A stretch of DNA of 38,065 bases, from positions 1 to 38,065 of the forward strand of contig NZ_AZFZ01000026.1 in NCBI RefSeq assembly GCF_001435895.1, written 5' to 3'. The notes below the pieces were generated by a model. That model was not told the origin of the DNA. It did not search any database and was given only the letters and a program-made list of their open reading frames with translations. A program made the translations under genes and the position numbers. Source of the stretch: Lentilactobacillus parafarraginis DSM 18390 = JCM 14109. GTDB lineage: Bacteria > Bacillota > Bacilli > Lactobacillales > Lactobacillaceae. Shown piece by piece: positions 1 to 38,065 of this stretch (position 1 is its first letter; each line of letters starts with the position of its first letter).

Positions 1-71
1 TAGTGTTGCACTTAACTTGACAATTGAGGTAGTCATCTTTTTGAATTTAGTTGGAAAATTGTGCCTATTAC

Positions 72-130
72 GAACGGCAAATAATCCCGCCAACCATGAG
101 GTGGTTGTCGGAATTATTTGCCGTTCTTTG
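72..130. terminator. Strong intrinsic terminator-like hairpin
   Basis: A 14-bp perfect inverted repeat (72-85 and 113-126, arm GAACGGCAAATAAT) with an inner CAACC/GGTTG stem is followed by a short TTCTTTG tail. It probably ends transcription of a gene lying before the window. The first 71 bases hold no coding region I can support. Confidence 0.75.
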
Positions 131-181
131 TGGATATAAGGCTGGTCCCTTTTCCCTACGCATCAAACAAGTACTTGAGTG

Positions 182-379
182 CTATCTGAATAAGGTGTGT
201 CGTTTTCCATTTTGACCCTCTAAATATTCTTGTTCCGTTAGACCGTGAATACTGTCATCTTGAGTAACTGGATATTGTGCACAGCTTGCCGCTTCATTTT
301 GACTACTGGGGTTAGTTTCATCGGCATTGATTGTGTTCACACTAAAACAGATACCTCCGATTAAGACAGAGCTGGGCAT
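182..379 (-). CDS. Possible small hypothetical protein (65 aa), doubtful
   Basis: This open frame begins 27 bases after the end of the PhnX-like gene on the same strand. The start has no good ribosome binding site; only a purine-poor stretch precedes the ATG. The protein is polar, with two cysteines, a segment QNEAASCAQYPVTQDD and a tail NGKRHTLFR, and I recognise no domain. It could be a real small gene co-transcribed with the upstream hydrolase, the 3' remnant of a larger gene, or chance. The terminator hairpin lies beyond its 3' end at 72-126, which would be a sensible place for this transcript to stop. Confidence 0.25.
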   Translation of the reverse strand: MPSSVLIGGICFSVNTINADETNPSSQNEAASCAQYPVTQDDSIHGLTEQEYLEGQNGKRHTLFR

Positions 380-405
380 TTTTTGTCGCTCAGCAACAAA
401 ATCTG

Positions 406-1197
406 CTACGAAACAATCTTCTCCGAATCCAATTCTTTGATTAACCGCATCAGGTCCTTGGCGTTTTGGACAATGTAATCCGCGCCGGCCCGTTGGAGTT
501 TTGCCGCCGCTTCATTGTTTAACGAATTGCGCTTCGCAAATGGTAAGTGACTAAATTCTTCTTCTGACAAACCAATCAGGCTGCTGCCTTCAATGATCCC
601 CACGGTGGTTACCCCGGCGGCCTGACCGGCTAAAATATCTGCGGGAGTATCGCCCACCTGAATCACTGAATGACAATCGCGAATCCGCAATTTATCGATG
701 GCCAAGTTCAGCATATCCGGACACGGTCGGCTCACACCCTCAACGTCCTCAGCTGTAATGTTGATTTGCGGATCGAACCCCTGCTCACTGGCAAGCGGCA
801 AGACCTGGCTCAGCATTGGGGCCGTGTAAACCGACGTTGTGGCAAATCGAATGCCCTGAGTACGAAGGTAGGAAATCAACGTTGGAATCCCGGCCTTTAC
901 CTTTGCGACTTGGGGAAGGGTTTCGATTAAATCCCGATTGAACCATTTATAAATTTCAATTGCCCCGGCTTTCACATCGATATCCGGATGCTTTATGTAC
1001 CACGCCTGCTTGAGATTATCAGCGGATAATAATTGTTGAATGCGGGTGAGCGGATCAACCCCGTTGGATTGATAGAGTTGACGGCGCCCGACTTGGAGGC
1101 CAAATTGTTGAAACGCCTTTCGAATTGCTAGAACCGGTGCTTGGTTTCCATAATCAATTGTGGTCCCTGCCCAGTCAAAAATAACAGCTCTTATCAT
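406..1197 (-). CDS. phnX: Phosphonoacetaldehyde hydrolase-like HAD phosphatase (PhnX family)
   Basis: PhnX cleaves phosphonoacetaldehyde to acetaldehyde and phosphate in 2-aminoethylphosphonate breakdown. The protein (263 aa from the ATG at 1197, normal family length) has the characteristic HAD motif I FDWAGTTIDYG with nucleophile Asp8, the RPCPDML segment, and motif IV VGDTPADILAG. The ATG at 1197 lies 8 nt after GGAG, better placed than the GTG at 1200. Recalled alignment with Bacillus cereus PhnX is gap-free at the N-terminus. It puts Pro49 where the family has the Schiff-base lysine (Lys53 of B. cereus), so the true substrate may differ. No phnW or phosphonate transporter is nearby. The promoter shows 11-bp-phased TTTACA repeats, suggesting phosphate-responsive control. 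HAD membership is certain; the exact reaction is not. Confidence 0.8.
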   Translation of the reverse strand: MIRAVIFDWAGTTIDYGNQAPVLAIRKAFQQFGLQVGRRQLYQSNGVDPLTRIQQLLSADNLKQAWYIKHPDIDVKAGAIEIYKWFNRDLIETLPQVAKVKAGIPTLISYLRTQGIRFATTSVYTAPMLSQVLPLASEQGFDPQINITAEDVEGVSRPCPDMLNLAIDKLRIRDCHSVIQVGDTPADILAGQAAGVTTVGIIEGSSLIGLSEEEFSHLPFAKRNSLNNEAAAKLQRAGADYIVQNAKDLMRLIKELDSEKIVS

Positions 1198-1241
1198 CAC
1201 TCATTCTCCTTTTGGTTGTTTACTAATTTTTCAATAGTTTT

Positions 1242-1295
1242 AGTATAAAGTCGCTGTGTAAATATTTAATGTCACCAACGTAAAAATTATGTAAA
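1242..1295 (-). promoter_or_regulatory. phnX-like gene promoter with 11-bp-phased TTTACA half-sites
   Basis: Read on the minus strand, TTTACA (1290-1295), TTTACG (1279-1284) and TTTACA (1257-1262) lie at offsets 0, 11 and 33, followed 9 bp later by a TATACT -10 box (1242-1247). No good -35 is present, as expected for an activator-dependent promoter. Spacing and sequence match the PhoP box of Firmicutes (direct TT(A/T/C)ACA repeats with 5-bp spacers). The regulator's identity is inferred. Confidence 0.55.
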
Positions 1296-1396
1296 CCCAC
1301 CATGCTTGTGAACTAAATATATCAACCCGGTTTTTAAATAGTTCCGTTCATTAACCGGATAGTTTCCGCCATTGTCCCAGACCAATCTGTGGCCCG

Positions 1397-1472
1397 TTCA
1401 CAAGTTCTTCACAAATCCCCCATACTAATTTCACAAATTCTTCACGGGTTTTCCGCATCCATTCGCTATACT
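1397..1472 (+). promoter_or_regulatory. PhoP-box-like array and promoter of the small unknown gene at 1535
   Basis: Four half-sites, TTCACA at 1397, 1408 and 1430 and TTCACG at 1441, sit on an exact 11-bp grid (the slot at 1419 is degenerate). They are followed by a TATACT -10 box at 1467-1472 with no separate -35. This is the arrangement of a PhoP-activated promoter. The distances to the -10 box (70, 59, 37, 26 bp) are in the same helical phase as those of the divergent phnX-like promoter (48, 37, 15). The 1201-1534 intergenic region otherwise holds nothing I can identify. Confidence 0.6.
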
Positions 1473-1534
1473 TGCCAGCATAGCCGAGATTAGTTTATCA
1501 AACCGGATTACCCATTAAGGAGTGAACTGTACGA

Positions 1535-1888
1535 ATGAACCGCACCAAGCAAAGCGTCCTCAATGATTTAATCACCCTCATGAACGCCACCCAGGATGCC
1601 GCGATCACCAGCATTGAAGTTGCTGAAACTGATCGCCCGCATTCCTATCAACCGGCCCTCACAAAGGGGCCAATTCCCTCAAACCCGAGTTTAGCTCAGT
1701 TCAACGTGGCTTCTGAACTCGCCAAGCGGATTTTAAACGACCAACCGGAAGCCGCCACGCTCGTTAACCAATATCAGCCCGGAATTATCGCCCAGCTCAT
1801 TGAGCAGCACCAAGTGGATTACGAAAATCCCCGGAACGTGGTAAAAGTTGTGAACCGCTGGCTGGGCATCGCTTCGCTCGACGACTAA
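1535..1888 (+). CDS. Small hypothetical protein, paralogue of the next gene
   Basis: This 117-aa soluble, probably helical protein has no signal peptide or membrane segment. It starts MNRTKQSVLNDLITLM and shares with the following gene a conserved core: SLAQFNVASELAKRIL versus NLARFNIAAELTKRMM, then QYQPGI versus RYRPGI, DYENP versus DYNDP, and WLGI. I do not recognise the family. AAGGAG lies 12 nt before the ATG, a slightly long spacing, but no better start is in frame. The promoter carries a PhoP-box-like repeat array, so expression may respond to phosphate limitation together with the divergent PhnX-like gene. Function unknown; I am fairly sure it is a real gene because of its paralogue and promoter. 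Confidence 0.75.
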   Translation: MNRTKQSVLNDLITLMNATQDAAITSIEVAETDRPHSYQPALTKGPIPSNPSLAQFNVASELAKRILNDQPEAATLVNQYQPGIIAQLIEQHQVDYENPRNVVKVVNRWLGIASLDD

Positions 1889-1938
1889 AAAATGCGAGGC
1901 ACCGCCAATAAAGGTAAACAAACTGTAATTTAAATGGC

Positions 1939-1967
1939 TTGCACAGATAACGGCCATCACATATAAT
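1939..1967 (+). promoter_or_regulatory. Sigma-A promoter for the second small paralogue
   Basis: TTGCAC (1939-1944), a 17-bp spacer and a perfect TATAAT (1962-1967) precede the gene at 2027. Unlike its paralogue, this promoter has a good -35 and no TTCACA repeats, so the two copies appear to be regulated differently. Confidence 0.7.
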
Positions 1968-2026
1968 ACAGTTTATATGAAGGGACTTTTCATAAGCTTG
2001 GTTAGAAATCACCAAGGAGCTTATGA

Positions 2027-2419
2027 ATGAATCAAACAAAAGAATCAATTATTAGGGATTTAATTGATATTATGACTGCTAATGAGGGGGGCGCGATTCG
2101 AACCTTGGCCATGCAGATTTCCAAGTCCCATTCGGGGAAAATTACCGCCATTCATCACACTCCCATGCCGGATGAGTCCATTCCGGCAAATTACAACTTG
2201 GCCCGATTCAACATTGCTGCTGAGCTGACCAAACGAATGATGAATGACGTGCCAACTGCCAAGGCGATTATTGAGCGCTACCGACCGGGAATTGTCACCG
2301 AATTAGCGGTCAACCACCCCACCGACTACAATGATCCGCATCACGTTGCGGAAGTTGTCGACGAGTGGTTGGGCATTGAGACAATCAACAATCAATCAAA
2401 GGGCTCGGGATTCATTTAA
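2027..2419 (+). CDS. Small hypothetical protein, second paralogue
   Basis: This 130-aa protein is clearly related to the product of the preceding gene. The N-terminal MNQTKESIIRDLIDIM and the helical core NLARFNIAAELTKRMM, RYRPGIV and VVDEWLGIE match it, while the middle (residues 28-52) is longer and diverged. No known domain, signal peptide or membrane segment is seen. Two ATGs compete: the one at 2023 opens only a very short frame, while 2027 opens the gene, with AAGGAG just upstream. It has its own consensus promoter, and glycerate kinase follows 44 bases later without a convincing terminator, so read-through into that gene is likely. The duplication followed by promoter divergence suggests a dosage- or condition-specialised pair. 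Function unknown. Confidence 0.75.
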   Translation: MNQTKESIIRDLIDIMTANEGGAIRTLAMQISKSHSGKITAIHHTPMPDESIPANYNLARFNIAAELTKRMMNDVPTAKAIIERYRPGIVTELAVNHPTDYNDPHHVAEVVDEWLGIETINNQSKGSGFI

Positions 2420-2462
2420 TTCTCGGGCTTTTTGTCTGCAATCAATCTGAGGAGGCATTCGG

Positions 2463-3611
2463 TTGAAATTTGTCATTGCACCAGATTCGTTTAAGGGCGG
2501 CTTGACCGCCAGCCAAGTGGCGGACGCAATCCAAACCGGTTTGAAGCGGGTTTACCCTACCGCCAACTACACATTGGTTCCCATGGCCGATGGCGGTGAA
2601 GGCACCGTCGACGCGCTGGTTCACGCAACCCACGGCCGGCAAATCACCACGACGGTTACCGGACCGCTGGGAACGCCGGTTTCAGCTCATTTCGGCCTCC
2701 TGGGTAACGGCCGCACTGCCGTCATCGAGATGGCCGAAGCAAGCGGCTTCCAACACGTGCCCGAGTCGAAACGTAATCCGCTGATCACCACCACCTATGG
2801 AACCGGCGAACTGATTTCAAAGGCCCTGGATCACCATGTCGACCAAATCATTATCGGCATCGGCGGCAGTGCGACGAATGACGGCGGGGCCGGTATGGCG
2901 CAAGCCCTTGGCGTCGAGTTGTTGGACCTGGCGGGAAATCAGCTGCCATTTGGTGGGGGTCACTTAAACGACCTGGCCGCCGTCAACCTTGCCAACCGGG
3001 ATTCCAGACTCGACCACACCCGCCTGCTCATCGCTTGCGACGTTACCAATCCGCTGGTGGGCCCAACCGGGGCGTCGGTGGTTTTCGGTCCCCAAAAGGG
3101 TGCATCCCCCAGCATGGTGGCAACCCTGGATCATAACTTACGCCATTACGCGGCCGTCATTCACCAGACGATCGGCCGTGACGTGGCAACCGTTCCGGGT
3201 GCGGGGGCTGCGGGCGGCTTGGGCGCTGGACTGTTAGCATTCACCAACGCCAACTTAAAACGGGGCGTTGATCTCGTCATTCAATACAGCGGGCTCAAAG
3301 ACAAGGCCGCTGGGGCCGACTTTATCTTCACTGGCGAAGGTAAAATCGACCGCCAGACCCAATTTGGCAAAACCCCATACGGCGTTGCTCTGGCAGCCAA
3401 AAAAGTTGCCCCAAACGCGCCGGTTATCGCCATTGCAGGCAACGTTGGGTCGGGAATCAACAGCCTTTATCAGTCCCATGCAATCGACGCGATCTTCACC
3501 AGTGTCGCCGGGGTCAAAACCTTAGACGATGCCCTGTTAGATGCTTCCCACGACATTGCTCAGGTGGCCGAAAACATTGCCCGCCTCATTCAAGCCACCA
3601 TGAATAAGTAA
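2463..3611 (+). CDS. glxK: Glycerate kinase
   Basis: It phosphorylates glycerate with ATP, feeding it into lower glycolysis in the cytoplasm; members of this family make either 2- or 3-phosphoglycerate. The 382-aa length and order of motifs are typical of the GlxK/GarK family: N-terminal APDSFKGGLTASQVADAI, MADGGEGTVDAL, the glycine-rich IIGIGGSATNDGGAGMAQALG, PGAGAAGGLGAGLLAF, and TGEGKIDRQTQFGKTPYGVA. The start is TTG at 2463, 8 nt after GAGGAGG in a strong ribosome binding site, and the protein begins MKFVIAPDS exactly as the family does. It is probably co-transcribed with the small gene 44 bases upstream. No glycerate-producing gene is adjacent. Confidence 0.95.
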   Translation: MKFVIAPDSFKGGLTASQVADAIQTGLKRVYPTANYTLVPMADGGEGTVDALVHATHGRQITTTVTGPLGTPVSAHFGLLGNGRTAVIEMAEASGFQHVPESKRNPLITTTYGTGELISKALDHHVDQIIIGIGGSATNDGGAGMAQALGVELLDLAGNQLPFGGGHLNDLAAVNLANRDSRLDHTRLLIACDVTNPLVGPTGASVVFGPQKGASPSMVATLDHNLRHYAAVIHQTIGRDVATVPGAGAAGGLGAGLLAFTNANLKRGVDLVIQYSGLKDKAAGADFIFTGEGKIDRQTQFGKTPYGVALAAKKVAPNAPVIAIAGNVGSGINSLYQSHAIDAIFTSVAGVKTLDDALLDASHDIAQVAENIARLIQATMNK

Positions 3612-3638
3612 TTGGGTATGGTTTAACTTAGGAATCTC

Positions 3639-3725
3639 TTTTAATAATCAATTATTTCTGATATGATAGAATAGTTGTACAAAACCGACATGCAAAAACC
3701 GTGGATTGAAATCAATTCAGGGTTT
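3639..3725 (+). promoter_or_regulatory. Extended -10 promoter and leader hairpin before the DMT transporter
   Basis: TG-A-TATGAT (3659-3667) is an extended -10, with a weak TTTTAA -35 at 3639-3644. Downstream, in the leader, 3696-3725 forms a near-complete hairpin (AAACC...ATTGA AA TCAAT...GGTTT, two mismatches) followed by ATTTTG. It could terminate glycerate-kinase transcripts or attenuate the downstream gene. Confidence 0.45.
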
Positions 3726-3759
3726 ATTTTGTTGAAATCTATTTATTGGAGATGATCCA

Positions 3760-4659
3760 TTGAAACGAGTTGCACCATTCTGGGTCGCAATTGGCGCTGT
3801 GAGTTACGGAATTCCTGGATCATTATTTAAAATCGCCCGGGCCGACCACATTGGCGACGGGCTTCTCTTGATTGTGACTTTCACAATTGCCTTTCTTGCG
3901 TTTAGTGTGGGCCGGGGATTGCTCAGCCGCCCCAACCGGCACGTTGCCAGTCGCAAGCAAAAGTGGCTGGTGATGCTTTCCGGCACTTCCATGGGCTTCA
4001 CCAACACCTTCTACATTCTTTCGTTGGCCTATGTTCCGGTGGCGATTGCCGCTGTGATGATGATGCAGTCGGTCTGGCTGGCAATTCTGATCGCGTGCGT
4101 CATGAATCGTAAATGGCCATCAATCACCCAAACCATCAGTGTCATCACAATCCTACTGGGCACCGTTTTGGCAACCGGATTATTCCCCTTACACCAGGCA
4201 GTGTCATTTAAAGGAATGGGGCTAAGTTTTCTGTCCGCGTTGGCCTACGCGCTGACAATTCAATTTACCGGCAACGTTGGCCAGCGACTGCACCCGCTTA
4301 CCAAGGCCCAGTTAATGAGTGCCGGGGCCTTACTAGTGGTCCTCATCATCTGGGTGCCAACGGTTAGGCCGCTTCAATTTTCTGCGGGGGCATTACACTG
4401 GGGCGCCATTACCGCATTCTTTGCGATGGTCCTGCCGCTGACGTGCTTTTCGTTCTTTATGCCGCATCTATCTCTGGGAATTGGTCCAATTATTTCGTCG
4501 CTGGAGCTTCCCGCTTCGGTCATCTTCGCATTTATCCTGTTAGACGAAACGGTTACCGGCGTCCAAATCATCGGCGTTACCCTGATTATCCTCGCGGTGA
4601 TTATCACCAATGTCATTCCAGTCAGAGTTGCCCATCGATACCAGCAAATGGGCCAATAG
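3760..4659 (+). CDS. EamA/DMT-family membrane transporter
   Basis: This is a 299-aa integral membrane protein with about ten hydrophobic segments in two EamA halves, the usual size for the drug/metabolite transporter superfamily. The first half contains GTSMGFTNTFYILSLAYVPV followed by AIAAVMMMQSVW. The second half ends with the typical SLELPASVIFAFILLDE and a last helix before a short basic tail. The start is TTG at 3760 after a GGAG site; an N-terminal extension would run into the leader. It has its own extended -10 promoter and ends at a terminator, so it is a single-gene unit. Substrate unknown; members export amino acids, nucleosides or drugs. Confidence 0.85.
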   Translation: MKRVAPFWVAIGAVSYGIPGSLFKIARADHIGDGLLLIVTFTIAFLAFSVGRGLLSRPNRHVASRKQKWLVMLSGTSMGFTNTFYILSLAYVPVAIAAVMMMQSVWLAILIACVMNRKWPSITQTISVITILLGTVLATGLFPLHQAVSFKGMGLSFLSALAYALTIQFTGNVGQRLHPLTKAQLMSAGALLVVLIIWVPTVRPLQFSAGALHWGAITAFFAMVLPLTCFSFFMPHLSLGIGPIISSLELPASVIFAFILLDETVTGVQIIGVTLIILAVIITNVIPVRVAHRYQQMGQ

Positions 4660-4696
4660 GGCATTTAAAGCCCGTCATTAAGCACATTCACGAGCC

Positions 4697-4728
4697 AAAC
4701 GCCGATCTTAATTGATTTCGGCGTTTTT
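4697..4728 (+). terminator. Intrinsic terminator after the DMT transporter
   Basis: Stem AAACGCCGA (4697-4705) pairs with TCGGCGTTT (4718-4726) and runs into a T tract. A small GGGC/GCCC hairpin precedes it at 4658-4672. Confidence 0.85.
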
Positions 4729-4822
4729 AATTCACAATCGATGTGATTTTTCCAGCAACCCACTATAATTTACGTACGAAAGCAAATTTGATTCGGATAA
4801 CCATCACATTGGAGGGCTTCTC

Positions 4823-6244
4823 ATGGCAAGTTCATTAAAGAAAAATATTGGTTTCGGCGGGCTAATTTCGCTTGGCGCTGGCGGCGTGATTGGCAGCAGC
4901 TGGATCTACACCAATAGTCAATTCTTCAAGGCGTATGGTGCCGGCGGTGAAATTTTTGGCCTAATCATCGCGGGAATCTTGGCAGTATTGGTCTCGCTAT
5001 CCTTTGCGGAATTATCAACGGTGCTGACAAAATCCGGCGGTGAAGTGGTGTACGCTTACGCCGCGTTCGGCAAGAAGGGCGCCCTGTTTGCTGCATGGGC
5101 ATTAATGGGCGCCTACCTCAGTATCCTGGCATTCTTTGTAACGGCTTCCAGCCTCTTGATTTCCTATATTTTTCCCCAAATTTCCACCGGCCCCTACTAC
5201 ACGTTCGCGGGCGTTAAGGTGCATTTCATTGAACTGATTATCGGCGTCGCCATCACGCTGGTCGTATTCGGCGTTAACTACTTTGGGGCGCGGTTAACCG
5301 GAAACGTTCAGATCTTGTTATTTTTTGGCCTGGTTATTTTAGGGGCCACTCTGATTGCCGTGGGCTTCTTTAAAGGAAGTCCCAGCAACTTCTTCCCCGC
5401 ATTTTATAAGGGCCAGAATAGTCTATCGTCAACGATCCGGTTCGTTTTGCCGGCAATGACCTTTATGACCGGCTGGGAATCGGTCGCCATTATGGCAGAA
5501 GAAGCCAACCTGCCCAAACGCTTAATTGGTCGGGTGGTCGTCTTCTCAATCATCATCGCCTCGCTGTACTATGTGTTGGTATTATTGTCATCAGCATGGA
5601 TTTATCCGTGGCAGGCAACCGCTAAAATGGATATGGGAACCATCGACGCATTCAGAGCTGCCGGCTTCCCGATTCTGGGAATGTTTGCCTTTATCATTTC
5701 ATTTTTGGGCTTGTCAACCAGCTTTCTGACATTGTTTGCGGCCACTCCACGCTTGGTCCTATCCCTGGCACGGGGCCATATGCTGCCAAAGGGGTTGGCG
5801 AAGGTGAATCAAAAGCACGGGACACCCACGAATGCCTTGTGGCTGGTCCTGATCCTGGTGCTTGGCATCGGCTGGTTGGGTAAGGGCGCGCTCATCTACT
5901 TTTTGGATATTGGTGGGTTCCTCATTGCCCTGGCATGGTCGTTTAACGCCCTCAGCCTGCTGAAAATTCGCCGTAAGTATCCAAATTTAACCGGTGGCTT
6001 TCGGATTAAGCGCCTCACTTTCCCGGTGGTGGGTGGCGTCTTCGCCTTTAGCATGGCCGCCCTGACCGTTATCCCCGGCACCCCGATTTCACTGGTCTGG
6101 CCTTACGAATACATCGTCCTCGGCATTTGGGTGATTCTTGGCCTCATCGGCTTCTGGACGGGGGATCGTGACGAAACCGTATCGGGTGATTTCTTGGGAA
6201 GTTCATTGGATGATCTCAAACAAACCAATTCGCAATCTAAATAA
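4823..6244 (+). CDS. APC-superfamily amino-acid permease
   Basis: A 473-aa transporter with about twelve membrane segments. The N-terminal GFGGLISLGAGGVIGSSWIY is the APC glycine-rich first helix (consensus uxxuxxGxIIGxGIF-like), and FAELSTVLTKSGGEVVYAYA fits the substrate-binding region of helix 3. The loop between helices 8 and 9, RLVLSLARGHMLPKGLAKVN, and the HGTPTNALW segment are also typical. It belongs to the YfnA/YhdG-like APC branch; the amino acid carried cannot be told from the sequence. GGAGGG precedes the ATG. A TATAAT -10 at 4764-4769 lies upstream with no clear -35. The gene stands alone between two terminators. Confidence 0.9.
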   Translation: MASSLKKNIGFGGLISLGAGGVIGSSWIYTNSQFFKAYGAGGEIFGLIIAGILAVLVSLSFAELSTVLTKSGGEVVYAYAAFGKKGALFAAWALMGAYLSILAFFVTASSLLISYIFPQISTGPYYTFAGVKVHFIELIIGVAITLVVFGVNYFGARLTGNVQILLFFGLVILGATLIAVGFFKGSPSNFFPAFYKGQNSLSSTIRFVLPAMTFMTGWESVAIMAEEANLPKRLIGRVVVFSIIIASLYYVLVLLSSAWIYPWQATAKMDMGTIDAFRAAGFPILGMFAFIISFLGLSTSFLTLFAATPRLVLSLARGHMLPKGLAKVNQKHGTPTNALWLVLILVLGIGWLGKGALIYFLDIGGFLIALAWSFNALSLLKIRRKYPNLTGGFRIKRLTFPVVGGVFAFSMAALTVIPGTPISLVWPYEYIVLGIWVILGLIGFWTGDRDETVSGDFLGSSLDDLKQTNSQSK

Positions 6245-6255
6245 CCGTTTCCATT

Positions 6256-6302
6256 AAAATCGGCATTCAATCCACTGACTCTGAATTGAATGCCGATTTT
6301 TA
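6256..6302 (+). terminator. Intrinsic terminator after the APC permease
   Basis: A perfect 16-bp stem, 6256-6271 with 6285-6300 (core ATCGGCATTCAAT), ends in a T run on the plus strand. It is nearly symmetrical and could also work on the other strand. Confidence 0.92.
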
Positions 6303-6396
6303 TTTGGCGTGATAAATCATTGATTATGCATCGTAGAAAAAACCTTAAAGTTTTGGACAATTCCCCATTTTTGTCAATGTATATCAAATCATTACA

Positions 6397-6405
6397 TGGT
6401 ACAAT
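6397..6405 (+). promoter_or_regulatory. Extended -10 element before the alpha/beta hydrolase
   Basis: TGG-TACAAT (6397-6405) lies about 60 bases before the gene at 6467. TTGTCA at 6371 is too far upstream to be a normal -35, so the TG extension probably carries recognition. Confidence 0.4.
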
Positions 6406-6466
6406 TTTAATTGTGTAGATTCAGATATTTACTAAAAATTTTTAATCAAAGCTGGGATTTTCAACC

Positions 6467-7489
6467 ATGATGTTCAAGCCGCAAAGAAAGATCTGGCGGA
6501 TCCTCTATTTTGTCATTGGCAGCATCGTCTTTATCGCGATCGGCTTCTCAATCTGGCAAAATCATCAGGAGCAGGAACGCTATGCGCAACAAAATTACAT
6601 CAATTCAAATATTCCCACCCTCTTCGTCCACGGTTGGGGCGGCACCCTGCGATCCGAACGGAAAATGGCGTCCGACGCCGAAGCCAGTGGCGCAGCCCAA
6701 CGACGAATGGTGATCCGCGTTCGGCCCAACGGCAAGATTGCGGTGACTGGGACAATCAAAAAGTGGATGCGCAATCCACTGATTTTCCTGCGGTTTGATA
6801 ACAACCGCGCCGGCGAGTTTCAATATACGAAGTGGTTAACCAAGGTCGCAAAGATGCTCAAATCCAAATATCATATTGAACGGCTCAACTTTGTCGGCCA
6901 CTCCATGGGGTCTTACGCAACCGTCTACTACAACATGCTTAACGACAATCACAAGGACATTCCGCGGGCCAACAAATTAGTCCTGATTGCCGGGCCGTAT
7001 AACGGCATTATCAATAACGGCAAACAGAATCAGCCGATTACCGGCCCCCTGGCAGCCCTTTGGGACGATCAGCCGAATGTCAATCATCTGAAAAAGAATG
7101 GCGAACCGGCGATTATTCATCCTGAATATCAAATCCTCAACAATCTCAAGAAGCACATGCCCCGCCAGGTTCGAATTCTCAATATTTACGGCGATCTAAA
7201 CGACGGTTCCCATTCTGACGGCGTTGTCACCAATGAGTCAGCCCTTTCTCTGGGCTACTTGGTTCGTGGGCGGGTCGATTACTACCAGACCACGAAGGTG
7301 ACCGGACCCAACGCGCAGCATAGTGATCTTCACAACCATAATTTAGCGGTTAATCGGGCTTTAACGACCTTTATCTGGGGGAAGCACTACAACATGTCCT
7401 CGACTTCATCCCAGTACAACCCAATGCTGGATAAGATGATGAACCCTTCAATCGCGTTCAAGCACGGCCAAGATGAGGCCAATAATTAA
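6467..7489 (+). CDS. Membrane-anchored alpha/beta hydrolase (DUF915-like)
   Basis: This 340-aa protein has one N-terminal hydrophobic helix (about residues 10-30, IWRILYFVIGSIVFIAIGF) that should anchor it on the outer face of the membrane. The hydrolase fold follows: oxyanion region PTLFVHGWGGT, nucleophile elbow VGHSMGSYA (catalytic Ser), an acidic region NIYGDLNDGSHSDGVV, and a late histidine in HSDLHNHNLAV. This pattern fits the DUF915 group of surface lipase/esterase-like hydrolases common in lactobacilli. The first two codons are both ATG and the ribosome binding site is weak. The gene is monocistronic and faces a bidirectional terminator. Substrate unknown; the catalytic Asp assignment is inferred. 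Confidence 0.88.
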   Translation: MMFKPQRKIWRILYFVIGSIVFIAIGFSIWQNHQEQERYAQQNYINSNIPTLFVHGWGGTLRSERKMASDAEASGAAQRRMVIRVRPNGKIAVTGTIKKWMRNPLIFLRFDNNRAGEFQYTKWLTKVAKMLKSKYHIERLNFVGHSMGSYATVYYNMLNDNHKDIPRANKLVLIAGPYNGIINNGKQNQPITGPLAALWDDQPNVNHLKKNGEPAIIHPEYQILNNLKKHMPRQVRILNIYGDLNDGSHSDGVVTNESALSLGYLVRGRVDYYQTTKVTGPNAQHSDLHNHNLAVNRALTTFIWGKHYNMSSTSSQYNPMLDKMMNPSIAFKHGQDEANN

Positions 7490-7581
7490 TTACCCCGGCG
7501 TTGGGCATTGTCCCCAGCCCCGGCGCTTAAACGTAAAGGCTACTGAGGGCAGCTATTTTCCCAACATCAAATCCGGAAAAC

Positions 7582-7656
7582 AAAAAAATCTAAGAGTCAC
7601 GCTCCTGGAAGCTGATCAGCATCAGCTTTCTAACGAGCACGACTCTTAGATTTTTT
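7582..7656. terminator. Long bidirectional terminator between convergent genes
   Basis: The outer stem AAAAAATCTAAGAGTC (7583-7598) pairs with GACTCTTAGATTTTTT (7641-7656). Inside is a second hairpin, AAGCTGAT/ATCAGCTT (7609-7628). A- and T-runs flank both sides, so it serves both the hydrolase and the methyltransferase gene. Confidence 0.92.
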
Positions 7657-7682
7657 ACATATTACTTCTATTTATTTAATCA

Positions 7683-8390
7683 TCATTTTTTAACAGCAAT
7701 AATCGCCACGTAACCGCCCTTGTCAAAGCCCGGCACCGTGTCTTCAATCTTCTGATCGGTGTACACCGGATTTGCCAGTAACGTTTGGTAGTATGTCAAA
7801 TTATCAAAGCCCAGCGACGTTAAGACGGCCGCCTTTTCCGGCGTCGTGTGCCAATAAGCCAAATTCAAAAATTCTTCAGGATACGGCACCTTTGGCAGCG
7901 CCCCGGCCAGCCGAGAATCCTGATAGCCGCCCAGGGCATTTGCCAGCATGTATAGCATGCCATACGCGCTTTCCTTGGGAACATCCAGCAAGATGAGGCG
8001 ACCACCCGATTTTAAACTTGCGGCGACGTGACCGTACGCCACTGCCAAATCAGCGATATAGCTTGAACTACCGTTAAAGTAAATGGTGTCATAGGCCTCA
8101 GCGGGTAATTCAGCAGTTTCAGCAGACGCAATTTGCACCTTCATCCCCCGCTTAGTCCCAATGGCCGCCATGTCTTTGGAAGGTTCAACTCCTTCACTGA
8201 CCTCAATGCCGGTTTGCTTGCGCAGGGCCTGCTCAAACAGACCACTGCCGCTGCCAATCGATAATGTCCGGCCGGGATGATCCCCTAAGCTGGTTTTTAA
8301 AAGGCCCAGTTCACTCAAGAACACCTTCTCATTGGCAACAAACCATTCGTCATAATCCTGAGCATAACCGTCAAACAATGCTTCTTCCAT
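7683..8390 (-). CDS. Class I SAM-dependent methyltransferase (TPP-riboswitch controlled)
   Basis: A 235-aa soluble protein with a Rossmann methyltransferase fold: motif I TLSIGSGSGLFEQAL (about residues 43-57) binds S-adenosylmethionine, and the acidic VEPSKDM, the IYFNGSSSYI and the GGRLILLDVPKES segments follow in the usual order. The substrate is not evident. The ATG at 8390 lies 9 nt after GGTGG; the preceding GTG (8393) is too close to it. The leader contains a complete TPP riboswitch, and a short AAAAAAC/GTTTTTT hairpin encloses the ribosome binding site, so thiamine pyrophosphate probably blocks translation. That ties the enzyme to thiamine metabolism, salvage or uptake, although no thi gene is adjacent. 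Family certain, role open. Confidence 0.9.
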   Translation of the reverse strand: MEEALFDGYAQDYDEWFVANEKVFLSELGLLKTSLGDHPGRTLSIGSGSGLFEQALRKQTGIEVSEGVEPSKDMAAIGTKRGMKVQIASAETAELPAEAYDTIYFNGSSSYIADLAVAYGHVAASLKSGGRLILLDVPKESAYGMLYMLANALGGYQDSRLAGALPKVPYPEEFLNLAYWHTTPEKAAVLTSLGFDNLTYYQTLLANPVYTDQKIEDTVPGFDKGGYVAIIAVKK

Positions 8391-8441
8391 CACAAAAAAC
8401 CACCTTTTTAGTTTTTTGCTAGAAATCGTAATTCAATTGAA

Positions 8442-8513
8442 GCTTCCCTACGCGAGTCTTAACTCACAGGTTCAAAGGGTTTGATCTCAGCTACTGAATT
8501 AGCACCCCTAGCC
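8442..8513 (-). ncRNA. TPP (THI-element) riboswitch
   Basis: Read on the minus strand, the leader has all the conserved TPP aptamer blocks in order: AGGGGTGCT (from 8509), GCTGAGATCAAACCCTTTG, AACCTG, a variable GAGTTAAGACTC stem, and GCGTAGGGAAGC (ending at 8442). GGGCT at the 5' end can pair with AGCTT at the 3' end to form P1. An extended -10 (TGC-TACGAT, the hexamer at 8519-8524) puts the transcription start at the first bases of the aptamer. No GC-rich terminator follows; instead the ribosome binding site (8400-8407) sits in the loop of an A/T stem, suggesting translational control. Confidence 0.93.
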
Positions 8514-8553
8514 CATTAATCGTAGCACAGATGGCCGAAACTTGGGATGAAAA

Positions 8554-9720
8554 TTAATGCTTTAATTCATTAATCCGATTGATTGCCCGTTCAAATTCAT
8601 CGAGGAATTCGGCCGCTTGGTCGGCATCTGCTTCCCTTTGATATTGGGCACGCAGGGTTTCAATCATTTCAGCATCGTACTTTCTGACAATCTCGCCAAT
8701 CGCGTACGCTGCCGTGGCACGAATCATCGGGCGGGGATCCGCCTGCATCACCGCCACTAACTGCGACAGTGCGGACTGATCATGAAGATTAGCCAAGGCA
8801 ATGATGGCATTTCGCTGCAGCGGCTTTTTCCCCCGCCAAGCCCCCGCCATTTCCCCGAATTGATCCTTAAATTGACGATTGGAGAGTGTCAGCATCGGTA
8901 ACAATTCCGGCCGCACCCTTTCGGGATCGGGGGCCATTTTTTCGTGCAGATGAAAATCCTTTCCACGATTGTAGGGGCAGACCACCTGACAAATATCGCA
9001 GCCATAGATCACATTGCGAATCTTCGGCCGAAACTCATCGGCCATCATTCCCTTGGTCTGCGTTTGGTACGAGAGGCACCATTGCGCGTTCATCCGCCCG
9101 TCGCCCAGCAGCGCCTTAACGGGGCACGCATCAAGACACCGGGTACAGTCACCGCACTGACAAGCGATTGGCGTATCGGGTTCCAGGGTTAAGTTGGTCA
9201 TAATCTCGCCTAGATACACAAATGACCCAAATTCCTCGGTAATTAAAAGCCCATTTTTACCGATAAATCCCAGACCCGCGCGATTGGCGACCGCCACGTC
9301 AATCAATTCACCGGTATCAACCATCGGCTTAAACCGTGCATCAGCCCCTGCCAGCACCCGAATCTTTTCAATCAGCTGATTCATCTTTTCTCGAAGTATG
9401 CCGTGGTAATCCTCACCCCAAGAGGCCCGGGCAAACTGACCGCGCTTAAGACCGGTTTTAGGTGGTCGTTGCGTCATCCGACTTGGATAAGCCAAGGCAA
9501 TCGCAATAATCGATTTGGGCCCGTCAAAAATCAGGTCGGGGTTCAATCGTTCATCCAGATTCGGATGTTCAAAGCCGCTGGTGTGCCCCGCCTTAATTTG
9601 TTCGGTCAAGCTCTCCCGGAGGCCTTCAAAATTAGCGGCGGTCGTGAACCCAATCTTATCAATGCCGACTTCGTGACTGGCGGCGATGATCCGTTGTTTT
9701 AAATCGGCAGTAGGTGTCAT
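8554..9720 (-). CDS. queG: Epoxyqueuosine reductase QueG
   Basis: QueG reduces epoxyqueuosine to queuosine in the wobble position of tRNAs (Asp, Asn, His, Tyr), using cobalamin and two [4Fe-4S] clusters in the cytoplasm. The 388-aa protein carries the catalytic Asp135 in VDTGEL and the cluster cysteines at 189/192/195/199 (CGDCTRCLDACP) and 241/244/248 (CDICQVVCPYN), with a further Cys215. The C-terminal third has HEAT-like helices (AIIALANLHDQSAL and DPRPMIRATAAYAIGEI), as in other QueG proteins. The ATG at 9720 follows AAAGGACC; an in-frame extension of 14 residues to 9762 lacks a ribosome binding site. It reads toward the riboswitch-controlled methyltransferase, but that gene has its own promoter. 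Confidence 0.97.
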   Translation of the reverse strand: MTPTADLKQRIIAASHEVGIDKIGFTTAANFEGLRESLTEQIKAGHTSGFEHPNLDERLNPDLIFDGPKSIIAIALAYPSRMTQRPPKTGLKRGQFARASWGEDYHGILREKMNQLIEKIRVLAGADARFKPMVDTGELIDVAVANRAGLGFIGKNGLLITEEFGSFVYLGEIMTNLTLEPDTPIACQCGDCTRCLDACPVKALLGDGRMNAQWCLSYQTQTKGMMADEFRPKIRNVIYGCDICQVVCPYNRGKDFHLHEKMAPDPERVRPELLPMLTLSNRQFKDQFGEMAGAWRGKKPLQRNAIIALANLHDQSALSQLVAVMQADPRPMIRATAAYAIGEIVRKYDAEMIETLRAQYQREADADQAAEFLDEFERAINRINELKH

Positions 9721-9810
9721 GCACTCAGGTCCTTTCGTTTGGTTATGCTCAAATATTAGCATGCTTTGCTAGTGAAGACCAGTCACGCAAACGTGAAAGA
9801 TTCCACCGCC

Positions 9811-9863
9811 CAAAAAGGCGCCCCAACGTTATTTCAGAACTTGAAATAACGTCGAAGCGCCTT
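9811..9863 (-). terminator. Intrinsic terminator of the amino-acid permease
   Basis: On the minus strand AAGGCGC (9857-9863) and the inner ACGTTATTTCA pair with their complements at 9825-9836 and 9815-9821, ending in CCTTTTTGG. It lies just 3' of the permease gene and before queG. Confidence 0.88.
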
Positions 9864-9924
9864 GAACAATCATAAATGAGTTGCCGCGAACCAGATTTAA
9901 ACCAGTTCACGATGACTAACCACC

Positions 9925-11316
9925 CTATTGATCGGTATCCGGGACCAATTTGCGTTGATGGAAGTATTCGACCCCACCAAAGACGACCGTCCAGACAATC
10001 GCACCGATCGCGCCGATCACATCTTCCGGAATTAGGAATAGCGTGAAGAAGATGACCACGAAGAAGGCGATGGTTAAGGGGCTCATAATTTTATAGGCCG
10101 GCATTACAAAACCGTTGGGATCAAAATCACTAGAAGCCCGGTACTTCCGGTGTGCCAACATTGCCAATGTGTACACGATCAGATACATGTCGCTGGAAAC
10201 CCCAGTCACAATCGTAAATACTGAGGAAATCGCATTCGTTAAACTCATCAACGGCGTAATGAGTACCAGTGCAGCTGAGAAAATGATGGCTGCTGCCGGA
10301 ACCCCGTTTGAGGAGATCTTCGCGAATGTTTTGTGCATCCAGCTATCCTTGGGAACCTCGGTTGCTAGCTGGTAAAAATGCCGGCCAGCTGAGAAGATAC
10401 AACTGTTGAGAGCCGATGCCGCAGAAGTCAGCACCACAAAGTTGATGACCGCTGCAGCTGCCGGGAATCCGGCCAATTTGAACACTTCAACGAAAGGACT
10501 GTTATCAGGGGTGATTGATGTCCACGGGATAATCCCCATGATGACGATCAACGCGCCAATATAGAAGAGTAGAATTCGAATCAGCGTTTCATTAACGGCC
10601 TTTTTAATCACGGAATGGGGTGACTTAGCCTCCCCGATGGTAATACTGACGAACTCAATTCCTTGAAAGGCAAAGAACACCATTGGAAATGCTGAGATGA
10701 AGTTAAATGCGCCGTGAGGAAAGAGGGTATAATTGTGAAAAATGTTAGTTAATGACGCATGGCCAAGGGGCGTGACCGAATGGCTGACCATCATGAAGAC
10801 CCCGGTGGCGATAAGGGCTAAGATGGCAATAATTTTAATCATTGCAAACCAAAATTCAGCTTCGCCAAACACCCTGGCGGCGATCAAGTTAACACTTGCC
10901 AAGATCCCAAGAAAGATCAGTTCTACCAGCCACGAGGGAATTGATGGGAACCAATACTTAACATAGGTTGCCGTCGCCGTTAGTTCAGCCATACAAACAA
11001 AGACCAAGCCGATCCAATACGTCCAGCCGGTAAAGTGACCCACCGTTGGCCCAAGATATCGGGAAATAAATGAGACAAAGGTGTGTTGGGAAGGATCGGA
11101 GTAAAACATCTCGCCGATGCCCCGCATCATGAAGAAGAAGAACAGTCCTAAAACTAAGTAAACCCACATAACTGAGGGCCCCGTTTTGCTAATGGTACTC
11201 CCGGATCCCAAGAACAACCCGGTTCCAATCGTGCCGCCAATGGCAATCATCTGAACATGACGATTACTTAACGCGCGCATTGTGCCATCCTGGTTTTCGA
11301 CAATTTTTGATTTCAT
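9925..11316 (-). CDS. AAT/APC-family amino-acid permease
   Basis: A 463-aa, twelve-helix permease. The N-terminus ALSNRHVQMIAIGGTIGTGL followed by FLGSGSTISKTGPS is the signature of the amino-acid transporter (AAT) family that includes CycA, LysP, GabP and YbxG. The PMVFFAFQGIEFVSITIGEAKSP region, in helix 6 and the following loop, is also diagnostic. The AGGAGG at 11323-11328 abuts the first ATG (11322), so the second ATG at 11316, six bases downstream, is the likely start. An extended -10 (TGA-TATGAT) sits at 11387-11395. Substrate cannot be assigned; D-alanine/serine/glycine or branched amino acids are possible. The gene ends at its own terminator. Confidence 0.92.
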   Translation of the reverse strand: MKSKIVENQDGTMRALSNRHVQMIAIGGTIGTGLFLGSGSTISKTGPSVMWVYLVLGLFFFFMMRGIGEMFYSDPSQHTFVSFISRYLGPTVGHFTGWTYWIGLVFVCMAELTATATYVKYWFPSIPSWLVELIFLGILASVNLIAARVFGEAEFWFAMIKIIAILALIATGVFMMVSHSVTPLGHASLTNIFHNYTLFPHGAFNFISAFPMVFFAFQGIEFVSITIGEAKSPHSVIKKAVNETLIRILLFYIGALIVIMGIIPWTSITPDNSPFVEVFKLAGFPAAAAVINFVVLTSAASALNSCIFSAGRHFYQLATEVPKDSWMHKTFAKISSNGVPAAAIIFSAALVLITPLMSLTNAISSVFTIVTGVSSDMYLIVYTLAMLAHRKYRASSDFDPNGFVMPAYKIMSPLTIAFFVVIFFTLFLIPEDVIGAIGAIVWTVVFGGVEYFHQRKLVPDTDQ

Positions 11317-11386
11317 ACGCATCCTCCTGCAAAAATAAGAGCTAGTTAAGATTAATGATTAGACAATTTCTCATTTGAATGGGTTT

Positions 11387-11395
11387 ATCATATCA
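11387..11395 (-). promoter_or_regulatory. Extended -10 promoter of the amino-acid permease
   Basis: On the minus strand TGA-TATGAT lies about 70 bases before the permease start. The -35 is weak (CTCACA near 11410-11415). The inverted repeat at 11420-11472 is immediately upstream, where an activator would bind. Confidence 0.45.
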
Positions 11396-11419
11396 CAGCC
11401 CGGACCGAATGTGAGGTTT

Positions 11420-11472
11420 AATGACATTTTTTGCGATTTACGTTAGTTAATTAGGTGTAAATCGCTGTCATT
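11420..11472. repeat. Interrupted inverted repeat in the divergent promoter region
   Basis: AATGACA (11420-11426) and GCGATTTAC (11433-11441) pair with GTAAATCGC (11457-11465) and TGTCATT (11466-11472), leaving a six-T bulge on one side. It lies between the divergent permease and UvrA-like genes (gap 11317-11643). With no U tract after it, it looks more like an operator or RNA structure than a terminator. The rest of the gap is AT-rich with a TGC-TAGAAT extended -10 for the plus-strand gene near 11586. Confidence 0.6.
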
Positions 11473-11643
11473 CTTATATTTATTAAAATAAATGTTATTT
11501 TTCCTTACATTATTTACACGGAGGCTATTAATCGTTTCAGTCTCGCAATTATCCTGGGAATCTTTCCGCTCATCAGGATCAATATGCTAGAATTGATACC
11601 TAGCCCCATGATTAATCAATGACTATTAGGAGGTCTTCGTTAA

Positions 11644-13908
11644 ATGTTTGAACGAGGTGCAATTGAAATTCACGATGCCACGCAAAACAATTTGAAGCAT
11701 GTCAGCCTTAAGATTCCCAAGTACGCCATCACCGTATTTGCCGGTCTCTCCGGTTCCGGAAAGTCGTCGCTGGTTTTTGATACCATTGCGGCAACTTCGC
11801 GCCGGGAGCTGAATGAAACCTTCCCCAGCTTTACCCAGCAGTACCTGCCTAAATACGGGCAACCGCACGTTAAGCAGATTGACCACTTGCCAGTCGCCAT
11901 TGTCGTTGAACAAAAACGAATTGGAAAAAACGCGCGGTCAACGTTGGCCACCTATACCGGCATTTATTCGCTGATTCGCCTCCTATTTTCAAGAGCTGGC
12001 AAACCATTTGTCGGCTATTCGGACACGTTCTCCTTTAATTTACCACAGGGAATGTGCCCAACTTGTCAGGGGCTCGGCTACGTTGATGATATTGACGCCA
12101 AGGCCCTCATTGATCCAAACAAATCACTGAATCAGGGGGCCATTACTTTCGTGAGTTTTGGCCCGGACACGTGGCGTTGGCGGCGATATGCCTACAGCGG
12201 ACTGTTCGATAACGACAAACCAATCAAAGACTATTCTAAAAAACAGCTGGACCTACTTTTATACGCGCCCCAACAGCGGCTTCACAACGCCCCGGAAAAG
12301 TGGCCGCGAACTGCACTGTATGAGGGCGTCATTCCCCGGATTCGCCGGTCAATCATTGGTAAAAAAGAGGCCCAGCACCACCAAGAAGCGCTCGCAAAGA
12401 TTGTTACCCGCCGTCCCTGCCCAGATTGCGGCGGCACGCGCTTACGACCGGAAGTCCTCACCTGTAAGATTAACGGTCGAAATATCGCTGACGTTCTTTC
12501 AATGGATCTCATCTCCGCTCTGAAGTTTCTTCACAGCATTCAGGTACCGCTAGTCAGTGACGTCATCCGTGAAGTTGCGATTAAGATCCAATCGCTCATC
12601 GATATTGGGCTTGGTTATCTGACACTGGATCGCAGCACTGAGACGCTTTCCGGCGGGGAAACCCAGCGGATTAAGATTGCCAAATTTTTGACCAGCGCGC
12701 TTGTCGACATGGTTTACATTTTAGATGAGCCCAGCGTTGGCCTGCATCCCCATGACATTCAGCTGATTAAAAACGCGCTCATTAATCTCAAAAATAAAGG
12801 CAACACGATCATCGTGGTTGAACACAATCCCGAATTAATCCCCATTGCCGACTACGTGGTTGAAATTGGCCCCAAAGCCGGCCGCGGCGGTGGTCAAGTG
12901 ACCTTCACCGGAACGTACCAAGATCTACTAAATTCGGATACCTTGACGGGGCACTATCTCAAGCAACCACTCACTTATCGGCAGCCGAGATCGGCCGATT
13001 CCGCCATTTCTCTCAATCACGTGACGACCCACAACTTAAAAGACGTGAGCGTTAAAGTACCTTTAGGGATTGAGACCGTCATTTCGGGCGTTGCCGGTTC
13101 CGGAAAAAGTTCGTTGGTCGATGCATTACGGTCAAAGTTAACCGTCCCGTACATTGATTTAGCTCAGGGGGCGATTGGCACGAACATTCGCTCGACGCCG
13201 GTCACGTACTTGAACATTCTCGATGATATTCGGAAGTTATTTGCGAAGGCAAACGGCGTCGGTACCCGCCTGTTCAGCTACAACGGCAAGGGTGCCTGCC
13301 CACGCTGTAAAGGAAAGGGAGTCACGATCACCAACATGGCGTTCATGGACCCGGTCGTTCAAGAATGTGAAATGTGCCACGGCAAGCGTTACAATGACGA
13401 GGCGCTGAGTTACAAATACCATGGTAAGGACATCAATGAGGTGCTGACCATGCCAATTGAGGCCGCCATCCCATTCTTTACCGACGTTGCCGAAATTCAT
13501 CATAAATTAATGAACATGCAAAAGGTCGGTCTTGACTACTTAACCTTGGGCCAACCGCTCACCACCCTGTCCGGCGGGGAACTGCAGCGCCTCAAGTTAG
13601 CAGTTCAGTTAAATAAAACCGGGACCGTTTACCTGCTGGATGAACCCACTGCCGGGCTGCACATGAAAGATGTGGCCAAACTGCTGACCTTGTTTGACGA
13701 ACTGGTCAACGCGGGCAACACGCTGATCATCGTTGAACACAATCTCGAGGTCATCAGTCAGGCGGACTGGTTAATCGACGTTGGCCCGGACGCCGGCATT
13801 TACGGCGGGCAAATTCTGTTTTCCGGAATTCCGCAGGCCGCTCAAAACGAACCGGCTTCAAGAACCGGGGCGGCTCTCAAGGCGTATAATCAAGAACGTC
13901 AATCTTAA
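11644..13908 (+). CDS. UvrA-like ABC ATPase, short paralogue
   Basis: A 754-aa twin-ATPase related to excinuclease subunit UvrA, about 190 residues shorter than genuine UvrA. Walker A motifs are at 34-42 (GLSGSGKSS) and 482-490 (GVAGSGKSS), signatures at 335-342 and 642-650 (LSGGE(T/L)QR), and Walker B/D-loops at 357-368 and 663-673 (DEPxxGLH). Zinc-type CxxC pairs are at 138/141, 259/262, 552/555 and 575/578. Much of the UvrB-interacting insertion is missing, as in UvrA2/DrrC-like proteins associated with drug tolerance or DNA protection; repair activity with UvrB is therefore doubtful. AGGAGG precedes the ATG. The next gene follows by 18 bases, so they form an operon. Confidence 0.92.
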   Translation: MFERGAIEIHDATQNNLKHVSLKIPKYAITVFAGLSGSGKSSLVFDTIAATSRRELNETFPSFTQQYLPKYGQPHVKQIDHLPVAIVVEQKRIGKNARSTLATYTGIYSLIRLLFSRAGKPFVGYSDTFSFNLPQGMCPTCQGLGYVDDIDAKALIDPNKSLNQGAITFVSFGPDTWRWRRYAYSGLFDNDKPIKDYSKKQLDLLLYAPQQRLHNAPEKWPRTALYEGVIPRIRRSIIGKKEAQHHQEALAKIVTRRPCPDCGGTRLRPEVLTCKINGRNIADVLSMDLISALKFLHSIQVPLVSDVIREVAIKIQSLIDIGLGYLTLDRSTETLSGGETQRIKIAKFLTSALVDMVYILDEPSVGLHPHDIQLIKNALINLKNKGNTIIVVEHNPELIPIADYVVEIGPKAGRGGGQVTFTGTYQDLLNSDTLTGHYLKQPLTYRQPRSADSAISLNHVTTHNLKDVSVKVPLGIETVISGVAGSGKSSLVDALRSKLTVPYIDLAQGAIGTNIRSTPVTYLNILDDIRKLFAKANGVGTRLFSYNGKGACPRCKGKGVTITNMAFMDPVVQECEMCHGKRYNDEALSYKYHGKDINEVLTMPIEAAIPFFTDVAEIHHKLMNMQKVGLDYLTLGQPLTTLSGGELQRLKLAVQLNKTGTVYLLDEPTAGLHMKDVAKLLTLFDELVNAGNTLIIVEHNLEVISQADWLIDVGPDAGIYGGQILFSGIPQAAQNEPASRTGAALKAYNQERQS

Positions 13909-13926
13909 TGAATCGGAGAATGGTCA

Positions 13927-14775
13927 ATGACAATCCAACTACCAACAAAAAGCTTTTTTATCCCCCAGCCGCCAGACGATCGGGAAATCTTTTGGGCGAT
14001 GCAGCGCTATCCTGATAATGTTAAGGTTTACCATCCCCACGGATCAATTGATGGAACGTCGGTTTTTTGGCATAACCGTCTCTGGCCAAACATTTTGTTC
14101 TTTGCGGTTTACGTCGATCCCAAAGCGATGGATCGGCATTTCTTATTTCACCGGATTCTGGATGATCTCACCAAACTGGCGGGCAAGTTCTCTGATAAAC
14201 ACCTTGTTACCAGCGACTACGACCCGCAGCACGATTTTAACCAGTGGCTCCACCAACAAGGATTCACGCTGATGGATAAAGTCCACTGTGCAACTCTGAA
14301 TCCGGACGGGCTGAGCATCACGACTCAGAACTTCCCCACATCGACTCAGGAATTGACAGTCAGTGAGGCTCTCAACCATCCCGAGCTCCTGTCTCAATTG
14401 CTGACGATGAGTTGGCAAGCCTACCGAGATAACCATCCCTCGTTATCCCCGGCCACCGTTTCAACCCATGACTGGCAGGCTTTGTTATTGCCCGAACTCG
14501 TTTCTGACATCCCCAGTTTGCTGGTAAATGATTCCGGCAACCTGATTGCCATCAGCTTATTGGCGAAGTCTGCCCAAACAGCCGGTAAGCTCTGGCTGGT
14601 GAACGAAAGCACCCCTGGCGCGGCTAACCGATTGTTTGCCAACCAAGTGACATGGCTTAAAAGTTACCAGCGATCCCTCTCAATTTGCCTACCACAAGTA
14701 ACTTTAAAGTTATTAGGACTAACGGAGCAGATGGCAATGTTGAAAACAACAACTTATGAAAACTTTTTACAATAA
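13927..14775 (+). CDS. Hypothetical protein co-transcribed with the UvrA paralogue
   Basis: This 282-aa cytoplasmic protein starts 18 bases after the UvrA-like gene, with GGAG before the ATG, and the pair ends in a terminator. I cannot assign a family with confidence. The layout (an N-terminal half rich in aromatic residues, then a C-terminal stretch with LLTMSWQAYRDNHPSLSP, PSLLVNDSGNLIAIS, and a helix followed by QVTLKLLGLTEQMAM) resembles a GNAT-like acetyltransferase with a degenerate acetyl-CoA loop, but no clear R/Q-x-x-G-x-G/A motif is visible. Close coupling to an antibiotic-protection-type UvrA paralogue suggests a helper or modifying role; this is inference only. Confidence 0.75.
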   Translation: MTIQLPTKSFFIPQPPDDREIFWAMQRYPDNVKVYHPHGSIDGTSVFWHNRLWPNILFFAVYVDPKAMDRHFLFHRILDDLTKLAGKFSDKHLVTSDYDPQHDFNQWLHQQGFTLMDKVHCATLNPDGLSITTQNFPTSTQELTVSEALNHPELLSQLLTMSWQAYRDNHPSLSPATVSTHDWQALLLPELVSDIPSLLVNDSGNLIAISLLAKSAQTAGKLWLVNESTPGAANRLFANQVTWLKSYQRSLSICLPQVTLKLLGLTEQMAMLKTTTYENFLQ

Positions 14776-14782
14776 ATCAACG

Positions 14783-14820
14783 GCCCACGAGGACATAACG
14801 GCGTCTTCATAGGCTTTTTT
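14783..14820 (+). terminator. Terminator of the UvrA-like operon
   Basis: GCC...GAGGAC (14783-14794) pairs with GTCTTC...GGC (14803-14814) around a short internal loop, followed by six Ts. The stem is imperfect but well placed. Confidence 0.6.
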
Positions 14821-14958
14821 ATTTACAATTTTATAAAAAAACAATGTATCATAACGCGCTCATTATATTATTAATGAATATTATTTTCGGATGATATTAT
14901 GCTTAAACTGATATACAATAGGGTTAGTATATATTTGAACAAAGAAGGAACCTATTTT

Positions 14959-17364
14959 ATGATTAAACAGATTAATCAAGACCAAAGTCCACATTTATGG
15001 AAATGGTTAACCGTGATTATCTTGGTGGCCGCTTTTCTGATGGGGCTCTGCTATCAAACACAGCCCGCCCATGCAGCAGATATCACCAATGAAATCACGG
15101 GGATTTCTGGAAATGATGCCACCTATAACGGCAATAAGGTGGATCCAAACGATTCTAAGAATTGGGATGAGTATACTTCCCGCCAGTTGACTTATAAGTA
15201 TTCAATTAAAAATGGCGTATCAGTAAAACCAGGAGATACTGCCACACTTACCCTACCGGCAAATACAAAGTTTCACTATTCCCAAAGCTTTGACATCTTT
15301 GCTGCCGATGGTAAAACCGTGATTGGAACATTTAAAGCCGACGCTGGCAAGAACTATGGAACAATCACATTTAACACTTATTATCAAACCAATCAAAATG
15401 ACCGAACGGGTACAATTAACTTCCCAGTTGTCGGCACAAATCCAAACAGTGGTGGCTCCGGCAAACCCACCATTGCTAAAAACGGCTATGCGTGGGACGG
15501 TTCATGGCCGACTAATAATGATGACTACTCAAAAAACAGTGAAGGCCGATATCGCTATGTTGAGTGGGACTCTCTGATTAATGATAATAAACATGAACTT
15601 GTCAATCCGACAATTACGGATACGTTTCAAGATACAGACAAACAATCATTTCTTCCCCAAACTCTCTTGATTCAATACAACGATAGCAGTAGCACCGCCG
15701 TTCCCAAATCGAATTATAAGGTATCTTTCTTACCAACGGATACCAACCCACCGTCCTTTCAGATTAAATGGCACGGCACGCTAACACAGTCGATTAGCGT
15801 TCGTTATCTTGCAAAAGTAACTGATAATGATTACCTACAAACCGGTTCGGGGATCACGCTTAATAATCAAATTAAAATTGTCGGAACGGACGGCACTACT
15901 GGCGGCGGTATTTCAGATAAGACTGGAACTGCCAATGGAAGCCTTGACCTTGGCGGCAATGGTAATGGTGGTGGATCAACCTATTCGATCAGTGTCAATA
16001 AAAAATGGGTTAACGTTCCTGATGCCCTTCAAGGTAAAACTCCGTCAGTCCAAGCCGAGTTATACGAGAATAACAAGCCAACCGGTGAATATGTCACCTT
16101 GGATGAAGCTAACAACTATTCTGGAAAGTTCAGCAATCTCAGTAAATACGATTCAAACGGCAAATTAATTAGCTATACGGTCGGTGAAAGTTCCAAACTC
16201 ACAGATTTTCAAGGCCCAACTGAGCCGCAGAGCCTCGATAAAGATAACCATGTCACATTAACCAACACGTACGTGCCGAAAACGACTAATATAACCGTCA
16301 AGAAACAATGGCAAGACATGCCGAAGAATACCACTGCTCCCGCCGTGAAAGCCGACTTGTACCAAAACGGGACCAACACCGGTAAAACGGTCACCTTGGA
16401 TAAAGATGACAACTACATCTCCACCTTCGATGATTTGCCAACCACGGATAAGAATGGCAAGACGATTACCTATACCGTTGAAGAACCAGCCGACCAATTT
16501 AAAGGTTCACCTCACTATCAGCAGGTCACAACTGGCCAGCAAACGCCAAAGGATGGCGTTGTCACATTAACCAACAAGTATGTACCAACACCAAAACCCA
16601 CGCCAACAACAACTAATGTGACTGTTAAGAAACAGTGGTTGGACGTCCCAAGTGATGTCACCACCCCAAGCATCACGGTTAAACTCTACGCAAATGGCAG
16701 CGCCACAGACAAGACGCTCACCTTGAATAGTGCCAATCACTATACCGGCACCTTTAGCAATCTTCAGCAAAACGATGCCAGCGATAACCCAATCCGCTAT
16801 ACAGTTGCCGAAACCAAAGTACCTGATGGGTACACGTCCACCACGACTGGCCAGCAACCCGTTAAGAATGGTCTGGTAACCCTGACGAATACCTATCATT
16901 CAAACACGCCAATTAACCCTGACACGCCAGTCACACCGGACAATCCAAACACACCAGTGACGCCGGTTACCCCAGTTACACCAAATACACCAGCTACTCC
17001 GGTTACACCAAGTACACCGAATCCACCAACCACACCGACGACTCCAAGTACGCCAACAACCCCTTCGAAGCCGAATAAATCTCATACTATTGGAACGCCA
17101 GACAAACCCGAACCAACTGGTAACAAAGAGCGGCCAAAGTCTCCTAAGATCGTTAAGAAGCAGACTCAAACAGTCAACCGCATCTTCACCAAACCGCGTT
17201 CCAGCGCATCGAGCACCGGTGTTCCAACGATTTCCAAGACGGGGAAACTCCCACAGACAAACATCAATCGCCGCCAAAGTATGATCATGTCCGCAATTGG
17301 GGCTTTATTGCTTGGTAGTTTAGGCCTTGGTGCCATCACTAAACGGCGTCACGATGCCAATTAA
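14959..17364 (+). CDS. Sortase-anchored surface protein with collagen-binding-like head and three Cna-B repeats
   Basis: An 801-aa cell-wall adhesin. A signal peptide ends near residue 39 (TQPAHA, then ADI). Residues about 40-340 look like the paired Ig-like domains of Cna-type MSCRAMM adhesins (PGDTATLTLPANTKFHY). Three Cna-B repeats follow at about 341-441, 443-547 and 549-649; each starts with a V(N/K)K(K/Q)W strand (isopeptide Lys), has YTV.E (catalytic Glu) and ends VTLTN(T/K)Y (Asn). A Pro/Thr wall-spanning segment (650-706) precedes the sorting signal LPQTN (764-768), a hydrophobic helix and the basic tail TKRRHDAN. GAAGGAA precedes the ATG at 14959; the upstream in-frame ATG (14899) lacks a site. 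The motif lacks the usual Gly/Glu at the fifth or sixth position. Confidence 0.92.
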   Translation: MIKQINQDQSPHLWKWLTVIILVAAFLMGLCYQTQPAHAADITNEITGISGNDATYNGNKVDPNDSKNWDEYTSRQLTYKYSIKNGVSVKPGDTATLTLPANTKFHYSQSFDIFAADGKTVIGTFKADAGKNYGTITFNTYYQTNQNDRTGTINFPVVGTNPNSGGSGKPTIAKNGYAWDGSWPTNNDDYSKNSEGRYRYVEWDSLINDNKHELVNPTITDTFQDTDKQSFLPQTLLIQYNDSSSTAVPKSNYKVSFLPTDTNPPSFQIKWHGTLTQSISVRYLAKVTDNDYLQTGSGITLNNQIKIVGTDGTTGGGISDKTGTANGSLDLGGNGNGGGSTYSISVNKKWVNVPDALQGKTPSVQAELYENNKPTGEYVTLDEANNYSGKFSNLSKYDSNGKLISYTVGESSKLTDFQGPTEPQSLDKDNHVTLTNTYVPKTTNITVKKQWQDMPKNTTAPAVKADLYQNGTNTGKTVTLDKDDNYISTFDDLPTTDKNGKTITYTVEEPADQFKGSPHYQQVTTGQQTPKDGVVTLTNKYVPTPKPTPTTTNVTVKKQWLDVPSDVTTPSITVKLYANGSATDKTLTLNSANHYTGTFSNLQQNDASDNPIRYTVAETKVPDGYTSTTTGQQPVKNGLVTLTNTYHSNTPINPDTPVTPDNPNTPVTPVTPVTPNTPATPVTPSTPNPPTTPTTPSTPTTPSKPNKSHTIGTPDKPEPTGNKERPKSPKIVKKQTQTVNRIFTKPRSSASSTGVPTISKTGKLPQTNINRRQSMIMSAIGALLLGSLGLGAITKRRHDAN
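16908..17075 (+). repeat. Short tandem repeats encoding the Pro/Thr wall-spanner
   Basis: Degenerate 9-base units of the type ACACCAGTN/ACGCCGGTT are repeated about eighteen times and encode TPV/TPx triplets. Such a tract can expand or contract and change how far the adhesin projects from the wall. Confidence 0.7.
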
Positions 17365-17415
17365 CTCAAACAAACATATGAAAACGGTCTAATCAACTGA
17401 ATTTCGTGACCCGAT

Positions 17416-17467
17416 AAATGAGCCGGGCACCCACTCCAAACTCGAAGTAGGCGCCCGGCTCATTTTG
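17416..17467. terminator. Bidirectional terminator
   Basis: A perfect 13-bp stem, AAATGAGCCGGGC (17416-17428) with its complement (17453-17465), lies between the convergent surface-protein and flavoprotein genes. Confidence 0.9.
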
Positions 17468-17491
17468 TATCTTAAATCTTGGTACGATTGA

Positions 17492-18823
17492 TTAAACTAA
17501 ATACTGCAAATCACTACTAATCGACGGATAAGCAAAGATCATTTGCTGCAACTGGTCATTAGTCAGGTTCAAGTTTAAAATCAAATTGAAAACGTTCAAA
17601 AGATGTTCACTGATTGATGACACCATACTGAATCCAACAATCCGCTTGGTTTGTTTTTCCCGAATCACAAGTACCCGAGCGGCGTTTTCCTTTATCCGAT
17701 TGTAGGTATACCAGTGGGTCAGATCCAGTGAGCTAATTGCGTACCGATCCGGTTCAGAAGTTGCCTGCTGCTCATTAACGCCGACCACGCCAATCTCCGT
17801 TGCCCCAAACAAAATTTCTGGAATTACCGGATAATGAATCGGGCTTGTCGTTTGACCACTCAACAGTTGGGCCACGTATCGGCCCTCAAATGACGCAACC
17901 GGGGTCAACTTTGGCGCTGATTTGGCGACGACATCCCCAATGGCGTAGATATTGTCATTCGTCGTTTTCAAATGATCATCCACCGTAATGCCCTTTGGGG
18001 TTACATTAACCCCACCGTTTTCCAGCCGCAGCTTCGAAATGTTGGCATCCCGACCAACCGCTGCTACCACATAATCGGTTTCAAATTCGCCAGTGTGCGT
18101 CGTTACCTGATACCCGTCAGCTAATTGAGTGACTGCCTCGACCTCGTCATTAAAATCAAAGTGAATGCCTTCATCAGTCATCTGCTTGACCAACAGTTCA
18201 ACAAACTTTTTCGGATACTGTTTCAATGGCTGATCATTATGGTGAATCACTCGCACATCGGCACCGGCCTTATTGGCAATGTTGGCCAACTCCATGGCAA
18301 CCGGCCCGGCGCCAACAAATGTAATCTGTTTCGGTAATTCATCCAGATCCAAAAAGTCATTGCTGGTCTTCAAAAATTCTTTTCCAGGAATATCCATTAA
18401 CCGTGGTTTGCGCCCTGTGGCAATGATAAACGTATCAGCGCTAACCACTTGATCGCCCACCTGAATCTGGTGGTCATCAATGAATGCGGCATCCCCATGG
18501 TACGTGTCGATGCCACCATTTTCCAATCCACGTTGCGTGCCGCCAGGGATCTGACTGGTATACCCGCGCTTAAAGGTCATTAACTGCGGCCAGTCAATCG
18601 TTGGCACGGATTTCAAGCCGTTGCCCTGCATCCGGGCCACCCGGTCCTGAGCTTCAACCGCTGAATACAGCATTTTTTTCGGATCACAGCCCCGGTTCGG
18701 ACAGGTGCCGCCGAACAAATCATTTTCAATGACCAAGACTGACTTTGATTTCGCCAGTCCAAATGCGGCGGCAGTCCCCGCTGGGCCAGCGCCAAAAACA
18801 ATGACATCGTAATGATCTTTCAT
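17492..18823 (-). CDS. FAD-dependent disulfide-reductase-like oxidoreductase
   Basis: This 443-aa flavoprotein resembles glutathione reductase and dihydrolipoamide dehydrogenase. The FAD-binding GAGPAG is at residues 11-16, the redox cysteines Cys41 and Cys46 in GGTCPNRGCDPKK, an NAD(P) loop in FVGAGPVAMELANIANKAG, and the second FAD motif IYAIGDVV. The C-terminal interface motif is FAYPSISSDLQYL where canonical enzymes have HxHPTxxE, so the catalytic His-Glu pair is absent. The natural substrate is therefore probably not glutathione or lipoamide; a low-redox thiol, a quinone or a MerA-like mechanism is possible. AAGGAGTG precedes the ATG. It is a single-gene unit. Superfamily sure, reaction unknown. 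Confidence 0.9.
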   Translation of the reverse strand: MKDHYDVIVFGAGPAGTAAAFGLAKSKSVLVIENDLFGGTCPNRGCDPKKMLYSAVEAQDRVARMQGNGLKSVPTIDWPQLMTFKRGYTSQIPGGTQRGLENGGIDTYHGDAAFIDDHQIQVGDQVVSADTFIIATGRKPRLMDIPGKEFLKTSNDFLDLDELPKQITFVGAGPVAMELANIANKAGADVRVIHHNDQPLKQYPKKFVELLVKQMTDEGIHFDFNDEVEAVTQLADGYQVTTHTGEFETDYVVAAVGRDANISKLRLENGGVNVTPKGITVDDHLKTTNDNIYAIGDVVAKSAPKLTPVASFEGRYVAQLLSGQTTSPIHYPVIPEILFGATEIGVVGVNEQQATSEPDRYAISSLDLTHWYTYNRIKENAARVLVIREKQTKRIVGFSMVSSISEHLLNVFNLILNLNLTNDQLQQMIFAYPSISSDLQYLV

Positions 18824-19056
18824 TAATTTTCACTCCTTATCCAATTCTGTTCATCTTCACAACTGAGCTATCCCTTTAATTGTAGCGCACTTAGTTGATT
18901 AAGAACCCAAGAGACATTGATCAACACACACAACTTATCGCCCCCAAATTCACTCAAAATTCGCGGGCCAGTTTTAATCAGTCTTGATTTAACCACCATT
19001 ATCCAATACCATATTTAGTAACGGCTAATAATATAACATGGCTAAGGAGCCCGATC

Positions 19057-19946
19057 ATGGAAAAGAAATCACTTATACTCGGGTGCAGCGCGGCACTTGG
19101 ATCAGAAGCGCTATATGGATTGAGTTACATTTTCACGAAAACCGCGACGAATGACGCCACGCCACTCGCACTTTTAGGCTGGCGATTCTTAATTGCGTTT
19201 CTTGTCATGAGCGCCTTAATTTTGACGAAAGTCATTCACGTGAACTTTTCCGGCAAAAAACTGATGCCGGTCCTCCTCATTAGTTTGTTTGACCCGGTCC
19301 TTTACTTTATTGGCGAAACATTCGGTATTAGCCACACATCCGCTTCAGAAAGCGGCGTGTTCTTGGCCTGCATTCCGGTTGCCGCCCTAATCGCTTCCAC
19401 GGTCATGCTGCACAAACGTCCAAGTCGCCAGCAGGTCATTGCCTAATTGGGGTTCTGATCACCGTCTTGGCTTCAAACGCGACAACCAGTTTATCAATTA
19501 TCGGATATTTGTTTTTACTGTTAGGGGTCTGTTCGTACGCCCTCTATACAGTATTCGTTGAGAAAGCCGTGGACTTTACGGGCATCGAGGCCACCTACAT
19601 GATGTTAATCGCTGGCGCCCTGGTGTTTGTCACCCTTGCTTTAACTGAAGAAAAACTGAATCACAACTTAACCTCGCTCATCACTTTACCAATGACCGAC
19701 ACCGCCTTCTTAACGGCCGTTTTATATCAGGCAATTGGCAGCTCGGTCCTTGCACTATTTGTATCAAATTATGCCATCGCCAAAGTCGGCGTCAACCGCG
19801 CCGCGTCCTTCATCGGAATTTCCACCGTCGTGTCAATTATTGCCGGGGTGCTCTTCTTGGGGGAACACTTTGGTGGCTATCAAATTATTGGGGCCGTCAT
19901 CATTATTACCGGCGTTTACTTAGCAAACATGATCATTAAAATTTAA
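19057..19946 (+). pseudogene. DMT/EamA transporter broken by a single-base frameshift
   Basis: Two adjacent frames encode the two halves of one EamA-type transporter. Residues 1-129 (19057-19446, ending RQQVIA then TAA) hold the first half. The second half, continuous in the -1 frame from about 19443, reads LIGVLITVLASN and runs to 19946, ending with GGYQIIGAVIIITGVYLANM. Restoring one C at 19442-19444 (GCCTAATT to GCCCTAATT) joins them as VIALIGVLITV, a natural sequence for this family, giving a protein of about 296 aa with ten helices. AAGGAG precedes the ATG. The rest appears intact, so the lesion is recent or a sequencing error; the second half alone could start at TTG 19467 but lacks a ribosome binding site. 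Confidence 0.88.
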
Positions 19947-19963
19947 GCCTTAAACCGAGGTAC

Positions 19964-19999
19964 TAAAAAATCCTATGGGGTAGTCACCACCACAGGATT
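19964..19999 (-). terminator. Terminator of the PNPOx-like gene
   Basis: On the minus strand AATCCTGTGG (19990-19999) pairs with 19969-19978 with one mismatch and is followed by a run of Ts (19964-19970). Confidence 0.8.
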
Positions 20000-20009
20000 G
20001 ATCTATGAA

Positions 20010-20381
20010 TTAAATTTTCTGTTGGATATCATCAATCGTCACAATCAAAATTCGTGACAGCCACGGGAACTGTTTCTTCTTAGCGTCGAATGCGGCGCCA
20101 GAATCGGCGAATTCGCCGGTTCCATGAATGTGGAAACCAGCTCCAGGGCCGACCGTTCCTTCAACGTCCTTACTGCCGACGGTGATGGTGACGTGATTAT
20201 CCATTTCGAAGTCATCTTCGATACTGTGCATGCCAGCCGCTGGAATAATCAGTTGCTTGTTCTTCTCGTCAACGGTCACATACGACATCCACGTGTTCAC
20301 AACTGAAGCGGGGTTCGCGTTAATTGTCACAATCGTAACGGGTCCCTCATGCTTCATAACATCCAAAAACTTTTGATCCAT
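20010..20381 (-). CDS. Pyridoxamine 5'-phosphate oxidase-like FMN-binding protein
   Basis: A 123-aa split-barrel protein of the PNPOx-like family, a frequent stand-alone form in lactobacilli. Visible features are the N-terminal helix MDQKFLDVMKHEGPVTIVTI, the VVNTWMSYVTVDEKNKQLIIPA strands, the VTITVGSKDVEG segment and the GAGFHIHGTGEF loop. These small members bind flavin and reduce unknown acceptors; a true pyridoxal-phosphate biosynthetic role is unlikely without the longer catalytic C-terminus. GAAAGGATG precedes the ATG. It is a single-gene unit with its own terminator. The reaction is unknown. Confidence 0.88.
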   Translation of the reverse strand: MDQKFLDVMKHEGPVTIVTINANPASVVNTWMSYVTVDEKNKQLIIPAAGMHSIEDDFEMDNHVTITVGSKDVEGTVGPGAGFHIHGTGEFADSGAAFDAKKKQFPWLSRILIVTIDDIQQKI

Positions 20382-20479
20382 TTAATCTCATCCTTTCGTC
20401 AGTTCATACCAATCAAGCAATCAAATTGGCCTCAATTCATTTCCAAATCATATTGTACACCCAAATATTGCAACTTTTC

Positions 20480-20508
20480 TTGCATTTTTTGAAATACAAG
20501 GCTATACT
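20480..20508 (+). promoter_or_regulatory. Sigma-A promoter of the T-box transcript
   Basis: TTGCAT (20480-20485), a 17-bp spacer and TATACT (20503-20508) place the start near 20515, directly before the stem I sequence of the T-box. Confidence 0.75.
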
Positions 20509-20524
20509 CACAACATAATATTTA

Positions 20525-20748
20525 AAGTCGAGTTACATCAAGTAGGTCCTTATCTGGGTGTCAGGAAGTTGGCGGTTGCTGCGAGCCAATCAGGGTAAGG
20601 GTGCCGAAATACCGTAATATCACGACAATGGTTAATAACTAGAATCCATTATCTTCTAGTGAGCGGTGTCTTTTTGTGAAGGCACAAGTTGGGTGGTACC
20701 ACGGTATAAATCGTCCCTATTGCATTATATGCGATAGGGGCGATTTTT
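20525..20748 (+). ncRNA. T-box leader, probably tyrosine-specific
   Basis: The conserved T-box AAGTTGGGTGGTACCACGG (20686-20704), with the UGGU bulge that pairs with the tRNA 3' end, precedes an intrinsic terminator (stem within 20709-20744, then six Ts). Stem I begins GTCG (pairs with CGAC), continues GTTAC/GTAAT, has AGTA as its internal S-turn, and CCTTATC/GGTAAGG above. Its 3' specifier loop reads GAAATACC, in which TAC (Tyr) is the best-placed codon; ATA (Ile) is less likely. Uncharged tRNA should favour antitermination and expression of the NhaC-family gene. The 490-base gap before that gene is filled by this leader and the remnant at 20775-20850. Confidence 0.93.
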
Positions 20749-20774
20749 TGTTATCTAAGAGAGGAATGTTGAAC

Positions 20775-20850
20775 ATGAATGAAACAACCAACGGCGGGTT
20801 AGCCCGATATTGATCAACCGGCATCAAACACAACGGTCGAACAATTTTAA
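20775..20850 (+). pseudogene. Possible deletion scar of an amino-acid permease between T-box and nhaC
   Basis: GAGAGGA followed by ATG at 20775 opens a 12-codon frame, MNETTNGGLARY, then TGA. It resembles the start of AAT-family permeases (a short polar stretch ending in GLAR before KNRHVQ). Immediately after, in another frame, 20812-20850 reads DQPASNTTVEQF then TAA, like a permease C-terminal tail, and the nhaC ribosome binding site follows. A large internal deletion joining the two ends of a former T-box-controlled permease would explain both. A leader peptide or chance are alternatives. Confidence 0.35.
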
Positions 20851-20871
20851 ACGAAGAAGAGGTTGAACAAT

Positions 20872-22284
20872 ATGATAAAAGGTAAATTAAATTTAGGTGA
20901 ATCAGCAATTGTTTTAATTATTATTCTGGCAATTATGGGCTTTGGCGTGATCGGCTTCGGTCTCTCCCCTCAAGTCCCCGTTCTCTTAGCCATTACGGTT
21001 GCCATCTTTTGGGCCAAACTGCGGGGCTTTACTTGGGACGCCATTAACACCGGCATCAAAGACGGCATTGATAAGGGGATCATCCCCATCGTGATTTTCA
21101 TTTTAATCGGGGCGATGATCAGTACCTGGATCGCCGCCGGCACCATTCCAACGTTAATGGTCATTGGCTTTAAGGCCATTAGCGCCCAGTGGTTCTTACC
21201 AACCGTCTTTCTGGTTTGTTCACTGGTTGGTGCGGCTGTCGGCAGCTGCTTCACGGTGGTTTCAACGGTTGGAATTGCCTTCTTTGGTATCGGGGTTACG
21301 ATGAACTTCAATCCCGCACTGGTAGCCGGTGCCATCATTGCTGGCGGAACGTTTGGTGATAAGTGTTCGCCACTGTCAGAAACCAACAACTTGGCTGCTG
21401 CCGTGGTTGACACCGATTTATTTGACCACATGAAGACAATCTTATGGTCAACCTTACCAGCTGCCACGATCGCAACCATTGCATTTGGCGCCCTCGGAAT
21501 GGGCCACAACCACGCCGACATGGCCAAAATCAACACCACGGTTGCTGCTCTGACCAACGACTTTCATATTTCAATCATTGCGTTAATTCCAATTGCCTTG
21601 GTCTTCATCTGCGCGGCGTTTAAAATGGCCGCCATTCCAACCATGTTGCTCAACATTTTCGTTTCTGCGGGCATGATGTTCATGAATACGCCGAACCTTA
21701 ACATGACCAAGGCCGCCACCATTATCACTAACGGCTTCGTTGCCAAAACGTCCAACTCAGAAGTGAACCTGTTGCTTTCCCGGGGCGGGATCGTCAGTAT
21801 GATGCCCACGGTGGCCCTGATCGTCTTAACCCTGTCACTCGGGGGATTGCTGGTACACTTCGGCTTGATTAAGGCCGTTATGACGCCAATTGCCACGAAA
21901 TTAACCAGCCCAGCTAAATTAATTACTGCTGCGCTGTGCGCCTGCATCGGCGTCAACATCTTCGTTGGCGAACAGTTCTTATCAATTATCCTGCCAGGCC
22001 GCGCGTTCAAACAAACCTTCAACAATGGCGGCTTAGCATCCCGGGCCCTCGGACGGGTGCTTGAAGACGGCGGAACGGTCCTGAACTACTTGGTTCCATG
22101 GGGCGTTGGTGGTGTCTTCATCGCCAATACGCTGGGGGTACCAACTCTGCAGTACCTGCCATTTGTCTTCTTCAGCCTTTTGTGCCCGGTATTCTCACTG
22201 TTAAGCGGCTTTACCGGTATCGGTTTGAAGCGGTTGGCACCTGAAGATGATGATACTGATGGAACAGCACCGGCACAAAATTAA
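20872..22284 (+). CDS. nhaC: NhaC-family transporter under T-box control (amino-acid transporter candidate)
   Basis: A 470-aa membrane protein of the NhaC Na+/H+ antiporter family with about eleven to twelve helices. Typical motifs are GAMISTWIAAGTIPTLMVIG, SCFTVVSTVGIAFFGIG, the strongly conserved GGTFGDKCSPLSETNNLAA, and NIFVGEQFLSIILPGRAF. The ATG at 20872 lies 9 nt after GAAGAGG; the TTG at 20863 is adjacent to that site and unlikely. Comparative studies of Firmicutes assign T-box-controlled NhaC relatives to amino-acid uptake (TyrT-, MetT- and LysW-type proteins). With a probable tyrosine specifier in its leader, this one is plausibly a tyrosine transporter rather than a sodium pump; that is inference. 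Confidence 0.9.
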   Translation: MIKGKLNLGESAIVLIIILAIMGFGVIGFGLSPQVPVLLAITVAIFWAKLRGFTWDAINTGIKDGIDKGIIPIVIFILIGAMISTWIAAGTIPTLMVIGFKAISAQWFLPTVFLVCSLVGAAVGSCFTVVSTVGIAFFGIGVTMNFNPALVAGAIIAGGTFGDKCSPLSETNNLAAAVVDTDLFDHMKTILWSTLPAATIATIAFGALGMGHNHADMAKINTTVAALTNDFHISIIALIPIALVFICAAFKMAAIPTMLLNIFVSAGMMFMNTPNLNMTKAATIITNGFVAKTSNSEVNLLLSRGGIVSMMPTVALIVLTLSLGGLLVHFGLIKAVMTPIATKLTSPAKLITAALCACIGVNIFVGEQFLSIILPGRAFKQTFNNGGLASRALGRVLEDGGTVLNYLVPWGVGGVFIANTLGVPTLQYLPFVFFSLLCPVFSLLSGFTGIGLKRLAPEDDDTDGTAPAQN

Positions 22285-22349
22285 TTTCTTCATTTCTTAC
22301 GATCGTCCAAAATCAAACAGTCAGTATATCTAATTTAAAACAAACCGAG

Positions 22350-22396
22350 CGAGGCCGGAACAAAACCAAAAATTTTGCTCCGGCTTCTTTTTTTTC
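22350..22396 (+). terminator. Terminator after the NhaC-family gene
   Basis: GAGGCCGGA (22350-22359) pairs with TCCGGCTTC (22379-22387), with an inner CAAAA/TTTTG stem and a long T run. Confidence 0.92.
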
Positions 22397-22521
22397 GAAT
22401 ATTACGGCATCCTGCCAGTTTCTCAATCGCAATTATCGAATTGGCTCCTAACCCTTTATGAATTTGCCAGCTTGCGGTATGCTTGCTTCCAGAGTCTTAT
22501 CACAACGAAAGGATCTTATAT

Positions 22522-23076
22522 ATGGCTGCAACCCAATCTCAACAGCGCACTCAGCGTGATATTTCACAAGCGATGCTGACCCTTCTCAAAACAAAGCGAT
22601 TTGACGATATTACCATTGCTGACATTTGTCACGAAGCGCTCATCCACCGAAGCACTTTCTACCGATATTTCCGTGACAAGGTCGATCTTGCCAATACCAT
22701 CATTCGAAATTTATCCGAAGAATTGGCGGGAACCAACTCAAGCGAAGCCGTTATTTTAACTCAGGTGACGCACTTCATCACGGATAATCTGGATCTCATC
22801 CGTCATTTGATTCCAGAAAATCAGAGTAAGTTTTACGATGAATTTCGCCAAATTTTGGAAAATTTACTCAACGAACGGGCTAAAACCGCCGCCTATGAAA
22901 ATGACCCAACTGTCAAACTCATCCATCAGTCCCCGTCGCCCACACTCATGACAAGCTTTTTAGCAAACACCTTAATGGGATTTCTCGAAGAACAGATCCA
23001 AAGTCCCACCGTTGACGCTCAGGAACTGGAATCATTTCTAACGGATATCATCAACAAACTGAACGGCGCCATCTAA
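22522..23076 (+). CDS. TetR/AcrR-family transcriptional regulator
   Basis: A 184-aa repressor. The N-terminal TetR DNA-binding domain (residues about 6-55) contains RDISQAMLTLLKTKRFDDIT, then IADICHEALIHRSTFYRYF as the helix-turn-helix, and FRDKVDLANTI. The C-terminal half is helical and would bind a small ligand. The ATG at 22522 follows GAAAGGA with an 8-nt gap; the 13-residue upstream extension (from 22483) has no ribosome binding site. It converges on an MMPL/RND exporter whose promoter contains a 10-bp inverted repeat, and it is the obvious candidate repressor, although its own upstream region lacks an obvious copy of that repeat. Confidence 0.92.
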   Translation: MAATQSQQRTQRDISQAMLTLLKTKRFDDITIADICHEALIHRSTFYRYFRDKVDLANTIIRNLSEELAGTNSSEAVILTQVTHFITDNLDLIRHLIPENQSKFYDEFRQILENLLNERAKTAAYENDPTVKLIHQSPSPTLMTSFLANTLMGFLEEQIQSPTVDAQELESFLTDIINKLNGAI

Positions 23077-23127
23077 TAAAGCCGCTACCCGGCAATCCTT
23101 TACGGATTTTCCGGTTGGCGGCTTTAT
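23077..23127. terminator. Bidirectional terminator between TetR and MMPL genes
   Basis: TAAAGCCGC (23077-23085) pairs with GCGGCTTTA (23118-23126); CCGG/CCGG and ATCC/GGAT stems lie inside. The flanks are A/T-rich on both sides. Confidence 0.9.
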
Positions 23128-23145
23128 CGTTCATTTAATCAATCA

Positions 23146-25797
23146 TTAATCCTCATTTTCATCCACTTCGGTTGATTTAACCGTCTTTTCTTTTGGTTTC
23201 CGTTTTCGCAGGAGATAAATGACTGCCGGCAGGATCGTCAATGCACTGATCAAGGAATAGCCAGTGTCCAGTACGGTAATCAGCCCAAAGGACTTCAGAA
23301 CCGGGAAACTCGAGAACATAATCGCTGAAAAACCGCCCATCACGGTCAAACCCGAAACTGTAATTGCTTGGCCGACTGATGCAGTTGCCGACACGATGGC
23401 GTCGCGAGTGCTAACGCCACGCATCTGTTCCTCTCGGTATCGTTCAAGAATCAAAATTGTAAACTCGGTCCCAATCCCAAGGACTAAGGAACTCAACGCG
23501 ATTGTCACCGGATTATAGGAGATCCCAAGTAGTTTCAGCGTCAGCGGTGACAGCCCCAATACCAAAAGAATTGGAATCACCGGGTAAAGGGCCAACCGCC
23601 AATTGCGATAGATCGCGAAGAGCACGATAAAGATAATCGCTAAGCCGGCAATAATAATGAGTTCGTGATTAGCCGACATATTCCGAATGCCGAGCAGCAT
23701 CATAACTTGAGCCCCGGCCGGCGATATTTTCAGGCCATGATGTTTGCCACCAATATCATCGTTAATTTTGTTCATCAGCTTCAGTTCATCCTTTGATGAT
23801 AATCCAGACCTAACTTTAAACTGAATGGTTGCCGCATGATGATTGCCACTAATCAGCGTTTGTTTCATCGAGCTGGGGAGATTATCGATGCCGGTATTTA
23901 GTTGTGTCTGGGAATCATTGAGAGAACCGGCAGATTGTTTGTACGCCACCGGCAAACTCGTAACCGAAGTCACGTCCGCATATTTATCATCCACTCGTTT
24001 ACCTAGTTGATCAATGGTTTTCAGGTGATCCTGATCACGAATATCTTGATTTTGACCCTCCACCAAATAGGTCAGGTAGGTCGTTGACCCAATTTGTTTT
24101 TGAAGGTACTTTGTATTTTTAAGGGCCGTCATATTTTGGGGAATCATTTTAGTAAAATTGGTTTCGATATTAATGGATTTTTCAACCGAGAAGCCCAATC
24201 CCGCCAAAATGACGCCAATCGTCACAATGACGCCGGCATGGCGCGTCACCCACTCGGCGTAGTGACTGAGAAATAGCGATAGCCGGGATGGCTGAGCCAA
24301 TTTCTTCGGTGCCAGCTTGGCCCCCGTTTTCTTCTTATCAAGCAATGACAGCGTGCTGAACATCAAGCTAAATTCAACCACATAACTGCAGGCCACGCCA
24401 ATTGCCAGGGTTAACCCGAATTGTTGCATCAATGGGGCCTTTGATAAATACATCGTTAAGAAGCTAAAGACCATAACGATCAGTGAGACGCCAACCGCGG
24501 GGCCCATATTTGAAATTGCCACGGAAATTGCGCGCCGCGGATCCTGGCTCTTCCTGATTTCCTCTTCATAACGATTCTGAAATTGAACCCCAAAGTCGGT
24601 CCCAAGGCCAATAATGATTGGCAGAGTGGCCATCGTTGCCAACGTCAACGGAATATTTAACCATCCCATCAACCCAAACGTCCATACCAGACATGCCAGA
24701 ACAAAGATCAGTGGCAAGAGACGCTTTCTGACCGGAAAAATCAAAGACAGAATGACGATCATCAACACAACGGCCAGGGCAAGCATGACAGCCATGCTGG
24801 TAATCACTTTTGCTCGGACCTGCCCCATGATTGCCGGTTGGCCGCCAAGTCGGGTCTTGATATTGCCACCAAAATCGGTCTGGTGAATCACTTCCTCAGC
24901 GTCATGATTAATTTGAACCGCGGTGTTCATGTCGGATGACTTCTGATTCGTGTTAATGATGATGAGCATCCGCTTGGCATCTTTAGGCAACAGCTGCTTC
25001 ATGGCACTCGGGACGTGGCCATTGTCGCTTAAGAAAATATCTCGCAGGAGCTTTGTGGACATGTTCTGAACCTTTGGCAGCATCGGAACAACCGTGGCTG
25101 CCAACGTAGACTGTTGCTGACGATTTAACAGCGTCATCGTATACGACTGTAATTTGGCCCGCTGCTGGTTGCTCAACGCTTTTTGCAGCATTGCCTGTTG
25201 TTGTTGCTTTGAGAGGCGCTTTTGTGATTGAGCCGCTGCCATCTGTTTCTTCTGGGCTGGCGTCAATTGCTTGAGCAAAAAATCCTGAACTTTCTTTTGC
25301 TGGGAAGTGGTTAATGACTGCTGCATCTTGGACTGGATGGTTTGCTTTTGAGCAGACGTTAACTCAGCCATCAAGTCCTTCTGTAATTTCGCGTCATTAA
25401 AGTTTAATTGAGCAGCCGATTGACTTGTCCCGGCATGCTTCAGCTCATCGTTCAGACTGCTGACAACGTCAGTCGTGTTACGGATATTGTCGACTTGACT
25501 GATTTTTTTATCGAAAGTTGCAACTTTCTGCATCGTTTCGTGAGATAGCAAATCGGACTGAGACCCATTCAGCAGCAAATAAAGTGAATCACCACCAAAT
25601 TTTTTCTGGTAGGTCTGAGAATCCTTGTAAGTCTGCGAACTTGGGCTGACAAAGACCTCATTACCCATTTTCATCTGGATTTTTGGGAGACCGAACGCCA
25701 GACCAATCGTTAAAATTAAGATCACGCTGATCCAAATTTTACTGTGCCGATGGATGTTTGATCCAACCGCATCAAATACTTGTTTCACTTCAATCAC
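23146..25797 (-). CDS. MMPL/RND-superfamily exporter
   Basis: An 883-aa transporter with the duplicated RND layout: one helix, an extracytoplasmic loop, five helices, then the same again. The first helix is at about residues 18-37 (KIWISVILILTIGLAFGLPK). Sterol-sensing-like blocks include TLATMATLPIIIGLGTDFGV followed by QFQNRYEEE in the first half, and ALSSLVLGIGTEFTILILER in the second. Such proteins export lipids, drugs or peptides using proton flow. The first external loop (about 130-240) is unusually rich in Gln and Lys with repeated KMQQSL/KKVQDF/KKQMAAA helices, a probable coiled coil. Its promoter is overlapped by an inverted repeat, so a TetR-type repressor probably controls it. Substrate unknown. 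Confidence 0.9.
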   Translation of the reverse strand: MIEVKQVFDAVGSNIHRHSKIWISVILILTIGLAFGLPKIQMKMGNEVFVSPSSQTYKDSQTYQKKFGGDSLYLLLNGSQSDLLSHETMQKVATFDKKISQVDNIRNTTDVVSSLNDELKHAGTSQSAAQLNFNDAKLQKDLMAELTSAQKQTIQSKMQQSLTTSQQKKVQDFLLKQLTPAQKKQMAAAQSQKRLSKQQQQAMLQKALSNQQRAKLQSYTMTLLNRQQQSTLAATVVPMLPKVQNMSTKLLRDIFLSDNGHVPSAMKQLLPKDAKRMLIIINTNQKSSDMNTAVQINHDAEEVIHQTDFGGNIKTRLGGQPAIMGQVRAKVITSMAVMLALAVVLMIVILSLIFPVRKRLLPLIFVLACLVWTFGLMGWLNIPLTLATMATLPIIIGLGTDFGVQFQNRYEEEIRKSQDPRRAISVAISNMGPAVGVSLIVMVFSFLTMYLSKAPLMQQFGLTLAIGVACSYVVEFSLMFSTLSLLDKKKTGAKLAPKKLAQPSRLSLFLSHYAEWVTRHAGVIVTIGVILAGLGFSVEKSINIETNFTKMIPQNMTALKNTKYLQKQIGSTTYLTYLVEGQNQDIRDQDHLKTIDQLGKRVDDKYADVTSVTSLPVAYKQSAGSLNDSQTQLNTGIDNLPSSMKQTLISGNHHAATIQFKVRSGLSSKDELKLMNKINDDIGGKHHGLKISPAGAQVMMLLGIRNMSANHELIIIAGLAIIFIVLFAIYRNWRLALYPVIPILLVLGLSPLTLKLLGISYNPVTIALSSLVLGIGTEFTILILERYREEQMRGVSTRDAIVSATASVGQAITVSGLTVMGGFSAIMFSSFPVLKSFGLITVLDTGYSLISALTILPAVIYLLRKRKPKEKTVKSTEVDENED

Positions 25798-25810
25798 TCC
25801 TCTTTTTGTC

Positions 25811-25849
25811 TCTGAATGAACATTCTAAAGGGTTTCATTCAGAATCAAA
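25811..25849 (-). promoter_or_regulatory. MMPL promoter embedded in a 10-bp inverted-repeat operator
   Basis: TCTGAATGAA (25811-25820) and TTCATTCAGA (25834-25843) form a perfect 10-bp inverted repeat with a 13-bp spacer. On the minus strand the -10 box TAGAAT (25822-25827) lies in the spacer and TTTGAT (25844-25849, spacer 16) serves as -35. A dimeric repressor bound here would cover the promoter. A nested GAATG/CATTC pair at 25813-25824 adds a third half-site. Confidence 0.65.
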
Positions 25850-25966
25850 GGAGTAAACCGGCTCATCTGTTGATCAATGAGACACTTTTCTCAAAATGTT
25901 CAATTATGGTCACGGTTACATCAACAATCCATCAATCGCCGCCAATTTCTCGGCTCATGAGAGACA

Positions 25967-26014
25967 CAAAAAAACATGATTTCAATATCCGCGATCAGGA
26001 TATTCGAATCATGT
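25967..26014 (-). terminator. Terminator of the secreted-protein pair
   Basis: On the minus strand the ACATGATT (26007-26014) and TATCC stems pair with 25974-25981 and the inner complement, ending in seven Ts. The frame across 25816-26082 on the other strand is not convincing as a gene. Confidence 0.85.
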
Positions 26015-26078
26015 CCTTGTATTTGACAGCTGATCAGTTACGGGACCCACCGCATATTAAATCTGAAACCACTTCCAA

Positions 26079-26969
26079 TTAGTCGCCGCCCTGCGCAACC
26101 ACGGTATAGAACGGCTTGCCGCCAACCGTGTAGATGCTGGATGCGGCATAATCATTGCCATAGGCCGTGTCTTCATACCCAACCGGTGTGTGGTTATTAT
26201 GAACCGTCAAGCGATACTTGTAGGCACCGGATGTGCGGACCTTCTTTTGGGTAACCCCAGCCAGTTTCTTGCTGGAATAGAGGTAGACGTTGGCGCCCTT
26301 CGTCAGCGCCTTATTAATCTTGACCGCACTGTTTGGCTTAGTCGCATATGGGATGGTGAGCATTTTCCCAGAACTATCCGGATCAGGGTCTGGATAGCGG
26401 TAACCATGGTACTGGTAGTATTCCAGCCACCCGTCAGACGTAATCTTCAGCGCGTTACTCTTTCGAGTTGGCAGCGCGGAAATTGCTTTGAGACCCCCAG
26501 TTAGCAAGGTCCCGTTTCCAAGCGGTAAAGCATACGCTGGGCGTTTAACTCTGGTGAGCCTGGAAGTCGGCAATTTAAAATCAAATTTGATCCGGCCGGT
26601 TCCGTAAACCGCCTTGGTTGCCGTTTTACGTTTTAAATGATAACTAAGATCGGCCGAAAAATCACCGGCTCCCACCACATGCTTGCTATTCCAGTCCTGA
26701 TAGAGGCTGAAAATTACCGTTCCCTTTGGCAACGCGAGCTTTTTAACGATTGTCCGTGAATCGGACTTGGCCGAATAATAAATCTTAACGGTCGTCTTCT
26801 TGTTCAGACGATAAAAATGGTTCCTAAATATGTTGCTATCGCTGGCATCCTTGTAAAAATCTCGAGATAATCGCCGATACGTTGTCTTTGCTTGGCCAGT
26901 TTGATTACCGAGACCAACCATTCCCACCAATAAACCTAGCGCTAACGCCATTATGATGTGTTTTTTCAT
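26079..26969 (-). CDS. Secreted hypothetical protein, paralogue of the upstream gene
   Basis: A 296-aa exported protein: MKKH, a hydrophobic segment (about 5-22) and a cleavage site near GQAKTTY. The mature part is basic and rich in Tyr, Lys and Thr. It shares an ordered set of blocks with the next gene upstream: LPKGTV, DLSYHLKRKTATKAVYGTG, LTRVKRPAYALP, TGGLKA, KITSDGWLEYYQYH, ALTKGANVYLYSSKKLAGV and YKYRLTVHNNHTP. The YLYSSKKLAGV/KYRLTV rhythm resembles the surface-layer-associated modules of lactobacilli, but I recognise no defined family and no anchor or catalytic motif. AAGGAG precedes the ATG by 8 nt. It probably shares a transcript with its paralogue 28 bases away. Confidence 0.82.
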   Translation of the reverse strand: MKKHIIMALALGLLVGMVGLGNQTGQAKTTYRRLSRDFYKDASDSNIFRNHFYRLNKKTTVKIYYSAKSDSRTIVKKLALPKGTVIFSLYQDWNSKHVVGAGDFSADLSYHLKRKTATKAVYGTGRIKFDFKLPTSRLTRVKRPAYALPLGNGTLLTGGLKAISALPTRKSNALKITSDGWLEYYQYHGYRYPDPDPDSSGKMLTIPYATKPNSAVKINKALTKGANVYLYSSKKLAGVTQKKVRTSGAYKYRLTVHNNHTPVGYEDTAYGNDYAASSIYTVGGKPFYTVVAQGGD

Positions 26970-26997
26970 TTTAAAAACTCCTTAATCATCGAAAATC

Positions 26998-27840
26998 CTA
27001 AAGGGCCGCAATCGAATAGTACGCCTGACCGCCAAACGTGTACAGGCTTGCGTACACGCGGAAATTAACGGTTGGGTTAATTCTGGAATACGGCGTGTGG
27101 AGATTATTGATCGTCAAACGATAACGATAGTTCCCCGTTTTATGGATGTGCTTATCATTGACGCCCTTCAGATTTGATTTGAAGTACAGATACGTCTTGG
27201 CACCCTTCTTGAGGGTCTTTTGAATTTTGACGTACGAAGTTGGCTTCTGGCGGTAATCAAACGTCACCGCCTTCTTTTCCTCGGTGAAGGTCACTGGATG
27301 ATAGCGATAGTATTCAACGTATCCGTCAGTCGTGATCTTTACCAGATTACTATGATACTGATCATCGCCAAACGCCTTCAAACCGCCGGTATAAAAGTAG
27401 TTGGTTTGATTTGGAAATAGGTATGCCGGCCGTTTAATCCGGGTCAATCCGGATTTGTTAAACGTAAACATGGCTGGGAGAAACCCCGTTCCATACGCCC
27501 CCTTTGCGTAGGTGTGGCGCTTGACGTAATAGCTTAAGTCTGGCGTGTCGTTCATCAGTGGATTATCGTAGACGCTGCCATCGGTGACCACGGTGCCCTT
27601 CGGCAAAGTGATTCGCCGAATGACCTGCCCCTCGCCGGCCGCACCGCTGAATCGCAGTTTGGTCTTTTTTGCCCGGTTCAGCCGGTAGTACTTCGACGCC
27701 CTTGACTCGCTCAGTGCGTTAACGGTGGTCGCCGTTTCCCGAACTGGTTTCGTCCCGGCAGCTGCCGACACGCTCATGGCCGTGACAAAAAGGCCAACCA
27801 GCATGCTCAACAAAACAGTTCCTAATAGATTGTGACGCAT
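26998..27840 (-). CDS. Secreted hypothetical protein, first of the tandem pair
   Basis: A 280-aa exported protein with a signal peptide (MRHNLLGTVLLSMLVGLFV, ending near VSAAAG). It is homologous along its whole length to the next gene: KYYRLN, LPKGTV, DLSYYVKRHTYAKGAYGTG, LTRIKRPAYLFP, TGGLKAFG, KITTDGYVEYYRYH, TLKKGAKTYLYFKSNLKGV and YRYRLTINNLHTP. The ATG at 27840 follows AAAGGGGAA with a good gap; the in-frame start at 27867 lacks a site. A TATGAT -10 candidate lies just upstream (about 27870). The function is unknown; a cell-surface, non-enzymatic or peptide-binding role is a guess. Confidence 0.82.
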   Translation of the reverse strand: MRHNLLGTVLLSMLVGLFVTAMSVSAAAGTKPVRETATTVNALSESRASKYYRLNRAKKTKLRFSGAAGEGQVIRRITLPKGTVVTDGSVYDNPLMNDTPDLSYYVKRHTYAKGAYGTGFLPAMFTFNKSGLTRIKRPAYLFPNQTNYFYTGGLKAFGDDQYHSNLVKITTDGYVEYYRYHPVTFTEEKKAVTFDYRQKPTSYVKIQKTLKKGAKTYLYFKSNLKGVNDKHIHKTGNYRYRLTINNLHTPYSRINPTVNFRVYASLYTFGGQAYYSIAAL

Positions 27841-27894
27841 GTTCAATTCCCCTTTCAAGTTCACCATTCATCTTATCATACCCCGCTAAAAACC

Positions 27895-27981
27895 TTAATA
27901 ATGGTGTTTGCGGTGTAGATGCAGATATTTCGCCAGAAAATAGGCGGCGTCACAGTACCAAGTTTCAAGTTGCTTCATCAT
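27895..27981 (-). CDS. Candidate 28-residue small protein
   Basis: This short frame was read directly from the sequence. It starts with two ATGs just 5 bases after the metallophosphoesterase stop, and a GGAGG inside that gene's last codons lies 9 nt before it. The peptide starts MMKQLETWYCDAAYFLAKYL and ends HLHRKHHY: an amphipathic aromatic helix with a histidine- and lysine-rich tail. Position and ribosome binding site support translational coupling. No family is recognised; conservation in relatives would decide whether it is real. Confidence 0.5.
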   Translation of the reverse strand: MMKQLETWYCDAAYFLAKYLHLHRKHHY

Positions 27982-27985
27982 TTAA

Positions 27986-28834
27986 TCAATCCTCCAACAC
28001 AAACATGACCCGCTTCAATTCTCCTAATGCGTCGGCGGCGTTTTGCCACTGGAAATCGTATCCTAACGATAAATTTTGATAATAGATCCCGTGATTCGTT
28101 AATTTCATCGGCATGTGGGAATGGCCGCTCAATGCAATTGTGACGTGATTGTCTTCAAACAACTCCCGATAACGCTCACTTCCCAGTTGATAGAGGAAGC
28201 GATCGTACAATGGGATCGGCATCTGGCGGGCTAGGCGCTTGGTTGGCAGCATGTGGCTGGCAACCAATAGTTTCCGGGAGCCAAAAACCATGCCGTTGAT
28301 TTGGTGCTGCCACTCAAAAATCTGCCGGGTTACCCAATCGCGATCACGACGGGCGTCAATCTGATTGCCATTAATATACAGCTGGTCAGGCCAAACGTGT
28401 TTGGCGATGACGTTATTGGCGTAGCGGGAAAGCTTGCGCTCATCATAGTGCTTGGCAAAGGTATAATCGTACCAGCCGTTGATCCCAGTAATCATCCAGT
28501 GATTTGTCACAATTGGATGACGGGTCAGTGCGGTTGGCAGACGATCCAGTTCTCGATAGGCGTGCCGTGACGCCCGTTGAATATCAGTGATCGATTTTTC
28601 ACGAGGGGCGCTGACGTACAGATCATGATTGCCAATCAGCGTCCAAAATGGAACTGGCAGTTGATTTTGAAGTTGCTCATAAAACGCCAAATTCCGATCC
28701 AATCCATTGGCTGAATCCCCCATGATGACCAGTTGATCCAACCGCATGTCGTGAACCAGCTGGGTCAAAACCGTCACAAAATCATACCGCCGGTTAAAGT
28801 CAATGTGGAGGTCCGATACAAATCCAATCCGCAT
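27986..28834 (-). CDS. Calcineurin-like metallophosphoesterase
   Basis: A 282-aa cytoplasmic phosphoesterase with the two-metal motif set in order: IGFVSDLHIDF (DxH), VIMGDSANG (GDxx, where the usual Asp-Asn pair is replaced by GDS), LIGNHDLY (GNHD), the metal-ligand His in LLVASHMLPT, and LSGHSHMP (GHxH). The family hydrolyses phosphodiesters or phosphomonoesters; no substrate can be assigned. The ATG at 28834 gives the expected start MRIGFVSDLH; a GTG at 28846 sits too close to the purine-rich site. The neighbouring small gene (28871) is 36 bases upstream on the same strand, so the two are probably one transcript with the 28-codon frame. Confidence 0.9.
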   Translation of the reverse strand: MRIGFVSDLHIDFNRRYDFVTVLTQLVHDMRLDQLVIMGDSANGLDRNLAFYEQLQNQLPVPFWTLIGNHDLYVSAPREKSITDIQRASRHAYRELDRLPTALTRHPIVTNHWMITGINGWYDYTFAKHYDERKLSRYANNVIAKHVWPDQLYINGNQIDARRDRDWVTRQIFEWQHQINGMVFGSRKLLVASHMLPTKRLARQMPIPLYDRFLYQLGSERYRELFEDNHVTIALSGHSHMPMKLTNHGIYYQNLSLGYDFQWQNAADALGELKRVMFVLED

Positions 28835-28870
28835 CTTGTCGCCCACTTCCTCTTCAAATCATTTCGGCCA

Positions 28871-29146
28871 TCAATATTTCGCGGTCCTAAGCTCGCGTTC
28901 AATATTTTCTAAATCGGCTAAGGTGCCAATTGTACATTCGTTAATCTGCGCGTTGTTCTTAATCCGGTTCATGAGCGTTAACAGGTCTCCGGGAATCTCC
29001 CAGACCTTTTGCGAGCGATCAGCACTCACAATCACGGCCCCATTTCGTAAATGGACACGGTAGGTATCCTGATGTTGTTTGGTCGCTACTTGGTTATAGT
29101 CTTCAAACGCCGAATTAAGCTGGCTTAATAATTCCAAATTGTCCAT
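28871..29146 (-). CDS. Small hypothetical protein (about 91 aa)
   Basis: A soluble, acidic protein: MDNLELLSQLNSAFEDYN, then a compact beta-like region TYRVHLRNGAVIVSADRSQ, KVWEIPGDLLTLMNRI and a C-terminal helix ADLENIERELRT. No domain is recognised. AAGAGG lies 12 nt before the ATG at 29146; a TTG at 29149 has better spacing and TTG 29158 is too near. A TATTAT-like -10 lies upstream (about 29175). It heads the metallophosphoesterase transcript, so a shared pathway is possible but unproven. Confidence 0.7.
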   Translation of the reverse strand: MDNLELLSQLNSAFEDYNQVATKQHQDTYRVHLRNGAVIVSADRSQKVWEIPGDLLTLMNRIKNNAQINECTIGTLADLENIERELRTAKY

Positions 29147-29246
29147 CAATGAAATCAACCTCTTTCTACCTTCTATTATAGAAGAAACGATTCACTGGTG
29201 GTAACTAACTGGCGACTTTGGAAAATTCTTAACCGCTCACGATCCC

Positions 29247-29296
29247 CAAAAAGAGCTGCCATGCACTCACATCAAATGTGAAGCTCACAGCAGCTC
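29247..29296 (-). terminator. Terminator after the MFS transporter
   Basis: On the minus strand GAGCTGC (29290-29296) pairs with 29253-29259 around an inner TCACAT/ATGTGA stem, followed by TTTTT. Confidence 0.85.
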
Positions 29297-29337
29297 AACG
29301 ATAGCATTATTTTGTTGCATCAAAGTGACGCTCTCAA

Positions 29338-30516
29338 TTACCCGGTTACCGATTCCCGGACCCGGATTGATTTGACAAATTCTATGACCAGCACCACCCC
29401 AAGAATCATCGCGACCATCAGGAACAACTGGGATTCATCACGACCAGGATTCAGGGCCTTATCAATATAGGGGCATAAGAAATTAGCCAAGTTCGACCCA
29501 ATTAACAGCAGCGTCGACCCATCGTTAGAACGCGCCGGCGGCACAATTGACAGTGCCCGCGAGAAAATAAGCGGGACGTAGAGCCCAAAGCTTCCCCCAA
29601 CGATAAATGTTCCAACCAGTACCGCTGATAAATGACCGCCGAACCCAATTGTTAAGAAGGCGGCGACCATCAGTAGAATCACAACGGCCATCATATAGTT
29701 GCCGAGCAGTTTCAGCACCTTTCCGTAGGCCGCGCCGCCGATAATCGTCCCAATTGACATCACCACAATTGCCATCGAGCCCACGGCTGGCGTGCTTAAA
29801 TGCTGATCGACAATCAACGACGGCACTTTTACGTTAATCGTCATGTAGGCCACCATTAAGCAGAAGAGAATGCCGAAATAGTAGCCAAACGCCCATTTGG
29901 CGGACTTGGCCATTTTGACATCCAAATGGGCCGGGGATGCTTGAGATTTCTGAGGTGCGTAGTTAACGTTTGGAACGTAGCGCCAATTTAAGAACAGAAT
30001 CGGCACGCTGATCAAATAGATCGCAAAAGCCAGCCGCCAGTTGAAAATCGCCAGCAATCCGCTGACCAACAGCGCCCCAACCGTCGCCCCAATGCCCTGA
30101 AACGTGTTCTGATAGCCCAGGAGTTTTTCCCGAATCTGGCCCTGGTACAGGTAATCAATGAGGCTAACCGCCAGCGAATTAAATAGGCCAATTCCAGCGC
30201 CAAGAAGCGCTCTGGCAACCAGCAGCATGCCAATCGTTGGCGAAACTAACGATAAAATTGTGGATAATAAGACCAGCGTGAGGCCGGCGATAATCACCTT
30301 TTTGGTGCCGGTTTTCTTGATTAGAAAATTGCTGATAATAATAAAGATTGCCATCGTCATTGAAGGCATCGTCACGGTCAGTTCAACCGTTGCTTGTGAA
30401 GCTTGGGTAAATTCTCTGCCAATTTCGGAGATTGTCCCAGCTGTCGCTCCGGTTGCCATCGTTAATAATGATAACGATAGGATTGAGAGGGCCGGAAGTT
30501 TGGCGATCTTAGTCAT
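29338..30516 (-). CDS. Major facilitator superfamily transporter
   Basis: A 392-aa, twelve-helix MFS protein. The loop between helices 2 and 3, NFLIKKTGTKKVI, is the position of the family GxLaDrxGrkxxl motif. LVARALLGAGIGLFNSLAVS is the conserved helix 4 region, and the second half starts near FGYYFGILFCLMVAYMTINV. The ATG at 30516 follows GGAAGG by 8 nt; the in-frame ATG-like start at 30573 adds 19 unlikely residues. It resembles AraJ/YceJ-type sugar or drug exporters, and the drug/sugar choice is open. It is monocistronic with its own terminator, upstream of an arabinoside locus but not obviously part of it. Confidence 0.88.
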   Translation of the reverse strand: MTKIAKLPALSILSLSLLTMATGATAGTISEIGREFTQASQATVELTVTMPSMTMAIFIIISNFLIKKTGTKKVIIAGLTLVLLSTILSLVSPTIGMLLVARALLGAGIGLFNSLAVSLIDYLYQGQIREKLLGYQNTFQGIGATVGALLVSGLLAIFNWRLAFAIYLISVPILFLNWRYVPNVNYAPQKSQASPAHLDVKMAKSAKWAFGYYFGILFCLMVAYMTINVKVPSLIVDQHLSTPAVGSMAIVVMSIGTIIGGAAYGKVLKLLGNYMMAVVILLMVAAFLTIGFGGHLSAVLVGTFIVGGSFGLYVPLIFSRALSIVPPARSNDGSTLLLIGSNLANFLCPYIDKALNPGRDESQLFLMVAMILGVVLVIEFVKSIRVRESVTG

Positions 30517-30745
30517 TGCGTTATGTCCTTCCAAATCAGTCTTGTTCGGCACCGAAATTGTTTTCAATTCCAACCAGTATAAATGTTACTAGAGAATGTC
30601 GCACTTTCAAGACTTTTAGTAAAACATCTGAGATTAAGATACCTAAGTTCTAATCATTTGTCAGCACTAGCCGCTCAAACTTCATATTATTATCAGAGGC
30701 ACCTTTCATGTCAGCGCTCTATTGCAAATATACATTTTACTAAAA

Positions 30746-30796
30746 TAAAAACGCCACTCTGCCAACCAGTAGTTAACTGATCGGTGAAGTGGTGTT
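30746..30796 (-). terminator. Terminator downstream of the AraC gene
   Basis: On the minus strand AGTGGTGTT (30788-30796) pairs with AACGCCACT (30750-30758), including one G-U pair, around a CCAGT/ACTG inner stem, and ends in GTTTTTATTTT. Confidence 0.75.
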
Positions 30797-30799
30797 CTG

Positions 30800-31035
30800 A
30801 ACCCAGAACAAAGGCTATCATAGCCATCTATTGTTTGTTTTTCCAACTTATCCATCGGCTCAATCGTCGTCTCGATGCGCACCCACGTGAAGTCACGCGC
30901 TTCTTCAGCATCCCCAGTGGCAATGGTCGTTTGATGATAGCGTGATGCCTTTGTCGGTTTCCTTTAGTGAACAAACAAATTGATGATCACAATGGCAACC
31001 GGACCCACCATCGTGAATAGCCACTGATTAGACAT
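30800..31035 (-). pseudogene. Remnant of a small membrane protein downstream of araC
   Basis: A 23-codon frame (31035-30964) overlaps the AraC stop. It encodes a single membrane helix, MSNQWLFTMVGPVAIVIINL then FVH, and ends in TAA. The same frame then stays open for more than 50 codons and reads like coding sequence: RKPTKASRYHQTTIATGDAE, then EARDFTWVRIETTIEPMDKL and EKQTIDGYDSL. It looks like one small membrane-anchored protein interrupted by a stop. The 23-residue peptide alone could still be made, coupled to araC. I recognise no family. The stretch 30517-30745 before the terminator shows nothing I can support. Confidence 0.45.
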
Positions 31036-32014
31036 TAGGCGCTTTGGGCTCATGACTCTTAGATTCAGTGGTAAGTTTGCGATCCACCGATTCATTAATT
31101 GTGTCGGCAATTCGTGATGGAACCGGAATGAATGGATCGACATGGGTGTTGTTCAAATGAATATTACTGTAGAGGCTTCGATACTCACTGGGTGATAGCC
31201 CCGTTTCTCGCTTAAACCGGCGCATAAACATCTTCGGATTCGTAAAGTACGAACTGTAGGCAATTTCCTTAATTGACATTTCGGTTCGTACCAGCAGCGT
31301 TGTCGCCACATCAATCCGTTGCTTATTAATGTATTGAAGCACCGTCATACCAGTTTGCCGCTTAAAAATTCTGGTCAAATAGTCGCGGTTAAGGTTCACA
31401 CAGTTGGCAACTTCTTCAACGTTTAAGGTGTTGGCCATGTGTGATCGAATCCACTCTTTGATGTAGTCAATTTTGGCAGCGTCACCATCCGGATTATGTT
31501 GATTGACGTATGAATCAAATAGCTCGATCAGCAAGGCCGACGTTAAAAAGTCGCGTTTTTCCATGTAGGTAATTTTCTTTTTGGCTGCCAAAATCTTGTG
31601 AATCGTCACCACCGCATCATCATAATCGGGTAAGTCGAACATGATCGGCAGCGTCACATCATCGTGCTTACCAGCCGTATTCATTTTTAACCGGCTAATT
31701 ACCTCGCTCTCCTCAGCATCAAAAGTGGTGACTTTTTCTTGTGGGAAAAAGTGCAGCCAGTAAAAGTCGGCGCCCGAAGCATTTTCCCGATAGCCAAAGT
31801 AGTGGGTAAATGGCGGGACAATCAACACCTGATTTTGTCGCAGCTCAAATTGCTGAGTTCCGACTTGAATGTAGATCGGTCCCCGATTACAAAAGATAAT
31901 TTCATAATCCCCCTTGTGGTAAAGGGAGCGGTGCTTCCATGATTCTGAAACTTGGAATTCCCCGCCCATATAATACAGGACAGGCTTTTTAAGCGTGAAC
32001 GAAAAGAATTTCAT
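31028..32014 (-). CDS. AraC-family transcriptional regulator of the arabinoside locus
   Basis: A 328-aa regulator. Residues about 15-140 form a cupin-like sugar-binding domain (YYMGGEFQVSESW, QVGTQQFELRQNQVLIVPPF). Residues about 180-285 are the double helix-turn-helix: VEEVANCVNLNRDYLTRIFK and MSIKEIAYSSYFTNPKMFMR followed by RFKRETGLSPSEYR. A roughly 40-residue tail after that is unusual for the family. GGGAGAC precedes the ATG. It is divergent from the GPH symporter and its promoter region has matching direct repeats, so it should activate the symporter-GH127-GH51 operon in response to an arabinoside and control itself. Its effector is inferred. Confidence 0.92.
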   Translation of the reverse strand: MKFFSFTLKKPVLYYMGGEFQVSESWKHRSLYHKGDYEIIFCNRGPIYIQVGTQQFELRQNQVLIVPPFTHYFGYRENASGADFYWLHFFPQEKVTTFDAEESEVISRLKMNTAGKHDDVTLPIMFDLPDYDDAVVTIHKILAAKKKITYMEKRDFLTSALLIELFDSYVNQHNPDGDAAKIDYIKEWIRSHMANTLNVEEVANCVNLNRDYLTRIFKRQTGMTVLQYINKQRIDVATTLLVRTEMSIKEIAYSSYFTNPKMFMRRFKRETGLSPSEYRSLYSNIHLNNTHVDPFIPVPSRIADTINESVDRKLTTESKSHEPKAPNV

Positions 32015-32056
32015 AAGTTAGTCTCCCATTCTGAAACACCAAATGTCGCAAATGAA

Positions 32057-32132
32057 TACCATTTGTCATAAATATGGTACAAGCCGTCAGCCACTCATTT
32101 ATAATAAGTCGTGTTTTGGTACCATTGGTAAT
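32057..32132. promoter_or_regulatory. Candidate AraC operators: direct repeats 63 bp apart
   Basis: TACCATTTGTCAT (32057-32069) and TACCATTGGTAAT (32120-32132) agree at 11 of 13 positions and lie 63 bp apart, six helical turns. An inverted half-site ATGGTA is at 32074-32079. The second repeat abuts the araC -10 box, fitting autoregulation or looping. Confidence 0.5.
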
Positions 32133-32161
32133 ATTATAGACCTTTTTTTCACAAATGTAAG
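32133..32161 (-). promoter_or_regulatory. araC-type gene promoter
   Basis: On the minus strand CTTACA (32156-32161), a 17-bp spacer and a perfect TATAAT (32133-32138) give a leader of about 110 bases. A cre-like sequence (32156-32169, TGTAAGCGGTTAGC) overlaps its -35. Confidence 0.65.
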
Positions 32162-32177
32162 CGGTTAGCATATTAAA

Positions 32178-32191
32178 TGTAAACGTTATCA
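32178..32191 (+). promoter_or_regulatory. CcpA cre site upstream of the arabinoside operon
   Basis: TGTAAACGTTATCA matches the cre consensus TGWAANCGNTNWCA at every position. It lies between the divergent promoters, just upstream of a TTGAAA/17 bp/TTTATG-like promoter for the symporter. Repression by preferred sugars is expected. Confidence 0.8.
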
Positions 32192-32258
32192 ATCCGCATT
32201 GAAACGGATTTACGCTAACATTTTATGTTCCGATTTTAACCATAAGGAGACGTAAACA

Positions 32259-33674
32259 ATGGAAAGTTCAGAAAAAAACGCCGCAACAGCCGCAAAATCA
32301 ACGACTCATGCTTCTGTTAAACTGCCGGTGTCAGAAAAAATTGGCTATTCCTTTACCGACATGGCTGGGAATTTGCTGTACGTTACGATTACAAGTTACA
32401 TTCTTTATTTTTACACCGATGTCTTTCAAATCTCGGTTGCTGGGGCTGGGTTAATTCTCTTAATTGCCCGGGTAGTCGATGCAATTAGTGCCCCAGTCTG
32501 GGGATCAATCGTTGATCATACCCACACTAAATGGGGACAAAGTCGCCCGTTCTTCCTTTGGTTGGCGATTCCATTCGCACTGGCGACCTTCTTAGCATTC
32601 ACGGCGCCAAACCTCCACGGAAATGCGAAGTTAATCTACGCCGGCGTCACCTACATCTTGGCTGCCGGAATCATTTACACCGGGATTCAAACACCGATTA
32701 CTGCCATTCTTCCAAGTTTAACTTCTGATCCAACCGAACGGATTTCTGCCAACACTTGGCGGATGGCCGGCGGATCAATTGGGGCCTTCATCACCAGTAG
32801 TTTTGCCCTACCGCTGGTTGCCTTCTTCGGGAAGGGAAATGACAAAGTCGGCTTCATGTGGGTCACCGCAATCTTTGGTGTCATTGGCGTCATCATGTTG
32901 TTCTATGCATTCTCCCACTTAAAGGAACGAACCGTTGCCGTTACGAAATCAATTCCGTTTAAAGATAGCTTAAAAGCAACCGTTGGCAACAAACCTTGGT
33001 TCATTCTGGTCATTTCATTTGTGATCTACTGGATTGCCCAGTCAGATCGAAATGGAATTGCCGTTTACTACGCCAAGTATAATCTTGGTAATGAACAGTT
33101 AACTTCCATTTTTAACGGGGTCGGAATTCTAGGCCTCTTCGCAACAATTTGTATCCCATTCATCGTAAAAGTCACTAACAAAACGGCAACCATGTTAATC
33201 GGCCTGGCTGTCGGTGCCTTTGGTCAAATGATGGTTGCCTTCGTTGGTAACAACTTTGCCTTAGTCATCACCGCATGGATTATCGGAACCCTTGGGGCTT
33301 CAGTTGCTTGTGCGATGCCATTTGCCATGTTAGCCGATACCGTTGACTTCGGTGAGTGGAAGACGGGCATTCGGGCTTCTGGCTTCCTGACCGCCGTTGG
33401 ATCAGCATTCTGTATCCAATTAGGATCTGGATTGGGGAGCTTTATTCCATCCAAGATCATGGCCGCTGCCGGATTCATCGCCAACAAGTCACAAAGTGCT
33501 GCCTCCCTGGCATCAATTCACTTCTGCTTCGTTTGGCTACCGGTGATCATCTACGCGATTGTCGCTGCGATCATGTTGCTGTACTTCAAATACGAACGAA
33601 ACGAACCAGTTGTTAAAGCAGATCTTGACAAACGCCACGCGCAACAAGCTGCCGCAGCTGCTCAGGAAAACTAA
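32259..33674 (+). CDS. GPH-family (MelB-like) arabinoside:cation symporter
   Basis: A 471-aa twelve-helix transporter of the glycoside-pentoside-hexuronide family. N-terminal KIGYSFTDMAGNLLYVTITS, the helix 2 region ISAPVWGSIVDHTHTKWGQS followed by RPFFLW (the GPH signature), and FGEWKTGIRASGFLTAVGSA in the second half are characteristic. The Gly-Ala-rich C-terminal tail is short, without the IIA domain of LacS-type members. AAGGAG precedes the ATG. The two arabinofuranosidase genes follow at 37- and 60-base gaps with no terminator, so it is the first gene of a three-gene operon and most likely imports arabino-oligosaccharides. Substrate inferred from context. Confidence 0.92.
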   Translation: MESSEKNAATAAKSTTHASVKLPVSEKIGYSFTDMAGNLLYVTITSYILYFYTDVFQISVAGAGLILLIARVVDAISAPVWGSIVDHTHTKWGQSRPFFLWLAIPFALATFLAFTAPNLHGNAKLIYAGVTYILAAGIIYTGIQTPITAILPSLTSDPTERISANTWRMAGGSIGAFITSSFALPLVAFFGKGNDKVGFMWVTAIFGVIGVIMLFYAFSHLKERTVAVTKSIPFKDSLKATVGNKPWFILVISFVIYWIAQSDRNGIAVYYAKYNLGNEQLTSIFNGVGILGLFATICIPFIVKVTNKTATMLIGLAVGAFGQMMVAFVGNNFALVITAWIIGTLGASVACAMPFAMLADTVDFGEWKTGIRASGFLTAVGSAFCIQLGSGLGSFIPSKIMAAAGFIANKSQSAASLASIHFCFVWLPVIIYAIVAAIMLLYFKYERNEPVVKADLDKRHAQQAAAAAQEN

Positions 33675-33711
33675 TAATTGCTCGCTAAATAACACTGAAA
33701 GGTTGAGATAA

Positions 33712-35673
33712 ATGGATGTCGCGGAAAAAATAAATTTACAAAACGTTGCCGTCACTTCAGATTTTTGGAATCGCTATCGAGAACTCGTTGTGAAGGAGGT
33801 TTTGCCTTATCAATGGAAAGTCATGAACGATGAAGCCAACATCTCAATTGCCGAGGATCCCCAAAACAATGGCCGGGACCAAAACAGCCACGCAATTGCC
33901 AATTTAAAAATTGCCGCTGGTCAAATGACCGGTCACCATTACGGATTCCCATTTCAAGATACTGATGTCTATAAGTGGTTGGAAGCGGCTGCCTACTCCT
34001 TTGGCTATCATCCCAATCCGGACCTCAAGAAAATCACCGACAATCTGATTGATTTGATTGCCGATGCCCAGGATGATGACGGCTATCTGTCAACATTCTT
34101 CCAAATTGATGCCCCGGAACGGAAATTCAAACGCCTCCAGCAATCCCATGAATTGTACACGATGGGCCACTATATCGAAGCGGGAGTTGCCTACTATCAG
34201 GCCACTGGAAATCAAAAGGCGCTGTCAATTGCCACAAGAATGGCTGACTGCATTGATAACCACTTCGGCCTTGACGACGGTAAAATTCCCGGCTATGACG
34301 GCCATCCAGAAATTGAACTGGCGCTGTCCCGTTTATATGAACAAACCGGAACCAAGAAGTATCTTGATTTGGCGCACTATTTCTTAAACCAACGGGGCCA
34401 AGATCCTGACTTCTTTACCAAGCAGGATAAGGCCGACGGTTGGGACAATGAAATCCTGCCGGGAATGCGTGACCTGCCCAAGACTTACTACCAAGCTGCG
34501 GAACCCATCGTTGATCAGAAAACCGCTGATGGCCACGCGGTCCGAGTCGTCTACCTCTGCACCGGAATGGCCTACGTCGCTAGATTTACCGGCGACAAAG
34601 GGTTGCTCGAAGCCTGCCACCGCTTCTGGAATGACATTGTTCACCGGAGAATGTATATCACCGGCAATATCGGTTCAACGACGACTGGCGAAGCGTTCAC
34701 CTACGATTATGATTTACCAAATGACACGATGTACGGGGAAACCTGTGCGTCAGTCGGAATGTCATTTTTTGCCCGTCAAATGTTAAACATCGAAGCCAAG
34801 GGTGAATATGGTGATATCCTTGAGAAGGAGCTGTTTAATGGTGCCCTCAGTGGGATGGCACTAGACGGAAAGCACTTTTTCTACGTCAACCCTCTTGAAG
34901 CGGATCCCGTTGCCAGCAAAGGCAATCCGGGTAATTCACACGTTCTGACCCACCGGGCTGACTGGTTTGGCTGTGCCTGCTGCCCGGCAAACTTGGCGCG
35001 TTTAATCACGTCAGTTGATCAGTACCTTTACACGGTTAACGGCAACACCATCTTATCGCACCAATTTATTTCAAATGACGCCACCTTTAACGACGGCATT
35101 GAGATTCATCAGACTAACCACTTCCCTTGGAGCGGTGATATCCACTACCAGATTTCAAACCCGAACCATGGTACTTTCAAACTTGGCATCCGGATTCCAA
35201 GTTGGTCTACTAAATATGACTTGAAGATTGGCGGGGTTACCAAGTCATTACCCGTTCAAGAAGGTTTCATTTATTTGGATGTGGCTGCCAAATCACTGAC
35301 CATCGATCTTCAATTAGATATGAGTACGAAAATGATGCGGGCAAGCAATCGGGTTGAATCCGACTTCGGCAAGATCGCGGTCCAACGCGGCCCGATTATC
35401 TACGCTGCCGAACAGGCTGATAATCAAGCGCCCCTGTGGCTGTATCACGTGAATAGTGAAGCCAAAACCAGTTATCATTACGATGACAAGCTCTTAAATG
35501 GCGTTGGCGTCATCAAAGTTGCCGCCAACCGGGAACAGATCGATCCAGATGGCATATCGCTCTATCAACCGGCTCAGCCAGCCACCGATACTCCGGTTGA
35601 CATGACCTTAATTCCATACTACGCATGGGCTAACCGGGAAAATGGGCAAATGCGCGTTTGGCTGAATTCCTAA
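33712..35673 (+). CDS. GH127 beta-L-arabinofuranosidase
   Basis: Family GH127 (former DUF1680) enzymes such as HypBA1 of Bifidobacterium longum release beta-L-arabinofuranose from short beta-arabinosides through a cysteine nucleophile on a zinc site. The 653-aa protein has the expected residues: Glu327 in STTTGEAFTYDYDLPND, Glu343 and Cys345 in YGETCAS, and the Cys421-Ala-Cys423-Cys424 cluster in WFGCACCPANLAR, matching HypBA1 E322, E338, C340 and C417/C418. An (alpha/alpha)6 barrel comes first and beta-sandwich domains follow (about 440-653). There is no signal peptide, so it works in the cytoplasm on sugars brought in by the upstream symporter. GH51 follows in the same operon. Confidence 0.95.
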   Translation: MDVAEKINLQNVAVTSDFWNRYRELVVKEVLPYQWKVMNDEANISIAEDPQNNGRDQNSHAIANLKIAAGQMTGHHYGFPFQDTDVYKWLEAAAYSFGYHPNPDLKKITDNLIDLIADAQDDDGYLSTFFQIDAPERKFKRLQQSHELYTMGHYIEAGVAYYQATGNQKALSIATRMADCIDNHFGLDDGKIPGYDGHPEIELALSRLYEQTGTKKYLDLAHYFLNQRGQDPDFFTKQDKADGWDNEILPGMRDLPKTYYQAAEPIVDQKTADGHAVRVVYLCTGMAYVARFTGDKGLLEACHRFWNDIVHRRMYITGNIGSTTTGEAFTYDYDLPNDTMYGETCASVGMSFFARQMLNIEAKGEYGDILEKELFNGALSGMALDGKHFFYVNPLEADPVASKGNPGNSHVLTHRADWFGCACCPANLARLITSVDQYLYTVNGNTILSHQFISNDATFNDGIEIHQTNHFPWSGDIHYQISNPNHGTFKLGIRIPSWSTKYDLKIGGVTKSLPVQEGFIYLDVAAKSLTIDLQLDMSTKMMRASNRVESDFGKIAVQRGPIIYAAEQADNQAPLWLYHVNSEAKTSYHYDDKLLNGVGVIKVAANREQIDPDGISLYQPAQPATDTPVDMTLIPYYAWANRENGQMRVWLNS

Positions 35674-35733
35674 ACCTGACCGCTGCTTTAATTAACAAAC
35701 ACTAGAGAATTGAATAGAGAACTGAATGGAGGA

Positions 35734-37239
35734 TTGATCATCATCAAATCAACGTTGTCTGTTGACCTTAACAATCAAATTTCAAAAATCGACCCCAGAA
35801 TTTGGGGATCCTTTACGGAACACCTCGGCCGTTGCGTTTATGAAGGCATTTACCAGCCAGATCATCCAACCGCTGACGAAGACGGCTTTCGCAAGGACGT
35901 GATCGACGCCGTTAAGAAGTTGAAAGTACCATTGATTCGCTATCCCGGCGGCAACTTCGTGTCCGGTTACAACTGGGAGGACGGCATCGGGCCAAAGGAT
36001 CAGCGGCCCAAACGCCTGGATTTAGCATGGCGCAGCTTGGAAACCAATCAGTTTGGTCTTCATGAATTTATGAAATGGTGCACCAAGGTGGACGCAAAGC
36101 CTGATATGGCGGTTAACTTGGGAACCCGTGGCGTTGATGAGGCCCGCAATCTCGTTGAATACTGCAACTTCCCCAAGGGAACCTACTGGAGTGATCTTCG
36201 GCGCAAAAACGGGGCTGAAAAACCTTTCAACATCAAAGTTTGGTCCGTCGGTAACGAAATGGACGGTGACTGGCAAGTTGGCCATAAGACCGCCCATGAA
36301 TACGGCCGCCTGGTCCATGAAACGGCGAAAGCCATGCGCTTAGTCGATCCATCCGTGGAGCTGGTTGCGTGCGGAAGTTCCAATCATCAAAACACAACGT
36401 TTGGCAGCTGGGAAGAGACCGTCCTCGATAACGCCTTTGATGACGTTGATTACCTGTCACTGCACCAATACTACGACAACTTTGACGATAATTTATCTGA
36501 GTTCCTAGGCAAGTCGGTTGACTTCGATCGCTTCATCACGGGCGTGGTGGCAATTTGTGATTCGGTGGCCGCCCGCAAACGCAGTACCAAGCAGATCAAC
36601 CTGGCCTTTGACGAATGGAACGTCTGGTATCACTCAATGGGCGATGATAAAAAGCAAAAGCCTTGGACCCAAGCCCCGCACTTGTTGGAAGACCATTACA
36701 ACTTTGAAGATGCCTTACTCGTTGGCAGTCTTGCGATTACGTTGTTAAAGCACGCTGACCGGGTTAAAATCGGCTGCTTGGCGCAATTAATCAACGTTAT
36801 CGCGCCAATTATGACCAACACCACCGGCGATCCCTCGGTTTGGTACCAAACCATCTTCTACCCATTCATGCAGGTTTCCAACTTCGGTCAGGGAATCGCT
36901 CTCAAACCGGACACCGACGTGCCAACTTACAAGGCCAAGGATTACGAAGTGCCATATACGGATTCAATTGCCACTTACAATCCGGAAACCCATGAAACGG
37001 TCGTCTTCATCGTCAATAAGTCAACCGATAAGGTGCCCTTCACCCTAAACCTTTCGAACGCCAAATTTGATCATGTCGTCGACGCCACCCAATTTGCCGG
37101 CTATGACATCCATCAAACCAACGAAGATCAGTCGATGGGCTTAGAGCCGCTAAAGCAAGTAACCGTTGAAGAGAATCAGGCTAAAGCTGAGTTAGCGCCC
37201 CTTTCTTGGAATATGATTCGGATTTCAACGGAAGTATAG
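35734..37239 (+). CDS. abfA: GH51 alpha-L-arabinofuranosidase
   Basis: It removes alpha-L-arabinofuranosyl residues from arabino-oligosaccharides in the cytoplasm. Counting from the TTG at 35734, the acid/base Glu175 lies in GNEMDGDWQVGHKTA and the nucleophile Glu294 in DEWNVWYHS, the same numbers as in Geobacillus AbfA. The family motifs IRYPGGNFVSGYNWEDGIGP and AVNLGTRGVDEARNLVEYCN are intact. The start is unclear: GGAGG (35728-35732) is one base from TTG 35734, and no ATG or GTG follows at normal spacing, only ATC codons. TTG 35710 would add eight residues. There is no signal peptide. It is the last gene of the symporter-GH127-GH51 operon. Confidence 0.95.
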   Translation: MIIIKSTLSVDLNNQISKIDPRIWGSFTEHLGRCVYEGIYQPDHPTADEDGFRKDVIDAVKKLKVPLIRYPGGNFVSGYNWEDGIGPKDQRPKRLDLAWRSLETNQFGLHEFMKWCTKVDAKPDMAVNLGTRGVDEARNLVEYCNFPKGTYWSDLRRKNGAEKPFNIKVWSVGNEMDGDWQVGHKTAHEYGRLVHETAKAMRLVDPSVELVACGSSNHQNTTFGSWEETVLDNAFDDVDYLSLHQYYDNFDDNLSEFLGKSVDFDRFITGVVAICDSVAARKRSTKQINLAFDEWNVWYHSMGDDKKQKPWTQAPHLLEDHYNFEDALLVGSLAITLLKHADRVKIGCLAQLINVIAPIMTNTTGDPSVWYQTIFYPFMQVSNFGQGIALKPDTDVPTYKAKDYEVPYTDSIATYNPETHETVVFIVNKSTDKVPFTLNLSNAKFDHVVDATQFAGYDIHQTNEDQSMGLEPLKQVTVEENQAKAELAPLSWNMIRISTEV

Positions 37240-37263
37240 CGAAAACTTTTAAAAATTATTCTC

Positions 37264-37333
37264 AAATCGCCCCATCGTTTCCCATCAATTTCTTAAAGAG
37301 TTGACAGGAAATGATGGGGCGATTTGGTATACT
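37264..37333. terminator. Large inverted repeat ending the arabinoside operon
   Basis: A 19-bp inverted repeat with one mismatch (37264-37282 and 37307-37325, core AATCGCCCCATC) follows the GH51 gene. The T tract after it is only three bases. TTGACA (37301-37306) and TATACT (37328-37333) flank its right arm with a 21-bp spacer, so it may double as an operator in the next promoter. Confidence 0.6.
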
Positions 37334-37377
37334 GAACTTGATCAATAAGTTGCACCCACTTTTAGGAGCTGAACGCT

Positions 37378-37428
37378 GTGCTTCCTACTTTGAAGCACTT
37401 CCGGAAACGGCTTCATCGATGCCGATGA
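37378..37428 (+). CDS. Possible 16-codon leader peptide before the GNAT gene
   Basis: AGGAG (37364-37368) stands 9 nt before a GTG that opens MLPTLKHFRKRLHRCR then TGA. The peptide is strongly basic. A hairpin GGCTTCATCG/CGATGAAAGCC (37410-37434) overlaps its end. It could be an attenuating leader or a chance frame. Confidence 0.25.
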   Translation: MLPTLKHFRKRLHRCR

Positions 37429-37483
37429 AAGCCAATTCCGACAAATGATGCTTGTTTCACAGACAAAATTAGAGGAGAATCCC

Positions 37484-37930
37484 ATGAAAATTATCGAAAC
37501 CAGACAACGCTCACCATTATTAATCGCCCAACTAACAGACCTATGGGAAAAATCCGTTCGGGCAACCCACCTCTTTTTATCGGCCACGGAGATCCAAAAA
37601 ATAAAGACCTATATCAAGCCAGCTTTAAATGAAATCCCCCACCTGATCATTGCCGAAAATGAGCAAAACATCCCGGTTGCTTTCATGGGCATCGCCGAAC
37701 ACATGATTGAAATGCTGTTTGTCACACCGGAACAACGCGGCCATGGATTGGGGAGACGGTTGATTCAATATGGGATTGCCAATTACGCGATCGAAGAAGT
37801 CGCTGTTAACGAACAAAATCCTCAAGCAAAGGGATTCTATGAGCGGATGGGGTTTGAAGTTTATAAAAGAACGGACCATGATGAACAAGGCAATCCGTAC
37901 CCAATTTTATACATGAAGTTACAGAATTAG
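37484..37930 (+). CDS. GNAT-family N-acetyltransferase (YjaB-like)
   Basis: A 148-aa acetyltransferase that transfers acetyl groups from acetyl-CoA. The acetyl-CoA loop is intact in EMLFVTPEQRGHGLGRRLIQ (Q/RxxGxG/A), followed by VNEQNPQAKGFYERMGFEVY, the Asn/Tyr-containing motif B, and a final YPILYMKL strand. Its overall pattern, including WEKSVRATHLFLS near the N-terminus, is that of the YjaB/YjgM-type small GNATs. AGAGGAG precedes the ATG at 37484; the in-frame start at 37445 adds 13 residues without a site. The target amine is unknown. It is a single-gene unit. Confidence 0.9.
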   Translation: MKIIETRQRSPLLIAQLTDLWEKSVRATHLFLSATEIQKIKTYIKPALNEIPHLIIAENEQNIPVAFMGIAEHMIEMLFVTPEQRGHGLGRRLIQYGIANYAIEEVAVNEQNPQAKGFYERMGFEVYKRTDHDEQGNPYPILYMKLQN

Positions 37931-37974
37931 AAATCGAATCCTAATTATGAATCCTCATTGATCCAGCATTGGAC

Positions 37975-38026
37975 CAAAAAAACGCCGATAATCCTAGTAA
38001 AAACAGGATATATCGACATTTTTTAA
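37975..38026. terminator. Bidirectional terminator after the GNAT gene
   Basis: CGATAATCCT (37985-37994) pairs with AGGATATATCG (38005-38015) with small bulges. Seven As lie before the stem and six Ts after it, so it can act on both strands. Confidence 0.8.
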
Positions 38027-38065
38027 CTAACGAGCTGAAACTTGAAAGCTAATAATCACGCCAAA

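Follow-up and report, generated by a model that had tools for sequence, protein, structure and literature searches.

Two divergent half-site arrays beside a phnX-like gene of Lentilactobacillus parafarraginis: a Pho box of the genus and a probable operator of a second response regulator

The region between a phnX-like gene and a small orphan gene (gene A) of L. parafarraginis carries two sets of hexameric half-sites that face in opposite directions. The question is whether one regulator reads both sets or each has its own. The original prediction favored a single response regulator activating both genes, which would make the small protein a new phosphate- or phosphonate-stress gene. The window analysed here (38,065 bp) is one whole contig (C174) within a 3.08-Mb genome. 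Our comparison of the genus points to two back-to-back operators, and we consider it likely that two regulators of the OmpR/PhoB family are involved, PhoP acting on the PhnX-like gene and a second regulator, here called X, on gene A.

Geometry and conservation of the two arrays

The features of the locus are listed below (G000, window genome; G003, L. raoultii; G019, L. farraginis; G018, L. hilgardii).

406..1200, minus strand: PhnX-like HAD hydrolase gene, 264 aa, start codon GTG; NCBIfam TIGR01422, 250.1 bits (cut-off 220)
1242..1247, minus strand: -10 box TATACT of the phnX-like gene; all four species have a -10-like hexamer at +48, counted from half-site 1
1257..1262, minus strand: Pho-box half-site 3, TTTACA, offset 33; sequence and four-species comparison
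1279..1284, minus strand: Pho-box half-site 2, TTTACG, offset 11; sequence and four-species comparison
1290..1295, minus strand: Pho-box half-site 1, TTTACA, offset 0; sequence and four-species comparison
1397..1402, plus strand: C-class half-site 1, TTCACA, offset 0; sequence and four-species comparison
1408..1413, plus strand: C-class half-site 2, TTCACA, offset 11; CTCAAA in L. raoultii and L. farraginis
1430..1435, plus strand: C-class half-site 3, TTCACA, offset 33; sequence and four-species comparison
1441..1446, plus strand: C-class half-site 4, TTCACG, offset 44; sequence and four-species comparison
1467..1472, plus strand: -10 box TATACT of the gene A promoter; +70 from half-site 1 in G000 and G003, +59 in G019
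1535..1888, plus strand: gene A, 117-aa protein; relatives in three other species
1939..1967, plus strand: likely gene B promoter; TTGCAC (1939-1944), 17 bp, TATAAT (1962-1967), aligned in four species
1989..2027, plus strand: gene B leader hairpin enclosing the ribosome-binding site; 11 predicted pairs
2027..2419, plus strand: gene B, 130 aa, paralogue of gene A (38% identical)
2463..3611, plus strand: glycerate kinase gene; PF02595, 494.1 bits; TIGR00045, 502.5 bits

The predicted geometry was exact. On the plus strand, TTCACA starts at 1397, 1408 and 1430 and TTCACG at 1441, which places them 70, 59, 37 and 26 bp from the TATACT at 1467. On the minus strand, TTTACA, TTTACG and TTTACA start at 1295, 1284 and 1262 (the 1290, 1279 and 1257 given previously are their low ends), 48, 37 and 15 bp from the TATACT that starts at 1247. 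The phnX-side layout is therefore half-sites at 0/11/33 with the -10 box at +48. All distances on both sides equal 4 modulo 11, as had been proposed.

By the definition used, an array has at least three TTYACR half-sites that fall on an 11-bp grid over no more than 44 bp; the 38,065-bp window contained only two, namely these. None of 20,000 dinucleotide-shuffled versions of the intergenic region (1201-1534) reached three grid half-sites, and no chain of three half-sites appeared in 60 shuffles of the whole window.

Genes A and B were present in 4 of 150 genomes and in 4 of 397 genomes of the family, the window's own genome being counted in both. The gene order in the four species was identical: the phnX-like gene, the divergent gene A, gene B and glycerate kinase. 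Both arrays are retained in L. farraginis and L. raoultii, two of the three relatives that have the gene pair, and are degraded in the third, L. hilgardii. On the phnX side, the first two species have three copies of TTTACA at 0/11/33, and L. hilgardii has CTTACA, CTCATA and CTTACA; the -10-like hexamer lies at +48 in all four. On the gene A side, L. farraginis and L. raoultii fill slots 0/11/33/44, slot 11 reading CTCAAA. The L. hilgardii remnants GTCACG, CTCGAA and GTCACA were placed by eye at 0/11/33 of their own grid, with a TTTACA that misses the grid position of the fourth slot by 2 bp and no -10 box on the half-site grid. The gene A -10 box differs between +70 (L. parafarraginis and L. 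raoultii) and +59 (L. farraginis) by exactly one 11-bp turn. These results confirmed that the two arrays between the divergent genes are real, conserved and far above chance.

Gene A of L. hilgardii is interrupted (L183 3492-3841). A neighbouring gene in that assembly also looks short (130 aa vs 184 aa in L. parafarraginis), so assembly errors are possible, and the break in gene A may be such an error and not proof of gene decay.

The phnX side and the Pho box of the genus

The resemblance of the phnX-side array to a Pho box was borne out within the genome, where pst1, pst2, ugp-like and PAP2-family genes share its half-site layout. The pst1 and pst2 operons are preceded by TTTACR-N5-TTTACA-N16-TTTACA at offsets 0/11/33. 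A genome scan with TTYACR-N5-TTYACR gave 27 matches vs 4 for the reversed pattern. In addition to the window and pst, the matches included the ugp-like ABC-transporter gene (named by eye, with a GDPD gene upstream), the PAP2-family gene, which lies beyond the pst1 operon, and a Y_phosphatase3 gene. The last of these, likely under Pho control, has a mixed T/C array with TTCACC at offset 22. The other matches fall within coding sequences or ahead of genes that have no obvious connection to phosphate. The phn operon carries similar TTTACA sites, with a first step of 10 bp by eye.

The layout also holds across the genus. TTTACA-N5-TTTACA was found 100 times in 24 genomes, vs 17 times for the reversed pattern. 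At 30 pstS loci (of 50 matches), at least two grid half-sites were present in 29 and at least three in 27; the remaining locus, at which the gene is split, yielded none. The best -10 match lay at +48 in 25 of 27 pstS promoters. Because the same layout precedes the pst operons, other phosphate-type genes and pstS genus-wide, the motif, layout and conservation support the phnX-side array as the standard Pho box of the genus.

The available part of PMC4415409 describes the Pho boxes of several bacteria, among them B. subtilis, as direct repeats of 11 nt. The array resembles the PhoP box of Firmicutes in its direct TTnACA-type half-sites, its 11-bp units, its position ahead of the -10 box and its occurrence at pst and phosphatase genes. 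It differs in that this genus uses 0/11/33 with an unconserved slot 22 and the -10 box at +48, and the gene A array differs further in having C at base 3.

As in the phoPR-pst clusters of lactobacilli, phoP and phoR adjoin a pst operon here (in C168), with a further gene upstream of phoP. Lentilactobacillus is among the groups for which this arrangement is described in the accessible sections of a 2024 paper on lactobacilli (PMC11084836). According to the same sections, the pst operon is unstudied in the family and the Pho regulon awaits characterisation. The word "box" is absent from the main text of that paper in the form available, whereas here the box is derived and located at further genes. 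A literature search for PhoP with TTTACA in Lactobacillus surfaced only work on KdpE. For one genus, the present analysis defines a Pho box that is rigid and testable, with the PhnX-like hydrolase as an additional putative target.

The PhoP of this genome was named by its position beside phoR and pst. Its best NCBIfam match was YycF (248.9 of 340 bits), and no NCBIfam model reached its cut-off. Leftward, PhoP would bind TTTACA-N5-TTTACG-N16-TTTACA and would switch on the PhnX-like hydrolase under phosphate limitation. Another regulator of the OmpR type (L076, G000:C186, 2640-3395), whose receiver domain looks unusual by eye, is divergent from pst1 across the pst1 Pho box.

The phosphonate part of the original prediction was weakened by the protein itself. 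The PhnX-like protein agrees with PhnX phosphonoacetaldehyde hydrolase (TIGR01422) in scoring over the model cut-off and in retaining Asp9 and the GDxxxD motif. It differs in having Pro50 in place of the Schiff-base lysine, which is Lys53 of phosphonatase. Pro50 aligned without gaps to residue 53 of the phosphonatase chains (K in 2iof, R in 2ioh). The corresponding proteins encoded next to gene A in the other three species likewise have Pro, whereas the two aligned PhnX-PhnW fusion proteins keep Lys. The genome has a separate phn operon (L078, G000:C215, 6183-11572) comprising phnD, phnC, two phnE-like genes and a PhnX-PhnW fusion, the gene names being assigned by eye. A phosphonate role is doubtful because the PhnX-like protein lacks the Schiff-base lysine, and the protein is more likely a Pho-controlled HAD enzyme of other specificity. 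In L. raoultii, phnD of the phn operon lies about 4 kb from the phnX-like gene.

The gene A side and the TTCACA promoter class

TTCACA-N5-TTCACA matched 103 times in the 24 genomes, vs 11 times for the reversed pattern. Thirty-three of the 103 loci were inspected by eye. They adjoin GH25-type lysozyme, surface-protein, small membrane-protein and various other genes, an alpha/beta-hydrolase gene recurs beside them, and some lie in coding or phage-like DNA; none of the 33 was recognised before a phosphate gene. The arrays beside the alpha/beta-hydrolase gene precede predicted transcripts with CCCC-loop hairpins followed by a terminator. These putative small RNAs are about 133 nt long, with three CCCC loops and a terminator, and often occur in tandem (L003, G000:C193, 1501-2168; also L114, L115, L129, L138 and L140).

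A covariance model of this RNA (R1) was built from seven copies in six genomes. At E <= 0.001, the model found a match in each of the 24 Lentilactobacillus genomes; in three the match was weak (2.5e-7 to 3.5e-4), and in the six source genomes it was there by construction. With stricter filters, the model matched 10 of 201 genomes of the family, nine Lentilactobacillus and one weak match (7.6e-4). Covariation was slight: two pairs changed on both sides, which 50 of 500 shuffles equalled, and the covariation score of the alignment was reached by 11 of 500 shuffles. We infer that the CCCC-loop RNA is transcribed. The RsaE/RoxS small RNAs have C-rich regions and an operator for a response regulator (ResDE/SrrAB), as the available part of PMC4409812 describes. 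The CCCC-loop RNA is similar in being short, with several C-rich regions and a response-regulator-type operator upstream. It differs in that Rfam gave no match for seven loci at the gathering threshold, and none to RsaE/RoxS for two loci at E up to 5. A literature search on Lentilactobacillus small RNAs gave no title on such an RNA among those listed.

These RNAs provided a test that could separate the two arrays. Promoters were picked by the PstS protein or by the RNA model, not by base 3, and half-sites of the form [TC]TNAC[AG] were counted on the grid without fixing base 3. All 85 grid half-sites at pstS promoters had T at this base, and all 45 at small-RNA promoters had C. The promoters counted are orthologous, and the counts do not represent independent events. 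The small-RNA set comprised 30 loci of 46 matches. The 22 loci with at least two grid half-sites contributed; the other eight had fewer than two, one owing to masked upstream letters. In L. parafarraginis, L. raoultii and L. farraginis, base 3 is C throughout the gene A array and T throughout the phnX array.

The spacers gave a similar division. Log-odds favoured the C class for five of the six gene A pairs, by 3.9 to 5.7 bits, or by 3.4 to 3.7 when only unique spacers were used. The sixth spacer was indifferent (1.1 bits, or -0.2 with unique spacers), and all three phnX pairs fell in the T class. The training sets held 101 and 98 spacers, with the gene A and phnX entries removed and chance and coding matches included.

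Judged by base 3, and by the spacer of five pairs out of six, the gene A array appears to belong with the TTCACA class. Most likely, gene A answers to a second OmpR-family regulator. Because its array matches a different code, shared with the small-RNA gene, gene A is probably not a phosphate gene. The idea of one regulator for both genes, and with it the small protein as a phosphate gene, thus finds no support in the base 3 and spacer results. Rightward, regulator X would bind two pairs of TTCACA half-sites and control the orphan gene A. X would be the regulator of the TTCACA promoter class of the genus, of which the CCCC-loop RNA is the clearest member. PhoP and X would share one geometry, with 11-bp direct repeats and a -10 box at 4 modulo 11.

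Two observations qualify the class. The best -10 match of small-RNA promoters lay at +48 from the pair in 21 of 22 cases. The gene A array has no -10 box at this C-class distance, its distances in L. parafarraginis being +70 and +37, and gene A is therefore not a standard member of the class. In the unseeded slot 33 of TTCACA-seeded loci, base 3 was C in 8, T in 13, A in 12 and G in 1 (n = 34), and the third array of L129, which is TTCACA-seeded, has TTTACA in slot 33. The T/C split is therefore true of good half-sites and not of every slot.

These slot-33 counts also bear on the alternative that PhoP alone binds both arrays, with TTCACA as a weaker variant and gene A as a low-affinity, late Pho gene. 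The absence of a C preference in slot 33 fits this alternative, as do the common 11-bp grid and phase of the two sides, the pair-skip-pair order of the gene A half-sites, which resembles the Pho layout of pst, and the mixed T/C array at the Y_phosphatase3 gene. In addition, the PhoP boxes of B. subtilis are described as accepting C at base 3. The division of 85/85 against 45/45, the spacer composition and the 0 of 33 inspected TTCACA-seeded loci (of 103 matches) recognised by eye before a phosphate gene argue against it. We regard PhoP as the sole regulator as unlikely, and some weak PhoP binding at the gene A array may occur.

It is also conceivable that the gene A array is a repressor operator, at which X would cover the -35 region and block RNA polymerase. 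The last half-site is 26 bp ahead of the -10 box in L. parafarraginis and L. raoultii and 15 bp in L. farraginis, which is within the polymerase footprint, and the gene A offset differs from the +48 standard of the C class. However, no -35 hexamer able to work without an activator was seen by eye at gene A, and the small-RNA arrays of the C class are likewise close to their -10 boxes. Repression by X is accordingly given a low probability.

The consensus of WalR (YycF) is TGTWAH-N5-TGTWAH, close to the reverse complement of TTTACA-N5-TTTACA. Binding of WalR to one or both arrays is the least probable reading: TGTAAA is indeed the reverse complement of TTTACA, a WalR-like regulator (C222, named by eye) is present, and the TTCACA loci include GH25-type lysozyme and surface-protein genes by eye, but the arrays are oriented towards their genes in the direction opposite to that of WalR sites, the TTTACA layout is tied to pstS, and TTCACA fits the WalR consensus poorly.

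Candidates for regulator X and the genes beside the arrays

With two regulators as the preferred explanation, the proteins that could act as X were compared. The genome holds 11 OmpR-family matches. Regulator sharing among five genomes singled out no one X: the WalR-like C222, C183, C146 and C178 all have counterparts in all five (9 of 41 loci were without sequence, 2 of 32 matches were without a locus, and PhoP was assumed shared from its position beside pstS). The counterparts of C183 (L171) are 72-84% identical in all five genomes. Its best NCBIfam match, PieR (NF041209), reached 280.7 of 450 bits and is below the cut-off; in alignment, the recognition-helix region of C183 is close to those of RegX3 and MtrA. 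RegX3-type helices probably read TTCAC. The S. coelicolor Pho-box motif is GTTCACC in the part of PMC4415409 that was available. C183 is an attractive candidate for X, though as a guess, and C222, C146 or C178 may also be considered. A sign of autoregulation was sought, and no TTCACA array was present in the eight regulator upstream regions inspected (of 11). For PieRS, the available text of PMC12234432 contains none of the terms "consensus", "direct repeat", "binding motif" and "promoter". A literature search found no work joining TTCACA, Lactobacillus and a response regulator.

We tentatively speculate, with somewhat less than even confidence, that Lentilactobacillus has an undescribed two-component regulon with PhoP-like geometry, distinguished by TTCACA in place of TTTACA, which would drive the genus-wide CCCC-loop RNA, an analogue of RsaE/RoxS whose three loops are exposed, together with envelope genes, and into which the four-species orphan gene A would have been recruited. 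The data suggest two response-regulator codes of the same geometry, one base apart and side by side. If this is correct, the intergenic region would be a natural two-code junction at which phosphate and a second signal are read back to back, and it would serve as a neat test, set by nature, of how cross-talk among OmpR-family regulators is avoided.

The protein encoded by gene A gave no Pfam or NCBIfam match up to E = 1. Its AlphaFold2 model is helical with a mean pLDDT of 77.5, residues 31-46 being under 50. Foldseek of the model against the PDB gave no match at E <= 0.001, and a profile search of the PDB returned a single match (E 0.41).

The leader of gene B forms a predicted hairpin, CATAAGCT...AGGAGCTTATG, around the ribosome-binding site. 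It is conserved in the four species, and 0 of its 11 predicted pairs show a compensatory change. Gene B is preceded by what appears to be a separate consensus promoter, and for this reason gene B and the glycerate kinase gene need not depend on either operator.
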